Source of the DNA: Variovorax sp. DXTD-1 | GTDB lineage: Bacteria > Pseudomonadota > Gammaproteobacteria > Burkholderiales > Burkholderiaceae_C | NCBI RefSeq assembly: GCF_003984625.1 | Contig: NZ_RWKH01000011.1 | Coordinates: forward strand, 1-64,000 | DNA: 64,000 nucleotides | Direction of reading: 5' to 3' | Part shown: piece after piece, positions 1 through 64,000 of the stretch | Layout: each line of letters begins with the position of its first letter | Numbering within the stretch: position 1 is the first letter of the stretch | Translations under genes and position numbers: made by a program | The notes under the pieces: model-generated | Told to the model about the DNA's origin: nothing | The model's database searches: none | The model's input: only the letters and a program-made list of their open reading frames with translations

Positions 1-2018
1 CCGAGCGGGGCCGCGGAATTTGCGCCAGCCGGCTGCCCGCCGCGCTTGAGCGGCAACCACAGACTGAAAAGCGTGCCCTGCGCCCCCGAGCGCCAGGAGA
101 CGGCGCCTCCCACCACCTGGGCCCGGCGCTGCTGGTTCTGCATGCCGCGCCCCCCGGCCTCGCGCATTGCCTTTTCGACATCGAAGCCCTGCCCGTTGTC
201 CTCGATCGTCACTTGCACGCCTGAAGCATCCGCCGCGGTGGCCACGCGGATCTCGGTGGCGCGGGTGTGGCGCAGGATGTTGGCAATGCTCTCCTGCACG
301 ATGCGCAATATGTGCAGCGCGCTGGTCGGATCGAGCCATTCCAGCGCGGGAAGCTCCTGCACGTTCCACTGCAGGGCGACACCCGAGCTCTCGAGCCGGG
401 GGCCCAGCCGGTAGCGCAGCGTGGCCAGCAACAGCAGCAGGTCGTCCTCGAGCGGCTCCATCGAGTCGATGGTCAGCTTCAGGTCGTCCAGGCAGCTCTT
501 GAGTACCTGCGACACCTTGTCGTCGCTCATGCCGCCGCTCTCCACCGAGCGAATGGCGCTGATCAGCGACGAGCCCAAGCCGTCGTGCATGTCCTGCATC
601 AGGCGCTGGCGCTCGTCGCTGATGGTCTGCAGCTTCTCGACTTCGCGCAGCCGCTGGTGGCTGCGTTCCAGCTCGGCTTCGCGCGCCCGCAGGCGCTCGG
701 CCAAGCCGGCGTTGACCCGCTCCACCTCGGCAATGGCGTTGACGTAGCGCCGGTACATCAGCACTCCGAACACGCTGAACGTCACTGCATTGGTGTACGC
801 GCCGAGGTACCAACCCTCGGGGCTGACGAAGTTGTTCTGCAGCAGCCAGTCGGACACGCCCAGCAGCACGCAGGCGCCGATGCCGACCGCTACCAGCCGC
901 CCTTCGCTGGAGCGCTTCCAGGCGCTGATGCCCCCCACCAGCGCCACGGCCACGCCCATCAATGCGGCCCCGATGTAGATCAACGGCGTGACTTGCGGGG
1001 TGTTGCTCAATATGGCGGGGCCCGGCAGCGTCAGCACGCCGATCAGCACCGTCCAGGCGACCACCGCAAAGGTCAGCCACCTGAGCGGCCGGCCGTGCAG
1101 CTGGCGCAAGGCAAAGTGCACCACCGCCACCAGCCAGAACAGCGAGTTGACGGTCAGCCAGGCGAACCAGTCGTTGGCAATCGGGACCGCCACGTAGAAA
1201 TGCAGGCTCCGCAGGAACGAGGTGATCGCGAGGTTGAAGAAGAGCAGGTAGCCGACTTCATGGCTGCGCCTGAACCACACGAACAGGGCGAACACGCCCA
1301 CCGCCACGAAGGCGGCGCTGAGCATGGCCGGCAGGTCCTGCTGGAGCCACTGCCGCATGCGATGGCGCACTTCCAGCGCCTCGACGGGGCCGAGCCACAG
1401 CGACGAAACCGCCACCTGCACGGTTCGCGTGTGCTCGATCCGAAGCAGGATCTCGTCCAGCGGCTCGCCGTCGGGGGCCTTGCCCAGCAGCACCCACATC
1501 GGCGTGCGAGTGCTGTTCCACAGCAGGCCTTGCACTTGCGCGCGGTAGGCCAGCCGTCCGTTGGCATACACCGCAATGGGGCCGTCCGTCTTGATGCGCG
1601 CGCCATACAGCGCAAGCGGCGCCGACGTGGCGGGCAGTTCGCGCGCTGAAAGCCGCAGCCAGGTGATGCGGGTTGCGCCTGTGGATGCGCTGCCGTCGGC
1701 CTGACGCAGCAAGGCGGCGGGGAGCGCGCGAGGCAGTTCGACGCGTTGCCAGGTGGGCCGAAGCGCCTTGCTGTCCACGGCGAGTGGCACCGGACCAAAG
1801 CGCGGCGCGGCCGCATCCTCCTCCTGCCAGTCGGCCCGCACCATGTGCAGGACTGTCGATTCATGCCCGGCGTCGGTCGCGCTGAAGTAGGCCGCCATGG
1901 CCACCAGCAGCGCCATGGAAACGACGAGCACAGCGTTCGCCCAGAACGATGCGAAATGGTATCTGGAGAGGTGCGCCAGCAGGCACTCATGCAGCCGGCG
2001 CGCGAACGGGGAACTCAT
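1..2018 (-). CDS. Sensor histidine kinase, 7TM-DISM-like N-terminus, NarL-type kinase core (3' end cut)
   Basis: The gene is read right to left from ATG at 2018 and runs off the left edge, leaving 672 codons. A first membrane segment (about residues 25-45) is followed by a periplasmic region to about residue 215, then a block of hydrophobic helices, as in 7TMR-DISM receptors. The kinase core is of the HisKA_3 class: the phosphoacceptor motif HDGLGSS places His478 at 585-587, and the ATPase domain shows the N-terminal DNGQGFD and GRGMQNQ glycine boxes near the window edge. The frame from the start to both motifs is continuous. It probably phosphorylates a LuxR-type response regulator, which may lie beyond the edge. 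The ligand is unknown. The gene is divergent from the pilus operon, which it could control; that link is only inference. Confidence 0.85.
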   Translation of the reverse strand, partial: MSSPFARRLHECLLAHLSRYHFASFWANAVLVVSMALLVAMAAYFSATDAGHESTVLHMVRADWQEEDAAAPRFGPVPLAVDSKALRPTWQRVELPRALPAALLRQADGSASTGATRITWLRLSARELPATSAPLALYGARIKTDGPIAVYANGRLAYRAQVQGLLWNSTRTPMWVLLGKAPDGEPLDEILLRIEHTRTVQVAVSSLWLGPVEALEVRHRMRQWLQQDLPAMLSAAFVAVGVFALFVWFRRSHEVGYLLFFNLAITSFLRSLHFYVAVPIANDWFAWLTVNSLFWLVAVVHFALRQLHGRPLRWLTFAVVAWTVLIGVLTLPGPAILSNTPQVTPLIYIGAALMGVAVALVGGISAWKRSSEGRLVAVGIGACVLLGVSDWLLQNNFVSPEGWYLGAYTNAVTFSVFGVLMYRRYVNAIAEVERVNAGLAERLRAREAELERSHQRLREVEKLQTISDERQRLMQDMHDGLGSSLISAIRSVESGGMSDDKVSQVLKSCLDDLKLTIDSMEPLEDDLLLLLATLRYRLGPRLESSGVALQWNVQELPALEWLDPTSALHILRIVQESIANILRHTRATEIRVATAADASGVQVTIEDNGQGFDVEKAMREAGGRGMQNQQRRAQVVGGAVSWRSGAQGTLFSLWLPLKRGGQPAGANSAAPL

Positions 2019-2278
2019 TTGCACGTGGCCTGCACGGTCCGGTTCCTCAGAGTCGTATTCGCAACATTTTGTCTTTGTTTGAGACTGCTGTTACGTTTTC
2101 AGATCACATTCTCTGTGGGAATCCGCCAGCTACATGTAAATAAAAATGTTACTGGCTTCGATTTCATTGCAACAAAATGTGCAATTGTGTGAACTATTCT
2201 ACTATCCAGCTGCGACGATCGTTGGCACCATCCGCACCTGATCTCCCGTCGTTTTCTTAACAACTGTTGGCATCTCTC
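2019..2278. promoter_or_regulatory. AT-rich divergent control region, sensor kinase / pilus operon
   Basis: This 260-bp gap is clearly richer in A/T than its surroundings, especially 2085-2205, and separates two divergent genes, so it should hold both promoters. A possible -35 (TTGCAA, 2167-2172) has only a poor -10 partner (TGAACT, 2190-2195), so no exact promoter is claimed. No good ribosome binding site is visible before the pilin ATG. Confidence 0.4.
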
Positions 2279-2785
2279 ATGAAAAAATCCTCTCTTCTCC
2301 TCGTCTCCGTCCTTGCAATCACGGCCACCAGCGCTGCGATGGCTGCAACCTCAAGCGGCACGTTTCAGGTTCTGATCAACGTGGCCAAGGCCTGCTCGGT
2401 TACCGCGGGTAACGCCTCCAACATCGACTTCGGCACGGTCAACTCGTCTGCAACCGGTCTGGTTGCTTCCAGCAACATCAGCGTGACGTGTTCCAAGACG
2501 ACGCCCTACAACGTTGGCCTGCTGCCTTCGAACACCAGCACCGTGGGCGCCGGCGCGATGACCTCCGTCTCCGGCGGCTCGGACACCGTTGCTTACCAGC
2601 TCCGCTCGGTGAGCGCCACGGGCCCGGTCTGGGGCAACACCGCCACCCCCACCGCAGTGGGCAACGGCGTGGCCGGCACCGGCACTGGCGTCGCGCAGGT
2701 GATCCCGGTGTTCGCCACGGTCGCCAACGCCAATGTGACTCCTGGCAACTACGCCGACACCGTGACCGTCCAGGTCAACTACTGA
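2279..2785 (+). CDS. Spore coat U (SCPU) domain major pilin, archaic chaperone-usher type
   Basis: The predicted protein has 168 residues. A clear Sec signal peptide (MKKSSLLL to about AMA-ATSSG, residue 23) precedes one SCPU/CsuA/B-like domain: the donor-type strand GTFQVLINV, a KACSV cysteine, the FGTVNSS motif, VTCSKTTPY with the second cysteine, and the terminal strand VTVQVNY. The two cysteines are expected to form the disulfide seen in Csu pilins. It should be the polymerising shaft subunit, exported to the periplasm and assembled by the chaperone and usher that follow. An in-frame TTG at 2267 would add four residues, but ATG at 2279 gives the better signal peptide. The homologous terminal strand is shared with the tip protein at 5880. 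Confidence 0.85.
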   Translation: MKKSSLLLVSVLAITATSAAMAATSSGTFQVLINVAKACSVTAGNASNIDFGTVNSSATGLVASSNISVTCSKTTPYNVGLLPSNTSTVGAGAMTSVSGGSDTVAYQLRSVSATGPVWGNTATPTAVGNGVAGTGTGVAQVIPVFATVANANVTPGNYADTVTVQVNY

Positions 2786-2795
2786 TCGACTGCCC

Positions 2796-3524
2796 GTGCA
2801 CCACTTGCTCCGTTACACCGCCGCCCTCGCGCTCGCCTTGGCGCACGCGTTCGCCTCGGCGAGCGGACTGCAGGTTTCGCCGGTCACGCTGACGCTCCAG
2901 GCCTCGCAAAACGCCGACGGCCTCTGGCTCAGCAACACCGGCGACACGGTGGTGCACGCCCAGGTACGTGTCTATCAGTGGACGCAGGAAGACGGCGCCG
3001 AAAAGCTGACACCGTCGCGCGAACTTCTCGTAAGTCCGCCGATGGTGCAGCTTGACGCGTCCGCGCGGCAACTGATCCGCGTCATCCGCACCGGCGTTCC
3101 CGCCGGTCCGGTCGAAGGCTCGTACCGGGTCATCATCGATGAGCTGCCGGTCGAGATGAAGGAAAAGAAGGGCCTGCAGCTGGTGCTGCGCTATTCGGTG
3201 CCCATCTTCATCGCGGCCGCGGGCGCGCAGTCGCCTGCACCCCAGCTCACATGGTCCCTCCGCAGGGAAGACGGCCAGGCCGTGCTCGAAGTCGCCAACA
3301 AAGGCGGCATGCATGCCCAGCTGGCCGATCTGGATTTTGTCGATACCGTCGGCCGCCGCACTCCGGTGCATGCCGGACTGATGGGCTATGTCTTGCCCGG
3401 TGCGCGCATGCGCTGGCCGCTGAAGACATCCACAGAAACATTCGCTCTCGGGGGCGTTCTGGAAACGAAGATCAATGGCAACGCGACGCAGGAAAACATC
3501 CCGCCGCTCCCACGCGTCCGCTAA
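2796..3524 (+). CDS. Periplasmic pilus chaperone (PapD/CsuC-like)
   Basis: The 242-residue protein starts at GTG, 10 nt after the pilin stop. A signal peptide (about residues 1-22, ending SASG) precedes the N-terminal immunoglobulin-like domain with LQVSPVTLTL and a central SYRVIIDELP stretch typical of the PapD family G1/F1 region, then a second Ig-like domain ending at the C-terminus. Chaperones of this kind donate a strand to unfolded pilins in the periplasm and deliver them to the usher. The last 50 nt overlap the start of the usher gene in another frame, which suggests tight translational coupling. The context (pilin, chaperone, usher, tip) matches CsuA/B-C-D-E order. Confidence 0.85.
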   Translation: MHHLLRYTAALALALAHAFASASGLQVSPVTLTLQASQNADGLWLSNTGDTVVHAQVRVYQWTQEDGAEKLTPSRELLVSPPMVQLDASARQLIRVIRTGVPAGPVEGSYRVIIDELPVEMKEKKGLQLVLRYSVPIFIAAAGAQSPAPQLTWSLRREDGQAVLEVANKGGMHAQLADLDFVDTVGRRTPVHAGLMGYVLPGARMRWPLKTSTETFALGGVLETKINGNATQENIPPLPRVR

Positions 3525-5883
3525 GCGCCTGCTGCCACTGTTGCTTCTTTCCGGTCTGACGTCCTTGGCCGCTCAGGCCCAGAACGTTGCAGCCGTGTCC
3601 AGCTCGCTGGTGGCCGCGTCCGCGGAAGAAAACCTCGCCGGAACCGGCGGCGGCGACCTCTATCTGGAACTGAGCCTCAACGGCAATCCCCAGGGACTGG
3701 TTCATTTCGGCCTGCGCGGAAACGAACTCTGGGCCGCCGCCGCCACGCTGCGGCAACTGGGCTTCGTGCTGCCGCCAGGCGTATCCGACCCCGTGCCGCT
3801 CAAGAGCCTTCCGGGCGTACAGGTCGACTACGATGCTGCGGGCCAGCGTCTGGCGATCGTTGCCGCGGCCGATGTGCTGCGCCTGCCCACGACCGTGGTC
3901 GACACGTCGAGCATCGTTGCATCGAAGGCCAATGCGGCGCCCGGCCTGCTGCTCAACTACGACCTTTACGGCACCCAGGGCCGGGGCAATACGTCCAGCT
4001 TCAATGCGCTGACCGAACTGCGCGCGTTCAGCGGCAGCGCCGTGTTCAGCAACACGCTGATGTCCCGGGCGGCGCGCCTTCCGGGAGAAGGATGGCAGCA
4101 CGACTCCGTCCGGCTCGACACCACCTGGAGCAAGTCGTTCCCCGATGAAATGCTGACGCTTCGCGTGGGCGACACCACCACGGCTTCGCTGCCGTGGTCG
4201 CGCTCTACCCGTATCGGCGGCATCCAGCTTTCGCGCAACTTTGCGCTGCAGCCGTATCGCACCACCACGCCGCTGCCGGCGTTCCTGGGGTCGGCCACGC
4301 TGCCATCGCAGGTGGAGCTGTACATCAACGGCCTGCGCCAATATTCGGGCCAGGTGCCGGCCGGGCCTTTCCAGCTCAAGACCGTGCCGAGCATCAACGG
4401 TGCCGGCAACGCCCAGGTGGTGCTCACCGACGCCTTCGGCCGCGCCACCACGCTCGATTTTTCGCTGTACGACACGCAGCGGCTGCTGCAGGCGGGCCTT
4501 TCCGACTGGTCCGTCGACCTCGGCATGGTGCGCAAGAGCTACGGCCTGCGCTCCTTCGACTACGGCAGCGATGCCGCGGCCAGCGGCACCTGGCGCTACG
4601 GTGTGAGCAACAGCTTCACGCTGGAGGCGCATGGCGAGGCGACTCGAGGCTTGGTCAAGGGCGGCGTCGGCGGCGCATGGCTGCTCGGCCAAAGCGGCGT
4701 GGTGGCAGGCGCCGTGGCGCACAGCAGCTACGGCGGAGAGCAGGGTTCCCTGATGAACCTGGGCTACAGCTGGCGCGACAACCAATTCAACTTTGCCGTC
4801 GAAGGCACGCGCACGCGCGGCGAATACCGCGACGTTGCATCCCTCTACGGCGGCCCGCCGCCGCGCGGTTCGGGCCGCGCCTCCATCGGCTACACCACGG
4901 GCAGCTTCGGCAGCTTCGGCCTCAGCTACCTTTACCTGCGCTATCCCGCGCAGCAGGCAACGCGCCTGGCAAGCGTCTATTGGTTCAGGGCCGTGGGCCG
5001 CAATGCCTCGGTGAACGTCAGCCTGAACCAGAACCTGGATGACCGCCGCGAGCGCAGCCTCTTCGTCGGGTTCACCTGGGCGCTGGACGGCAACGTCACG
5101 GCCAGCGCCGGCCTCCAGCGCGAGCACGACCGCAACATCTACACCGTCGACGCGCAGAGCTCCACGCCGGGCGATGGCGGCATCGGCTGGCGCGCCGGCC
5201 TGCGCCAAGGTGGAGGCCAGAACGGCGGACAGGCCGAGATCGACTACCTGGGCCGCTACGGCCGCGCCATGGCCGGCATCAGCGTGCTCGGCGACAGCCG
5301 CTTTGCCTATGCCGGCGCCACCGGTTCGGTCGTGTTCATGGGCGGCCAGCCGTTCGCGGCCCGCCGCATCGACGACGCGTTCGCGGTGGTCTCCACCGAT
5401 GGCATCGCCGGCGTGCCGGTAAGGCTGGAGAACCGGGACATCGGCGCCACCGACGGCAACGGCATGTTGCTGGTGGCCCCGCTCAGCGCCTATCAGAACA
5501 ACCAGCTTTCCATCGACCCCATGCAATTGCCCGCCGACGTGAGGATCGAACGCGTGAAGACCATTGCCACGCCGAGCGACCGCGCCGGCACGCTGGTGCG
5601 CTTCGGCATCACGCCGGTCAGCGCGGCCGCGCTGATCCTGGTGGACGAGGCGGGCAAGCCCCTGCCGCTGGGCAGCCGCGTGCGAGCCAACGCCCAAGGC
5701 GGCGAGCCCGCCCTGGTCGGCTTCGACGGCGCGGTGTACCTCGAATCGCTCCAGCCCCGGAACACGCTCGACGTACAGACGCCTTCGGGCCGCTGCCGCG
5801 CGAGCTTCGACTATCGCAAGGAAGCCTCGGGAATTCCGCAGATCGGCCCGCTGCGCTGCGCCAAGGAGACCAAGACGCCATGA
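3475..5883 (+). CDS. Outer-membrane usher of archaic chaperone-usher pilus (CsuD-like)
   Basis: The 802-residue protein is the assembly platform in the outer membrane. A basic start (MATRRRKTSRRS) and a hydrophobic stretch (LLPLLLLSGLTSLAAQAQ) form a signal peptide of about 35 residues. The N-terminal domain has the Y/L-E-L-S-LNG type strand (YLELSLNGNPQG). A long beta-barrel follows, with a plug region around RVGDTTTA and VELYINGLR (about residues 225-300), and a C-terminal domain ends with CRASFDYRK and IGPLRC, the two-cysteine end typical of ushers. The length is normal for the family. It starts inside the chaperone gene (50-nt overlap), and its stop overlaps the next ATG (ATGA). Confidence 0.9.
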   Translation: MATRRRKTSRRSHASAKRLLPLLLLSGLTSLAAQAQNVAAVSSSLVAASAEENLAGTGGGDLYLELSLNGNPQGLVHFGLRGNELWAAAATLRQLGFVLPPGVSDPVPLKSLPGVQVDYDAAGQRLAIVAAADVLRLPTTVVDTSSIVASKANAAPGLLLNYDLYGTQGRGNTSSFNALTELRAFSGSAVFSNTLMSRAARLPGEGWQHDSVRLDTTWSKSFPDEMLTLRVGDTTTASLPWSRSTRIGGIQLSRNFALQPYRTTTPLPAFLGSATLPSQVELYINGLRQYSGQVPAGPFQLKTVPSINGAGNAQVVLTDAFGRATTLDFSLYDTQRLLQAGLSDWSVDLGMVRKSYGLRSFDYGSDAAASGTWRYGVSNSFTLEAHGEATRGLVKGGVGGAWLLGQSGVVAGAVAHSSYGGEQGSLMNLGYSWRDNQFNFAVEGTRTRGEYRDVASLYGGPPPRGSGRASIGYTTGSFGSFGLSYLYLRYPAQQATRLASVYWFRAVGRNASVNVSLNQNLDDRRERSLFVGFTWALDGNVTASAGLQREHDRNIYTVDAQSSTPGDGGIGWRAGLRQGGGQNGGQAEIDYLGRYGRAMAGISVLGDSRFAYAGATGSVVFMGGQPFAARRIDDAFAVVSTDGIAGVPVRLENRDIGATDGNGMLLVAPLSAYQNNQLSIDPMQLPADVRIERVKTIATPSDRAGTLVRFGITPVSAAALILVDEAGKPLPLGSRVRANAQGGEPALVGFDGAVYLESLQPRNTLDVQTPSGRCRASFDYRKEASGIPQIGPLRCAKETKTP

Positions 5884-6917
5884 GCCTTCTGACCCGCTCT
5901 TTGCAGGCCCTCGGCCTGCCCCTGCTCTTTGCGCTGCTCTGGTGGCTGCCGGCAGCCCCCGCGCAGGCGGCGGTCAGCTGCACCGCGACAATGACGAACC
6001 TGGCCTTCGGCACGGTCGAGCTGGTCAACGGCGGCACGCCGGCGCCTGTCACAGCCACGCTGAACTACACCTGCACCAACGACGGCAACGCTGCGGAAAA
6101 TGCCAGGGTCTGCTTCAACATCGGCGACGGCAACGAAGGCCTCGGAAACTTCAATCCGCGCGTCATGGAGAACACGGCCGGCAATCAATTGAGATTCCAG
6201 CTGTACCAGGCAACGAGTGGCACGATCTGGGGTTCGAACGGCAACGCGGCGGTGCCGAACCCATTCTCCGTCACGATGAGCATTCCTCGCCGGGCGGCTG
6301 GAGGCGGTGCCCTCGGACGCGTGACCGGAAGCACCACCATGCGCGGAGAACTGCTCCCGCTGCAGGGCGCGGTGCCTCCAGGCTCGTACCAGGACAACTT
6401 CGTCGGTGACCACACCTCGATCACGCTGTCGAGGAGCACTTCCGCCATGCCGACGACCTGCGACACCATACAGCCGGGCAGGTTCGCCTTCCTGGTCACC
6501 GCAACCGTCGCCAAGAGCTGCCTGGTCACCGCCGATCCGCTGAACTTCGGCACCGTCAACGGCCTGCCAGGCCAGGCCGACAGGGACCAGACCAGCACGA
6601 TCAACGTCACCTGCACCACGCCCACCCCGTACACGGTTGCGCTGACGCCTTCGAACGGCTCGACAACCGGCGCAGGAACGATGACGCCGACAGGCGGCGT
6701 ACCCGGCAACGCCGACACGGTGCCCTACCGGCTCTACCGCAACGCCGCGCGCACCGCCATCTGGGGCAGCGTCACGGGCACGGGCGGCAACGTCGCTACG
6801 GGCACCGGCAATGGAGCCGCCCAGGCGCTGACCTTGTATGGCCGCGTTCTCGGCACCAGCGCCAACGTGCGGCCGGACAGCTACCGCGACGTGGTGACGG
6901 TCAGCGTGACCTACTGA
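5880..6917 (+). CDS. Two-domain SCPU protein, probable pilus tip adhesin (CsuE-like)
   Basis: The 345-residue protein has a signal peptide (to about APAQAA, residue 30) and two SCPU domains. The first (about 30-200) has VSCTATMTNLAFGTVELVNGG and the second (about 205-345) has KSCLVTADPLNFGTVNGL and ends VTVSVTY. The second domain closely resembles the pilin at 2279 (the same FGTVN, TPSNGSTTGAGTMT and terminal strand patterns). A two-domain SCPU protein after the usher is the hallmark of the tip subunit in archaic chaperone-usher systems. The ATG overlaps the usher stop by 4 nt, so it belongs to the same operon. Receptor specificity cannot be read from the sequence. Confidence 0.8.
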   Translation: MSLLTRSLQALGLPLLFALLWWLPAAPAQAAVSCTATMTNLAFGTVELVNGGTPAPVTATLNYTCTNDGNAAENARVCFNIGDGNEGLGNFNPRVMENTAGNQLRFQLYQATSGTIWGSNGNAAVPNPFSVTMSIPRRAAGGGALGRVTGSTTMRGELLPLQGAVPPGSYQDNFVGDHTSITLSRSTSAMPTTCDTIQPGRFAFLVTATVAKSCLVTADPLNFGTVNGLPGQADRDQTSTINVTCTTPTPYTVALTPSNGSTTGAGTMTPTGGVPGNADTVPYRLYRNAARTAIWGSVTGTGGNVATGTGNGAAQALTLYGRVLGTSANVRPDSYRDVVTVSVTY

Positions 6918-6947
6918 ACTCCGCCGGCAAGCAAGCCGGTGCGGAAA

Positions 6948-6970
6948 AACCTGCTAGCCGTTGGCAGGTT
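6948..6970 (+). terminator. Possible stem-loop after the tip adhesin gene
   Basis: A perfect 7-bp inverted repeat (AACCTGC at 6948-6954, GCAGGTT at 6964-6970) with a 9-nt loop lies 30 nt after the adhesin stop. There is no T-run, so it may only be a weak processing or attenuation hairpin before the next gene. Confidence 0.3.
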
Positions 6971-7083
6971 ATGGGCAAAGAATGGCGCGGACGGCCTTCA
7001 TTTTCCCGCGACTCTGCCGATAAACCAGGACGGGGCATCAATGCGATGCCCTCCACCCGGTTGCGACAAGAGGAGGAGTTCCA

Positions 7084-7548
7084 ATGTCCGGAAACATGTC
7101 CGCTGCAGGTGCAACTGCCCTGCGCCCGACGCGAATAGCGCCACCGTTGGCTGCCGCCGGCATGCTGCTGCTCTTGCTGCCGCTGCGGCTCAGTTCCGCG
7201 GAGCCGACGCACGGCATGAACAGTTCCACGGCCCGCTTCACGATCTCGATGGTCGTTCTGCCGACCTTCAAGGTGCTCGAGGTCACACCGGTCAAGGGCG
7301 GGCATGAATACCGCGTGTGGACCAACATGAAGTCGGTGGTCATCAAGGGCCGCGAGTACCGGTTCGACAAGATCGGCGAAACGACGCTCATGGTGGCCGG
7401 AAACGATGCGGACGGCCGCGACAGCCTCGCTTCCGCCTGGCAGGGCGTCATCGGTGCAATGGCGGCGACCTCGGGCTCCGCCCCCTCGCAAGCCGCCGCG
7501 CCGGCCGGCGACGGCAGCAATGCGATGCGGGTGACGGTCACCTACTGA
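7084..7548 (+). CDS. Small secreted or anchored protein of the pilus locus, unknown function
   Basis: The 154-residue protein has no family I recognise. It starts at ATG after a strong AGGAGGAG ribosome binding site. Residues 15-40 are hydrophobic (LAAAGMLLLLLPLRLSS), fitting a signal peptide or anchor. The mature part begins with a strand-like STARFTISMVVLPTF, contains VKGGHEYRVW and a low-complexity Ala/Ser/Pro stretch (about 128-144), and ends MRVTVTY, which closely resembles the last strand of both SCPU proteins upstream (VTVSVTY, VTVQVNY). It contains no cysteine, unlike the pilins. It could be a diverged pilin, an assembly terminator or a surface accessory. It lies 166 nt downstream of the tip gene, on the same strand. 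Confidence 0.65.
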   Translation: MSGNMSAAGATALRPTRIAPPLAAAGMLLLLLPLRLSSAEPTHGMNSSTARFTISMVVLPTFKVLEVTPVKGGHEYRVWTNMKSVVIKGREYRFDKIGETTLMVAGNDADGRDSLASAWQGVIGAMAATSGSAPSQAAAPAGDGSNAMRVTVTY

Positions 7549-7559
7549 CCGCAAGTCAG

Positions 7560-7592
7560 AAAAAAAGCCCGCAGCGATGAACTGCAGGCTTT
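7560..7592 (-). terminator. Rho-independent terminator of ssb
   Basis: On the minus strand a stem AAAGCC..GCAG / CTGC..GGCTTT (7564-7574 with 7582-7592, one mismatch, 7-nt loop) is followed by a run of seven T (A7560-A7566 on the plus strand). It sits between the convergent stop codons at 7548 and 7620 and could serve both directions. Confidence 0.8.
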
Positions 7593-7619
7593 CGATCGGC
7601 GAATTCCGGTGAAGCGATT

Positions 7620-8186
7620 TCAGAACGGAATGTCGTCGTCCATGTCGTCGAAGCCCGACGAAGACTTGGCCGGAGCCTGGCGCGGCGCCGCCGCAGGAGC
7701 ACGCGGTGCCGCGGCGGGTGCACGGGGGGCGTAACCGCCGCCGCTGCCACCGCCACCACCGCCACCACCGCCTTGCGAGTAGCCGCCTCCGCCGCCACCC
7801 TGCGAATAGCCGCCGTCATCTTCGGGACCGCCCGATGGGCCGCCCTGGCCTTGGCGGCTGCCCAGCATCTGCATCTGGTCGGCGCGGATTTCGGTGGTGT
7901 ATTTTTCGATGCCGTCCTTGTCGGTCCACTTGCGCGTGCGCAGGCTGCCTTCGACATACACCTGCGAGCCCTTGCGCAGGTATTGGCCGGCAATTTCGGC
8001 CAGGCGGCCGTTGAAAACGATGCGGTGCCACTCGGTGGCTTCGCGCATTTCGCCGCTTTGCTTGTCTTTCCAGCGATCGGTGGTCGCCACGGTAACGTTC
8101 GCGACCTGGTCGCCGCTCGGGAAGGTACGCATTTCGGGGTCGCGCCCCAGGTTGCCGACGACGATGACTTTATTGACCGATGCCAT
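7620..8186 (-). CDS. ssb: Single-stranded DNA-binding protein
   Basis: The 188-residue protein starts at ATG 8186 ([18 protein letters not shown]), with an AGGGG ribosome binding site about 9 nt upstream. The frame is open further upstream to 8291, but that part lacks SSB character. Residues 1-110 form the OB-fold, including the NATEWH-like segment [12 protein letters not shown] and [10 protein letters not shown]. Residues 115-175 are a Gly/Pro/Ala-rich flexible linker with GGGGGGYSQ repeats. The acidic tip MDDDIPF is the partner-binding end conserved in bacterial SSBs. It coats single-stranded DNA in replication, recombination and repair. It is divergent from uvrA, as in many proteobacteria. 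Confidence 0.97.
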
Positions 8187-8360
8187 ATGCACTGCCCCTG
8201 ATAAGTAGATGGAGGAGAAGGAAAAAGTGGAACCCGACATTGTGCCCGATGGCGGCCGCCCGGGTGCCGCCGCCTGGCGCTCCGAAAGCACCGGCCGAGG
8301 AGCGCCTCATGAAACCGGCCTCAACCCGCCCCCTCGCCATGAAATGCCGCTCGGACTATC

Positions 8361-11477
<3,117 letters not shown>

Positions 11478-11530
11478 TAGCCGCACCGGCTTCCTGCACG
11501 AATGCGCAAGCCGCGCCACAATCGCGGCCC

Positions 11531-12424
11531 ATGCCTTCCTTCACGCCGCGCCAGTTCGTCCTGCTCGTTCTCCTGACCCTTGCATGGGGCCTCAACTGGC
11601 CCGTGATGAAAATCGGCGTGGCGGACTATCCGCCGCTCGCGTTCCGAGCCATCTCCATCTGGCTCGGGCTGCCGGTGCTGGGCCTTGCGCTGGTGATCAT
11701 GAAGGTGCCGTTCCGCGTGCCGCGCAGCGCATGGCCCGAGCTGGTCTGGCTGGGCGCGACCAACATGTTCGTCTGGCATGCCTGCATCATCCTCGCGGTG
11801 AAGGCGCTGTCGGGTGGGCGCGCGGCCATCCTCGGCTACACGATGCCGGTTTTCTCCGCCATCATTGGCGCGGTGCTGTTCTCGGCCGTGCTCACGCGGC
11901 GCTCGTGGATCGGCGTTGGCGCTTGCGCCATCGGTGTGGGATTGCTGCTGTGGCACGAACTCACCGACCTCGCGGGGCGGCCCGGCTATGTGGCACTGGC
12001 CTTGGTTGCTGCGGCCACCTGGGCACTGGGCACGCAGCTGCTGCGGCACACGCGCATCGGACTGCCGACGCTCACACTGTCGTTCTGGATGACGGCAATG
12101 ACCGCCGTCGTGATGACGGTGCTCTCGCTGCTGTTCGAGCGGGGCCAGTGGCGATGGCCCGGCCCCGTGACCTGGGGTTCGATTCTCTACAACGCGGTGC
12201 TGATCTTCGGTTTTGCGCACGCGGCGTGGTTCTACCTGGCGCGCGGCCTGCCGCCGGTCGCGTCGACTTTGAGCGTGATGTTCATCCCCGTGCTCGGCGT
12301 GTTCAGCGGCGCGGTGTGGCTCGGCGAGGTCGTCCGCTGGCAGGACTGGGTCGCCGTCGCGCTGATGATGGTGGCCATTGCCTCGGTGCTCTGGCCTTCG
12401 CGCAATGCCGCCGCCAAGACCTGA
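11531..12424 (+). CDS. EamA/DMT-family transporter
   Basis: The 297-residue protein is made almost entirely of hydrophobic helices, about ten in two EamA repeats (residues ~8-140 and ~150-292), the drug/metabolite transporter fold. It begins with PRQFVLLVLLTLAWGLNWPVMK, the typical first helix with the WG.N..  motif, and the second repeat ends with ALMMVAIASVLWPSR. Members export amino acids, metabolites or drugs across the inner membrane, and the substrate cannot be told from sequence. It follows uvrA by 53 nt on the same strand and converges on the GntR gene, with 9 nt between the stops. Confidence 0.85.
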   Translation: MPSFTPRQFVLLVLLTLAWGLNWPVMKIGVADYPPLAFRAISIWLGLPVLGLALVIMKVPFRVPRSAWPELVWLGATNMFVWHACIILAVKALSGGRAAILGYTMPVFSAIIGAVLFSAVLTRRSWIGVGACAIGVGLLLWHELTDLAGRPGYVALALVAAATWALGTQLLRHTRIGLPTLTLSFWMTAMTAVVMTVLSLLFERGQWRWPGPVTWGSILYNAVLIFGFAHAAWFYLARGLPPVASTLSVMFIPVLGVFSGAVWLGEVVRWQDWVAVALMMVAIASVLWPSRNAAAKT

Positions 12425-12433
12425 TGAGACGGC

Positions 12434-13189
12434 TCAGGTCGTCGTCTGCACGTGCAGCCGGCTGGTCTTGCAGCGGTGCAGCGCGTGGTAGTGCTCCAGC
12501 GGCCGTCCGTTGGCGCCGTAGGCGATCGACTCGATGCGCAGCAGCGGCTCGGGCTGCGGCAGGTCGAGCAGCTTGCAGGTTTCGGCGTCGGGCAGCACCG
12601 CATCGATCCAGCGCTCGGCCCGCACCAGCCGCAGGCCGTATTGCCGGCGCAGCACGTCGTACAGCGAACGGTCTTCCAGGCGTGCGCGGTGCAGCCCAGG
12701 CGCCAGGTCGGCCGGCACCACCGTCTCGACCAGCAGGCGCAGTTCACCGTCCACGCTGCGCAGGCGCTTGAGCGCGACCACCTGGGTGTCGTCGGCCAGG
12801 CCCAGCGACGCGGCCTCTTGCGCCGTGGGCGCGCGCAGCTCCTGCATGAGAATCTGGGTGCGCACCGAGCGGCCCTTGCGCTCCATCTCGTCGGAGAAGC
12901 CCAGCACGGTCGAAACAAAATCTTCGTCGCGCTCGCGCGCCGACACGAAGGCGCCGCGCCCCTTGATCTTGTAGATGAGGTTGTTGCGCACCAGGTCGGC
13001 CAGTGCCTCGCGCACCACGATGCGCGAAATGCCGAACTGCTCGCCGAGCTCCGCCTCCGAGGGCAGCTTGGCGCCGATGGGCAGCACGCCCTGCAGGATC
13101 TGCAGGCGAATGGTGTCGCGAAACTGCGCCCACAGCGGCGATTCGGAGTTGCGGTCGAGCACGGTCGACATGTCGTTGGGACTGTTCAC
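12434..13189 (-). CDS. GntR-family regulator with UTRA (HutC-type) ligand domain
   Basis: The 251-residue protein starts at GTG 13189, or possibly ATG 13171 (MSTVLDRN); neither has a clear ribosome binding site. A winged helix (about 18-85) shows the GntR signature: LWAQFRDTIRLQI, LPSEAELGEQFGISRIVVREAL and KGRGAFVS. Residues ~100-245 form a UTRA domain, which binds a small effector such as a sugar phosphate. It is the last gene of the kinase / GlpD-like / gntR set (3 nt after the preceding stop), so it is probably translationally coupled and autoregulated. Likely targets are the two TGTCATAACA motifs in the divergent region 16440-16550. Confidence 0.85.
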   Translation of the reverse strand: MNSPNDMSTVLDRNSESPLWAQFRDTIRLQILQGVLPIGAKLPSEAELGEQFGISRIVVREALADLVRNNLIYKIKGRGAFVSARERDEDFVSTVLGFSDEMERKGRSVRTQILMQELRAPTAQEAASLGLADDTQVVALKRLRSVDGELRLLVETVVPADLAPGLHRARLEDRSLYDVLRRQYGLRLVRAERWIDAVLPDAETCKLLDLPQPEPLLRIESIAYGANGRPLEHYHALHRCKTSRLHVQTTT

Positions 13190-13192
13190 TTT

Positions 13193-14956
13193 TTAAGCTT
13201 GGCCGAGAACTGGACTGGCCATCAATGATGCATCGAAAGAAGGTTCCTCGCCCGTAGCCAACGCGTGAAGGCGCACGTTGTGCCGCTCGCGCAGCGCGGT
13301 GGCGCAAGCACACAGCTCGTTGTGAGCATGAGTCGCGTCCCAACCCAGCGCCTCGGCCGCAACACCCGCGATCTCGGCGAGCGCGGCATCGGTCACCAGG
13401 CCGCGAATGGCCAGCAGCGTGCGGCGAATCACGAGGTCGTCGAGATGAATCACACCGGTTTCCAGGCACAGGTAGGAGAGCTCGGCGGCCGAATAGTCCG
13501 GCGCATGCTCGAGCGGCACATCGCCCGAGGCCGCGAGGCGTTGCGCCAGCGGCAGCGCCTTCGAGCCATAGCGGCCGAGCAGGTTCAGCGCGCGCGCGCG
13601 GCCCATGCCGGAGGCCGCCGTCATCTTCTCGATGAAGCGCTCGGTTGCGGCCGCATCGGCCGGCAGGTCTGCGCCGCCACCGATGGGCAGCAGCTCGGTC
13701 GATGCGGTACGCGAGCGGCCGAGCTGCTGCAGCACTTCGTTGGTGGCTTCCTCGGCCAGCGAGCGAAAGGTGGTCCACTTGCCGCCGACGAGGCCGACGA
13801 TGGCAATGTCGCGCGTCGCATTCGGCGGATCGACCACCACCGAATGGTCGCGCGAGATCTGGCCCGGCTTGTCGGCATCGGAACGCGCGAGTGGCCGCAC
13901 GCCCACGTAGGTGTAGACCACGTCGCCGCGGCCGAAATTCATGTTCGGGAAGACTTCGCGCAGCACGTCGATCAGGTAGTCGATCTCGGCCGGCTCGGTG
14001 ACGATCTGGTCCGGGTCTTCCACCGGGATGTCGGTGGAGCCCACCAGCACGCGGTCCAGAAACGGGTAGACGATGCACACCCGCCCGTCGACCGCCTCGA
14101 AATAAGCCATGCGGCCGTCGAGCGCGTCGCGCAGCGCAGGATGGTCGAGCACGAGGTGCGAACCCTTGGTGCCCATCACGCGCGGACCGGCGCCGCCGAG
14201 CACGGCCGCACTGCGGTCGAGCCACGCGCCCGTGGCATTCACCACGGTGTCGGCCGTCACGCGCACCAGCACGCCGGTGGTCTCGTCGCGCAGCGTGAGG
14301 ATGTTGCCCGCACAGCCCATCACGCGGCAATAGTTCGCGGCGGCGGAGCGTGGCTGGTCGCGGCAGGCATCGCCGATCAGTTCGAGAATGAGCCATTCGG
14401 GATGGCTGATCCACGCATCGAAAAAAGTCGCGGTCCAGCGGATGGCCGCACGGAACAGGCCGCGGTCGGCCGACGGCACGCGGCTGATGCGGTGCCCCGG
14501 CATCACGCGCTGGCGGCGTCCCAGCAGGTCATAAAGCCGCAGGCCGAGCGCCACGGCCAACAGGCCGCGCGTGCGCTGCGGCGGCGTGCGGCCGAAGAAC
14601 TTGAGCGCGCTGCTCATCAGGCCGCCGAAGAAGTTGGCGAGCGGCACCACCGTCTTGAGCGGTCGCACCAGGTGCGGCGCATTGCGCAGCAGCAGATTGC
14701 GTTCGCGCGTGGCTTCGGCCACCAATGAGAAGCTGCCGCTCTCCAGGTAGCGCAGGCCGCCGTGGATCATGCGCGAGGGCGCGCTGCTGGCGCCGGCGCC
14801 GAAGTCGCCCTTGTCGACGATCAGGCAATCGACGCGCTGCAGCGAAAGGTCGCGGAACACGCCGACGCCGTTGATGCCGGCGCCCACGATCACGGTAGAG
14901 AAATGCCGCCCCGCCAGCGAAGCCGGGCGCACGAAGGGAAGTTGCCAGGCGCTCAT
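13193..14956 (-). CDS. GlpD-like FAD polyol-phosphate dehydrogenase
   Basis: The 587-residue protein begins at ATG 14956, overlapping the kinase stop by 4 nt. The FAD-binding motif VGAGINGVG lies at about residues 24-32, followed by the DAO/GlpD signatures RDLSLQ, GASSAPSRMIHGGLRYLE and, near 300-400, VLVGSTDIP and YTYVGVRPL. A C-terminal DAO_C-like helical domain follows (about 435-560). GlpD enzymes oxidise glycerol 3-phosphate to dihydroxyacetone phosphate at the membrane, feeding quinones. Coupling to a carbohydrate kinase and a polyol-type ABC transporter makes another polyol phosphate (compare EryB of erythritol catabolism) a more likely substrate. That substrate is inferred from context only. 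Confidence 0.8.
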   Translation of the reverse strand: MSAWQLPFVRPASLAGRHFSTVIVGAGINGVGVFRDLSLQRVDCLIVDKGDFGAGASSAPSRMIHGGLRYLESGSFSLVAEATRERNLLLRNAPHLVRPLKTVVPLANFFGGLMSSALKFFGRTPPQRTRGLLAVALGLRLYDLLGRRQRVMPGHRISRVPSADRGLFRAAIRWTATFFDAWISHPEWLILELIGDACRDQPRSAAANYCRVMGCAGNILTLRDETTGVLVRVTADTVVNATGAWLDRSAAVLGGAGPRVMGTKGSHLVLDHPALRDALDGRMAYFEAVDGRVCIVYPFLDRVLVGSTDIPVEDPDQIVTEPAEIDYLIDVLREVFPNMNFGRGDVVYTYVGVRPLARSDADKPGQISRDHSVVVDPPNATRDIAIVGLVGGKWTTFRSLAEEATNEVLQQLGRSRTASTELLPIGGGADLPADAAATERFIEKMTAASGMGRARALNLLGRYGSKALPLAQRLAASGDVPLEHAPDYSAAELSYLCLETGVIHLDDLVIRRTLLAIRGLVTDAALAEIAGVAAEALGWDATHAHNELCACATALRERHNVRLHALATGEEPSFDASLMASPVLGQA

Positions 14957-16440
14957 TTCGCGCTTCCCGCGATGTGGGTGAATACAGGTGACATGCTGTC
15001 GATCAATTCGTTGAAACCGGCGTTGAAGTCCGCATGGGCGCGTGCATCCCGCGCATCGGGCTCGATCACGTCGCAGGGCGCGAGAAGGAGGCTGCCCCGC
15101 GCGGCGTCGTCGAGCCCTTGCGACATGGCGGCGTAGAGCGCGGCGCCGCGCGCGCCGGTCTCGTCGTCGGCGCAGCGCTCGACCGGGCGCCCAAGAAAAG
15201 CGGCGAGCAGGCGCACGAGGCGTGCATCGCCCGCGCCGCCGCCGAGCACCGTCGTCTCGCCCGCCGCGAGGCCACCCGCGGCCAGGCGCGCCGTGTGCCG
15301 CGCGTGCAGCGCCGCCACGGCATCGACCACGGCACGTGCCATGTCGGCGCGCGTGTGGTGGCTCTTGAGGCCCACGAAGCCGGCGGTCACGCCACCGCCT
15401 CCGTTGACGAAGGGCAGAAAGCGCAGGCCGTTGGCGCCGAGCGGTACCGTCATGGCCAGGTCGACCACCGCGCGCGCATCGGGCAGCGCGAGCACGCCGG
15501 CCAGCCAGGCGATGTTGGCCATCGAGGAGGGGCTGTTCTCCATGTAGAGCCGCTCCTTGCTGCGGCCGAAGTTGACGACGGCGGCGACGGCGGGCTTGGG
15601 CGCCATCACCGGCCCGATGACCGCGTTTACGCACCAGGTGCCGAACACCGACACCGCGCGGCCGCGCTCTTCCGCGCAGATCGCCGTCATCGAGGCGAGC
15701 AGGTCGATGGCGCCCATGGCTACCGGAATGCCCGCCGGCAATCCGCACAGCGCGGCCTCGGAGGGCAATAACTTTCCGATCACGCTGCCGCTGGGCACGA
15801 TGGGGCCGAAGGCACGCGGACTCAGGTCTGCAAGGCCCGAGGCGTCGAAAGCCGCCTGCGACCAGGTGCCGGTAGCGAGCGACACCAGGCCGGCCGTGCT
15901 CGCATCGCTGGCGTCGGTGGCAATTTCGCCGGTCAGCAGAAAGCCGAGGTAATCCTTGGCGAACAGCAAACGGCGCAGTTCGCCGCGCTGCACGGCATCC
16001 GTGCCCAGCAACTCGGCGGCGATCACCGTGGGCTGCCCGGGCCAGGGGCTGCAGCCCACGTCCTCGAACAGCTGGGCGCCGTGGCGTGCAGACAAGGCGC
16101 GCGCCCGGGCATCGGCGCGCTGGTCGGTGGAGGCGACGGCACGGCCGCCCGCGAGTTGGTTGTCGGCATCGAGCGCATAGAGGCCGGCGCCGTGACCGGT
16201 GCAAGCCATGGCGCGGACTTCAGCCGTGCGAGGGCCGAGCTGTTGGGCGACATCGCGCAGCACGTGGGTCAACGCGGCGCGGATCGCGGACGCGCCCACC
16301 TCGCAGCCGCCTCCCGACAGCCGGTCGTGCGGCAGGGGCATGCGGGACAAGGCGACGGCGCGGCCGCTTCCGGCTTCGAGGGCCAGCGCCTTCAGGCTGC
16401 TCGAGCCCATGTCGACGCCGATCAATATGTTTGGCTTCAT
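14953..16440 (-). CDS. FGGY-family carbohydrate kinase (polyol kinase, possibly EryA-like)
   Basis: The 495-residue protein starts at ATG 16440 (MKPNILIGVDMGSSSLKALAL). The phosphate-1 motif GVDMGSSSLK and a second glycine-rich ATP motif VLGGGAGDARLVRLLA (about residue 400) mark the FGGY/actin-like kinase fold, and the length is normal for the family. TGHGAGLYALD, where xylulokinases and erythritol kinases have TGQGxG, points to a sugar or polyol substrate. It should phosphorylate the imported substrate before the GlpD-like enzyme oxidises it. The gene heads the leftward kinase, GlpD-like and gntR set; its ATG lies inside the first TGTCATAACA motif, consistent with repression by the linked GntR protein. 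Confidence 0.85.
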   Translation of the reverse strand: MKPNILIGVDMGSSSLKALALEAGSGRAVALSRMPLPHDRLSGGGCEVGASAIRAALTHVLRDVAQQLGPRTAEVRAMACTGHGAGLYALDADNQLAGGRAVASTDQRADARARALSARHGAQLFEDVGCSPWPGQPTVIAAELLGTDAVQRGELRRLLFAKDYLGFLLTGEIATDASDASTAGLVSLATGTWSQAAFDASGLADLSPRAFGPIVPSGSVIGKLLPSEAALCGLPAGIPVAMGAIDLLASMTAICAEERGRAVSVFGTWCVNAVIGPVMAPKPAVAAVVNFGRSKERLYMENSPSSMANIAWLAGVLALPDARAVVDLAMTVPLGANGLRFLPFVNGGGGVTAGFVGLKSHHTRADMARAVVDAVAALHARHTARLAAGGLAAGETTVLGGGAGDARLVRLLAAFLGRPVERCADDETGARGAALYAAMSQGLDDAARGSLLLAPCDVIEPDARDARAHADFNAGFNELIDSMSPVFTHIAGSAK

Positions 16441-16550
16441 GTCATAACAGCTTCGGCGAGTTAAAAGCGGCTCGCCAGTAGCGTTTCCCCTAGTTATCGC
16501 GGCAAACAACCCGCGATTACATTCTACCTGTCATAACAACCGTCGTGACA
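16440..16550. promoter_or_regulatory. Divergent control region with repeated TGTCATAACA motifs (candidate GntR operators)
   Basis: The 10-bp motif TGTCATAACA occurs at 16440-16449 (touching the kinase ATG) and again at 16529-16538. The second copy is part of a 22-bp inverted pattern, TGTCA at 16529-16533 and TGACA at 16546-16550. The half-sites GT...AC resemble the GT-N-TA-N-AC operator form known for HutC/UTRA-type GntR proteins, although the central bases here are AT. The position between the kinase gene and the binding-protein gene fits joint control of both operons. Confidence 0.5.
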
Positions 16551-16619
16551 ACGAGGTCCCGAAGATCTGCTCGCAAAGGCAGGTCGCAAGCTCTGCCAGT
16601 CAACGCGAGGAGACACAAG

Positions 16620-17660
16620 ATGAGGCGAAATTTCCTGAAGTCCGCTGCGGCCGCCGGTATCGGCCTGGCCGGCACCAGCGCATTTGCGCAGTCCACCCCC
16701 ACGGCCGCCGCCACCGGTTTGCGCGGCAATGCCAGCGACGTCTACGTGATGAACGTGATGGTGTCGGGCGTCGAATACTGGTTTCCGGTCTACGAAATGA
16801 TGAAGCAGCTCGGCCGCACGCTCGGTGTGCGCACGCGCTACACCGGCACGCCCGAGTACGACGTGAACAAGCAGCTGGCCTCGTTCGAGCAGGAGCTGGC
16901 GCGCAAGCCCGCGGGCATCCTGCTGCACCCGATGAACCCGGACCCGTTCATCGAGCCGATCAACCGGGCGGTGGCCATGGGCATTCCGGTCGTGACCTTC
17001 GCGGCCGACTCGCCCAACTCCAAGCGCGCATCGTTCGTCACCTCTGACAACGACCGCGAAGGCACGCAGGCGGCCGACGCGATTGCCGCGGCGCTGGGCG
17101 GCAAGGGCGAATACGCGGTGCTCGAGAACCCCGGCCAGGACAACCACGATCGCCGCATCGCGGCATTCATCAACCGCATGAAGACCAAGCACGCCGGCAT
17201 GAAGCTGGTGGGCCGCGCCGCCAGCAACCAGGACCCGAGCAAGGCCTACCAGGCGGTGCTGAGCCTGGCGCAGGCCAACCCGAACCTGGGTGCGCTGTTC
17301 ATGCCCGAAGCCAACTCGGCGTTGGGTGCGGCGCAGGCCAAGATCGAATCGAAGAAGAACATCCGCGTGATGTGCTGCGACGTGAACGCCAAGATCCTCG
17401 ACATGATCAAGGCCGGCGACGTGTTCGGCGCCATCAACCCCAACCAGGGCATGCAGGGCTACATGGGCATGATGATGCTGTTCCTGGCCAAGAACCCTTC
17501 GCTCATCGACCCCATGAACGACGCCAAGCGCAACGGCACCAATCCGATGTCGGTGCCGTTCCTGGACAACGGGCTCTCGGTGGTCAGCAAGGCCAACGCC
17601 GACGACTTCTACTGGGACAAGTACCTCGCGCGCCGCGGCACCAAGGGAATCGGCGAGTGA
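16620..17660 (+). CDS. Periplasmic sugar/polyol-binding protein of ABC transporter (RbsB-like)
   Basis: The 346-residue protein starts at ATG 16620 after a GAGGAG ribosome binding site. MRRNFLKSAAAAGIGLAG with a cut near AFAQS resembles a twin-arginine-style signal with a short Sec-like core. The Peripla_BP_4 domain (about 35-330) has NVMVSGVEYWFPVYEMMK, GILLHPMNPDPF, the DND hinge and FMPEANSALGAAQ. It should capture a monosaccharide or polyol in the periplasm and hand it to the ATPase and permease downstream (4-nt overlap with the ATPase). The ligand is unknown; the neighbouring GlpD-like, kinase and aldolase genes suggest a polyol. Confidence 0.87.
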   Translation: MRRNFLKSAAAAGIGLAGTSAFAQSTPTAAATGLRGNASDVYVMNVMVSGVEYWFPVYEMMKQLGRTLGVRTRYTGTPEYDVNKQLASFEQELARKPAGILLHPMNPDPFIEPINRAVAMGIPVVTFAADSPNSKRASFVTSDNDREGTQAADAIAAALGGKGEYAVLENPGQDNHDRRIAAFINRMKTKHAGMKLVGRAASNQDPSKAYQAVLSLAQANPNLGALFMPEANSALGAAQAKIESKKNIRVMCCDVNAKILDMIKAGDVFGAINPNQGMQGYMGMMMLFLAKNPSLIDPMNDAKRNGTNPMSVPFLDNGLSVVSKANADDFYWDKYLARRGTKGIGE

Positions 17661-19168
17661 GCAAGTTGCTCGAACTGCGCGGCATCAGCAAGCGCTTCGG
17701 CGCTTCGCGCGCGCTCTCGGGCGTGGACTTCTCGCTGCGCGCGGGGGAGATCCACGCCCTGTGCGGCGAGAACGGCGCGGGCAAGTCGACGCTGATGAAC
17801 ATCATCGACGGCATCCACCGGCCCGACGAAGGCGACATCGTTCTCAACGGCGAGAAGGTGGCCATCGACGGTCCGGCGCACGCCATGCGCCTGGGCATCG
17901 GCCTGGTGCACCAGGAGATCGCGCTGTGCGGCGACGCCACCGTGGCCGAGAACATCTTCATGCCCGAGATCAACGCGGGCAAGCAGGCGTGGATGAACTA
18001 CGCCAGCCTGAACGCGCGCGCCGCCGAAGTGCTGGCGCGGCTCGGGCAAGACATCGACCCGAGCGCGCCCGTGCGCGAACTGAGCATTTCGAACCAGCAG
18101 CTGGTGGAGATTGCCAAGGCGCTCACGCTGGACTGCAAGGTGCTGATCCTCGACGAGCCCACGGCCGCGCTCACCGACAACGAATCCGCCGCGCTCTTTC
18201 GCGTGCTGCACGACCTGAAGGCGCAGGGCATTGGCATCATCTACATCAGCCACCGCATGGCTGAAATATTCACGCACTGCGACCGCGTCACGGTGCTGCG
18301 CGACGGGCGCAACGTGCATTGCGGCCCGCTGGCCGGACTGACGGCCGATGAGCTGGTGCGCCGCATGGTGGGCCGCGAGCTCGGCAACTACTACCCGCCC
18401 AAGCAAGCCGGCGCCGAGCCCTCAGGCCCGGTGCTGGAGGTGGCCGACATCGGCGACGGCGAGCGCGTGCACGGCATTTCGTTTGCGCTGAAGCGCGGCG
18501 AGATCCTCGGCATTGCAGGCCTGATGGGCGCCGGCCGCAGCGAACTGGCCGAAACGCTGTGCGGCCTGCGCACTGCCACGCAAGGCACGGTTCGCCTGAA
18601 CGGCAAGGCGCTTGCCATCCGCAAGTACAGCGACGCGCTGCGCGAAGGCATTGCCTACCTCAGCGAAGACCGCAAGGCGGCGGGCGTGTACCTCGACCTG
18701 CCGATTGCGCAGAACATCTCTTCGATGGCGCTGCGGCGCGTGAGCTCCGGCTGGGGCCTGCTGCAGCGCTCGGCCGAACACCGCCTGGCGCGCGAGCTCG
18801 GCGCCAAGCTCAATCTCAAGTCGGACGGCGTGGCCATCGAGGTGTCGAGCCTGTCGGGCGGCAACCAGCAGAAGGTGGCCATTGCCAAGCTGCTGGCCAC
18901 CAACCCGTCGGTGCTGCTGATGGACGAGCCCACGCGCGGCGTGGACGTGGGCGCGAAGTCCGAGATCCACCACATCCTTCGCGAGCTCGCGAACCAGGGC
19001 GTGGGCGTGATCGTGATCTCTTCGGAGCTGCCCGAGATCATCGGCCTGTGCGACCGGGCGCTGGTGATCCGCGACGGACGGCTGGCCGGCGAATTGAATT
19101 CCAACGAAATGACGGAGGAAGCCCTGTTGCGGCTCGCCTCCGGACTCTGCGAACAGGAGATGGCATGA
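17657..19168 (+). CDS. Sugar ABC transporter ATP-binding protein (RbsA-like)
   Basis: The 503-residue protein starts at GTG 17657, overlapping the binding-protein stop (GTGA). It is a tandem two-ABC protein. Domain 1 (about 5-225) has GENGAGKST and ILDEPTAAL. Domain 2 (about 255-495) lacks a canonical Walker A lysine motif at GLMGAGRSE, as is usual for RbsA, but has LSGGNQQKV and MDEPTRGVD. This is the standard layout of the CUT2 class energising ribose- and polyol-type transporters. Domain 1's signature is also weak (LSISNQQLVE), again usual for CUT2. It pairs with the permease that follows (ATG inside its stop region). Confidence 0.92.
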   Translation: MSKLLELRGISKRFGASRALSGVDFSLRAGEIHALCGENGAGKSTLMNIIDGIHRPDEGDIVLNGEKVAIDGPAHAMRLGIGLVHQEIALCGDATVAENIFMPEINAGKQAWMNYASLNARAAEVLARLGQDIDPSAPVRELSISNQQLVEIAKALTLDCKVLILDEPTAALTDNESAALFRVLHDLKAQGIGIIYISHRMAEIFTHCDRVTVLRDGRNVHCGPLAGLTADELVRRMVGRELGNYYPPKQAGAEPSGPVLEVADIGDGERVHGISFALKRGEILGIAGLMGAGRSELAETLCGLRTATQGTVRLNGKALAIRKYSDALREGIAYLSEDRKAAGVYLDLPIAQNISSMALRRVSSGWGLLQRSAEHRLARELGAKLNLKSDGVAIEVSSLSGGNQQKVAIAKLLATNPSVLLMDEPTRGVDVGAKSEIHHILRELANQGVGVIVISSELPEIIGLCDRALVIRDGRLAGELNSNEMTEEALLRLASGLCEQEMA

Positions 19169-20181
19169 ACTACCCGGCACAACTCGATGCGGGCCTCGCA
19201 CCCAGGCAGTCAGGAGGCGGACCCGCAAAACCCACCAACAAGCTCACCAGCATGCGCGAGATGGGCCTGCTGCTGATCATTGCGGTGCTGTGCGTGGCGA
19301 TGAGCTTTGCGTCACCCTACTTCCTGACCTGGGAGAACGTGCGCGCGATGCTGCTGTCGTTCTCCATCGAAGGCATCGTGGTGGTCGGCATGACCATCCT
19401 GCTGATCGTCGGGGGAATCGATCTTTCGGTGGGCTCGGTGGTCTGCTTTGCGATGGTGGTCACGGGCAAGCTCTTCCTGATGGGTGTGGACCCGTGGATT
19501 GCGAGCCTGGTGGCCATCGGCGCGAGCGGGCTCATCGGCGCGATGATCGGCGGCTGCGTCACGCGCATCGGGCTCAACCACTTCATTGCATCGCTGGCTT
19601 TCATGGTGATCGTGCGCGGGCTTTGCCTTGCGCTCACGCAGGGCACGCCACAGTCGCTGTTCTCGCTGCCGGCCGAGTTCAAGTTCATCGGGCAGGGCAC
19701 GCTGTTCGGCGTTCCCGCGGTCATCCTGATCTTCATTGCCATCGTCGTCGTGAGCGACTTCGTGCTGCGCCGCTCCACCTTGCTGCGGCGCGTGTTCTAC
19801 ACCGGCAGCAACGAAAAGGCGGCGCTGTATTCGGGCATTCGCGTGGGCCGCGTGAAGTTCTGGGTCACGGTGCTGTGCGCCGCCTCGGCCGGCCTTGCGG
19901 GCGTGATCTACACGGCGCGCTTCGGCGCGGCCACGCCCACCTTCGGCGTTGGAATGGAGCTCAATGTGATTGCCGCCGCGGTGATCGGCGGGGCCAGCCT
20001 CAAGGGCGGCTCCGGCACGGTGCTGGGCGCGGTGCTCGGCCTGGCGCTGCTGTCGGTGGTGACCAGCTCGCTGATCCTGCTGGATGTGTCGCCCTACTGG
20101 CAGGACGTGATCAAGGGCCTGATCCTGCTCGCGGCCGTGACCATCGACCACCTGTTGAACACGAGAAAGAAGACCAGATGA
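19165..20181 (+). CDS. Sugar ABC transporter permease (RbsC-like)
   Basis: The 338-residue inner-membrane protein starts at ATG 19165, overlapping the ATPase stop by 4 nt. After a hydrophilic N-terminus of about 35 residues come 8-10 hydrophobic helices. BPD_transp_2 motifs are present: [11 protein letters not shown] (about residue 92), the EAA-like loop GSNEKAALYSGI and GGASLKGGSGTVLGAVLG near the end. It should form the channel as a dimer with the RbsA-like ATPase. The only long hydrophilic part is the cytoplasmic N-terminus. Confidence 0.92.
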   Translation: MNYPAQLDAGLAPRQSGGGPAKPTNKLTSMREMGLLLIIAVLCVAMSFASPYFLTWENVRAMLLSFSIEGIVVVGMTILLIVGGIDLSVGSVVCFAMVVTGKLFLMGVDPWIASLVAIGASGLIGAMIGGCVTRIGLNHFIASLAFMVIVRGLCLALTQGTPQSLFSLPAEFKFIGQGTLFGVPAVILIFIAIVVVSDFVLRRSTLLRRVFYTGSNEKAALYSGIRVGRVKFWVTVLCAASAGLAGVIYTARFGAATPTFGVGMELNVIAAAVIGGASLKGGSGTVLGAVLGLALLSVVTSSLILLDVSPYWQDVIKGLILLAAVTIDHLLNTRKKTR

Positions 20182-21170
20182 AGAGCGAGATGAAGAAGAC
20201 CACCCTGGGGCCGTCGGGCATCGAATGCTCGGCCATCGGCCTGGGCACCTGGGCCATGGGCGGATGGATGTGGGGCGGCGGGGACAACGCGGCGGCCGTC
20301 GTCGCCATCCAGGCCTCGCTGGACGCGGGCGTGAATCTGATCGACACCGCACCGGCCTACGGCCTGGGGCGCTCCGAGAGCATCGCGGGCACCGCGCTCA
20401 AGGGGCGCCGCCACGAGGCCGTGATCGCCACCAAGTGCGGCCTGGTGTGGCACACCCAAAAAGGCACGCACTTCTTCGAGGAAGACGGGCACCCGGTGTA
20501 CCGCTATCTCGGCCGCGATTCGATCTTCCATGAATGCGAAGAGAGCCTGAAGCGCCTGCAGACGGACTACATCGACCTCTACATCACGCACTGGCAGGAC
20601 AGCACCACGCCCGTGGCCGAGACCATGGATGCGCTGCTCCAGCTCAAGAAGCAGGGAAAGATCCGCGCCATCGGCGTGAGCAACGTGAGCCCCGAGACGC
20701 TTGCCGAGTACCTGCGCCATGGCCCGGTCGATGCGGCGCAGGAGCGCTACAGCCTGATCGACCGCGAGATCGAAGCCACGCTCGCGCCCTTGTGCAGCGA
20801 GCACAACGTGGCGGTGCTGGGCTATTCGTCGCTGGCGCTGGGCCTGCTTGCGGGGCCGATCGACCCGGCGCGCGAGTTCAAGGGTGACGACCAACGCGCC
20901 ACCAACCCGCGCTTCAGTGAAGCCAACCGCTCCAAGCTCAAGGCCTTCTTCGAAGAACTCGACCCGCTGCGTACGCAACTGGGCTGTTCGTTCGGCCAGA
21001 TGATGATCGCGTGGACCGTCGCACGCGGCACCGTCTCCGTCGCGCTGTGCGGCGCGCGCGTGCGCCAGCAGGCCATCGAGAACGCCGGTGCCGGCGCGGT
21101 CGAGCTGGGCGACGACGCCCTGCGTCAGATCGACGCCGCGGCAAAGCGCCACCTGGGCGCCCTCGCCTGA
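20178..21170 (+). CDS. Aldo/keto reductase
   Basis: The 330-residue protein starts at ATG 20178 in a 4-nt overlap with the permease. The catalytic tetrad of the AKR barrel can be traced: Asp and Tyr in LIDTAPAYGLGRSE, Lys in AVIATKCG and His in LYITHWQD. The C-terminal NADPH-binding stretch (IAWTVARGTVSVALCGAR) is present. It reduces an aldehyde or ketone, or oxidises the reverse, with NADP(H). Being co-transcribed with a polyol transporter and an aldolase, it may act on the aldehyde product of aldol cleavage or on the imported sugar. The substrate is not known. Confidence 0.88.
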   Translation: MKSEMKKTTLGPSGIECSAIGLGTWAMGGWMWGGGDNAAAVVAIQASLDAGVNLIDTAPAYGLGRSESIAGTALKGRRHEAVIATKCGLVWHTQKGTHFFEEDGHPVYRYLGRDSIFHECEESLKRLQTDYIDLYITHWQDSTTPVAETMDALLQLKKQGKIRAIGVSNVSPETLAEYLRHGPVDAAQERYSLIDREIEATLAPLCSEHNVAVLGYSSLALGLLAGPIDPAREFKGDDQRATNPRFSEANRSKLKAFFEELDPLRTQLGCSFGQMMIAWTVARGTVSVALCGARVRQQAIENAGAGAVELGDDALRQIDAAAKRHLGALA

Positions 21171-21210
21171 CCTCCCCTTCTTTTTCCGACCCCAACAAGG
21201 AGTTCTTTCC

Positions 21211-22062
21211 ATGTCGAAAGACAAGACAGCGCGGCTCAACCGGCTGCTGACCAACGGCCGCTGCCTGGACATTGCCCTGGACCACGGCGTGTGCAACGAG
21301 CCCTCGTTCCTCGACGGCCTGGAGGACATGCCCCAGGTCATGGACAAGCTCCTGGCCGCCGGGCCCGATGCGATCCAGCTCAACTACGGCCAATCCGACC
21401 TGCTGCAGGACCGGCCGGGCCGCAACAAGCCCGCGCTGGTGATGCGCATCGACATGGGCAACCCCTACAACGCCACGCTGCACCGCGTGATGTGGGCCCA
21501 GCTGCAGAACGAGCATGACCCGGTGCTGCCGGCCGTGCAGCGCGATGCGGCCTGCGTGGTGGTCAACCTCTTCATGCTGCCGAACGAGCCCGACCTGTTC
21601 CGCCAGTGCGTGCAGAACATCGCACGCGTGCGCGCCGACTGCGACCGCTACGGCATGCCGCTGATGATCGAGCCGCTGGTGATGCAGTCGCCCACGCCGG
21701 GCAGCCGCTACCAGGTCGACGGCGACGCCGAGAAGATCGTCACGCTGGTGCGCCTTGCGCGCGAGATGGGTGCCGACATCGTCAAGGCCGACCCGACCAG
21801 CGACCCCGCCGACTTCCACCGCGTGGTGCAGGCGGCGCGCTGCCCCGTGCTCGTGCGCGGGGGCGGGCGCGAAGACCTGCAGCAGGTGTTCGCGCGCTCG
21901 CGCGCACTGCTCGACCAGGGCGCCGTCGGCATGGTGTACGGGCGCAATGTGTACCAGCACGCCAATCCCTCGGCGGTGGTGAGTGCGCTGATGGCCATGA
22001 TCCACCGCGGCGCCAGCGCCAAGGAGGCGTGGGCCCTCTACGAATCGGGCGGCGCCAAGTAA
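21211..22062 (+). CDS. Class I aldolase, DhnA/LsrF-type
   Basis: The 283-residue TIM-barrel protein starts at ATG 21211 after CAAGGAG. Motifs include CLDIALDHG (about 18-26), DAIQLNYG, PLMIEPLV and MGADIVKADPTS. The Lys192 in the last motif is at the position of the Schiff-base lysine of FbaB/LsrF aldolases, and RGGG near 222 fits the phosphate-binding loop. It probably cleaves a phosphorylated ketose. With the locus kinase and GlpD-like oxidase, a ketose 1-phosphate giving dihydroxyacetone phosphate plus a short aldehyde is a reasonable model. It ends the rightward operon, 40 nt after the aldo/keto reductase. Confidence 0.82.
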   Translation: MSKDKTARLNRLLTNGRCLDIALDHGVCNEPSFLDGLEDMPQVMDKLLAAGPDAIQLNYGQSDLLQDRPGRNKPALVMRIDMGNPYNATLHRVMWAQLQNEHDPVLPAVQRDAACVVVNLFMLPNEPDLFRQCVQNIARVRADCDRYGMPLMIEPLVMQSPTPGSRYQVDGDAEKIVTLVRLAREMGADIVKADPTSDPADFHRVVQAARCPVLVRGGGREDLQQVFARSRALLDQGAVGMVYGRNVYQHANPSAVVSALMAMIHRGASAKEAWALYESGGAK

Positions 22063-22212
22063 GACAAAGAACGAGCGCCGGCGCAAGAAACCAAGAAGAA
22101 ATCAGCACGGCAGGCGATGCACCCGTCGCCCGCCGGGGTGCGTCCTGCGCGCGCACTGGAGAGGGTCGAGCAACGGGTTGCCCTGCGAACTTCTAACAAT
22201 CTGGAGGCGACG

Positions 22213-25200
22213 ATGAAGATCCGGTATTTCTTGATGGCGTTCCTGGCCCCGCTCGTCACATTGCTGACGCATGCGGCCATCACCGGGGTCAGCCCGATGA
22301 CCACCCTCGACAACATGGCGACGGCCGCCGCCGAAGCCATGGCCGATCCGCTCCCGCTGCAGGGGCCGGGCCTCGGCAATCTCACCTACACATCGGCCGA
22401 GCTGTTCAAACCGGTGTCGGTGATCACCAGCCCCAACCACCCGCTCGATCCGGCGCACAGCAGCGCCTACGAATCGCGCGAGGTGCCCGCCACGTACCCG
22501 GGCCGCAAGGACTACGGCATGAACGCGGGCATCATGATCAATGGCTACTTCCTCACCTCGTTCGCGCCGGACAGCGGCCTGGGCCCGGGCGGCTTCCTGC
22601 TGTACGACGTGTCGAACCCGCGCCAGATCCAGCTGGTCAAGAAAATCTACGAACCCGAGGCCCGCACCAAGGAGTTCCGCGAAACGCACTCCTTCGGCAC
22701 CGCCAAGATCGGCGGCAAGACCTACGTGGTGCTGCCCAGCATCAACGGTGTGGAGTTCTGGGACTTCACCGACATCAACGACGTCAAGCAGGTGAAGAAG
22801 CTGGCGCTGCCCGGCGTCAACTCCGGCGACTACGAGAACGTCGCCTGGCAGCTCTGGTGGCAGGCGCCCTACCTGTACGTGGCCTCGGCGGGCCGCGGCA
22901 TGTTCATCGTCGACGCGACGGACCCGGCAAACGCCGTGGTTGCGAACCGCGGCGCGGGCAAGCCCAACCCGGTGCCCACGGGCGAACTCGGCAACTTCCG
23001 GATCGGCCCGATCTTCACCATGGGCAACCACATGGTGCTGACCGCGATGGAAAGCAACGGCGGGTTCGCGAGCCTGGACATCTCCGACCCGCTCAACCCC
23101 AAGGTGCTCGATTCCATCGTGGGCACCACGCCGTTCTACTACGCCACCTGCTTCGACGGCAAGAGCCTGCACGTCTCGACGCGCGGCGGCGGCGCCAAGA
23201 TGTACAGCTACGACCTGGGCGACCGCTCGCGCTTCGTGGCCGAGGACAACCGGCTCGTCATCGACGAGCAGCTGTACTGCGCCACGCAGGACAACTACGT
23301 CATCCAGGGCGCGCAGACGCGCATCCACAAGGTCGACGTGAGCAACCCGCTCAATCACGTGGAGGTGGGCCGCGGCAGCATCCTGCGCGAGGACGACCCG
23401 AACTTCTCGCATTCGGACAACGGCCAGGTCGCGATGTTCGGCAACCTCGTCTTCGTGGGCAACGACCACGGCTCGGGCAGCGGCTTCATCGTGCATGCGG
23501 TAGACCCGGACATCACCAGGCCCGAAGTGAAACAGGTGTCGCCGGCCAACGGCGCGAAGCAGCAGGCGCTCACCTCGCGCATCGGTATCGGCATGACCGA
23601 CAACATCCGCCCCGAGAGCGTGAACGCCAACACCTTTGTCGTTCGGGCGGTGGGCGGCAACACGCTCGCGGGCACCTACAGCGTGCAGCTGGGCATCATC
23701 AACTTCCACCCCGAGCAGCCGCTGCAGCCGGGCACCAGCTACGAGGTGTTCCTGCCTGCCAACGGCGTGAAGGACTATGCGGGCAACGCCATCGGCGCCG
23801 ACTTCAAGTCGGTCTTCAACACCGGCAACGCGACCGACATCAACCTGCAGCACTACTGGACGCTGGCGGGCAACCTCTCCGACCAGATCGGCAGCAACAA
23901 CGGCACGCCGGCCTCGGGCGACGCGTTCGAGAGCATCGGCATGAACTTCGCGGCGCGCACCGCCGGCGTGCCGCTGAAGAACGACACCGTCGCCACCGTG
24001 CTCGGCGGCACCGCCTCGCTGAGCTTCTACATGAAGACCACGCAGGCCGGCAGTGCCAACCCGTGGACTGCGCCGGGCATCTTCGGGCGCGACCAGGCCA
24101 ACGGGGCGGACGACGTGTTCTGGGGTTGGATCGACAACAGCGGCTTCATGAACCTCTCGGTGGCCAACAAGGCCACCAACAACCCGGGCACCCGTTCGCA
24201 GGCGGCCGTGAACGACGGCAACTGGCACCACGTGGTCATGACGCGTGACGCGGCCTCGGGCGCGCAGACCATGTACGTGGACGGCGTAAAGACCAGCTCC
24301 ACCGGTCTCACCGGCACCAAGGGGCTGGCGAACAAGTTCCAGGTCATGGGCCAGATCCAGGGCAACACCGATCTGTTCAAGGGCACGCTGGCGGAAGTGC
24401 GCGTGTACAGCCGCGTGCTCACCGACGGCGAGGTGGCCACGCTGCGGGGGCAAGCCGTCATCGGCGACCCGGGCATTGGCGGCGGTCCGAAGATCGTCAA
24501 TGGGCAACTGGTGTTCGACCCCGCCACGCTCGGCAGCAGCGGCGCGCAGTTCCGCTGGAACTTCGGCGACGGCACGCAGACGGCCTACTCCACCCAGCCG
24601 CGCTATACCTACACCTACACGCGGCCGGGCCACTACACGGTGACGCTCACGGTGCGCGACGCGAGCGGGCGCGAGACCTTCTACACCTACAACCTCACGG
24701 TGATCGTCCCGACCACGCCGCGAGCTCCCACGCACACCACCAACATCGCGGGCGACGCGAATTCGGTCTACTCGGTCAACCCCGACAGCGGCACGGTCGC
24801 CGCCATCGACGCGCAGACCCTGGCCAAGCGCTGGGAAGTGCGCGTGGGCGACGAGCCGAAGACGCTGGCGGTGGGCCCCGATGGGCGCATCTGGGTCACG
24901 GTGCAGGGCGAGGACAAGCTGGTGGCGCTCAGCGCGGCCGACGGCAGCCTCTCGGCCACCGTGCCGCTGGCCTACGGCAGCGGCCCCTACGGCGTGGCCT
25001 TCACGCCTGACGGAACCAAGGGCCTGCTGACGCTGGAGAGCAAGTCGGTGCTGATGAGCTTCGAACCGAGCAACGGCGCCACCACCGGCGCGGTTGCGCT
25101 CGAAGGCAGCCTGCGCGGCATTGCGGTGAGCTCGGACGCACAGGTGGCGTATGTCACCCGCTTCAAGTCGAAAATGACCGGCGGCCAGCTGCACAAAGTG

Positions 25201-26934
25201 AACCTGCAGACCATGAGCGCCATGAGCACCATCGCGCTGCCGGTGGACACCACCACGGTGGACACCGAGAGCCGTGCGCGCGGCGTGGCCAACTACCTGA
25301 GCCAGGTGGTGATCTCGCCCGACGGCCGGCGCGCGGTGCTGCCTTCGAAGAAGGACAACATCGTGCGCGGCAAGTTCAGGGACGGCAACAACCTGCTGCA
25401 CGACCAGACGGTGCGCTCCATCCTGTCGCAGGTCAACCTGCAGACCGCCGCGGAAGTGTTCGACGAGCAGATCGACTTCGACGACCGCGCACCCGCGCGC
25501 GCCGCGCTGTTCTCTCCATCGGGCGACTACCTGTTCGTCGCGCAGATGGAAGGCAACCGCGTGGCCATCGTCGATCCGTACAGCCGCGCGGTGCGCGGCG
25601 AGATCAACGCCAGCAGCGCGCCGCACGGCCTGTACCTGGACGCGGCACGCAAGCGGCTGTTCGTCAACAACTTCCTGGCGCGCTCGGTGTCGGTGCACGA
25701 CGTGGCCCTGGTGCTGAGCTCGGAGACCAATGCCGCGACCTTCCTGCAGAACGTGTCGACAGTGGCGCAGGAGCCCATGGCAGCCGCGGCATTGCGCGGC
25801 AAGCAGGTGTTCTACAACGCGTCCGACCGGCGCATGAGCAAGGACAACTACATCTCCTGCGCGAGCTGCCACGCGGATGCCGGCGACGACGGCATGGTGT
25901 GGGACTTCACGCAGCGCGGCGAAGGCCTCCGACGCACCATCAGCCTGATGGGCAAGCGCGGCGCGGGCCACGGCAAGATGCACTGGACCGCCAACTTCGA
26001 CGAGGTGCAGGATTTCGAGAATGACATCCGCAACGAGTTCGGCGGCACCGGCTTCCTGACGAATGCGGATTTCGCCGCCACGGCCGACCCCTTGGGCGCG
26101 CCCAAGGCCGGCAAGAGCGCGCAGCTCGACGATCTCGCGGCCTACCTGAGTTCGCTGAACAAGTACATGCGCAGCCCGGCGCGTGCGGCGGACGGAAGCC
26201 TGAGCGTCGAAGCGGTGCGCGGCCAGACGGTGTTCAACACGGCGCAGTGCGCCACCTGCCACACCGGAGGCACTTTCCGCGACGGCCTGCGGCACGACGT
26301 GGGCACGATCCAGCTCTCCTCCGGCAAGGGCATCAACCAGCCGTTGGCGGGGCTGGGCTTCGACACGCCCACGCTCTCGGGCACCTGGAACACCACCGCC
26401 TTCTTCCACAACGGGCAGGCGGCCACCTTGCAGGATGTGCTGAACAGCGGCCACGGCAATGCCTCGAGCTTGCCGGCAACGGACGTGGTGGCGCTGCGCG
26501 AGTACGTGCGCTCACAGGACACGGCCCCGGCCGTGGTCACACGCATCCGGTCGGACCTGAACCCCACGATGTGCGTGAACATCAAGGGCGGGCTCACCAC
26601 CAGCGGCGCGACGGCGGTGCAGTGGCCCTGCGGCAACGCGGGCAACGAGAAGTTCACGGTGAACAGCATCACCGGTGGCTACGTGCAGTTCGTGGCCGAG
26701 CACAGCGGCCTTTGCCTGGCGCAGAACGGTACGGCGACCACCAACGCGCCGGTGGTGCAGGTGGCCTGCTCGGCCGGCAACACGGCGCAGTGGAGCCTGT
26801 TGGGCGGAAGCATCCGCAACCGCGCCTCGGGGTCGTGTCTGGACGTGCCGAACGCGTCCACGGCGCAGGACACCGCGCTCATCACCTGGACCTGCAACGG
26901 CGGCACGAACCAGAACTGGACCCAGCTCCCCTGA
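22213..26934 (+). CDS. Giant exported multidomain protein: LVIVD/YVTN propellers, LamG-like, PKD, two-haem cytochrome, ricin-B-like
   Basis: The 1573-residue protein starts at ATG 22213 after CTGGAGGCG, with a signal peptide ending near THAAITG (about 22). Domains by eye: LVIVD-type propeller repeats (about 100-430), an Ig-like/Big_5 unit (433-540, PEVKQVSPANGA), a LamG/concanavalin-like lectin fold (547-750, NWHHVVMTRD), PKD (about 770-830, WNFGDGTQTAYSTQPRYTY), a YVTN-type propeller (about 835-1190), and a MauG/peroxidase-like cytochrome part with haem motifs CASCH (C1216-H1220) and CATCH (C1346-H1350). A ricin-B/CBM13-like end (1444-1573) follows, with QW-type repeats AQWSLLG and QNWTQLP. 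It should be periplasmic or surface-exposed, redox active and carbohydrate binding. I recognise no named function. It follows the aldolase by 150 nt and is followed by a strong terminator. Confidence 0.88.
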   Translation: MKIRYFLMAFLAPLVTLLTHAAITGVSPMTTLDNMATAAAEAMADPLPLQGPGLGNLTYTSAELFKPVSVITSPNHPLDPAHSSAYESREVPATYPGRKDYGMNAGIMINGYFLTSFAPDSGLGPGGFLLYDVSNPRQIQLVKKIYEPEARTKEFRETHSFGTAKIGGKTYVVLPSINGVEFWDFTDINDVKQVKKLALPGVNSGDYENVAWQLWWQAPYLYVASAGRGMFIVDATDPANAVVANRGAGKPNPVPTGELGNFRIGPIFTMGNHMVLTAMESNGGFASLDISDPLNPKVLDSIVGTTPFYYATCFDGKSLHVSTRGGGAKMYSYDLGDRSRFVAEDNRLVIDEQLYCATQDNYVIQGAQTRIHKVDVSNPLNHVEVGRGSILREDDPNFSHSDNGQVAMFGNLVFVGNDHGSGSGFIVHAVDPDITRPEVKQVSPANGAKQQALTSRIGIGMTDNIRPESVNANTFVVRAVGGNTLAGTYSVQLGIINFHPEQPLQPGTSYEVFLPANGVKDYAGNAIGADFKSVFNTGNATDINLQHYWTLAGNLSDQIGSNNGTPASGDAFESIGMNFAARTAGVPLKNDTVATVLGGTASLSFYMKTTQAGSANPWTAPGIFGRDQANGADDVFWGWIDNSGFMNLSVANKATNNPGTRSQAAVNDGNWHHVVMTRDAASGAQTMYVDGVKTSSTGLTGTKGLANKFQVMGQIQGNTDLFKGTLAEVRVYSRVLTDGEVATLRGQAVIGDPGIGGGPKIVNGQLVFDPATLGSSGAQFRWNFGDGTQTAYSTQPRYTYTYTRPGHYTVTLTVRDASGRETFYTYNLTVIVPTTPRAPTHTTNIAGDANSVYSVNPDSGTVAAIDAQTLAKRWEVRVGDEPKTLAVGPDGRIWVTVQGEDKLVALSAADGSLSATVPLAYGSGPYGVAFTPDGTKGLLTLESKSVLMSFEPSNGATTGAVALEGSLRGIAVSSDAQVAYVTRFKSKMTGGQLHKVNLQTMSAMSTIALPVDTTTVDTESRARGVANYLSQVVISPDGRRAVLPSKKDNIVRGKFRDGNNLLHDQTVRSILSQVNLQTAAEVFDEQIDFDDRAPARAALFSPSGDYLFVAQMEGNRVAIVDPYSRAVRGEINASSAPHGLYLDAARKRLFVNNFLARSVSVHDVALVLSSETNAATFLQNVSTVAQEPMAAAALRGKQVFYNASDRRMSKDNYISCASCHADAGDDGMVWDFTQRGEGLRRTISLMGKRGAGHGKMHWTANFDEVQDFENDIRNEFGGTGFLTNADFAATADPLGAPKAGKSAQLDDLAAYLSSLNKYMRSPARAADGSLSVEAVRGQTVFNTAQCATCHTGGTFRDGLRHDVGTIQLSSGKGINQPLAGLGFDTPTLSGTWNTTAFFHNGQAATLQDVLNSGHGNASSLPATDVVALREYVRSQDTAPAVVTRIRSDLNPTMCVNIKGGLTTSGATAVQWPCGNAGNEKFTVNSITGGYVQFVAEHSGLCLAQNGTATTNAPVVQVACSAGNTAQWSLLGGSIRNRASGSCLDVPNASTAQDTALITWTCNGGTNQNWTQLP

Positions 26935-26951
26935 TGCGCTGACGTTCCCCG

Positions 26952-26984
26952 AAAGCCGGCCGCTTCCCGCGGCCGGCTTTTTTT
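26952..26984 (+). terminator. Strong rho-independent terminator of the giant cytochrome gene
   Basis: A perfect 12-bp stem (AAAGCCGGCCGC at 26952-26963, GCGGCCGGCTTT at 26969-26980) with a TTCCC loop is followed by TTTT (26981-26984). It lies 18 nt after the stop and isolates the subunit c gene that follows. Confidence 0.92.
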
Positions 26985-27072
26985 CGTGCTGCCGATGACC
27001 TCCGACGTCATGGACCGCATGCACCCGCTTTGAGAAAGTACCTCCATCGATCAACCAACAGGAGAAAACACC

Positions 27073-27312
27073 ATGACCGGCTTCAACATTCTTCCGCTCG
27101 CAGTGGCCCTGCTGATCGGCATCGCGGCGCTCGGCTCCTGCCTGGGCATTGCGCTCGTCGGCCAGAAGTTTCTCGAAAGCACCGCGCGCCAGCCCGAGAT
27201 GATCGACGCGCTGCAGAGCAAGTTCTTCCTGGTGGCCGGCGTGACCGACGGCGCGTTCATCATTGCCACCGGCATCGGCCTGTGGTTTGCCACGGCCAGC
27301 CCCTTCGGCTGA
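27073..27312 (+). CDS. atpE: Orphan F-type ATP synthase subunit c
   Basis: The 79-residue proteolipid starts at ATG 27073 after a strong AGGAG site. It has two hydrophobic helices (about 5-33 and 50-75) joined by the polar loop carrying the subunit c signature ARQPE (38-42). The ion-carrying carboxylate of helix 2 is present as Asp59 in GVTDGAFII, and helix 1 has the Gly-rich pattern LLIGIAALGSCLGIALVG needed for ring packing. The length is normal. No other ATP synthase gene is nearby: a terminator precedes it and an amino acid transport operon follows. It should insert in the inner membrane. Whether it joins the c-ring or does something else is unknown. Confidence 0.88.
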   Translation: MTGFNILPLAVALLIGIAALGSCLGIALVGQKFLESTARQPEMIDALQSKFFLVAGVTDGAFIIATGIGLWFATASPFG

Positions 27313-27369
27313 GGCGATCCGGGCACCAGGAAGTGACACGATTCACTGGCACCATTCGTGCTAGCACCG

Positions 27370-27397
27370 TTGACACCGAATTGTTTATGGTTAAAGT
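27370..27397 (+). promoter_or_regulatory. Candidate sigma-70 promoter for the liv-type operon
   Basis: A consensus -35 (TTGACA, 27370-27375) is followed by a 16-nt spacer and a -10 like TAAAGT (27392-27397), in a locally A/T-rich stretch about 90 nt before the binding-protein ATG. The same gap holds a small inverted repeat AGTGA/TCACT at 27332-27347 after the subunit c gene. Confidence 0.45.
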
Positions 27398-27484
27398 ATT
27401 TAGCTATCAACGGTTCGATGTCCTTGGCACCGCATGGCGCGGTGCCGGTGCATCGTTTCACCCTTCCTTTGCCCCGGAGAACCC

Positions 27485-28690
27485 ATGAGCCACCCGTCCC
27501 CGAAGTTGCCCGCGCTGCCGCGCACCCTGCTTTCGCTGCTGCTCTGCGGTGCAGCCCTTGGCGGTGCGGCCTCTGTCATGGCCGCGCCCGTCAAGGTCGG
27601 CCTGGCACTCGACATCTCGGGCCCCTTTGCGGCGTTGGGCGCCGAGGCGCGCGACGGCTTTGCGCTTGGCATCAAGCAGCTGGGCGGCAAGCTCGGCGGG
27701 CAGGACGTGGAGTTTGTGCAGGCCGACATGGCCGGCAGCCCCGACCAGGCCAAGCAGCTGGTCGACCGCATGATCCAGCGCGACAAGATCGATATTTTCA
27801 GCGGTCCCATCGGCTCCAACGTGGCGCTGGCCGTCGGCCCGACACTGTTCAACGCCAAGGTGCCCTATCTTTCGGCCAACGCCGGCCCGAGCCAGTTTGC
27901 GGGTGCCCAGTGCAATGCGTTCTTCTTCGGCACTGCCTACCAGAACGACCAGTTCCACGAGGCCGCCGGCAAGTTCGCGCAGGACCGCGGCTTCAAGAAG
28001 ACCGTACTCATTGCGCCGAACTATCCCGCCGGCAAGGACGCGCTGGGCGGCTTCAAGCGCCAGTTCAAGGGCCAGGTGGCCGACGAGCTCTACACCAAGC
28101 TGGGCCAGATCGACTACGCGGCCGAGCTCGCGCAGTTGCGCGCGGCCAAGCCCGACTCGATCTACTTCTTCCTGCCCGGCGCAATGGGCATCAACTTCAT
28201 CAAGCAGTTCGTGGGCGCGGGCCTCTCGAAGGACATCACGCTCGTGACCAGCGGCTTCTCGGCCGACGAGGACGTGATCGGCGCCGTGGGCGAGCCGATG
28301 CTCGGCCTGTTCAACACCTCGCATTGGGCGCACGACTTGGACAACGCCGCCAACAAGGCCTTCGTGGCCGCCTTCCGCACGGAATACAACGGCCGCTATC
28401 CGTCGGTGTACGCGGCACAGGCCTATGACGCCATTCTTGCAATGGACGCCGCCGTGAAGCAGGCCGGCGGCAACGCGCAGAACCGCGAAGCCGTGGTGGC
28501 CGCACTGAAGAAGGCCAACTACGCCTCGACGCGCGGCAGCTTCAAGTATGCGAACAATCACTTTCCGATCGAGAACTTCTATCTGCGCGTGATCGGCAAG
28601 GATGCGCAGGGCAAGGTCACGAACAAGCTGATCAACACCGTTCTCACGAACTACGGCGACTCGTACGCCGCAAAGTGCCCCCTCAAGTGA
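27485..28690 (+). CDS. Branched-chain amino acid type ABC receptor (LivJ/K-like)
   Basis: The 401-residue protein starts at ATG 27485 (after CGGAGAACCC). A signal peptide (about 1-33, VMAAPVKVG) precedes a Peripla_BP_6 domain: KVGLALDISGPFAALG, LVDRMIQRDKIDIFSGPIGS, SANAGPSQFAG, a YQNDQF-like hinge and VYAAQAYDAILAMDAAV. Members bind leucine-type amino acids, but also amides and aromatic acids. The full set of two permeases and two ATPases follows with 4-nt overlaps, so this is a complete uptake operon. The ligand cannot be fixed from sequence. Confidence 0.9.
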   Translation: MSHPSPKLPALPRTLLSLLLCGAALGGAASVMAAPVKVGLALDISGPFAALGAEARDGFALGIKQLGGKLGGQDVEFVQADMAGSPDQAKQLVDRMIQRDKIDIFSGPIGSNVALAVGPTLFNAKVPYLSANAGPSQFAGAQCNAFFFGTAYQNDQFHEAAGKFAQDRGFKKTVLIAPNYPAGKDALGGFKRQFKGQVADELYTKLGQIDYAAELAQLRAAKPDSIYFFLPGAMGINFIKQFVGAGLSKDITLVTSGFSADEDVIGAVGEPMLGLFNTSHWAHDLDNAANKAFVAAFRTEYNGRYPSVYAAQAYDAILAMDAAVKQAGGNAQNREAVVAALKKANYASTRGSFKYANNHFPIENFYLRVIGKDAQGKVTNKLINTVLTNYGDSYAAKCPLK

Positions 28691-29607
28691 GCGGCATCCT
28701 CGTTCTCGAGCAGTTGCTCAACGGCCTCGGCTATGGGCTGATGCTGTTCCTGCTGGCGGCGGGGCTCACGCTGGTGTTCGGCATCATGGACGTGCTGAAC
28801 CTGGCGCATGGCTCACTCTTCATGTCGGGCGCCTACGTGGCCGCCGAGGCGCACACGCGCACCGGTTCGTTCACCGCGGCCATCGTTATTGCGGTGGCGG
28901 TGACGGTGGTGGTGGCGCTGCTGCTCGAAGTGCTGCTGATGCGGCGCCTGTACACACGCGACCACCTCGCGCAGGTGCTCGCCACCTTCGGCGTCATTTT
29001 GGTGGCCGATGACATCGTCAAGATGGCCTGGGGCCCTTCGCCGGTGATGGCTTCGACGCCGGCTGCGCTGTCTGGGCCGATCGAGCTGGTCGACGGCCTG
29101 CCCTACCCGGCGTATCGCCTCGTGATCCTCGCCGGCGGTCTGCTGGTGGCGCTCGCGCTGTACCTGCTCGTCAATCACACGCGCATCGGCATGCGGGTGC
29201 GCGCCGGCGCTTCGGACCGGCCGATGGCCGAGCTGATGGGTGTGCGCGTGGGCCGCATCTTCAACGGGGTGTTCCTGCTCGGCGCGGCGCTGGCCGCGCT
29301 GGCCGGCGCGCTGATGGGGCCCATCGTCGCGGTGCAGGTGGGCATGGGCGAAGCCATCCTGATTCCGGCGCTGGTGGTGCTGGTGATCGGCGGCATCGGC
29401 TCGGTGCGCGGCGCCTTCGTGGCCGCACTGCTGGTGGGCGTGGTCGACACCATCGGCCGCGCCTTCGTGCCGATGCTGCTGCGCGCCACGCTGCCGCCCG
29501 CCACGGCGGCCGACCTGGGGCCGCTGTTCGCCGAGGTCGCGATGTATGCGCTGATGGTCGTCGTCCTCATCTTCCGGCCCTCCGGCCTTTTCTCGGCGCG
29601 CGCATGA
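28687..29607 (+). CDS. livH: ABC permease LivH-type
   Basis: The 306-residue membrane protein starts at GTG 28687, overlapping the receptor stop (GTGA); an upstream in-frame GTG at 28675 is less favoured. Eight or so hydrophobic helices carry the LivH motifs LEQLLNGLGYGLMLFLLAAGLTLVFG and MDVLNLAHG near the N-terminus, and the EAA-like loop RAGASDRPMAELMGV (about 177-192). It forms the inner-membrane pore with LivM. The name is by family, not by proven substrate. Confidence 0.92.
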   Translation: MSGILVLEQLLNGLGYGLMLFLLAAGLTLVFGIMDVLNLAHGSLFMSGAYVAAEAHTRTGSFTAAIVIAVAVTVVVALLLEVLLMRRLYTRDHLAQVLATFGVILVADDIVKMAWGPSPVMASTPAALSGPIELVDGLPYPAYRLVILAGGLLVALALYLLVNHTRIGMRVRAGASDRPMAELMGVRVGRIFNGVFLLGAALAALAGALMGPIVAVQVGMGEAILIPALVVLVIGGIGSVRGAFVAALLVGVVDTIGRAFVPMLLRATLPPATAADLGPLFAEVAMYALMVVVLIFRPSGLFSARA

Positions 29608-30590
29608 AGTCTTCCTCACGCTATATCGGGCTCGGGCTGCTCTTTGTTCTGCTCGCGGCCTTTCCGCTGGCCGCGCCGCTGTTCGGGCTCGACTTCTACA
29701 TCGGCTTCGTGCGGCGCGTGCTCGTGGTGGCGCTGGCGGCCGCGAGCCTCAATTTCATCCTCGGCTTCGGCGGCATGGTGGCGCTCGGGCATGCGGGCTT
29801 CATCGGCATGGGCGCGTACACGGTGGTGGCGCTCAGCGACGCGGGCGTGATGTCGGCCTGGGTGATGTGGCCCGCGGCCATGCTCGTCGCCGGCATCGTC
29901 GCGGCGCTGATCGGCACGGTGACGCTGCGCACGCGCGGCGTGTACTTCATCATGACCACGCTGGCGTTCGCGCAGATGCTGTACTTCGTGGTGGTGTCGC
30001 TGCGGCGCTATGGCGGCGACGACGGCTACACGCTGATGAGCCGGCCGGCGCTGTTGACCGGGCTCGACCTGGGCAACGAGTCGAACTTCTACTGGGTGGT
30101 GCTGGTCATCGTGACGCTGGCGCTCTGGTGGCTGCAGCGCGCAACGCAGTCGCGCTTCGGCCATGCGCTCATGGGCATTCGCGACAACGAGACGCGGATG
30201 CGCGCACTGGGCTACCCGGTGTTCCGGCTGCAGCTCGTGGCCTTCACGATTGCCGGCGCCATTGCGGGTCTGGCCGGCGCGCTGCTCGCGGGCGGCAACG
30301 GGTTCGTGAGCCCGGCGACGATGCACTGGACGCAATCGGCCACGCTGCTGGTGATGGTTGTCATCGGCGGGCTGGGGCGCAGCTGGGGCGGGCCGGTGGG
30401 TGCCATCGTGTGGCTGCTGCTCGAGGAGTTTTTGAAACAGCACACGGAGCACTGGCACATGCCGCTCGGGTTGTTGTTGATTGCTGTTGCACTGTGGGCG
30501 CCTAAAGGACTCGCAGCTTTGTACAAGCGCCGCTTGCCCCTCACCCCAGCCCTCTCCCCAGAGGGGCGAGGGAGCAAGGCAACATCATGA
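29604..30590 (+). CDS. livM: ABC permease LivM-type with repeat-derived C-terminus
   Basis: The 328-residue membrane protein starts at ATG 29604 in a 4-nt overlap with livH. It shows the LivM pattern NFILGFGGMVALGHAGFIGMGAY (split across helices 2-3) and the EAA loop MGIRDNETRMRALGY. The last 17 or so residues (LPLTPALSPEGRGSKATS) are hydrophilic and come from a short dispersed repeat (30538-30577) that also occurs at 56312-56349. This tail is probably an acquired extension and not part of the permease fold. The stop overlaps livG by 4 nt, so the extension keeps translational coupling. Confidence 0.9.
   Translation: MKSSSRYIGLGLLFVLLAAFPLAAPLFGLDFYIGFVRRVLVVALAAASLNFILGFGGMVALGHAGFIGMGAYTVVALSDAGVMSAWVMWPAAMLVAGIVAALIGTVTLRTRGVYFIMTTLAFAQMLYFVVVSLRRYGGDDGYTLMSRPALLTGLDLGNESNFYWVVLVIVTLALWWLQRATQSRFGHALMGIRDNETRMRALGYPVFRLQLVAFTIAGAIAGLAGALLAGGNGFVSPATMHWTQSATLLVMVVIGGLGRSWGGPVGAIVWLLLEEFLKQHTEHWHMPLGLLLIAVALWAPKGLAALYKRRLPLTPALSPEGRGSKATS
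30538..30577 (+). repeat. Short dispersed repeat (CCCTCACCCC..GAGGGAGCAA), copy A
   Basis: An about 40-bp imperfect palindrome (CCCTCTCCCC / GAGGGGCGAGGG core) lies inside the 3' end of livM. It matches 56312-56349 over its length with few differences. It is translated in livM as LTPALSPEGRG. Confidence 0.8.
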
Positions 30591-31338
30591 GCCTTTTCAG
30601 AATCGAAGGGTTGGTCAAGCGCTTTGGCGGCTTGCTCGCAACCGACCATGTGAACCTGACCGTGGAGCGCGGCGAAGTGCATGCGCTTATCGGGCCCAAC
30701 GGCGCGGGCAAGACCACGCTGGTCAACCTGATCACCGGGCTGCTCAAGGCCGACGCCGGGCGCATCCTGCTCGACGAGAAGGACATCACCGGCTTCAAGG
30801 ACCACCAGCGCGTGGCGGCCGGCATGTCGCGCTGCTTCCAGGTGACGCGCGTGTTTGCCAAGGAAACGGTGCACGACAACCTCATGCTCGCGGCGCAGGC
30901 CCATGCGGGCAGCAGCCTGCGCTTCATGGCACCGCGCGCGAACGAGCGCGCCCTGGTGGAGCGTGCCGTGGCGCTGGCCGAACGCGTCGGCCTGGGCAGC
31001 GAACGCCACCGCATCGCGGGCACCCTGCCGCACGGCGCGCAACGTGCGCTTGACGTGGCGCTGGCGCTTGCGGCCGAGCCCAAGCTGCTGCTGCTCGACG
31101 AGCCGATGGCCGGCATGGGCCCCGACGAATCGGCGCGCATGGTGGAGCTGATCGAATCGCTGCGCGAGTCGATGGCCATCCTGTTGATCGAGCACGACAT
31201 GGACGCGGTGTTCCGCCTGGCCGGCCGGCTCACGGTGCTGGTGCAGGGCCGTGTGCTGATGAGCGGCACCGCCGACGAAGTGCGCGGGCACCCCGACGTG
31301 CAGGCGGTGTATCTCGGTACGGAAGCAGAGGGACACGC

Positions 31339-31342
<4 letters not shown>
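30587..31342 (+). CDS. livG: ABC ATP-binding protein LivG-type
   Basis: The 251-residue cytoplasmic ATPase starts at ATG 30587 (overlap ATGA with livM). Walker A is GPNGAGKTT (about 38-46), the Q-loop region reads SRCFQVTRVF, and Walker B is LLLLDEPMAGM. The signature motif is unusual: LPHGAQRALDVALAL in place of LSxGxxR, a known LivG-type variation. The typical LivG end GTADEVRGHPDVQAVYLG is present. It pairs with LivF to energise the transporter. Confidence 0.92.
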
Positions 31343-32058
<716 letters not shown>

Positions 32059-32068
32059 CGGCTGGCCG

Positions 32069-32782
32069 TCACACCGAGCGAGTGATACCGCCGTCCACGC
32101 GCAGGTTCTGCCCGGTGATGTAGCCCGCGCCTTCCGATGCGAGAAAGCCGATGACCGCAGCAATCTCGCTGCTCTTGCCGTAACGGCCCATCGGAATGCG
32201 CGAGCGGAACTCGGGCTTCTCGGGCAAGCTGTCGATGAAGCCCGGCAGCACGTTGTTCATGCGCACGTTCTGCGCGGCATATTTGTCGGCAAAGAGTTTG
32301 GTGAACGCGGCGAGGCCCGCGCGGAACACGCCCGAGGTCGGAAACACAGGGTCGGGCTCGAAGGCGGCAAAAGTCGAAATGTTGATGATGGTGCCGCCGC
32401 CCTGCTTGACCATGAGCGGCGCGACAAGGCGGCTCGGGCGCACGGCGCTCAGCAGATACACATCCATGCCGCGATGCCAGTCCTCATCGGTAATGTCGAG
32501 AATGGGAGCCCGGGGACCGTGGCCCGCGCTGTTGACCAGCACATCGACGCGGCCCCATTCTTCGGTGACCTTGTCGACCAATCGCTTGAGGTCGTCGTTC
32601 GACTGGTTGGAGCCGGTCACGCCAATGCCGCCAAGCTCTGCGGCAAGCGCTTCGCCCTTTCCCGATGACGAGAGGATGGCGACGCGAAAGCCATCGTCCG
32701 TAAGTTTGCGTGCTGCGGCGGCGCCCATGCCGCTGCCGCCGGCGGTGACTATGGCTACTTTTTTGGGTGCTTCGGGAGACAT
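32069..32782 (-). CDS. SDR-family oxidoreductase with non-canonical active site
   Basis: The 237-residue Rossmann protein starts at ATG 32782. The coenzyme loop is TAGGSGMG (13-20), and NSAG (84-87) and the C-terminal YITGQNLRVDGG (222-233) are classical SDR features. The catalytic serine is present (Ser136 in INISTF), but where Tyr-x3-Lys is expected the sequence reads SGVFR (150-154), so both the general base and the lysine appear to be lost. It may be catalytically altered, inactive or regulatory. It is a single gene read towards livF. Its upstream region is 373 bp long and is filled mainly by a palindromic repeat element. Confidence 0.82.
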   Translation of the reverse strand: MSPEAPKKVAIVTAGGSGMGAAAARKLTDDGFRVAILSSSGKGEALAAELGGIGVTGSNQSNDDLKRLVDKVTEEWGRVDVLVNSAGHGPRAPILDITDEDWHRGMDVYLLSAVRPSRLVAPLMVKQGGGTIINISTFAAFEPDPVFPTSGVFRAGLAAFTKLFADKYAAQNVRMNNVLPGFIDSLPEKPEFRSRIPMGRYGKSSEIAAVIGFLASEGAGYITGQNLRVDGGITRSV

Positions 32783-33155
32783 GCTGAGTCCTCGGTTCGT
32801 TTCTTTTGAGAGGCGTATTTAGCCAAGGATTCGGGGCATTTGCACGGACTGGTGGCTCTTGTTCGGGCGCTATTGTTCAGGGCTTGTGCAAAGGCCACCG
32901 GGTACTCCCCTCCGCGAATGTCCCCCGGGCTTCGCCCTCCTCCTTTATTTCGCTGCGCGGAGCACCCGATGCCCTGTGCACTTGGGCACGCTGCTGGTGC
33001 TTCGCTGATCAACGACTGCTCTTTGCATCGCACCCGCTGGCGGGGTGCCTTGCGCAGCGAAATAAAGGAGGAGGCCGCAGGCCGGGGGACATTCGCGGAG
33101 AAAGGTACCCCGTCGGCGGGTGCGCCGCCCTGAACAGCAGCACGCAAGCAACCTA
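32783..33155. other. Gene-free gap holding repeat element copy 1 and SDR upstream region
   Basis: This 373-bp gap lies between tesB and the SDR gene, both on the minus strand. Positions 32874-33136 are the palindromic repeat element. The remaining 91 bp next to the SDR start should contain its promoter, but no convincing hexamers were found. No credible gene is present. Confidence 0.7.
32874..33136. repeat. About 262-bp palindromic dispersed element, copy 1
   Basis: The element begins TGTTCAGGGC (32874-32883) and ends GCCCTGAACA (33127-33136). Its inner arms TCCGCGAATGTCCCCCGG.. and ..CCGGGGGACATTCGCGGA, and TTTATTTCGCTGCGC / GCGCAGCGAAATAAA, pair with each other, so the whole element is one long imperfect palindrome around a central stretch at about 32985-33045. 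Its plus strand matches the minus strand of 53815-54076, with about 19 substitutions and 3 single-base indels by eye, nearly all in the centre. No target duplication or transposase is visible. Confidence 0.9.
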
Positions 33156-34034
33156 TCAGCGCTTGACCCGCAGCATCCCCTCTTGCGCCGTAGAAGCCAC
33201 AAGCCGCCCGTCACGCGAATACAGGCTGCCACGGCATAAGCCACGCGCGCCGCTTGCGCTCGGTGAGTCGAGTACGTACAGCAGCCAGTCGTCCATGCGG
33301 AAATCGCGGTGGAACCACATGGCGTGGTCGAGGCTTGCGGGGCGCACCTGGCCGCTCATGAAGCTCAGGCCGTGCGGCAGCATGGCGGCACGCAGCAGGC
33401 CATGGTCGGAGGCATAGGCGAGCAGTGCGCGGTGCACCACCGGGTTGTCGGGCAACGGTGCAATGGCACGCATCCAGATCGCGCTGTCAGACGGGCGCAC
33501 CTCCGGCGTCAGCAGGTCGTCGGCCTCCACGCGGCGGTATTCGATGCCGTGCGGCTCGAGGCCCTTGATGCGCCAGCGCTCGGGCAAGCGGTCGCCGAGC
33601 GCGATGCGCTGGTCGAGTTCGCTCACCAGGCCTTCGGGGCCTTGCACCGCGGGCATCTCGAACTGGTGTTCGACACCCTCGTCCACCGTCTGGAATGACG
33701 CCGACATCTCGAAGATGATGCGCTCCTGCTGGCGCGCCACCACGTGCCGCGTGGTGAAGCTGCGGCCGTCGCGCACGCGGTCCACGCTGTATTCGATGGG
33801 TGCATGCTCGCCGGGCAGCAGGAAGTAGGCGTGCATCGAATGCACGGGCCGGTCGGCGCCGACCGTGAGGCTCGCGGCTGCCAGCGATTGGCCGAGCACC
33901 TGGCCGCCGAACACGGCGGGCGTGCCGATGTCTTCGCTCTGGGCCAGGAATTTGTCGCCCCCCAGCGGCTCGAGCTGCATGAGCGCGACGAGTTCGTCGA
34001 CAAGGCGAGCGGCGGTGGCGGGGTCGGTGTTCAT
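33156..34034 (-). CDS. tesB: Acyl-CoA thioesterase II
   Basis: The 292-residue double-hotdog protein starts at ATG 34034. It has TesB hallmarks: VFGGQVLGQSLAAA (42-55), HSMHAYFLLPG, the second-domain Asp in YASDHGLL, and Gln near the C-terminus in STAQEGMLR; the Asp, Thr/Ser and Gln form the active site in E. coli TesB. It hydrolyses medium- to long-chain acyl-CoA to free acid and CoA in the cytoplasm. The length is standard (about 286). It is a single gene; the downstream side is the repeat element. Confidence 0.93.
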   Translation of the reverse strand: MNTDPATAARLVDELVALMQLEPLGGDKFLAQSEDIGTPAVFGGQVLGQSLAAASLTVGADRPVHSMHAYFLLPGEHAPIEYSVDRVRDGRSFTTRHVVARQQERIIFEMSASFQTVDEGVEHQFEMPAVQGPEGLVSELDQRIALGDRLPERWRIKGLEPHGIEYRRVEADDLLTPEVRPSDSAIWMRAIAPLPDNPVVHRALLAYASDHGLLRAAMLPHGLSFMSGQVRPASLDHAMWFHRDFRMDDWLLYVLDSPSASGARGLCRGSLYSRDGRLVASTAQEGMLRVKR

Positions 34035-34090
34035 CGAAAGAAGAGGCTGCAGGCGTCAGCAAAAAGGATCAACCCGCAACCATAGCAAAG

Positions 34091-34117
34091 GCCGGGCCCG
34101 CGGGCTGTCGCGGGCCG
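34091..34117. terminator. GC-rich hairpin between FAD oxidoreductase and tesB genes
   Basis: A strong GC hairpin (CCGGGCCCGCG / CGCGGGCCGG with one bulge and a 6-nt loop) lies in the 113-bp gap between two minus-strand genes. It has no T-run. It could terminate the gentisate-linked operon or pause transcription. Confidence 0.35.
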
Positions 34118-34147
34118 GTCAGCGCTAGCCGGCCCGGCCCCGCAGGC

Positions 34148-35512
34148 TCAGCGGTCGAGATCGACGCCGTCTGCCGCCAGCTTCTTTTGCAACGCCGGCA
34201 CATCGACGTCCGCAAACCGGGCGCCGCTGCCCAGCGAAGCCGCCGCCGTTCCCGCGGCCTGGCCCATCACGAAGCAGCCGCCGCTCGCGCGCGCGGCCGA
34301 CTGGCCTTCGTGCGTCATGGCGGCGCAGCGGCCGGCCACCAGCAGGTTATCGACAGTGCGCGGCACCAGCATGCGCCAGGGCAGCTGGTTGTAGGTGCGG
34401 CTTTCGTCGCGCGGAAAGGCCCATTCGATGCGGCCGTCGGCGTGCATTTCCATCGGCCAGGCATTGATGCCGATACTGTCGTCGAACGCGGCCGACGAGA
34501 GGATGTCCTCGCCGGTCAGCGCATAGAGGCCTTCGATGCGGCGCGTTTCGCGGATGCCCACCTGCGGTGCGATCTCGACGATGGCGGACTTTGCAAAACC
34601 CGGCACTTCGGCCTTCATGAACTTGAAGTACTCGGCAATCTGGCGCCGCCCTTCGAGCTCGCCTTCGGTGAGTTCGCGTGCATCCACGCCGTTCATCGCA
34701 CGGCCCGCGGCATTGCGGATCTGCGTGACGTTGGCGCGCCATTCGCGCGGGTCGATGTTGGGCCGCAGGATCGCGCCTTCGCGCGGAAACTTGTACTTGC
34801 CGGGCTTCTGCTGCTGCACCGCGGCCATCAGGTCGTTGATGGCCTTGAACTCGCCGACGGCCGCAAGGGCCGGCTCGGCATCGACCTGGCCGACGCGGAA
34901 CATTGTGGTCGGGAACAGGCCGCTGCCGTGGCCGTCGCCCACTTCGAAGGGCACGCCCGCAAAGGCGGCCACGTCGGCGTCGCCGCTCGCGTCGACGAAT
35001 GCATTGGCGCGAATGGCCTGCCGGCCCGACTTGGTTTCGACCACCAGCGCCGCGATGCGGTTGCCGTCGCGCACCACCGCGGCTGCCCATGCATGGAACA
35101 GCAGGTTCACGCCGGCACCTGCCAGCAACTGGTCGGCCGCGATCTTGTAGGCCGAGGTGTCGTAGGAGCGCACGCGGATGCGGCCCTGCATGCCGTCCTG
35201 CGGCTTGTTGAGGCCGCCCAGCGCGTCGATGCGCGCGAGCAGGTCGTCGACCACGCCGCGCACCAGCAGCGTCATCTCGCCGTTGCGCTTGCCGTACAGG
35301 CCCGCGAAGTTGGTCACGCCGCCCGCGGTGCCCATGCCGCCCAGAAAGCCGTAGCGTTCCACCAGCAGCGTGTTGGCACCGTGACGCGCGGCGCTCACGG
35401 CGGCGGCAATGCCGGCGGGGCCGCCGCCGACCACCACCACGTCGTATTCGCCGAAGACCGGCAGTTCGCGCGCCGGTTCGGTGAGGGTGTTCTGCTTGGC
35501 TGCTGTCATCAC
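34148..35512 (-). CDS. FAD-dependent oxidoreductase (FAD_oxidored type)
   Basis: The 454-residue protein starts at ATG 35512, overlapping the stop of the receptor gene (35509) by 4 nt. The dinucleotide motif VVVVGGGPAGIAAAVSAARHG (residues ~25-45) is followed by ERYGFLGGMGTAGGVTNF, typical of the PF12831-like FAD oxidoreductases, and near the C-terminus by LLVAGRCAAMTHEGQSAAR and MGQAAGTAAA. Members oxidise diverse organic acids or act as dehydrogenases with FAD. Coupling to a Bug/TctC solute receptor hints at a carboxylate substrate, in line with the aromatic acid genes upstream. The exact reaction is unknown. Confidence 0.82.
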   Translation of the reverse strand: MMTAAKQNTLTEPARELPVFGEYDVVVVGGGPAGIAAAVSAARHGANTLLVERYGFLGGMGTAGGVTNFAGLYGKRNGEMTLLVRGVVDDLLARIDALGGLNKPQDGMQGRIRVRSYDTSAYKIAADQLLAGAGVNLLFHAWAAAVVRDGNRIAALVVETKSGRQAIRANAFVDASGDADVAAFAGVPFEVGDGHGSGLFPTTMFRVGQVDAEPALAAVGEFKAINDLMAAVQQQKPGKYKFPREGAILRPNIDPREWRANVTQIRNAAGRAMNGVDARELTEGELEGRRQIAEYFKFMKAEVPGFAKSAIVEIAPQVGIRETRRIEGLYALTGEDILSSAAFDDSIGINAWPMEMHADGRIEWAFPRDESRTYNQLPWRMLVPRTVDNLLVAGRCAAMTHEGQSAARASGGCFVMGQAAGTAAASLGSGARFADVDVPALQKKLAADGVDLDR

Positions 35513-36486
35513 TGGATCTTGATGCCGCGGGCCGAAATGATCTTGGTCATGATCGCTGCTTCTTCCTTCACACGCAGGCGCATGCCGTCCGGCGATGTGC
35601 CGACTGCCTGCCAGCCCTGCTCGAAGAGCTTCTGGCGCACTTCAGGCTGCTTCATGATGATTTCGACCTCGCGGCTGAGGCGGGCCTGCGCCGTCTTGGA
35701 AAGGTTGGCGGGGCCGAGCAGCGCCACCCACACTTCGAGCGAAAAGTCGCGCACGCCGGCTTCGGCCAGCGGCGGCAGCTCGGGCACCAGCGTGCTGCGG
35801 CCACCCGTGAGGCCGATGGCCTTGAGCTTGCCGGCACGCACCTGCGGCATGGCCACGCCCGGGGGAATGAGGGCCATCTGGACCTGGTCGCCCAGCATGG
35901 CGGTCACGACCTGCGGGTTGCCCTGGTAGGGCACATGCTCGGCGTTGAAGCCGGGCACGCGGCTCTTGAGCAGTTCCATGCCCAGGTGGCCGACCGAGCC
36001 GACGCCCACCGAGCCGTAGTTCCACTTGTCGCCGCCCTTGCGGGCCGCATCGAAGAAGGCGGTGCCCGAAGGCAGGCTGTTCTGCGCCACCAGTACCAGC
36101 GGCGCCGTGGCAATCAGCGAGAGGTAGGTGAAGTCCTTTGCCGGGTCGTAGGGCAGCCGCGGGTACAGCATCTTCGACGAGGTGAGATTGCCGTTGATGA
36201 CGATGCCCAGCGTGTGGTCGTCATTGGCCTTGGCCACGATGTCGGCCGCGATGTTGCCCGAGGCGCCGGGCTTGTTGTCCACCACCACGGGCTGGCCGAG
36301 CGCTTTGGCCAGCGGCTCGGCGATGGTGCGGGCGGCGATGTCGGGCGTGGAGCCGCCCGGAAAACCCACGAGCAGGCGAATCGGCTTGGTCGGCCAGGCA
36401 TTGTTCTGCGCGTTGGCCGCCAGCGGCAGCGCGGCGGCGGCTGCCAGGCCGCAGGCGATCAGGAGGGCTCTCTTGGTTGCTTGCAT
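35509..36486 (-). CDS. Bug/TctC-type periplasmic solute receptor 1
   Basis: The 325-residue protein starts at ATG 36486. A signal peptide (about 1-24, LAANAQ) precedes the Bug fold: WPTKPIRLLVGFPGGSTPDIAAR, QPVVVDNKPGASGNIAAD, YGSVGVGSVGHLGMELLK and VPYQGNPQVV. Bug receptors bind carboxylated or aromatic acids for tripartite tricarboxylate transporters, though most lack a linked membrane part, as here. It is translationally coupled to the FAD oxidoreductase that follows. It shares overall layout with the receptor at 36530, but the two are clearly diverged. Confidence 0.88.
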   Translation of the reverse strand: MQATKRALLIACGLAAAAALPLAANAQNNAWPTKPIRLLVGFPGGSTPDIAARTIAEPLAKALGQPVVVDNKPGASGNIAADIVAKANDDHTLGIVINGNLTSSKMLYPRLPYDPAKDFTYLSLIATAPLVLVAQNSLPSGTAFFDAARKGGDKWNYGSVGVGSVGHLGMELLKSRVPGFNAEHVPYQGNPQVVTAMLGDQVQMALIPPGVAMPQVRAGKLKAIGLTGGRSTLVPELPPLAEAGVRDFSLEVWVALLGPANLSKTAQARLSREVEIIMKQPEVRQKLFEQGWQAVGTSPDGMRLRVKEEAAIMTKIISARGIKIQ

Positions 36487-36529
36487 GGAAGGTGACAAAG
36501 GGAAATGTGAAAAAACGTAATGATGACAG

Positions 36530-37519
36530 CTACTCAAGGCTGATGTTGCCCCGGCGGACCAGGTCGCCATACACCTTGGACTTGGCCTCGGCGTTGCGCT
36601 CGATTTCTTCCGGCGACCAGGCCAGCGGCTCGAAGGCGAAGGTATCGAAGCGGGCGCGGATCTCGGGGTCGGCGATGACCTTGGCCACGTCGGCATTGAT
36701 CTTGGCCTTGACCGCCGCCGGCACGCCCTTGGGCGCGAGCAGCGAGACAAAAGAGTTCACTTCGAGCGATGCAGGGCCGCCGGCCTCGGCCATGGTCGGC
36801 ACGTCGGGCATCTGGGGAATGCGCTTCGGTGCCGCCACCGCGATGTAGCGCAGCTTGCCGGCCTTGTAGATTCCCTGGCTCGACGGGATGCTCGCGAAGG
36901 CCCACGGCACTTCCCCGGTGCCCACGTTCGAATACAGCTGCGACACCTCGCGGTATGGCGCATGCCGCATGCGAATGCCCGTGAGCGCCTCGAGCTGCTG
37001 CGCGCCCAGGTGGCCCGGGCTGCCCACGCCCCACGAACCGTAGACCATCGCCTCGGGGTTGGCCTTGGCTTCGGCGATCAGGTCGGTCATGTTCTTCAAC
37101 TTCGATTCGCTCGAAACCGCCACGAAAAACGGCGTGCGGAACAGCGAGGCTACCGGGTCGAAATGCTGCAGCGTGACGAAGTTGCGCGACTTGTACAGGT
37201 GCGGCAGCGCGGCGACATGCTCGCTGTCGAGCTGCAGCAGCGTGTAGCCGTCGGGCGCCGCGCGCCGCGCCTGGTCGATGGCGATGAAGCCGCCGCCGCC
37301 CGGCCGGTTGTCGACCACCACGCGCTGGTTCCACAGGCGCGAGAGCTTGTCCGAAACAAGGCGCAGCACCGCGTCGGGCCCGCTGCCGGCGGCAAAGGGC
37401 GTGACCAGCGTCACCGGCTTGCTCGGATAGTCGCTCGCCTGCGCCAGGGCGCCGGTCCCGAGGGCGGCGGTGGCCGCGGCAAGCACGCCTGCCAGCAATG
37501 CGCGTGAAGAGAAGTTCAT
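36530..37519 (-). CDS. Bug/TctC-type periplasmic solute receptor 2
   Basis: The 329-residue protein starts at ATG 37519 (MNFSSRALLAGVLAAATAALG, signal peptide to about LAQASD). Bug motifs include YPSKPVTLVTPFAAGSGPDAVLR, QRVVVDNRPGGGGFIAID and YGSWGVGSPGHLGAQQLE. It lies 70 nt after the 3-hydroxybenzoate hydroxylase and 43 nt before receptor 1 on the same strand, so it probably belongs to the aromatic acid operon and may bind 3-hydroxybenzoate, gentisate or a related acid. The ligand is inferred from position only. Confidence 0.88.
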   Translation of the reverse strand: MNFSSRALLAGVLAAATAALGTGALAQASDYPSKPVTLVTPFAAGSGPDAVLRLVSDKLSRLWNQRVVVDNRPGGGGFIAIDQARRAAPDGYTLLQLDSEHVAALPHLYKSRNFVTLQHFDPVASLFRTPFFVAVSSESKLKNMTDLIAEAKANPEAMVYGSWGVGSPGHLGAQQLEALTGIRMRHAPYREVSQLYSNVGTGEVPWAFASIPSSQGIYKAGKLRYIAVAAPKRIPQMPDVPTMAEAGGPASLEVNSFVSLLAPKGVPAAVKAKINADVAKVIADPEIRARFDTFAFEPLAWSPEEIERNAEAKSKVYGDLVRRGNISLE

Positions 37520-37589
37520 GGTGGGTTGTCTCCTGGGCCTGTGGCCTCGAATAGTGATCAAGGAAAAAATCGTTGGTCGTCGGTGTCAG

Positions 37590-38870
37590 TCAGTGCGGCG
37601 AAAGCACGGCCGCGGCGTCGGCGTCCGTTATCGCCACCGGTCGCAACCGCTCCGGCGCGTCGTCCAGGCAGTGCTCGGGCCGCCAGGCGTAGAGCCATTC
37701 GACCGCATCGTAGAAGCGTTCGGGCGTCCGGCCTACCCAAAGGCTGTTTCGCACCAGCCGCTCCACGTCCTTGGCGTGATACAGGCGCCCCATTTCGCGC
37801 ACCGACAGCACCACGCGGGCGGTGCGCGGAATGCGCGCCGCTTCATAGAGCTTGAAGGCGGCGGGCATGTCGAAATCGCAGGCCTGCACCGCGGCGCCGA
37901 GCGTGACGGCGTCTTCGATTGCCATGCAGGCGCCCTGCGCAAGGTACTGCATCATGGGATGCGCGGCGTCGCCGAGCAGTGTGGCGGCGCCTTCGCCCCA
38001 GCGCTCCACGGGGTCGCGGTCGGCCGTGCTCCAGCGCCGCCACGAGGTCGGCCGGTCGAGCAGCTGGCGCGGGCGCGCATGCACGCCCTCGAAGTACGAC
38101 AGCACTTCTTCCTTGCTGCCGTCGGAAACGCCCCACTCTTCCTGCTCGCGGCTGTGGAAGGTGACGACCAGGTTGTATTGCTCGCCATGGCGCAGCGGAT
38201 AGTGCACCAGATGGCAGTTGGGCCCGGCCCAGACCACGGGCGCGTTCCAGCGCAGGTCGACCGGCATGTCGGCCACCGGCACCACCGCGCGGTACACCAC
38301 ATGGCCCGAAACGCGCGGCTCGTCGCCGACGAGCTGGGCGCGCACCACCGATTTCACGCCGTCGCAGCCCACGATGGCGTCGGCCGTGAAGCGCCGGCCG
38401 TCGCGCGTGGCGGCGACCACGCCCTGCGCCTTGCCCCCGCCGATGTCGATCGACTCGACCTGCGCCGAGGTGTGGAAACGGATGAGCGGATGCTGCTTCA
38501 CCGCCTCGTGGATGGCGCCGTGCAGGTCGGCGCGGTGGCTCACCGCATACGGATTCCTGAAGCGCGCGCGAAAGGCCTCGCCCACGGGCACCGAGGCGAC
38601 CTCGCCGCAATCGACGGCATCCATCATCACCAGCCGGTCGGTGAACACCGAGTTGCGGCGCACCGCTTCGCCCACGCCCAGCGCATCGAGCGCCGCAAAA
38701 GCGTTGGGCCCGAGCTGCAGGCCGGCACCGATTTCGCCGATGGTGGCGCTCTGCTCGAGCAGGTCGATGGAAACGCCAAGGCGCGCCAGCGCCAGCGCGG
38801 CCGCCATGCCGCCGATGCCGCCGCCGACGAGCAGCACGCGGGGCGGGTTCTTCGTGGGAGATGTGCTCAT
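37590..38870 (-). CDS. 3-Hydroxybenzoate 6-hydroxylase-like FAD monooxygenase
   Basis: The 426-residue protein starts at ATG 38870. The FAD-dependent aromatic hydroxylase motifs are clear: GGGIGGMAAALALARLG (about 17-33), the DG motif VGCDGVKSVVR and GDAAHPMMQYLAQGACMAIEDAV (split across the FAD ribityl site). The QYLAQGACMA form is that of 3-hydroxybenzoate 6-hydroxylases (NagX/MhbM), not of salicylate 1-hydroxylases. It would use NADH and O2 to make gentisate, the substrate of the dioxygenase in the same operon. It lies 28 nt after the fumarylpyruvate hydrolase-like gene. Confidence 0.85.
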   Translation of the reverse strand: MSTSPTKNPPRVLLVGGGIGGMAAALALARLGVSIDLLEQSATIGEIGAGLQLGPNAFAALDALGVGEAVRRNSVFTDRLVMMDAVDCGEVASVPVGEAFRARFRNPYAVSHRADLHGAIHEAVKQHPLIRFHTSAQVESIDIGGGKAQGVVAATRDGRRFTADAIVGCDGVKSVVRAQLVGDEPRVSGHVVYRAVVPVADMPVDLRWNAPVVWAGPNCHLVHYPLRHGEQYNLVVTFHSREQEEWGVSDGSKEEVLSYFEGVHARPRQLLDRPTSWRRWSTADRDPVERWGEGAATLLGDAAHPMMQYLAQGACMAIEDAVTLGAAVQACDFDMPAAFKLYEAARIPRTARVVLSVREMGRLYHAKDVERLVRNSLWVGRTPERFYDAVEWLYAWRPEHCLDDAPERLRPVAITDADAAAVLSPH

Positions 38871-38898
38871 TGCGAGGCCTCTTCTGCGCGGCGTTCCG

Positions 38899-39603
38899 TC
38901 AATCGATGCGCACGGTGAGCGAGGGGAGCTTGTCGATACTCACCTTGATCGTCTGGCCCGGCTTGACCGCGCCCACGCCTTCGGGCGTGCCCGTGAAGAT
39001 CAGGTCGCCGGGCTGCAGCGTGAAGAGCGTCGAGAGATTGGCGATCACCTCGTTCACCGACCAGATCAGGTGCGTGATGTCGCTGTTCTGCCGCACCTGG
39101 CCGTCGACTTCGAGCGTGATGGCGCCGGCATTGATCTCGCCGACATCGGCCAGCGTGCGCAGCGGCGCAATGGGCGCAGAGAAGTCGAAGGCCTTGCCGA
39201 TTTCCCATGGCCGGCCGGCTTCGCGCATCTTCATCTGCAGGTCGCGGCGGGTCATGTCCAGGCCCACGGCGTAGCTGTGGATGTGGCTGGCCGCCTGCTC
39301 CACCGCGATGTTCTTGCCACCCTTGCCGATGGCCACGACGAGTTCGGCTTCGTAGTGGTAGTTGCTGGTGAGCGGCGGATAGGGGATGGCGCCGGTTTCG
39401 CCTTCGGCCACGGGCACCACCGAGGCGTCGTCGTTGGGCTTGCAAAAGAAGAACGGCGGCTCGCGGTCGGGGTCGAAGCCCATCTCGCGTGCATGCGCCG
39501 CGTAGTTGCGGCCCACGCAGTAGACGCGTCGCACCGGAAACAGGTCGCTCGAACCCACGATGGGCAGGCCGACGATGGAAGGAGGTGTGAAGACGAAGGA
39601 CAT
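38899..39603 (-). CDS. Fumarylacetoacetate hydrolase family, probable fumarylpyruvate hydrolase
   Basis: The 234-residue protein starts at ATG 39603 (MSFVFTPPSIVGLP). The FAH core motifs are CVGRNYAAHAREMG (about 29-42), FFFCKPNDDASVVP, YHYEAELVVAIG with metal-binding glutamates, and TLQPGDLIFTGTPEGVG. The length matches NagK-type fumarylpyruvate hydrolases (about 230) and not full FAH (about 420). With the neighbouring gentisate dioxygenase it should release fumarate and pyruvate. No maleylpyruvate isomerase gene is present beside it, so it might instead cleave maleylpyruvate directly. Confidence 0.85.
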   Translation of the reverse strand: MSFVFTPPSIVGLPIVGSSDLFPVRRVYCVGRNYAAHAREMGFDPDREPPFFFCKPNDDASVVPVAEGETGAIPYPPLTSNYHYEAELVVAIGKGGKNIAVEQAASHIHSYAVGLDMTRRDLQMKMREAGRPWEIGKAFDFSAPIAPLRTLADVGEINAGAITLEVDGQVRQNSDITHLIWSVNEVIANLSTLFTLQPGDLIFTGTPEGVGAVKPGQTIKVSIDKLPSLTVRID

Positions 39604-39676
39604 GAGGGCTCCTGCCGCGCGGGACGGCACGTGGTCAAGACAAAGAAAGAAGAAAAGGAAGAAGTGAGGCCGGCTT

Positions 39677-40762
39677 TCAGGCGTCTTCGAGAAAGGCTTC
39701 GCGCAGCACGCCCATGGCCTGCTGCACCGGACGGTCGGAGAAGCTGAAAAGCACCACGTCTTCGCCTGTTGCCGAAAGGCGCAGCGGCGCCCACGACGGC
39801 ACGACGAAGGTGTCGCGCGGGCCGAAGTCGAAGCGCTGGCCGGCAATGTGTGCCGTGCCGCGGCCTTCGACCACGCTGTAGACGGCGCCGTCGGTGGCGC
39901 GGTGCGTCTTGCCTGCAAAGCCCTTGGGCAGCAGTTGCAGGTGGGTGCCGATGGTGGGCATCGGCGCGCCGCCGGTCAACGGGTTGATGTAGCGCAGCTT
40001 GTGGCCCAGCCAGGCATCGGGCGCTTCCTGCTTCTGCAGCAGGGCCAGCGCCTCGCGGCTGCGGGCATAGGGGTAGTTGAAGATCGGCGAGGTGGGCGAC
40101 ACGTGGTCGTGGCGCACCGGCACCATGTTGTGGCCGAAGCGCGCGAGGCTGTTGCCCTCGGGGCGCGCCACGTGCTGCACCTTGGCATCGTCGTTCTCGG
40201 CAAAGCCGGCGTCGAAGAAGCGCAGCATCGGAATGTCCAGCCCGTCGAGCCACACCACCGGCTCCACCGTACCGCCGACGCCCTCGTTGCCATGGTCGTG
40301 CCAGGCCCATGAAGGCGTGATGATGAAGTCGCCCGGGTACATGGTGGTGCGCTCGCCGCCCACCGTGGTGTAGGCGCCCTTGCCGTCGACGATGAAGCGC
40401 AGCGCCGACTGCACGTGGCGGTGCGAAGGCGCCACCTCGCCCGGCATGATGAGCTGCAGGCCGGCGTAGATCGATTGGGTGATGGACGAGTTGCCGGGAA
40501 GCGCCGGGTTTTCGAGCACGAGCACGCGGCGCACCGCTTCTTCGGCGGTGATGAGGTCGGCCGATTCCATCAGCAGCGGGCGGATTTCGTCATAGCGCCA
40601 CAGCGCCGGCGCGCAAGGCGTGGTGGGCTCGCGCGGCACCAGGGCGTGCAGCGACTCCCACAGGGGCGTGAGGTTCAGCGGGCGGATGCGGTCGTAGTAG
40701 TTGCGGCGCTCCGCGGCATTGGCGGGGGCCGGGGCGGCTGGTTTCTGGGCTGTTGGATTCAT
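39677..40762 (-). CDS. Gentisate 1,2-dioxygenase
   Basis: The 361-residue bicupin protein starts at ATG 40762. The iron ligands of the N-terminal cupin are visible: His114 and His116 in [12 protein letters not shown], and His155 in SWAWHDHGN, a 41-residue spacing as in characterised gentisate dioxygenases. A second cupin fills about 230-355 ([24 protein letters not shown]). It opens the gentisate ring to maleylpyruvate with Fe(II) and O2. It is first in the leftward operon (dioxygenase, hydrolase, hydroxylase, two receptors, FAD oxidoreductase) and divergent from the LysR gene. Confidence 0.92.
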
Positions 40763-40908
40763 GGCGGTTCGGCCGTTCGCAGGGCCTTTGTCTCCGGGGA
40801 GCGGTAATCTTCCGTCGGTACTACTATTGGCGCAATGCAGCCACGGCGATAGCTGCGATCCTGTTTTTCGATAGTGGTGGCTTCATCTGGCCGCCGAGGA
40901 GATGCTTC
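40763..40908. promoter_or_regulatory. Divergent control region, gentisate operon / LysR gene
   Basis: This 146-bp gap separates divergent genes, the usual place for a LysR binding site. It contains ATTGGCGCAAT (a T-N11-A-like palindromic stretch near 40827-40840) and two CGATAG words near 40846 and 40870. The LysR gene has a GAGGAGA ribosome binding site. Exact promoters were not assigned. Confidence 0.45.
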
Positions 40909-41805
40909 ATGGCCCAGCTCGATCTCGAATGGCTGCTGGTTTTCGACGAGGTCTACAAGACGGCGAACGTCTCGAGCGCGGCCGAGCGGCTGGGCATTTC
41001 CCAGTCGGCGGCCAGCACGGCGCTGGCCCGGCTGCGAACGCATTTCGGCGACAAGCTGTTCGTGCGCACCTCGCGCGGCATGGAACCCACGCCCTACGCG
41101 CGGCAGATTCAGCCGCTGGTGCTCGACATCCTCGACCGCCTGAATCGGGCCAAGGGTGGGCGCGCCAACTTCGACCCGGCCACCGCGGCGCGGAGCTTTC
41201 GCATCTGCATGACCGACATCAGCGAAGTGGTGCTGCTGCCCGGCCTGCTCGACCACCTGCGGCATGCGGCACCGGGGGTGCGCATCGAAACCGAGATCAT
41301 CTCGACCGATAGCGGCCGGCGGCTGGAAGACGGCGCGGTCGACCTGGCGGTGGGCTTCATGCCGCAGCTCGACGCGGGCTTCTACCAGCAGACGCTCTTC
41401 ATGCAGAACTTCGTTTGCCTGGCGGCGCGCAACCATCCGCGCATCGGCGAGCGGCTCACGCGCAAGCGCTTCGAGACCGAGGCGCATGCGGTGGTGGCCT
41501 CGTCGGGCACCGGCCACGCCATCGTCGACAAGACCATTGCGCGGCTGGGCCTCCGGCGCAACGTGGTGACCAGCCTTTCGAGCTTTCTGAGCGTGGCGCG
41601 CATCGTGGCGCACACCGAACTCATCGTGATCGTGCCCAGCATCCTTGGAAAGGTGCTGGCCACGCAGGAGCCGGTGAAGCTGCTGGAGCCGCCCTTCGAG
41701 CTGCCCGCCTATGCCGTGAAGCAGCACTGGCACGAGCGGTTCCATGCGGACGCCGGCAACGCATGGCTCCGGCGCACGCTGGCAGAGCTGTTCGGCGGGG
41801 GCTGA
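40909..41805 (+). CDS. LysR-type regulator of gentisate operon
   Basis: The 298-residue protein starts at ATG 40909 (MAQLDLEWLLVFDEVY), preceded by GAGGAGA. The winged helix-turn-helix spans about 3-62, with SSAAERLGISQSAASTALARLR as recognition helix. An effector domain (about 90-295) follows, with the FRICMTDISEVVLLPGLLDHL start typical of NahR/NodD-like members that sense aromatic acids. It is divergent from the gentisate dioxygenase gene and probably activates it in response to 3-hydroxybenzoate, gentisate or a similar inducer. That role is inferred from position. Confidence 0.88.
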   Translation: MAQLDLEWLLVFDEVYKTANVSSAAERLGISQSAASTALARLRTHFGDKLFVRTSRGMEPTPYARQIQPLVLDILDRLNRAKGGRANFDPATAARSFRICMTDISEVVLLPGLLDHLRHAAPGVRIETEIISTDSGRRLEDGAVDLAVGFMPQLDAGFYQQTLFMQNFVCLAARNHPRIGERLTRKRFETEAHAVVASSGTGHAIVDKTIARLGLRRNVVTSLSSFLSVARIVAHTELIVIVPSILGKVLATQEPVKLLEPPFELPAYAVKQHWHERFHADAGNAWLRRTLAELFGGG

Positions 41806-41900
41806 GCGTGCGCGCCGCGCCGACCGGCGGCGCGCATTTGCGGGGCCGGGCGCTCGCATAATCGGGGCTCCCACCAACACAGCCCACGAAAAGGCGGCGC

Positions 41901-42344
41901 ATGTCCTCCATCACACTTCGATTTCTGGCCGAGCCCAGCACCGTCAACTTCGGCGGCAAGGTTCATGGCGGCACCGTCATGAAGTGGATCGACGAAGCCG
42001 GCTACGCCTGCGCCACCAGCTGGGCCAAGCGCTACTGCGTGACGGCATTCATCGGCAGCATCCGCTTTCACCACCCGATCATGATCGGCGACCTGGTCGA
42101 GGTGGAGGCCCGGCTGGCCTACACCGGCACCACCAGCATGAACATATCGGTCGAAGTGCGCAGCGGCGACATGAAGGGCGGCACCATGGACAAGACCACC
42201 GAATGCCTGATCGTCTTCGTCTCGGTCGACTCGCACGGCCGGCCGCTGCCGGTGCAGGCCTATGTACCGGGCACCCCGGGCGAAATGGCGCTGGCCGAAC
42301 GGGCCAAGGCCCACCTGGACGCCAGCCGGGCAGCCGGAAAATAG
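41901..42344 (+). CDS. Hotdog acyl-CoA thioesterase (YciA/BFIT-like)
   Basis: The 147-residue single-hotdog protein starts at ATG 41901. The motif NFGGKVHGGTVMKWIDEAGYACA (about 17-39, split across helix 1) matches the acyl-CoA hydrolase family in which the Asp of WIDEAG and nearby residues bind CoA thioester. IRFHHPIMIGDLVEVEARL follows as the central strand pair. It probably hydrolyses short or medium acyl-CoAs in the cytoplasm. It is a single gene between LysR and the phasin, separated from both by gaps of 95 and 184 nt. Confidence 0.88.
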   Translation: MSSITLRFLAEPSTVNFGGKVHGGTVMKWIDEAGYACATSWAKRYCVTAFIGSIRFHHPIMIGDLVEVEARLAYTGTTSMNISVEVRSGDMKGGTMDKTTECLIVFVSVDSHGRPLPVQAYVPGTPGEMALAERAKAHLDASRAAGK

Positions 42345-42385
42345 GCTCGCCCCCAGTCTTCGCGCACTTCGTGTCGCTACGCCAA

Positions 42386-42437
42386 CCCCCTACCGGGGGC
42401 AACACCAGCGGCCCGGCACAGCCGGTTCCGCGGTGTT
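42386..42437. repeat. REP-like double hairpin in intergenic region
   Basis: Two nested palindromes follow each other: CCCCC/GGGGG with a TACC loop (42386-42399) and a larger hairpin AACACC..GCGG..CCGGC / GCCGG..CCGC..GGTGTT (42401-42437). They lie between the thioesterase stop and the phasin gene. From memory, similar blocks are frequent between genes in Variovorax and relatives, but only one copy is seen in this window. It could act as a transcription end or mRNA stabiliser. Confidence 0.55.
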
Positions 42438-42528
42438 CCACGAAGGATCGGGCATAGATACAAAGCTCTAAAAACGAACGGGCCGAGCGGCTAGAGTCGC
42501 TCGTTGGCTTCACAGGAACATTCGCATC

Positions 42529-43032
42529 ATGGCTACCCAGGACGACGAACACGGCAACAACAAGGGCGCCGACCGCATCAAGGATTCCGCGCAGCAGATC
42601 TGGCTGGCAGGGCTCGGTGCCTTTGCCAAGATGCAGCAGGAAGGCAGCAAGGCTTTCGAGGCGCTGGTGAAAGACGGTGCCGGCGTGCAGAAAAAAACCC
42701 AGGCCGCCGCCGAGGAAACGCTTGCGCAGGCCCAAACGCGCATGGCCGGCTTTGCGAGCGAATTCGGCACCAAGGCCGCCGGCCAGTGGGGCAAGCTCGA
42801 GAACATCTTCGAAGAGCGCGTGGCACGTGCCCTCGAAAAGCTGGGCCTGCCTTCGGCCGCCGACTACGCTGCGCTGCAGGCTCGCGTGGCGGCGCTCGAA
42901 GCCGAGCTGCAGCGCAGCGAGAAAAAAACGGCCGCCGCGCCCGCGCGGGCAAGCCGCAAGACGGCGGGCCGCAGCGCGGCGCCCGCTGCCGCTCCCAAGA
43001 AGACCGTGCGGCGCAGCACCAAGGCCGGCTAG
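42529..43032 (+). CDS. Phasin-family polyhydroxyalkanoate granule protein
   Basis: The 167-residue protein starts at ATG 42529. Residues 15-115 form amphipathic helices in the phasin family style (IKDSAQQIWLAGLGAFAKMQQEGSKAFEALV, read in parts), with a coiled-coil-like stretch ALQARVAALEAELQ (about 115-130). The C-terminal 35 residues are rich in Lys, Ala and Pro (AAPARASRKTAG..PKKTVRRSTKAG), resembling the histone-like tail of PhaF. It should coat PHA granules and perhaps tether them to DNA. A TetR gene follows on the same strand. Confidence 0.85.
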   Translation: MATQDDEHGNNKGADRIKDSAQQIWLAGLGAFAKMQQEGSKAFEALVKDGAGVQKKTQAAAEETLAQAQTRMAGFASEFGTKAAGQWGKLENIFEERVARALEKLGLPSAADYAALQARVAALEAELQRSEKKTAAAPARASRKTAGRSAAPAAAPKKTVRRSTKAG

Positions 43033-43053
43033 GCAAGCCCACCCGGCCATCGC

Positions 43054-43076
43054 GGGGGTAGCCGCCCCTTCTTTTT
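43054..43076 (+). terminator. Weak terminator after the phasin gene
   Basis: A short GGGG / CCCC hairpin (43055-43058 with 43065-43068) is followed by TTCTTTTT (43069-43076), 22 nt after the phasin stop. The stem is short, so termination may be partial. Confidence 0.4.
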
Positions 43077-43181
43077 GCGGCACTGCACAACGCACGCTGC
43101 CGCAAAACTTTGCCCTGCTCAGTTCAAGGTGCGGTGTACATAGGCTAGAGTGTCCCCACAAGAGACAAAACGGGGACTGAC

Positions 43182-43886
43182 ATGGCCAAGAAGGCGCCAC
43201 GCCGCACAGCGCAACGCATTCTCGAAGCCGCACTGGAGCTGTTCAACCGCTTCGGCGAGCCGAACGTCTCCACCACGCTGGTGGCGGGCGAGCTCAACAT
43301 CAGTCCCGGCAATCTCTACTACCACTACCCCGCCAAGGAAGAGCTGATCAACAAGCTCTACGAGAGCTACGAGGCCGAGCTCAACGAGCTCCTGCATGCC
43401 AGCGAAGGCGTGCACGACGTGGAAGACGCCTGGTTTTTCATGCACAGCCTGTTCGAGCTGATCTGGCGCTACCGCTTTCTCTACCGCGACCTGAACGACC
43501 TGCTCAGCAAGAACCGGCACCTGGAGACGCAGTTTCAGCTGGTGCTGAAGAACAAGGCGCGCGCCATCCGAGTGCTGATTGCAGGGCTGAGCCGGTCCGG
43601 GCATCTCGACATCGACGCCCATGAGGTCGACACCCTGGCGCAAAGCATGGTGGTGGTGCTGACCTACTGGCTGAGCTATGAATACGTGCGCAACCCGCGC
43701 GAGGCGCTCGAACCCGCGCACGCGCAAGGCGCGCTGATGCGCGGCGGCCAGCACACGCTGCACCTGCTCGCGCCCTATCTCGGGCGAGACCAGCGGAGGC
43801 ATTTGCTCACACTCAGCAACGCCTACAGCGGCGAAGATCCGGCAAGCGACGCGCCGTCGGTTGCGCCCATCGATCTGGCGGCCTAG
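43182..43886 (+). CDS. TetR-family regulator
   Basis: The 234-residue protein starts at ATG 43182. The N-terminal TetR helix-turn-helix runs about 8-55, with ILEAALELFNRFGEPNVSTTLVAGELNISPGNLYYHYPAKEEL (read in parts) as recognition region; the SPGNLYYHYP form is typical of TetR members linked to fatty acid or PHA metabolism. A helical ligand domain follows (about 65-205) and a Ser/Pro-rich tail. The gene lies between a phasin and a TPR/acyl-CoA-binding pair, so it may respond to acyl-CoA or PHA status. Its stop touches the next ATG directly. Confidence 0.85.
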   Translation: MAKKAPRRTAQRILEAALELFNRFGEPNVSTTLVAGELNISPGNLYYHYPAKEELINKLYESYEAELNELLHASEGVHDVEDAWFFMHSLFELIWRYRFLYRDLNDLLSKNRHLETQFQLVLKNKARAIRVLIAGLSRSGHLDIDAHEVDTLAQSMVVVLTYWLSYEYVRNPREALEPAHAQGALMRGGQHTLHLLAPYLGRDQRRHLLTLSNAYSGEDPASDAPSVAPIDLAA

Positions 43887-44735
43887 ATGACCATGCCCCA
43901 TCCAGACTTCAAACCGCTTTCGCTGATGTCCGCCGGCCATGTTGCCGCGGCGGCACCGGCGGAACCCTGGACGCCGCTGCCCTATGCCGACGTGCCGCGC
44001 TACGACGCGAGCACGGTGCTGTCGCAGTGGCCGCGCCTTCATGCCGGGCACCCCTTGCCGCCGCCGGAGAGGGAACATCCGCTCGCCGACGGCTGGGCGC
44101 TGTACCACAGCGGAGAGTTCGAGCGCGCCGCCGCACTCGGCCTGCTGCACGGACCCGAGGGGCTGGTGCTGGCCAACCAGGCCACCGCCATCTACGCCAA
44201 CTATCTCGAGCCCCGCGAATCGGTGCGGCTTTCGATGTTCCGCCAGGTCATCGAACGCGCCGGCGCGCAGGCCACCGCCGAGCCCGACAACTGCCAGGCG
44301 CTCTATTGGCAGGCCTACGCCCTCGGCCGCTACAGCCAGGGCATCAGCGTGGCGCGCGCGCTGGCGCAGGGCCTGGGCAGCAAGCTCAAGGGCGCGCTCG
44401 AACGTGTGATCGAACTCCAGCCGGACCACGCCGACGCGCACATCGCACTGGCCGCCTTCCATGCCGAAGTGATCGACAAGGTGGGCGCGCTGGTCGGGCG
44501 CATGACCTACGGCGTGCGGGCCGAGGCATCGGTCGAGCTGTTCGAGCGCGGCCTTGCGCTGAACCCCCATTCGGCCAGCGCGCTGATGGAATACGGCCGC
44601 GCGCTGCTCATGCTGCATGGCGACGCGCGCATGGGCGAGGCCACGCAGCTGTACGAAAAGGCCGCGGCGCTGAAGCCGGTGGATGCGAAGGAACGACTGG
44701 ACGTGGAACTGGCGCGGGCAGGACTCTCGGACTGA
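43887..44735 (+). CDS. TPR-like protein of unknown function
   Basis: The 282-residue protein starts immediately after the TetR stop (TAG then ATG 43887). Helical repeats from about residue 65 resemble tetratricopeptide units: LADGWALYHSGEFERAAAL, NCQALYWQAYALGRYSQGI, ADAHIALAAFHAEVIDKVG and SASALMEYGRALLMLHGDARMGEATQLYEKAAAL (read in parts). There is no signal peptide. TPR proteins mediate protein-protein contacts, and its partner is unknown. The gapless junction with tetR shows one transcript. Confidence 0.75.
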   Translation: MTMPHPDFKPLSLMSAGHVAAAAPAEPWTPLPYADVPRYDASTVLSQWPRLHAGHPLPPPEREHPLADGWALYHSGEFERAAALGLLHGPEGLVLANQATAIYANYLEPRESVRLSMFRQVIERAGAQATAEPDNCQALYWQAYALGRYSQGISVARALAQGLGSKLKGALERVIELQPDHADAHIALAAFHAEVIDKVGALVGRMTYGVRAEASVELFERGLALNPHSASALMEYGRALLMLHGDARMGEATQLYEKAAALKPVDAKERLDVELARAGLSD

Positions 44736-44809
44736 CGCGGCGGACGGCTGGTACCCGCAGGTACCGCGCCACTTAAGATGCGTACTCTTCGCTTTTCAAT
44801 CGATCGCCC

Positions 44810-45067
44810 ATGTCCGACCTCAACGCCCAATTCGAAGCCGCCCAGGCCAACTCCAAGCTGCTGGCCGAGCGCCCCGACAACCCGACGCTGCTCAAGATCT
44901 ACGGCCTCTTCAAGCAGGCCACCGAAGGCGACAACGCCGCCAAGAAGCCCAGCTTCAGCGACATCGTCGCGCGCGCCAAGTGGGATGCGTGGACCGCGCA
45001 AAAGGGCTTGAGCGCCGACGAGGCCAAGCAGAAATACATCGATCTGATCGAGTCGCTGCGCGGCTGA
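44810..45067 (+). CDS. Acyl-CoA-binding protein (ACBP)
   Basis: The 85-residue four-helix protein starts at ATG 44810. It shows the ACBP pattern: FEAAQANSKLLAERPDNPTLLKIYGLFKQATEGD (read in parts; Tyr31 and Lys34 region), then KWDAWTAQKGLSADEAKQKYIDLI with the conserved KWxAW..KG..  block and YI. The usual length is 85-90 residues. ACBPs bind long-chain acyl-CoA in the cytoplasm; they are common in eukaryotes and found in some proteobacteria. It lies 74 nt after the TPR gene on the same strand and converges on the CoA transferase gene. Confidence 0.9.
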   Translation: MSDLNAQFEAAQANSKLLAERPDNPTLLKIYGLFKQATEGDNAAKKPSFSDIVARAKWDAWTAQKGLSADEAKQKYIDLIESLRG

Positions 45068-45077
45068 CCTCCACCCT

Positions 45078-46325
45078 TCAGCCGACGATCCCGCGTTCGT
45101 GCAGCGCGGCAATCTGCTCTGCGGTAAGGCCGATCTCCTTCAGCACCGCGTCGGTGTCCGCGCCGAGTGCAGGCGCGTTGTGCCGGTGGCCGGCCGGCGT
45201 GAGCGACAGCTTGGGCACGAAGCCCGGTACGGCCAGCGTGTTGCCGTCCGCCATGCGCACCTGCTGCAGCATGCCGCGCGCGGCGTAGTGCGGGTCGGCC
45301 GCAATATCGGCAATGGTGTAGATGCGGCCCGCCGGCACGTGCGCGGCATCGAGTGCGGCAAGCACTTCGTCGACCGTGTGCTGCGCGGTCCAGTCGCCGA
45401 TGGCGGCATCGAGCATTTCCACCTGCGCGACCCTGCCGGTGTTGCCAGCCAGCGCCGGATCGGCGGCAAGGTCGGGCCGACCGATGCATTCCATCAGCCG
45501 GCGAAAGATGCTGTCGCCGTTGCCCGCCACGATGGCATAGCCGCCGTCGGCGCAGCGGTAGGCGTTGGTGGGCGCAATGCCGGGCAGCGCGCTGCCGGCT
45601 GCCTCGCGCACCGCACCGAAGGCGCTGTACTCGGGCAGCAGGCTTTCCATGCAGTTGAAGACGGCCTCGTAGAGCGCCACGTCCACCACTTGTCCCCTGC
45701 CCTTCGGATATTCGGCGCTCACCGTGGCATGGCGGTGCTGCATGGCCATGAGCACGCCGATCACGCCGTGCAGCGAAGCCAGTGTGTCGCCGATGGAAAC
45801 GCCCACGCGCACCGGCACGCGGCCCGGTTCGCCCGTGAGATGGCGCAGCCCGCCCATGGCCTCGGCCACCACGCCGAAACCGGGACGGTCGCGGTAGGGG
45901 CCGGTCTGGCCATAGCCGCTGATGCGCAGCATCACGAGCGCAGGGTTCGCAGCCAGCAGTTCGTCGGGGCCGAGACCCCAGCCTTCCATCGCGCCGGGCC
46001 GGAAGTTTTCGATCAGCACATCGGCCTCGGCGGCAAGCTGCCGTACGAGGGCCTGGGCTTCGGCCTGGCGCAGGTCGAGCGCAAGCGAACGCTTGTTGCG
46101 CGACTGCACCTGCCACCACACCGAAGTGCCGTCTTTCAGCAGCCGCCACGTGCGCAGCGGATCGCCCGCGCCGGGCGGCTCGATCTTGACCACCTCGGCG
46201 CCGAAATCGGCCAGCGTGCGTGCCGCGAAGGGCCCGGCAATGAGTTGGCCGAGCTCGACGACCTTGAGGCCGGCCAAGGGGCCCACTGCGGCGGGACCGT
46301 CAGGAGAAGAAGAGGTGTTCGTCAT
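45078..46325 (-). CDS. CaiB/BaiF-type (class III) CoA transferase
   Basis: The 415-residue protein starts at ATG 46325 (MTNTSSSPDGPAAVGPLAGLKVVELGQLIAGPFA, read in parts). Family III motifs are LAGLKVVELG, TLADFGAEVVKIEPPGAGDPLR, VWWQVQSRNKRSLALDL, DVLIENFRPGAMEGWGLG and QTGPYRDRPGF. In this family an Asp near residue 170 carries the acyl group: here the stretch GVSIGDTLASLHG provides the expected Asp. It moves CoA between acids; the substrate is unknown. It is a single gene, divergent from the AraC regulator. Confidence 0.9.
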   Translation of the reverse strand: MTNTSSSPDGPAAVGPLAGLKVVELGQLIAGPFAARTLADFGAEVVKIEPPGAGDPLRTWRLLKDGTSVWWQVQSRNKRSLALDLRQAEAQALVRQLAAEADVLIENFRPGAMEGWGLGPDELLAANPALVMLRISGYGQTGPYRDRPGFGVVAEAMGGLRHLTGEPGRVPVRVGVSIGDTLASLHGVIGVLMAMQHRHATVSAEYPKGRGQVVDVALYEAVFNCMESLLPEYSAFGAVREAAGSALPGIAPTNAYRCADGGYAIVAGNGDSIFRRLMECIGRPDLAADPALAGNTGRVAQVEMLDAAIGDWTAQHTVDEVLAALDAAHVPAGRIYTIADIAADPHYAARGMLQQVRMADGNTLAVPGFVPKLSLTPAGHRHNAPALGADTDAVLKEIGLTAEQIAALHERGIVG

Positions 46326-46629
46326 GGCGTCAGAGTGTGCCGTGGCTCCAGGCAACGCTCGCGGGGCGGGAAAACACCTATGAATTCTTGACCTGGCGTT
46401 TTCGGTTCTTTCCGCAGTGCAGCATTCGCCCTGCCAGGCGCCCTTTCTCCCGAGGAGAAACCACTTTGCTGCATCGCAATGTCCTCGTCCAGCCGCTTGC
46501 ATGAAAGTCAAAAAAGTATCAGTTTCGGATCTCAACTCTGGTTGTGGGCGTCCGGGGCGATTCGTACAGTCCGCCCACGCCGTCATGCGGCACCGAGCAG
46601 AACAATGAGACAAGGAAGAAGGAACGTCC
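46326..46629. promoter_or_regulatory. Divergent gap, CoA transferase / AraC regulator
   Basis: This 304-bp gap should hold promoters for both divergent genes. The AraC start has an AAGGA ribosome binding site (46618-46624). A TTGACC word near 46388 lacks a convincing -10 partner. No gene or repeat was recognised in it. Confidence 0.4.
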
Positions 46630-47520
46630 ATGCAACCCGATCTGGAAATCGTCGAAGTCCGCGGGGACGAATCGTTCACCGCCTGGGCGCACGGCTATCC
46701 GTATCGCACGGTGCGCTGGCATTTCCATCCCGAGTACGAAATCCAGCTGATCGTCGAAACGCGCGGCGTGTATTTCGTGGGCGACCACGTCGGCCACTTC
46801 GAGCCGGGCAATCTCGTGCTCATGGGCCCCGACCTGCCGCACAACTGGATCAGCGACGTGCCCGCGGGCCAGAGCGTCGAGCGGCGCGGCATCGTGATCC
46901 AGTTTCCAGCCGGGCTGGTGGACAGGATGGCGGGCACATTTCCCGAATTCGCCCGCATCGGTCCGCTGCTGGCCGAAGCCGGTTCGGGCCTGCTCTTCTC
47001 GGCCGAGACGGCGGAAACCGCCAAGCCGATGATGGAAGCGCTGCTCGAGGCACGCGGGCTGCGCCGCGTGATCCTGCTGATGTCGCTGCTCGAACTGCTG
47101 GAGGGCAGCAACGACCGCCAGCGGCTCGCGAGCCCGGCGTTCAAGCCCGACCCCAAGGCCTTCATGTCGCACGCCATCAACAACGTGCTGGCACACATCG
47201 CGGCCAACCTGGGCGACGACCTGCGCGAGCCGATGCTGGCCGAGCTGGTGGGCCAGAGCCCGAGCGCCTTCTCGCGCTCGTTCCGCAAGCACACGGGCCA
47301 GTCGTTCGTGCGCTATGTGAACCGCCTGCGCATCAGCCGCGCCTGCGAGCTGCTCACCAACAGCGAGAAGCCGGTGCTCGACGTCTGCATGGACGTGGGC
47401 TTCAACAACGTGTCGAACTTCAACCGCCAGTTCCTGCTGCACAAGCGCATGCCGCCGACGAAGTTCCGCAGTTTCCACCGCATGCAGGCCGCGGCCTCGC
47501 GTGCCGCCAGCCCGCCGTAG
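46630..47520 (+). CDS. AraC-family regulator of polyol locus 2
   Basis: The 296-residue protein starts at ATG 46630. An N-terminal cupin-like sensor (about 25-110; WHFHPEYEIQLIVETRGVYFVGDHVG in parts) precedes a C-terminal double helix-turn-helix (about 180-285), with LAELVGQSPSAFSRSFRKHTGQSFVRYVNRLRI (in parts) and VCMDVGFNNVSNFNRQFL, the standard AraC signature. It is co-directional with the ABC transporter that starts 116 nt downstream and probably activates it when substrate is present. The sensor type is common in sugar and polyol regulators. Confidence 0.88.
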   Translation: MQPDLEIVEVRGDESFTAWAHGYPYRTVRWHFHPEYEIQLIVETRGVYFVGDHVGHFEPGNLVLMGPDLPHNWISDVPAGQSVERRGIVIQFPAGLVDRMAGTFPEFARIGPLLAEAGSGLLFSAETAETAKPMMEALLEARGLRRVILLMSLLELLEGSNDRQRLASPAFKPDPKAFMSHAINNVLAHIAANLGDDLREPMLAELVGQSPSAFSRSFRKHTGQSFVRYVNRLRISRACELLTNSEKPVLDVCMDVGFNNVSNFNRQFLLHKRMPPTKFRSFHRMQAAASRAASPP

Positions 47521-47635
47521 CGCACTTTTCGATTTTCCCCGTGCCGTCACCGGCGCGGCGCTTCGGGCGCCGTGCGGGGCGAGCCTTTGCCCGCGTTTTT
47601 TCTCGACAGTCATAAACCCAGGAGACACAGCCGCC

Positions 47636-48556
47636 ATGAAGAACCTTCTCAAAGCCACCGCCGTCGTTGCCGCATTGGTCTGCGGCGCCTCCGCCGCGCA
47701 GGCGCAAGCGCCCAAGCAGCCGCTGCGCATCGGCATGACTTTCCAGGAACTGAACAACCCGTATTTCGTGACGATGAAGCAGGCGCTCGAAGAAGCCGCG
47801 GCGAGCATCGGCGCGACCGTGGTCACCACCGATGCGCGGCACGACGTGGCCAAGCAGATCGGCGACGTGGAAGACATGATCCAGAAGAAGATCGACATCC
47901 TGCTGCTGAACCCGACCGACTCCACCGGCGTGCAGTCGGCGGTGCGCTCGGCCAAGAAGGCGGGCGTGATCGTGGTGGCGGTGGATGCCAACGCACAGGG
48001 GCCGGTCGATTCGTTCGTGGGCTCGAAGAACACCGACGCGGGCCGCCTCGCCTGCGAATACCTTGCGAAGAACATCGGCGAAAAAGGCGATGTGGCCATT
48101 CTCGACGGCATTCCGGTCGTGCCGATCCTGGAGCGCGTGAAAGGCTGCCGCGAAGCGCTCGCCAAGTACCCCGGCATCAAGGTGGTGAGCACGCAGAACG
48201 GCAAGCAGGAACGCGCCACCGCGCTCACCGTGACCGAGAACATCCTGCAGGCCAACAAGGGCCTGAAGGGCATCTTCAGCGTGAACGACGGCGGCTCGAT
48301 GGGCGCGCTGGCCGCCATCGAGGCCAGCGGCAAGGACGTGAAGCTCGCGAGCGTGGACGGCGCGCCCGAAGCCATCAAGGCGATGCAGAAGCCGAACTCG
48401 AAGTTCATTGCCACCACGGCGCAGTACCCGCGCGACCAGATCCGCCTGGCCATCGGCATTGCGCTGGCCAAGAAATGGGGCGCGAACGTGCCGGCCGCGG
48501 TGCCGGTGGATGTGAAGCTGATCGACGCCGAAGGCGCGAAGACCTTCACCTGGTAA
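47636..48556 (+). CDS. Periplasmic sugar/polyol-binding protein (RbsB-like), locus 2
   Basis: The 306-residue protein starts at ATG 47636 after AGGAGACA. The signal peptide is MKNLLKATAVVAALVCGASAAQA (about 23 residues, in parts). The Peripla_BP_4 domain shows IGMTFQELNNPYFVTMKQALEE, DMIQKKIDILLLNPTDSTGV, VDANAQGPVDSFVGSKN and FSVNDGGSMGALAAIE. It is closer to classical ribose/xylose-type receptors than the locus 1 receptor. It precedes the ATPase by 15 nt. The ligand is unknown; linked pentitol-type enzymes suggest a polyol or ketopentose. Confidence 0.9.
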   Translation: MKNLLKATAVVAALVCGASAAQAQAPKQPLRIGMTFQELNNPYFVTMKQALEEAAASIGATVVTTDARHDVAKQIGDVEDMIQKKIDILLLNPTDSTGVQSAVRSAKKAGVIVVAVDANAQGPVDSFVGSKNTDAGRLACEYLAKNIGEKGDVAILDGIPVVPILERVKGCREALAKYPGIKVVSTQNGKQERATALTVTENILQANKGLKGIFSVNDGGSMGALAAIEASGKDVKLASVDGAPEAIKAMQKPNSKFIATTAQYPRDQIRLAIGIALAKKWGANVPAAVPVDVKLIDAEGAKTFTW

Positions 48557-48571
48557 CACCGAGCCCCTGCC

Positions 48572-50086
48572 GTGACCACGAACGACACCGCCGAGATGCT
48601 CCGGCTCGAGGGCGTCTCGAAGAGCTTCCCCGGCGTGAGGGCGCTCTCGGGCATCGACCTTTCGATCCGCAAGGGCGAGGTGCACGCGCTGCTCGGCGAG
48701 AACGGCGCGGGCAAGTCGACGCTGATGAAGATCCTCGGCGGCATCTACCAGGCCGACGATGGCCGCATCTTCATCGAGGGCCGCGAGCGCGAGTTCGCGG
48801 GCTACAGCGACGCGATCGCGGCGGGCGTCGGCATCATCTTCCAGGAGTTCAGCCTCATTCCGTATCTGAACGCGGTGGAGAACATTTTTCTCGCCCGCTA
48901 TCTGAAGAACCGGTTCGGGCTGCTCGACAGGGCCGCCATGAAGCGCTCAGCGCAGGCGATCTTCGAGGAACTGGGTGTGCAGATCGACCTCGGCGTGCCG
49001 ATCTGCCGGCTCTCGGTGGCGCAGCAGCAGTTCGTGGAAATCGGCAAGGCGCTGTCGCTGAATGCGCGGCTGCTGGTGCTCGACGAACCAACCGCCACGC
49101 TCACGCCCAACGAGGCCGGGCACCTGTTCAAGATCATGCGCGAGCTGCGTGCCAAGGGCGTGGCAATGATCTTCATCTCGCACCATCTGGACGAAATCTT
49201 CGAGGTGTGCGACCGCATCAGCGTGCTGCGCGACGGCGCCAATGCGGGGCACGCGGAGGTGGGCGCGACCGATGTGAATGCGCTGGTCGAGATGATGGTC
49301 GGGCGCAAGATCGAGCACAACTTTCCGGCCAAGCCGCAGCCCGCGCCGCGCGGGCGCAAGGTGCTCGAAGTGCCCGAGATCCAGCTCGCCAAGGGCGGGC
49401 CGGTCAACAGTTTCGAACTGCATGAAGGCGAGATCCTCGGCTTTGCGGGGCTCGTGGGCTCGGGCCGCACCGAGCTCGCGCTGGGCATGATGGGCGCCGA
49501 CCGCGTGCACCGCAAGACGGTGCTGCGCAACGGCAAGCCGGTGCGCCTGAACGACCCGACGCAGGCGCTGGAGAACGGCATCGGCCTGCTGCCCGAGAGC
49601 CGAAAGGTCGAGGGGCTGATCACCGACTTCACGATCCGCTTCAACATCTCGATGAACAACCTGCGCAAGCACAAGAGCGCGGGGCTGGTGAGCCAGAAGT
49701 CGGAGAAGCAGTCGGCCGCCGAGCTCTCGAAGCGTGTGGGTGTGAAGGCACCCAGCGTCGAGACGCGCGTGGCGACGTTGTCGGGCGGCAACCAGCAGAA
49801 GGTGGTGATCGCACGCTGGCTCGACCACGATTGCGAAGTACTGATCTTCGATGAGCCCACGCGCGGCATCGACGTGGGTGCCAAGGCGGAGATCTACAGC
49901 CTGATGCGTGAGCTTACGCAGCAGGGCAAGTCGATCATCATGATTTCGAGCGAGCTGCCAGAGATCGTGGGCATGTGCGACCGCGTCGCTGTGTTTTCGG
50001 GCGGGTCCATCGTAGCCACGCTCGAGGGTGACTCCATCAACTCCGGCGACATCATGCGCCACGCAACGACAGGGGGCCCGCAATGA
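48572..50086 (+). CDS. Sugar ABC ATP-binding protein (RbsA-like), locus 2
   Basis: The 504-residue protein starts at GTG 48572 (an ATG at 48596, MLRLEG, is a possible alternative). It is a tandem ABC ATPase: domain 1 has GENGAGKST (about 45-53) and VLDEPTATL, domain 2 has GLVGSGRTE in place of a full Walker A, then [15 protein letters not shown] and [11 protein letters not shown]. This is the standard CUT2 arrangement. The stop overlaps the permease ATG by 4 nt. It is paralogous to 17657-19168. Confidence 0.92.
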
Positions 50087-51063
50087 ATGCAACCGCCATC
50101 CACCCCACACCGCCCGCACCCGCAGGCGGGTTCTTCACCCAGCTGCGCCGCTCCACGGCCTTTCTGCCGCTGGTCGGTCTCGTCGCGATCTCGGTCTTCA
50201 TGATCGTCGCGACCGACAACTTTCTCTCCTGGGGCAACCTGCAGAACATTGCGCTGCAGTCGTCGATCAACGCGATCATCGCCGTCGGCATGACCGCCGC
50301 CATCCTCACCGGCGGCATCGATCTTTCGGTGGGTGCAGTGGTGGCGCTGTCGGGCACGCTGGCCTCGGGAATGATGGTGCAGTTCGGGCTGCCACCAATG
50401 CTTGCAGTGCCACTCGGTCTGTCTGTCGGCGTGGTGATCGGCCTCTTCAACGGCTATTGCGTGGCTTACCTGCGTATGCCGCCGATCATCGTGACGCTGG
50501 CCACGATGGGCATTGCACGCGGCATTGCGCTGATCTACACCGGCGGCTATCCGATCGACGGGTTGCCGGAGTCGTTCGCCTTTCTCGGCGGCGGCGTGCT
50601 GGCGGGAATAAAGGTGCCGATCCTCATCATGCTGGCCACGTACCTCGTGGCGTATGTACTGCTCAACATGGCGCCGTTCGGCCGCTATGTGTATGCCATC
50701 GGCGGCAATGAGGAAGCGACGCGGCTCTCCGGCGTGCGCGTGTCGCGCTACAAGCTGCTCGTGTATGCGCTGAGCGGTTTCACCGCAGCGGTCGCCGGCA
50801 TCGTGCAGGCGGCGCGCGTCACGAGCGGGCAACCCGGCGTGGGCGTGGGCTTCGAGCTCGACGCTATCGCGGCGGTGGTGATGGGCGGCACGTCCATCGC
50901 CGGCGGGCGCGGCGCCATCGTGGGCACGCTGGTCGGCGCGCTCTTGCTGGGCGTGCTGAACAACGGTCTCAACATGATCGGCGTTTCGCCGTACCTGCAA
51001 TTGATCATCAAGGGCGGGATCGTGCTCTTGGCGATCTTCATCAGCCGAGAAGCCAAACGCTGA
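50083..51063 (+). CDS. Sugar ABC permease (RbsC-like), locus 2
   Basis: The 326-residue inner-membrane protein starts at ATG 50083. Eight to ten hydrophobic helices carry the BPD_transp_2 motifs [17 protein letters not shown] (about 80-96), [19 protein letters not shown] (cytoplasmic EAA-like loop) and [30 protein letters not shown] (in parts). It forms the pore of the locus 2 transporter and is paralogous to 19165-20181. Confidence 0.92.
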
Positions 51064-51105
51064 CCCTCCTCCCTCCCTTCACATTCCCCTGATCACAAGG
51101 AACCC

Positions 51106-52236
51106 ATGTCTTATCAAAAGCTCCAGCCCGGCGCATCGGGCGCCATCGGCGAACTCGCCGCCATGCAGGCCGTCGTCTGCCACGGCCCGAAGGACTACCG
51201 GCTCGAGTCCGTGCCGATGCCCGCCATCGGCCGGAACGAATTGCTCATCTCCATCGCGGCCTGCGGCATCTGCGCCTCGGACTGCAAGTGCCACTCGGGC
51301 GCAAAGATGTTCTGGGGCGGCGACGGCCAGCCGTCGTGGGTCAAGGCACCCGTGATCCCGGGGCACGAGTTTTTCGGCCATGTCGAAGCACTCGGCGAAG
51401 GCGCCGCCGAGCACTTCGGCGTGGAGAAAGGCGACCGCGTGATCGCAGAGCAGATCGTGCCTTGCGACAAATGCCGCTTCTGCACATCGGGCAAGTACTG
51501 GATGTGCGAGGTGCACAACATCTTCGGCTTCCAGCGCATCGTGGCCGACGGCGGCATGGCCGACTACATGCGGCTGCCGCCGACCTCGCGCGTGCACAAG
51601 ATTCCCGACGGCATTTCGCTGGAAGACGCGGCCATCATCGAGCCGCTCTCGTGCGCGATCCACACGGTGAACCGCGGCGACATTCAGCTCGACGATGTGG
51701 TGGTGATCGCGGGCGCCGGGCCACTGGGCCTGATGATGGTGCAGGCCGCGGCACTCAAGACGCCGAAGAAGCTGATCGTGATCGACCTTGTGCCCGAGCG
51801 GCTCGCACTTGCGAAGCAGTTCGGTGCCGACGTGACGATCAACCCGAAGATCGAGAACGCCGATGCGATCGTCAAGGGCCTGACCGAGGGCTATGGCTGC
51901 GACGTGTACATCGAGACCACGGGCGCGCCCATCGGCGTGACGCAGGGGCTGGACATGATCCGCAAGCTCGGCCGCTTCGTCGAGTTCAGCGTGTTCGGCT
52001 CGGAGACGAGTGCCGACTGGTCGATCATCGGCGACCGCAAGGAGCTCGACGTGCGCGGCGCGCACCTGGGCCCCTACTGCTACCCGATTGCCATCGACCT
52101 GCTGGCGCGCGGGCTCGTCACGTCCAAGGGCATCGTGACGCACGACTTTCCGTTGACCGAGTGGGAGCGAGCCTTCAAACTGGCCAACTCCCTCGATTCG
52201 ATCAAGGTGCTGCTCAAGCCGCAGCCCAGGTCCTGA
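51106..52236 (+). CDS. Zinc-dependent alcohol (polyol) dehydrogenase, MDR family
   Basis: The 376-residue protein starts at ATG 51106. The structural zinc is bound by the four-cysteine block CDKCRFCTSGKYWMC (C-x2-C-x2-C-x7-C), and the catalytic zinc region is CGICASDCKCHSG with GHEFFGHVEALG. A Rossmann domain follows (about 180-310; VVIAGAGPLGLMMVQAAAL). The class fits sorbitol, xylitol or threonine-type dehydrogenases of the medium-chain family. In the locus it probably oxidises the imported polyol to a ketose before the kinase acts. It lies 42 nt after the permease. Confidence 0.88.
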   Translation: MSYQKLQPGASGAIGELAAMQAVVCHGPKDYRLESVPMPAIGRNELLISIAACGICASDCKCHSGAKMFWGGDGQPSWVKAPVIPGHEFFGHVEALGEGAAEHFGVEKGDRVIAEQIVPCDKCRFCTSGKYWMCEVHNIFGFQRIVADGGMADYMRLPPTSRVHKIPDGISLEDAAIIEPLSCAIHTVNRGDIQLDDVVVIAGAGPLGLMMVQAAALKTPKKLIVIDLVPERLALAKQFGADVTINPKIENADAIVKGLTEGYGCDVYIETTGAPIGVTQGLDMIRKLGRFVEFSVFGSETSADWSIIGDRKELDVRGAHLGPYCYPIAIDLLARGLVTSKGIVTHDFPLTEWERAFKLANSLDSIKVLLKPQPRS

Positions 52237-52250
52237 AAGACGGTGTTGCC

Positions 52251-53777
52251 ATGAAGTACGTGATCGGCGTCGACATCGGCACGCAGAGCACCAAGTGCCT
52301 GCTGGTGGGTATCGACGGCAGGGTGCTTTCGCAAAGCAGCGTGGCCTACCAGCCGGAGACGCCGAAGCCGCTGTGGGCCCAGCAAGACTGCGAAGTGTGG
52401 TTCGATGCGGTCTGCGAGAGCGTGCGCGCCTGCGTCGCGAAGAGCGGCGCCGCGCCATCCGATATCGCGGCGATGTGCGTGAGCAGCCTCTACGGCGGCG
52501 CGGGCATCCCGGTCGACAAGGCAATGCAGCCGTTGCACCCGTGCCTGATCTGGATGGACCGCCGCGCCACGGCGGAGGTCGATGCGGTGAATGCGTCCGT
52601 CGACGTGGCGCGCTTGCAGGCCATCACCGGCAACGGCGTCGACAGCTACTACGGCTTCACCAAGATGCTGTGGATTCGCGAGCACCTGCCCGAGGTGTGG
52701 GCAAAGACGCGCTACTTCCTGCCGCCCAACAGCTATGTCAACTGGCGCCTCACGGGTGAGCTCGCGGTCGACCACAGCTCGGCCGGCAACATCGGCGGTG
52801 TGTACGACGCGGCGCAGCGCCGCTGGTGCCATGAGGCGCTCGGCATGCTCGGCATTCCGGCGCGCATGATGCCGCCGCGCCTGGTCGAATCGAGCGATGT
52901 GGTCGGCGGCCTGAATGCCGAGTGGGCCGCGAAGCTCGGCCTCGCCGAAGGCATGCCGCTGATGGCGGGCGGCGTGGATGCGGCCGTGGCCACCTTCTGC
53001 GCCGGCGTGACTGGCAGCGGCGACCACGTCGCGATGATCGGCACCAGCATGTGCTGGGGCTTTGTGAGTCCCACGGCGGATGCGCGCCACAAGCTCATCA
53101 CCATGCCCCATGTGTACCGCGGCGTGGACCGCAGCTATGTGTTCGGTGGCGCCATCACCGCAGGTGCGGCCGTGACGTGGTTTCGCGAGACCTTCTGCCA
53201 GGCCGAGATGGCCGAGGCCGCACGCACCGGCGAAGACGCGCACGCGCTCATCGAGCGCAAGGCCGTCGACGTGCCGCCCGGTGCGGAAGGCCTGGTCTTC
53301 CTGCCCTACATGATGGGCGAACGCAGCCCGATCTGGGACGCGCAGGCCAAGGGCGCGTTCATCGGCCTCTCTCTCGCGCACAGCCGCGCGCACCTGTATC
53401 GCGCGGTGCTCGAAGGCGTGAGCTTCGCGCTGCAGCACAACATCGAGGCGGGCCGGCAAAGCGGGCAACCGCTGGACGACCGGCTGATCGTGGTCGGTGG
53501 CGCCGCGCATTCGGACCTCTGGATGCAGATCGTCGCGGACATCACGGGCTACCCGGTGTTCACCATCGAGGAAGACGTCGAGGCGGCCCTCGGTGCTGCA
53601 ATGCTCGCGGCGCTTGGTGCGGGCCTGGTGGATGCGGCGGCTGCGGAGCGCGGCTGGGTCACGTTGGTGGAACGCGCGCGGCCGCAACCTGAAGCGCAGG
53701 CTATCTATCGCAAGCGCTTCGATATCTACAAATCTCTTTATCCCGCATTGCGTGATGCGATGCATGGGCTGACATGA
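52251..53777 (+). CDS. FGGY-family sugar kinase, xylulokinase-like
   Basis: The 508-residue protein starts at ATG 52251, 14 nt after the dehydrogenase. It shows VIGVDIGTQSTKCLLVGIDGRVLS (phosphate-1 loop, in parts), the DCEVWFDAV region and, near 410, a second ATP motif (IVVGGAAHSDLWMQIVADITG). The length and motif forms match xylulokinases and ribulokinase-like proteins. Co-occurrence with an MDR dehydrogenase and an L-xylulose-reductase-like SDR suggests a ketopentose or ketotetrose substrate. The downstream gene in the operon direction is separated by a palindromic element. Confidence 0.88.
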   Translation: MKYVIGVDIGTQSTKCLLVGIDGRVLSQSSVAYQPETPKPLWAQQDCEVWFDAVCESVRACVAKSGAAPSDIAAMCVSSLYGGAGIPVDKAMQPLHPCLIWMDRRATAEVDAVNASVDVARLQAITGNGVDSYYGFTKMLWIREHLPEVWAKTRYFLPPNSYVNWRLTGELAVDHSSAGNIGGVYDAAQRRWCHEALGMLGIPARMMPPRLVESSDVVGGLNAEWAAKLGLAEGMPLMAGGVDAAVATFCAGVTGSGDHVAMIGTSMCWGFVSPTADARHKLITMPHVYRGVDRSYVFGGAITAGAAVTWFRETFCQAEMAEAARTGEDAHALIERKAVDVPPGAEGLVFLPYMMGERSPIWDAQAKGAFIGLSLAHSRAHLYRAVLEGVSFALQHNIEAGRQSGQPLDDRLIVVGGAAHSDLWMQIVADITGYPVFTIEEDVEAALGAAMLAALGAGLVDAAAAERGWVTLVERARPQPEAQAIYRKRFDIYKSLYPALRDAMHGLT

Positions 53778-53814
53778 AACCTTGCTCTTCGGTTCGTTGC
53801 GCTGGGGAGCATGG

Positions 53815-54076
53815 GCATTCAGGGCGCGCTCCCGCCGACGGGGTACCTTGCTCCGCGAATGTCCCCCGGCCTGCGGCCTCCTCCTTTATTTCGCTGCGCA
53901 AGGCACCCCATCGACGTGAGCGTTGCACAGAGCGGTTGTTGATCAGCGGTACACCCACAGCGTGCCCAGGTGCACAGGGCATCGGGTGCTCCCCGCAGCG
54001 AAATAAAGGAGGAGGCGAAGCCGGGGGACATTCGCGGAGGGGAGTACCCGGTGGCCTTTGCACACGCCCCGAATGC
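53815..54076. repeat. About 262-bp palindromic dispersed element, copy 2
   Basis: The element begins GCATTCAGGGCG (53815-53826) and ends CGCCCCGAATGC (54065-54076). Its minus strand matches the plus strand of 32874-33136. The inner arms CTCCGCGAATGTCCCCCGG / CCGGGGGACATTCGCGGAG are again inverted, as are TTTATTTCGCTGCGC and GCAGCGAAATAAA. The central part (about 53905-53965) has most of the differences. It lies in a 338-bp gene-free gap between the kinase stop and the SDR start (54116), with 37 bp before and 39 bp after the element, neither holding a recognisable promoter. Confidence 0.9.
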
Positions 54077-54115
54077 ATTCCAGCGCACGCCATGCCACCA
54101 CAGTAAACAACCGAC

Positions 54116-54853
54116 ATGAAAACCTCTTTCGACTTTTCCGCCAAACGCGCGCTCGTCACCGGTGCCAGCAGCGGCATCGGCCGCGCGGTCGCAGTTCGGC
54201 TCGCGCAATCAGGCGCATCGGTAACGGCCGTGGGCCGCAACGCCACAGCACTCGACGCCCTGCAAACAGAAGCCGGTTGCACCCCACTGGTAATCGATGT
54301 CGAAGATGCGGCCGCACTGGAACGAGAACTCGCAGACTTGCCGGCCTTCGACCTCGTGGTGAACTGCGCCGGCATCGCATTGCTCGAATCGGCGTTCGAC
54401 TTTCAGCCTAAAAACTTCGATGCCGTGATGGCCGTCAACGCGCGCGCCGCGGCGCTGGTGGCCTCGCGCTGCGGCAAGGCGATGGTCTCGGCCGGCGTGC
54501 GCGGCAGCATCGTCAATGTGTCGAGCCAGGCTTCGCTGGTCGCACTCGATGCGCACCTTTGCTACTGTGCGTCGAAGGCCGCCATGGACGCGATCACGCG
54601 TTCGCTGTGCCTTGAATTCGGGCCGCACGGCATTCGCGTGAACAGCGTGAACCCGACCGTCACGCTCACGCCCATGGCCGAACAGGCTTGGGCTGATCCC
54701 GCAAAGAGCGCGGCTGCGCTCAGGAACATTCCGCTCGGGCGGTTTGCGCAGGTCGACGAAGTGGTGGCGCCGATCTTGTTTCTGCTCTCGGGCGGCGCTT
54801 CGATGATCAGCGGTGCGGCGCTGCCGGTGGACGGCGGCTACACCATCGTCTGA
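54116..54853 (+). CDS. SDR-family carbonyl/L-xylulose reductase (DCXR-like)
   Basis: The 245-residue protein starts at ATG 54116. Classical SDR motifs are all present: TGASSGIGRA (about 15-24), NCAG, the catalytic Ser in NVSSQASL, and Tyr-Cys-Ala-Ser-Lys. The C-terminal part (VNSVNPTVTLTPMAEQAW, IPLGRFAQVDEVV, LPVDGGYTIV) closely resembles diacetyl/L-xylulose reductases. It would interconvert L-xylulose and xylitol, or related sugar/polyol pairs, with NADP(H). It is probably part of polyol locus 2, although the palindromic element separates it from the kinase. Confidence 0.87.
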   Translation: MKTSFDFSAKRALVTGASSGIGRAVAVRLAQSGASVTAVGRNATALDALQTEAGCTPLVIDVEDAAALERELADLPAFDLVVNCAGIALLESAFDFQPKNFDAVMAVNARAAALVASRCGKAMVSAGVRGSIVNVSSQASLVALDAHLCYCASKAAMDAITRSLCLEFGPHGIRVNSVNPTVTLTPMAEQAWADPAKSAAALRNIPLGRFAQVDEVVAPILFLLSGGASMISGAALPVDGGYTIV

Positions 54854-54874
54854 AGCTGCTGCGGCGAAGAGTCG

Positions 54875-55189
54875 TCAGGCAAAGCGGCTTTTGCCGCCCG
54901 GCGCATCGAGCAGCGCGTCGAGATTCTTCGCAATTTTCTGCTCGATCTGGTCGCTGAAGCTGCTGAACAGAAAACCCAGCGTGGCCTCCAGCGTCAAGGT
55001 GTCGGCCGTGACCTCCACGGTGCCGTCGATGCCGGCTCTGCTGAACTGCGCAACGTCGCTGGTCTCGCCCTCGGTATAGGTGCATTCCAGGCCGTAGTCC
55101 TGCTCGACCTGCTGCATCCATTGGCGTGCGACTTCGCGTGCGCCGGTAATGCCCAGCGCGTGGTTTCGTTCGATATGGATGTCAGGCAC
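54875..55189 (-). CDS. Polyhydroxyalkanoic acid system protein (PHA_gran_rgn-like)
   Basis: The 104-residue protein starts at GTG 55189, preceded by ACGGAGAT. The sequence VPDIHIERNHALGITGAREVARQW (read in parts) and LECTYTEGETSDVAQFSRAGIDG matches the small PF09650-type proteins associated with PHA metabolism. There is no signal peptide or membrane segment. The exact role is unknown. It is coupled closely to the aminopeptidase gene: its GTG lies 8 nt inside that gene's 3' end. It reads away from the SDR gene (convergent, 21 nt apart). Confidence 0.8.
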   Translation of the reverse strand: MPDIHIERNHALGITGAREVARQWMQQVEQDYGLECTYTEGETSDVAQFSRAGIDGTVEVTADTLTLEATLGFLFSSFSDQIEQKIAKNLDALLDAPGGKSRFA

Positions 55190-56318
55190 CGTGATCTCCG
55201 TGGTTGTCTTGTTTCTTGTGGATGGAATTCTTCGTCTGCAGGATACCGGTGGCCGTTTGCAACGCGCGGCGCCGCTCATCCATCGTCGGCAGCGCGGCAA
55301 TGCGGCGCACCTCCTTGTAGAAGCGCGGCCAGTTGCGGCCCTCGCGTTCGAACAGCGCCTCGAAGCCCGGAACCAGGTCGTCGTAAGCACCCTGGGCTGC
55401 AAAGGTCGCGTTGTTGGCGCGTGCCACCCAGAGGTCGTAGGCACCCTGGCGCGGGCCCAGCCATTCTGCGCGCAGCCGGGCGTAGCGCTCGCGAAAGTCG
55501 TCCATCGCCGCCTTCTTCATGGCGTCGACCGCCGTCCAGTCGCCGGCCTTGGCCTGCGCGGATTCATATACCTGGCTGAGCGCTCGGCGCGTATTGAGGG
55601 CCAGCGCACGGAACTGCTGGCGCTGCGCATCGAAGCGCGCATATTCGCTGCGCGCGGCGTCGCTGGCCTCGCGCTGCAGCCACAGGGCGCCGCCGATGCG
55701 CTCCACCGCCGTGGCGTACGACTCGTTGAAGACCGTGTCGCCGGGCACGTAGAGCACCTGGTGCGCGAGTTCGTGGAACACGATGCGCGCCAGCTCGCCT
55801 TCGGGATAGCCGATGAAGGTGGAAAGCAGCGGATCGCCACCGGCCCAGTTCATCCAGCCCAGCGTGGAATACGCCGGCACGGGGTAGACGGCGGTCTCCA
55901 GGCCCTTCGCGCTCTGCGCCTCGGCTTCGGCCTTGGCCGCGGCCTCGTCGTAGTAGCCGCGATAGCCCACGCAGCCGGCCACCGGGAAGCACCAGTTCTT
56001 GAGCGTGAGCGAATACGGCGGCGCGGCCACCACGTTCCATACCGCCGCGCGGCGGCGCAGGTCGGCGTACGAGGTGTAGCTCGGGTTGTCGGGCAGCGCC
56101 AGTTCAGTCACGGCAAAGCGGCGGATGCGCTGCGCGAGTTCGAGCTTGGCTTTCAGCGGCTCGGAAACCGCCGGGTCGGCCAGCCACTCGGGCACCGGCC
56201 TGGCGGCCCGCATGATGCCGATGTGGCCGCTGGCCGACTGCCAGTAGTAGCCGAGGTCGGCGCAGCCGCCGAGCAACAGCAGCGCGCCGGCGAGCGCGAA
56301 TGCGGGGGCAGCCCTCAC
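55182..56318 (-). CDS. Lipoprotein Zn-aminopeptidase (COG4324-like)
   Basis: The 378-residue protein begins at GTG 56318 (VRAAPAFALAGALLLLGGCADLG in parts). The lipobox LLGGC predicts a membrane-anchored lipoprotein. The metallopeptidase motif HELAHQVLYV (HExxH) lies about one half through the protein, and FNESYATAVE provides the third zinc-ligand region. The upstream COG4324 family is described as predicted aminopeptidases. The start lies inside a short dispersed repeat and overlaps the stop of the molybdoenzyme gene by 4 nt, so the start region may have been reshaped by the repeat. Confidence 0.83.
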   Translation of the reverse strand: MRAAPAFALAGALLLLGGCADLGYYWQSASGHIGIMRAARPVPEWLADPAVSEPLKAKLELAQRIRRFAVTELALPDNPSYTSYADLRRRAAVWNVVAAPPYSLTLKNWCFPVAGCVGYRGYYDEAAAKAEAEAQSAKGLETAVYPVPAYSTLGWMNWAGGDPLLSTFIGYPEGELARIVFHELAHQVLYVPGDTVFNESYATAVERIGGALWLQREASDAARSEYARFDAQRQQFRALALNTRRALSQVYESAQAKAGDWTAVDAMKKAAMDDFRERYARLRAEWLGPRQGAYDLWVARANNATFAAQGAYDDLVPGFEALFEREGRNWPRFYKEVRRIAALPTMDERRRALQTATGILQTKNSIHKKQDNHGDHGA

Positions 56319-56349
56319 CCCAACCCTTTCCCGGAGGGAGAGGGAGCAA
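56312..56349 (-). repeat. Short dispersed repeat, copy B
   Basis: This copy of the CCCTCACCCC..GAGGGAGCAA element covers the last codons of the molybdopterin oxidoreductase (translated on the minus strand as APSPSGKGLG) and the GTG start of the aminopeptidase. Copy A is at 30538-30577. Confidence 0.8.
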
Positions 56350-58402
56350 TACGCTCCACTTCGACCAGGCAGTCGTAGAAGGTCGGGCCGCGGCCGATGT
56401 CGGTCAGGCGCTGGCTGGTGAGCTGGTTGACGTTGGTGCCGTCCATGCCGAGCTTGCGCCACCAGATGCCCATGCCGTGCACCACGCCGGGCCGCGCGCG
56501 GCGCGAGACTTCGGCGCGGCAGCGGTGCTCGCCGCGGCTGTTGAACACGCGCACCGTGGCGCCGTTCTCGATGCCGCGAGCGGCGGCATCCGCCTCGTGG
56601 ATCTCGAGCAGCGGCTCGCCTTCGATGGCGCGCAGGCTCGTCACGTTGACGAAGGTCGAATTGAGAAAATTGCGCGCCGGCGGCGAGATCATTGCCAACG
56701 GAAATTCGGCCGAGCCGCCCGCCGGCTCGTAGTTGGGCACGTGGTCGGGCAGCCCGTCCATGCCCTGCGCCTGAAGCCGTGCGCTGAAGAATTCGCAGCG
56801 GCCCGAAGGCGTTGGAAACTTGCCGTCGGCAAAAGGCGCTTCGGGCAACGGCAGGCTGGTGAAACCCTGCGCCAGCAACTGTTCGTAGTCGATGGCGCCG
56901 GGCGCAAAGGCGGTGCGGCACAGCGTCTTGTCGTCTTCGGAGAAGCAGGGCTCATCGAAGCCCATGCGGCGCGCCAGCTCACGGAAGATCCAGGCATTGC
57001 TGCGCGCCTCGCCGCGCGGCGCCACCGCAGGGCGGTTCAGCAGTACGTCGGTGTGGCCGTAGCTGCAGTGGATGTCCCAGTGCTCGAGCTGGGTGGTGGC
57101 GGGCAGCAGGTAATCGGCGTAGTCGGCGGTGTCGGTCTGGAACTGCTCCAGCACCACCGTAAAGAGGTCTTCTCGCGCGAAGCCGGCAACCACCTTGCCC
57201 GATTCAGGCGCCACCGCGACCGGGTTGCTGTTGTAGACCACGATGGCCTTTACCGGCTTGGCTTCGTCGAGCAGCGCGTCGCCGATGGTGCTCATGTTGA
57301 CGGTGCGCGGCCGGCGCCCGGCGAGCAGGTCGGGCCGCTGCAGCGCGGCGCGATCGGCCGGGAAGTGGCCCGAACTGCTCAGCAGAAGCCCGCCCGCGCG
57401 GTCGCGCCAGGCGCCCACCAGCGCGGGCAGGCAGGCGATGGCGCGCGCCGCGTTGCCGCCGCCGCGCACGCGCTGCATGCCGTAGTTCAGGCGAATGGCG
57501 GCGGGCTTGGTGGTGCCGTAGGCCTGCGCCAGCGCCACGATCTGCGCCTCGGGCACGCCGCACACGGCGGCGGCGCGCGACGGCGGCCATTGCAATGCAC
57601 GCTCGCGCAACTGCTCCCAGCCGAGCGTGTGGTTTTCGATGTAGTCGTGGTCGAGCCAGTCGTGCACGATGAGTTCGTGCATCAGCGCCAGGGCCAGCGC
57701 GGCGTCGGTGCCGGGCAGCAAGGCGATGTGCTCGTCGCATTTGTCGGCGGTTTCGGTCTTGCGCGGGTCGATGCACACCAGCCGTGCCCCGGCGCGCCGG
57801 GCGGCCTGGGCATGGCGCCAGAAGTGCAGGTTGCTGGCAATGGAGTTGCTGCCCCAGATCAGGATCAGCTTGGCCTCGGCGAAAAACTCGATCCGCATGC
57901 CGATCTTGGCGCCCAGGGTGTAGACCATCGCCTCGCCGCCGGCCATGGAACAGATCGTGCGGTCCAGCAGCGTCGCGCCCAGCTTGTGGAAAAAACGACG
58001 GTCCATGGACTCGCCCTGCACAAGACCCATGGTGCCTGCGTAACTATAAGGCACAATTGTTTCCGGATCTGTCTGCAATGCACGGAGATGCGCGGCGATG
58101 TCGTCAAGAGCGGCGTCCCAGCTTATGGGTTCGAACTGGCCGCTGCCCTTGGGGCCGGTGCGTTTCATGGGCTGCACGAGCCGCTCGGCATGGTCGTTGC
58201 GCTCGATGTAGCGTGAAACCTTGGTGCAAAGGACGCCGCCGGTGTGCGAATGGGCCGGATTGCCCTGTAGCTTTACGGCCACACCGTCCCTGACGGTAGT
58301 GACCAGCGCGCAGGTGTCCGGACAGTCGTGCGGGCAGGCGCCCAGGACCATGGACGTTTCGGTGGGGAGAACAGCTGTTGTAGAGACCGGGGCATCGTTC
58401 AT
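56315..58402 (-). CDS. Molybdopterin oxidoreductase (BisC/formate dehydrogenase-like)
   Basis: The 695-residue protein starts at ATG 58402. The N-terminal iron-sulfur motif CPHDCPDTC with a later LCTK (about 23-60) is the [4Fe-4S] site of DMSO-reductase-family enzymes. Molybdopterin-binding motifs include SYAGTMGLVQGESMDRRF, IWGSNSIASNLHFWR, CIDPRKTETADKCDEH and YNSNPVAVAPESGKVV. The C-terminal Molydop_binding domain has VTSLRAIEGEPLLEIHEADAAARGI. There is no twin-arginine leader, so it is probably cytoplasmic. The electron donor/acceptor and substrate are unknown. The last ten residues come from the short dispersed repeat. Confidence 0.88.
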   Translation of the reverse strand: MNDAPVSTTAVLPTETSMVLGACPHDCPDTCALVTTVRDGVAVKLQGNPAHSHTGGVLCTKVSRYIERNDHAERLVQPMKRTGPKGSGQFEPISWDAALDDIAAHLRALQTDPETIVPYSYAGTMGLVQGESMDRRFFHKLGATLLDRTICSMAGGEAMVYTLGAKIGMRIEFFAEAKLILIWGSNSIASNLHFWRHAQAARRAGARLVCIDPRKTETADKCDEHIALLPGTDAALALALMHELIVHDWLDHDYIENHTLGWEQLRERALQWPPSRAAAVCGVPEAQIVALAQAYGTTKPAAIRLNYGMQRVRGGGNAARAIACLPALVGAWRDRAGGLLLSSSGHFPADRAALQRPDLLAGRRPRTVNMSTIGDALLDEAKPVKAIVVYNSNPVAVAPESGKVVAGFAREDLFTVVLEQFQTDTADYADYLLPATTQLEHWDIHCSYGHTDVLLNRPAVAPRGEARSNAWIFRELARRMGFDEPCFSEDDKTLCRTAFAPGAIDYEQLLAQGFTSLPLPEAPFADGKFPTPSGRCEFFSARLQAQGMDGLPDHVPNYEPAGGSAEFPLAMISPPARNFLNSTFVNVTSLRAIEGEPLLEIHEADAAARGIENGATVRVFNSRGEHRCRAEVSRRARPGVVHGMGIWWRKLGMDGTNVNQLTSQRLTDIGRGPTFYDCLVEVERIAPSPSGKGLG

Positions 58403-58459
58403 CCGGCAAGTCTAAGTTTTCCAGATAGTGCGCTGCAATGCGCAAAAGAGGTTTTCACC

Positions 58460-59584
58460 ATGATCAATCGCAGACATTTTTCCCTGGCCACCGGCGCGGC
58501 AGCGCTGGGTGGTTTCCAGTTGGCCAGGGCACAGGGCGACACGCCGCTGGTGCTGGGCCAATCGGCACCCTTCACCGGCCCGGCCGCGCAGCTCGGCATT
58601 CAGTTTCACCAGGGCGCCAAGCTGTTCCTGGACCAGTACAACGCCCAGCCCGGCCGCCGCCAGGTGGTGATCAAGAACCTGGACGACGGCTACGAGCCCG
58701 ACCGCTGCGCCGCCAACACGCAAAAGCTGATCGATGAAGACGTGTTCGCGCTGTTCGGCTACATCGGCACGCCCACCAGCATGGCGGCGCTACCGCTCGC
58801 GGTGAAGGACAAGGTGCCCTTCATCGCGCCGTTCACCGGCGCCATGTCGCTGCGCGAACCGTTCCAGAAGAACGTGTTCCACCTGCGCGCCTCGTACAAC
58901 GACGAGACCGCGCTCATCGTGAAGCAGCTCACCCACCTGCACCTGAAGAAGATCGCTGTCTTCTACCAGAACGACGCCTACGGCAAGGCCGGGCTCGACG
59001 GCGTGACCCTGGCGCTGTCGCAGCAGGACCTCAAGCCGGTGGCGTTGGCCACGGTGGAGCGCAACTCGGTCGACGTGGCCTCGGCCGTGAAGAGCATCGT
59101 GGCGGCGCGCCCCGACGCCGTGGTTCAGGTCGGCGCCTACAAGGCATGCGCGGCCTTCATTCGCGAGGCCCGCAAGGCCGGCTACGGCGGCACCTTCTTC
59201 AATGTGTCTTTCGTGGGTACCCAGGCGCTGGCCGACGAGCTGGGCAAGGGCGGCGCGGGCGTGATGGTGACGCAGGTGGTGCCTTCGCCCTACAACCCCG
59301 CCAACGCAATCACGCGCGAGTTCAGCGATGCTGTGAAAAAAGCCGGTGCCGCGGCGAGCGCCAATTTCTCGAGCATGGAAGGCTACCTTGCGGCCAAGGT
59401 GCTGACCGAAGGCCTGCGCCGGGCGCCAGGCAAGGCCTCGCGCGACGGCCTCATTGCGGGGCTGGAGAGCATCGACCGCCAGCAGTTCGGCGGCTTCGAG
59501 GTGTCGTTCTCGCCCAAGAACCACGTGGGCTCGAAGTTTGTCGAGCTGTCGATGATCACCGGGGACGGCAAGATCAGGACCTGA
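58460..59584 (+). CDS. ABC receptor, branched-chain amino acid/amide type, unlinked to a permease
   Basis: The 374-residue protein starts at ATG 58460 (MINRRHFSLATGAAALGGFQLARA in parts). The leader contains RRHFSLA, a weak twin-arginine-like motif, and ends near ARAQG. The Peripla_BP_6 domain shows LVLGQSAPFTGPAAQLG, VFALFGYIGTPTSMAALPLA and FYQNDAYGKAGLDGV. It resembles receptors for amides, urea or aromatic acids more than LivJ. No permease or ATPase lies next to it in the window, so it must use a transporter encoded elsewhere or be a sensor. It is divergent from the molybdoenzyme. Confidence 0.88.
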   Translation: MINRRHFSLATGAAALGGFQLARAQGDTPLVLGQSAPFTGPAAQLGIQFHQGAKLFLDQYNAQPGRRQVVIKNLDDGYEPDRCAANTQKLIDEDVFALFGYIGTPTSMAALPLAVKDKVPFIAPFTGAMSLREPFQKNVFHLRASYNDETALIVKQLTHLHLKKIAVFYQNDAYGKAGLDGVTLALSQQDLKPVALATVERNSVDVASAVKSIVAARPDAVVQVGAYKACAAFIREARKAGYGGTFFNVSFVGTQALADELGKGGAGVMVTQVVPSPYNPANAITREFSDAVKKAGAAASANFSSMEGYLAAKVLTEGLRRAPGKASRDGLIAGLESIDRQQFGGFEVSFSPKNHVGSKFVELSMITGDGKIRT

Positions 59585-59614
59585 CCGCAGGGGCATTGCG
59601 CCCCTCTTCTTGCG

Positions 59615-60709
59615 TCAGCCGCTCAAGCCGTCCACCGCCTGGAACATGGCCTGGCGGGCCTGGCTGACGATCTGGCCGCGCCAGGCGTCGGTGTCGGTAT
59701 AGAAGGCATCGCGCATTCGCGCGCGAATGCCGTCGGCCAAGTCGGCCGGCGCTTCAGGGTGCTTGTGCAGCCAGTGGTCGGCGCGCAGCGCGCCCAGAAC
59801 GTCGAGCATCGGCAGCGTGCCGTATTCGAGCGCAATGCCGGTGTATTCGGCCTGCGGGCATTCCTGGTACACCGCTTCGCTGATGAGGCCGCTCAGCAGC
59901 GCCGAGGTCGACGAGCCGTCGTAGATCGACGTCACCGGCGCCGCAGGCGCGCCCCACCAGGCGTTGGCGCGCGCGTAGGCCGCCTTGTCGTCCCGTCCCG
60001 CGAAGATGCGTTCGCCGATGCCGTTCGGCCCGAGCCCGGTGTGCAGGTCGATCCAGCCCAGCCGGCGTGTGCCGGCCGCATGGCGGCGCAGCACGTTGCG
60101 CAGCGTCTTGTTGCTCCAGGTTTGCGCCTTGCCGCCGAAGAACAGCCCGTCGTAGAACTGGTATTGACCGCCGGTGACGGCCGCCTGGAACGCAGCGACG
60201 CCATGCTTCTCGATCCATTGATCGACTGCGGCCTGGTTCTCGGGCGTGGGCGGCCACGCGTCGGGCAACAACAGCGGATGCAGCTTGGCATAGGCTTGGT
60301 TAACGGGCAGCGGCTGCGAGAAATCGACGAAATTGCGGTTCAGGTCGACGTTCTCTTGCGTGACGCGCCGCCCGTATGAAAAGCCGTGCGGGTTGAGCGC
60401 GTGCACGTACAGCACCGAAACACCCTGCGCCTTGGCTTTCTCGCGCCATTCGGCGTCGTGCAGAGCGAACACCTGCACGCCGCTGCCGCAATGACCCTCC
60501 ACGCCATGGCAGGCGCTGGAGACGATCAGCAGGCGCTCCGCATTCGCATCGCCGTCGAGCGCCACGTCCATCGAAAGCTCTTCGCCGTCCTGCCCCTTGT
60601 CCGGATGCGCATGCGGCTCGACTGTGAGGCCCGCGCTCACGCAGGCCTGCAGGAATTTCTGGCGCGCCTGGGCGTAGCGCGGCGAAAACGCCTCCCCGAT
60701 GCCGATCAA
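59615..60709 (-). CDS. M14-family (DUF2817) metallopeptidase
   Basis: The 364-residue protein starts at TTG 60709 (LIGIGEAFSPRYAQ). The TTG overlaps the stop of the M20 gene (TTGA), and GGAGGA precedes it by 9 nt, which decides the start. Zinc-site motifs of the M14/carboxypeptidase fold are visible: SSACHGVEGHCGSG (His68, Glu71), DLNRNFVDF and DLHTGLG, with EYGT near residue 285. The cytoplasmic location is suggested by the missing signal peptide. Coupling to an M20 amidohydrolase suggests joint breakdown of N-acyl amino acids or short peptides. Confidence 0.88.
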   Translation of the reverse strand: MIGIGEAFSPRYAQARQKFLQACVSAGLTVEPHAHPDKGQDGEELSMDVALDGDANAERLLIVSSACHGVEGHCGSGVQVFALHDAEWREKAKAQGVSVLYVHALNPHGFSYGRRVTQENVDLNRNFVDFSQPLPVNQAYAKLHPLLLPDAWPPTPENQAAVDQWIEKHGVAAFQAAVTGGQYQFYDGLFFGGKAQTWSNKTLRNVLRRHAAGTRRLGWIDLHTGLGPNGIGERIFAGRDDKAAYARANAWWGAPAAPVTSIYDGSSTSALLSGLISEAVYQECPQAEYTGIALEYGTLPMLDVLGALRADHWLHKHPEAPADLADGIRARMRDAFYTDTDAWRGQIVSQARQAMFQAVDGLSG

Positions 60710-61908
60710 GATACGTTTCCTCCGGGCTTCAGGAACTGCTCGGCCAGTTGCACCCAGCAGGTGGCGCCCAGGGGAATGAGGTCGTCGTTGAAGTCGTAGC
60801 TCGCGTTGTGCAGCGTGCACGGCCCTTCGCCATGGTGCACGTCGCGGTGCGAACCGTCGCCGTTGCCGATGAAGGCATAGGCGCCCGGCTTGGCCTGCAG
60901 CATGAAGGCGAAGTCTTCCGAGGTCATGGCGGGTTCCTGCCGCAACACGTTCTCGGCGCCCACGATCTCGCCCATCACGCGGCGGGCAAAGTGGGCCTCG
61001 GCCTCGGTGTTGATGGTGGGCGGGTAGTAGCGCTCGAAGCGGAAGTCGCAGGTGGCGTCGTGCGCCGCGCAGATGTTCTCGGCAATCTTCTTCATGCGCG
61101 CTTCGATCATGTCGAGCACCTCGATGGAGAAGGTGCGCACGGTGCCCGTCAACTCGCAGTTGTCGGGAATCACGTTGTTGGCCTCGCCCGCGTGGATGGT
61201 GGTAACCGAGATCACGGCCGAATCGGTCGGCTTCATCTTGCGCGTGAGAATGGTCTGGAAGGCCTGGACGATCTCGCAGGCGATCGGCACCGGGTCGATG
61301 CCGGTCTGCGGCAGCGCGGCATGGCCGCCCTTGCCGATCACGTTCACATAGAACTTGTTGCCCGACGCCATCACCGGCCCCGGGCTCACCGCGAACTGGC
61401 CGGCCTTCATGCCGGGCCAGTTGTGCATGCCGAACACGGCGTCCATGGGGAACTGCTCGAAGAGCCCTTCCTTGATCATTTCGCGCGCGCCGCCGCCGCC
61501 CTCTTCGGCCGGCTGGAAGATCAGGTACACCGTGCCGTCGAAATTGCGGTTCTTTGCCAGGTGCTGCGCCGCGGCCAGCAGCATGGCGGTGTGGCCGTCG
61601 TGCCCGCAGGCGTGCATCTTGCCGTGGTGCTTGCTGGCATGGGCGAAGGTGTTGAGCTCGGTGACCGGCAGCGCGTCCATGTCGGCGCGCAGGCCAATGG
61701 CGCGGTTGCTGGTGCCGTTCTTGACGATGCCCACCACCCCGGTGGTGCCCAGGCCCCGGTGAATGGGAATGCCCCATTCCGTGAGCTTGCCTGCCACCAC
61801 ATCGGCGGTGCGGACTTCTTCGAAGCAGAGTTCGGGATGGGCGTGAAGGTCACGCCGCACGGCGGCGATACCCGCCGCCTGCGTGACGAGCGAATCGATG
61901 AGTTTCAT
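60706..61908 (-). CDS. M20-family amidohydrolase (HipO/IAL-type)
   Basis: The 400-residue protein starts at ATG 61908 (MKLIDSLVTQAAGIAAVRRD). Metal-binding motifs of the hippurate hydrolase type are present: LRADMDALPV, MHACGHDGHTAM (Cys101, His103) and QPAEEGGGGAREM with the catalytic Glu. A dimerisation insert follows at about 190-305. These enzymes remove an N-acyl group from amino acids or indole conjugates. The 3' end carries the ribosome binding site and start of the peptidase gene downstream. Confidence 0.9.
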   Translation of the reverse strand: MKLIDSLVTQAAGIAAVRRDLHAHPELCFEEVRTADVVAGKLTEWGIPIHRGLGTTGVVGIVKNGTSNRAIGLRADMDALPVTELNTFAHASKHHGKMHACGHDGHTAMLLAAAQHLAKNRNFDGTVYLIFQPAEEGGGGAREMIKEGLFEQFPMDAVFGMHNWPGMKAGQFAVSPGPVMASGNKFYVNVIGKGGHAALPQTGIDPVPIACEIVQAFQTILTRKMKPTDSAVISVTTIHAGEANNVIPDNCELTGTVRTFSIEVLDMIEARMKKIAENICAAHDATCDFRFERYYPPTINTEAEAHFARRVMGEIVGAENVLRQEPAMTSEDFAFMLQAKPGAYAFIGNGDGSHRDVHHGEGPCTLHNASYDFNDDLIPLGATCWVQLAEQFLKPGGNVS

Positions 61909-61986
61909 GGGGCACAGTCTAGGCTTTGCGGAAATCCCCGCAAAGACCGTGCCGGGCAAACCCTCAGGCTGCGTTCAGGAAACCGA

Positions 61987-63183
61987 TCAGCGGCCGAGGC
62001 TCTTCAGGTACTCGGCACGGGCGGCCACGGCGGTGTCCGTGAAATCGGTGAACACGCCGTCCACGCCGAGCTTGTAATAGATGGCGTACTCGTTCTTGCC
62101 ATCCTTGTTGTAGTCGGCGGCCAGGCGGCGCGACTCGTTGCGGAAGGTGAACGGGTGCACGAACAAGCCCGCCTTGTGGGCATCGGCCACCAGCGTGGTG
62201 GGCGAAATCGACGTCGCATCGGCATCGTTGATCTTGCCGTCCTTGTTGACGTCGAGCGGCTTGCCGTCGGAACCGATGCTGCCCTTGATGCTCACGATGT
62301 AGCGCTTCCACGGGCCGATGCCGTCGGCATAGGTCTTGATTTCGGCCAGTCCGGCGGGCGTGACCATCACGTCGAAGTTGCGCTTGTCGCCCGCCTTGGT
62401 CCATTCGTAGGGGCGGTCGACCGGCACGGCGTAGGTCATGGCGCCGGTCTTCATGTCGATGCCGTCGCCGTCGATCAGCTGGATGAGCCGAGTGTTCAGG
62501 CCCTTGGCTTTCATGTACTTGAGGCTGCCCGGCTCGAACGACTGCACGTAGATGGGCGCGGTCTTGCTGTTCCAGCCTGCGGCGTTGATGGCGGCGATGA
62601 CCTTGTCTTCCATCGGCAGCCCCAGGTCGCGGAAGTAGGTCGGGTTCTTGGTCTCGGGATAGATCGCGATGGTGCGGCCGGTTTCCTTCGACTTGGCCTT
62701 GGCGAAATCGATGATCTCCTGGAAGGTCGGGACCTTGAACTTGCCGTTGAATTCCTGCGGGCGCTCGGGGTCGGTCGAAATACCGCCCAGCATCTTGATT
62801 TCGGCCAGCGTGAAGTCGTTGCTGAACCAGCCGCTCTGGGTTTCCCCGTCGATCTTGATGGTCTTCTTGCGCGAGGCGAAACGCGGGTGCTTGGCCACGT
62901 CGGTGCTGATGGCCAGGTTGGGGTCGTGGCGGGCGATGAGCACGCCGTCCTTGGTGGAGACCAGGTCCATCTCGATCACGTCGGCGCCCAGTTCGATGGC
63001 GCGCGCATAGGCTTCGAGCGTCTGCTCGGGCAGGTACCCCGAGGCACCGCGGTGCGCAATGACCAGCGGCGGCTGGCCGTCGAGCGTCAGCAGCTTTCCG
63101 GACGAACCGGCGGGGCCGGTGGTACCGCAGGCGGCAAGGCAGAGCGCCGCGGTTGCAGAGAGAGCCAGCTGAAGGTTGCGCAT
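61987..63183 (-). CDS. glpQ: Glycerophosphodiester phosphodiesterase, lipoprotein (GlpQ-like)
   Basis: The 398-residue protein starts at ATG 63183, with GGAG about 9 nt upstream; an ATG 15 nt earlier is less favoured. The lipobox LAAC (Cys19) predicts a lipoprotein. The GDPD active site is clear: HRGASGYLPEQT (His44, Glu53), EMDL (Glu71, Asp73) and RHDP (His86). Unusually, two EF-hand-like calcium loops occur near the C-terminus: DVNKDGKINDAD (311-322) and DYNKDGKNE (357-365). It hydrolyses glycerophosphodiesters to glycerol 3-phosphate and alcohol, probably in the periplasm with Ca2+. Neither glpT nor glpK lies nearby. Confidence 0.9.
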   Translation of the reverse strand: MRNLQLALSATAALCLAACGTTGPAGSSGKLLTLDGQPPLVIAHRGASGYLPEQTLEAYARAIELGADVIEMDLVSTKDGVLIARHDPNLAISTDVAKHPRFASRKKTIKIDGETQSGWFSNDFTLAEIKMLGGISTDPERPQEFNGKFKVPTFQEIIDFAKAKSKETGRTIAIYPETKNPTYFRDLGLPMEDKVIAAINAAGWNSKTAPIYVQSFEPGSLKYMKAKGLNTRLIQLIDGDGIDMKTGAMTYAVPVDRPYEWTKAGDKRNFDVMVTPAGLAEIKTYADGIGPWKRYIVSIKGSIGSDGKPLDVNKDGKINDADATSISPTTLVADAHKAGLFVHPFTFRNESRRLAADYNKDGKNEYAIYYKLGVDGVFTDFTDTAVAARAEYLKSLGR

Positions 63184-63282
63184 CGTCTTTTTCTCCATCC
63201 AAAAGAGGCGCAGGGTACCCGCTTCGCATGACAGCGCCGGCAACCGCGGCGCGCAGCGCCGACTTCTTGGACAATCTGTTGC
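63184..63282. promoter_or_regulatory. Divergent gap, glpQ / argE
   Basis: This 99-bp gap separates two divergent starts, so it should carry both promoters. No hexamers stand out in this GC-rich sequence. The argE start lacks a strong ribosome binding site (TCTGTTGC before ATG 63283). Confidence 0.3.
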
Positions 63283-64000
63283 ATGCTCCATACGCTTTCC
63301 CCTCAAAGCCTCGCCCTGGCCCAGGCGCTCGTGCGCATGAACACCATCAGCGCGAACAGCAACCTCGAACTGATCGACCTCGCCCAGAGCCACCTGGCCG
63401 CGCTGGGCGTCAAAAGCCGCATCACCTACAACGCCGAACGCACCAAGGCCAACCTGTTCGCCACGCTCGGCGAAGGCAAGCCGGCCGGCGTCATCGTTTC
63501 GGGCCACACCGACACGGTGCCCTGGGATGGGCAGGAATGGAGCGTAGACCCGCTCTCCGCCGTGGTGCAGAACGAGCGCCTCTACGGCCGCGGCTCGGCG
63601 GACATGAAGAGCTTCATTGCCATCGCCCTTGCCAACGCCAAGCGCTTCCTGGAAAGCGACTCGCCTTACGCGGTGCACTTCGCCTTCAGCTATGAAGAAG
63701 AAATAGGCTGTTTCGGCGTGAAGGAACTCATTGCCGACATGCGCGACGCCAACATCAAGCCGCTCGCCTGCATCGTGGGCGAACCCACCAGCATGGTGCC
63801 GGCCATCGCGCACAAGGGCGTGTACCGCTACAAGTGCTGCGTGCGCGGCAAGGAGGCGCATTCGTCGCTCACGCCGCACTCGGTCAACGCCATCGAGATG
63901 GCGGCCCGCGTGGTGGGCAAGGTGCGCGACATGGCCGAGGGCTTCGAGCGCAGCGAGCCGCGCTACGAAGGCTTCGACGTGCCCTTCAGCACCGCGAGCG
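63283..64000 (+). CDS. argE: Acetylornithine deacetylase (5' part, cut by window end)
   Basis: The gene starts at ATG 63283 and runs off the window after 239 codons. M20-type zinc ligands are visible: VSGHTDTVPWDG (about 64-75), RGSADMKSF (about 103-111) and EEEIGCFGVKEL. The dimerisation domain begins near 185 (YRYKCCVRGKEAHSS). The WDGQEWSVDPL and GRGSADMKSFIA forms match the ArgE branch, which releases ornithine from N-acetylornithine in arginine synthesis. The reading of the end is not possible here. Confidence 0.88.
   Translation, partial: MLHTLSPQSLALAQALVRMNTISANSNLELIDLAQSHLAALGVKSRITYNAERTKANLFATLGEGKPAGVIVSGHTDTVPWDGQEWSVDPLSAVVQNERLYGRGSADMKSFIAIALANAKRFLESDSPYAVHFAFSYEEEIGCFGVKELIADMRDANIKPLACIVGEPTSMVPAIAHKGVYRYKCCVRGKEAHSSLTPHSVNAIEMAARVVGKVRDMAEGFERSEPRYEGFDVPFSTAS

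Follow-up and report, generated by a model that had tools for sequence, protein, structure and literature searches.

Gene content and control region of the locus

The window, meaning the whole stretch of DNA analysed here, spans 64,000 nucleotides of Variovorax sp. DXTD-1. It carries two operons that diverge from one intergenic region: a kinase operon on the minus strand, which ends with the gene of a GntR regulator, and a transporter operon on the plus strand. The features that matter for the present study are the following:

12434-13171, minus strand: GntR regulator with a UTRA domain, third and last gene of the kinase operon
13193-14956, minus strand: GlpD-like FAD dehydrogenase (PF01266, PF16901; reading frame checked)
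14953-16440, minus strand: FGGY carbohydrate kinase (PF00370, PF02782), first gene of the minus-strand operon
16441-16619: intergenic region between the divergent operons
16440-16449: site A, predicted operator TGTCATAACA, with one base inside the kinase start codon
16483-16492: third element GTTTCCCCTA, unchanged in 78 of the 81 distinct orthologous regions
16518-16523, plus strand: -10-like hexamer for the transporter operon, TACATT here and TATAGT or TATATT in certain relatives
16529-16538: site B, predicted operator TGTCATAACA, just 3′ of this hexamer
16541-16550: site C, degenerate third copy CGTCGTGACA, 12 bp 3′ of site B, start to start
16620-17660, plus strand: sugar ABC transporter binding protein (PF13407), first gene of the plus-strand operon
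17657-19168, plus strand: sugar ABC transporter ATPase (PF00005, two stretches)
19165-20181, plus strand: sugar ABC transporter permease (PF02653)
20178-21170, plus strand: aldo-keto reductase (PF00248)
21211-22062, plus strand: DeoC/LacD-family (DhnA/LsrF-like) aldolase (PF01791)

The start codon of the regulator is ATG, with a GTG at 13189 as a possible alternative. The aldolase has MJ0400 and LsrF among its relatives with solved structures. Judging from the enzyme families, the locus is consistent with a pathway in which a polyol or sugar would be phosphorylated, oxidised and then split by the aldolase.

On the transporter side, site B begins 5 bp past the -10-like hexamer in the window, and its start lies 11-15 bp after the start of the hexamer (TACATT, TATAGT or TATATT) in the 76 regions tested. 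A plain sigma-70 consensus scan of the region returned no promoter pair, so that a -35 element is not evident. On the kinase side, no conserved -10 element was recognised by eye in the aligned regions, and the kinase start lies directly at site A in nearly all relatives. In most Variovorax and Acidovorax regions, the kinase leader (16440-16460) holds a weak GAAG or GGAAG; no ribosome-binding sequence was seen by eye in the Achromobacter kinase leaders. A very short leader is thus possible.

The region also contains an inverted repeat, GTTATCGCGG/CCGCGATTAC (16493-16502 and 16511-16520), which was weighed as another operator candidate. Only 11 of 50 regions of the genus, that of the window included, preserve its core; the other 39 have lost it while the 10-mers stay, and we thus rejected it.

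Rarity and conservation of the two 10-mers

The initial annotation had pointed to identical 10-mers flanking the divergent control region, the first of them overlapping the kinase start codon. Both statements hold: TGTCATAACA is exact at 16440-16449 and at 16529-16538, and base 16440 is common to site A and to the kinase ATG (minus strand, 16440-16438). Site B is placed differently, its end lying 81 bases before the start codon of the binding protein (ATG at 16620).

The repeat by itself is only mildly unusual and constitutes weak evidence. Indeed, a repeated exact 10-mer of some kind arose in 480 of 20,000 Markov resamplings of 16438-16619, an AT-richer region, and the window as a whole has two places that fit the 10-mer with no more than one mismatch, against 0.85 expected, a number that 17 of 100 shuffles reach or exceed. 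At the scale of the 5.25-Mb genome, TGTNATNACA occurs at sites A and B only, when about 12 places are expected from base composition alone, and the degenerate form TGTYATRACA is likewise confined to these two sites, with about three places expected on the same basis. The same patterns read backwards served as controls and were found at two places (TGTYATRACA) and three places (TGTNATNACA). As the motif is rarer than composition predicts, what stands out is the clustering of both copies in one promoter region and not the number of copies.

What lies beyond chance is the conservation of both sites in orthologous regions. Of the 101 genomes examined in the genus, 54 encode an orthologue of the GntR regulator, counting the source genome, and one locus was fetched from each of the other 53; all eight genes are present in 49 of these loci, the remaining four being cut by contig ends. 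A first alignment comprised 50 intergenic regions of the genus, namely that of the window and 49 others, leaving out three incomplete loci (L056, L069 and L074) and one with a 5-kb gap (L082); site A is exact in 49 of the 50 and site B in 49. The set was then widened to other genera and families by pooling overlapping named and unnamed collections, which gave 117 fragments and 81 distinct regions, two hand-cut pieces of the duplicated locus L082 among them. At this locus (genome G086, L082:839-9831), a second dehydrogenase copy and a disrupted second regulator lie next to the first, and each copy has its own pair of sites.

In the 81 distinct regions, TGTYATRACA is found at site A in 80, at site B in all 81 and at both in 80, the two sites being 86-90 bp apart from start to start. 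The named part of this set started from 66 orthologous loci, of which 10 lacked the kinase or the binding-protein start (L274-L278, which are non-orthologous, were excluded). Both sites are kept in 55 of the 56 named regions that remain: 28 of 29 in Variovorax, 10 of 10 in both Achromobacter and Acidovorax, 2 of 2 in Hydrogenophaga, and the single region of each of Caldimonas, Methylibium, Ramlibacter, Rhizobacter and one MAG. The check proposed with the initial annotation, conservation of the motif upstream of orthologous loci, therefore comes out in its favour across eight named genera. Since many of the compared genomes are close relatives, these counts are to be read as constraint and not as so many independent events.

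Changes within the sites are confined to the paired positions 4 and 7, one region excepted. Site A reads TGTTATGACA (reverse complement) in 9 of the 81 regions, and site B is the perfect palindrome TGTCATGACA in six. The sole departure from TGTYATRACA is TGTAATAACA, at site A of one region (L058/L240), which is the reverse complement of TGTTATTACA found at L116, a more distant locus described below. That the repeat is due to chance, or was kept for another cause such as translation start, is thus barely conceivable: the resamplings do yield some repeated 10-mer, but both copies are conserved over several genera with changes at the paired positions in all but one region, site B ends well before the nearer start codon, and the conservation data make a chance origin very unlikely.

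A different delimitation of the operator had also been put forward, in which the second 10-mer is part of a 22-bp inverted pattern. The pattern TGTCA-N12-TGACA does exist in the window (16529-16550), and a TGACA at this distance is preserved in part of the named regions (26 of 29 in Variovorax, 9 of 10 in Acidovorax and 1 of 2 in Hydrogenophaga), as would be expected if its arms were the half-sites of the functional operator. However, the arm is missing from all 15 remaining named regions (10 from Achromobacter and one each from Caldimonas, Methylibium, Ramlibacter, Rhizobacter and the MAG locus L222), although each of them keeps both 10-mers, and site A has no TGACA partner. Because site A lacks a partner and TGACA is missing in several genera, the 22-bp repeat is not the conserved unit, and we consider it most improbable as the functional operator. 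The pattern was therefore correctly seen, but the unit is the 10-bp near-palindrome.

The TGACA arm is better read as part of site C, a lineage-specific degenerate copy of the motif to judge from the aligned regions. Site C, when read as a 10-mer, is TGTCGTGACA in 32 of the 81 regions, and in one Acidovorax region (L255) the stretch that holds the arm is a full and exact third 10-mer, TGTCATGACA, which again speaks against the 22-bp unit. A terminator-like hairpin on the minus strand (16540-16554) lies over site C; one such hairpin was found against 0.2 expected from shuffles.

The regulator and the distribution of its candidate motif

The GntR regulator scores above the cut-offs of both PF00392 (60.7 bits) and PF07702 (124.2 bits), which corresponds to a winged helix followed by a C-terminal UTRA domain. 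From this domain build, the GT-N4-AC form of the sites and an arginine that opens the recognition helix, we would place it in the HutC subfamily of the GntR family. PhnF and HutC proper share the two-domain build and are matched by NCBIfam models; the locus GntR stays below both curated cut-offs, with 132.4 bits against 156.8 for the PhnF model (TIGR02325) and 104 bits against 220 for the model of the HutC histidine repressor (TIGR02018). A search of defence families with the GntR protein gave no match.

In most sites described for the HutC subfamily, GT and AC are 4 nt apart, and the general consensus has the centre GTMTAKAC, given as a trend with exceptions (Suvorova et al. 2015, PMC4494728). 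Sites A and B have the GT-N4-AC form (TGT-CATA-ACA, and TGTYATRACA in relatives), with AT at their centre (GTCATAAC) where this consensus has TA. As the TA centre is a trend with exceptions in that source, an AT centre alone does not exclude membership of the HutC subfamily. The initial annotation had likened the half-sites to HutC/UTRA-type operators: the likeness is borne out by the spacing of GT and AC, in the terms of that source, and by the assignment of the regulator, but the picture of half-sites does not hold and the centre differs.

The closest comparison is with NagR (YvoA) of Bacillus subtilis and its dre sites (PMC4333415). The locus GntR aligns with NagR over nearly its full length, and both are associated with a GT-N4-AC palindrome. 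In NagR, as reported there, Arg48 contacts G-4 and Arg38 contacts G-5. The equivalent of Arg48 is kept in the locus GntR, within SRIVVREAL, and is invariant in six aligned proteins. By contrast, the alignment puts an alanine at the place of Arg38, the site has G at -4 and a flanking T in place of G at -5, and its centre is AT and not the TA of the dre sites. We infer that the alanine at the Arg38 place is linked to the T at -5. The two proteins also differ in their surroundings: NagR targets N-acetylglucosamine genes, whereas the locus GntR sits with kinase, dehydrogenase and sugar-transporter genes.

The layout of the locus has parallels as well. PMC4494728 describes divergons of the HutC subfamily that likewise have two sites, with the regulator gene in one of the operons, and in which weaker boxes lie 7-12 nt off the site centre; site C is comparable with these weaker boxes as described there. 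The orthologous group of the present locus is not named in the text of that article, its supplementary lists aside. A literature search with the motif letters and GntR/HutC had the motif terms in none of the matches listed, and literature searches on the pathway had nothing on the locus among the matches listed; no paper on the regulator itself stood among the matches listed either.

Both sites follow the regulator across genomes. Among 349 genomes of the family, the exact pair, at 65-95 bp, occurs in eight, each of which encodes a GntR at least 88% identical to that of the locus, and in none of the 339 family genomes without an orthologue at 75% identity or more. Two other genomes with an orthologue (83% and 75%) have variants fitting TGTYATRACA at both sites. 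The backward control pair is absent from all 349 genomes. Both sites are also present in a genome from another family of the order (G238), whose orthologue is 81% identical.

The 10-mer is also associated with other UTRA-GntR genes. Elsewhere in the genus, the start of a UTRA-GntR was matched 58-127 bp downstream of the 10-mer at 13 of 42 loci, and at none of 40 control loci. The 42 loci are non-orthologous places among the matches listed, one copy each in two genomes (G099 and G100) being left out, and the controls are loci round the backward 10-mer, for which 40 of 51 places were taken. Judged from their alignment, 12 of the 13 loci look like one orthologous regulator, and in these a second copy of the 10-mer follows directly, 10 bp on, exact in one (L123) and with its first letter altered in the other 11. 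The remaining locus (L122) has another paralogue, and there the 10-mer is present twice, 33 bp apart. For the 29 other loci, no UTRA-GntR start was found within 130 bp, and their copies may be due to chance. At L123:5804-5823 and similar loci, TGTTATGACA and a copy that is usually one letter off stand before a different UTRA-GntR, 29-36% identical.

At a larger distance, TGTNATNACA is found just upstream in 5 of 17 UTRA-GntR loci of the family (16 of them in other genera, 32-40% identity); the exact motif is absent upstream at the other 12, three of which have a near variant. The locus L116, which has a 47%-identical homologue and a rearranged gene order, bears TGTTATTACA and TGTCATTACA, one at each end of its divergent region.

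These data bear on whether the 10-mers could be the sites of a regulator other than the locus GntR. Binding by the locus GntR is deduced from sequence, and the conserved GTTTCCCCTA leaves room for another factor acting in the same region. Nevertheless, the 10-mer also precedes other UTRA-GntR genes, and among 349 family genomes the exact pair is found only together with the locus GntR. Moreover, the source genome encodes just two further UTRA proteins, and their loci, as fetched, contain no GT-N4-AC site with 10 of 12 symmetric letters, so that a different regulator seems very improbable. From their neighbours, we take one of these two genes to lie next to genes for malate and succinate dehydrogenases, the setting expected of SdhR, while its counterpart presumably adjoins a transporter.

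Predicted repression and the third conserved element

Altogether, sites A and B are very probably two separate operators of the locus GntR/UTRA repressor, each bound by one dimer, through which both operons would be repressed. The proposal that the 10-mer is a candidate operator of this regulator is thus supported, by its conservation in all but one of the distinct regions and by its GT-N4-AC form. Each 10-bp TGTYATRACA near-palindrome would be a full site for one GntR dimer. As site B lies just past the -10-like hexamer, a dimer bound there would cover the expected transcription start of the transporter operon and could block initiation or early elongation. A dimer at site A, on the kinase start codon, would block the kinase operon and, since the regulator is the third gene of this operon, would limit the synthesis of the regulator itself. 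Release by a pathway compound is the usual mode of UTRA regulators, and here we assume that a compound of the pathway would bind the UTRA domain and free GntR from the DNA. Repression of divergent operons in this way is commonplace in bacteria, and the present locus would be an unusually clear example.

An alternative to independent operators is that sites A and B act jointly through a DNA loop held by a tetramer. Their near-constant spacing is in keeping with this, and constant spacing is given as a mark of the co-operative double-site class in PMC4494728. On the other hand, 88-90 bp amounts to about 8.4-8.6 helical turns at 10.5 bp, close to half-integral, which would place the two sites near opposite faces of the helix; in addition, each site is pinned to its own gene or promoter, which could fix the spacing alone. 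We consequently regard a loop as rather unlikely, and two separately bound operators as the preferred reading.

The least ordinary part of the divergent region is the third element, GTTTCCCCTA. It is present as a single copy in the genome, about five to six being expected from composition alone. When two variable letters are allowed, its start is 42-43 bp from that of site A and 46-48 bp from that of site B in all 76 regions compared, and it is about 42 bp upstream of the probable start of the transporter transcript. At L116:6864-6872, CTAGGAAAC resembles the reverse complement of GTTTCCCCTA, and the 33-bp gap that separates it from the kinase-side operator is the same as in the window. At that locus, CTAGGAAAC sits between TTGACG and TAGACT, a promoter-like pair.

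The element could serve as an activator site or belong to a promoter. More specifically, we tentatively propose, at somewhat less than an even chance, that it works beside repression by GntR, either as the site of another factor specific to this locus or as a promoter element of a non-standard kind. If this is true, the region would be a conserved three-part switch, in which two repressor dimers, one at either end, flank a central activator.

For this regulator with a UTRA domain, the analysis yields a concrete operator candidate and a probable regulon of two operons. The presence of the 10-mer beside other UTRA-GntR genes further suggests a motif by which this branch of regulators could usefully be searched for; it would have an AT centre and a T replacing the outer G. 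Finally, the locus is a betaproteobacterial sugar or polyol locus found in at least eight genera, and the inducer of its regulator would point to the substrate of the pathway.
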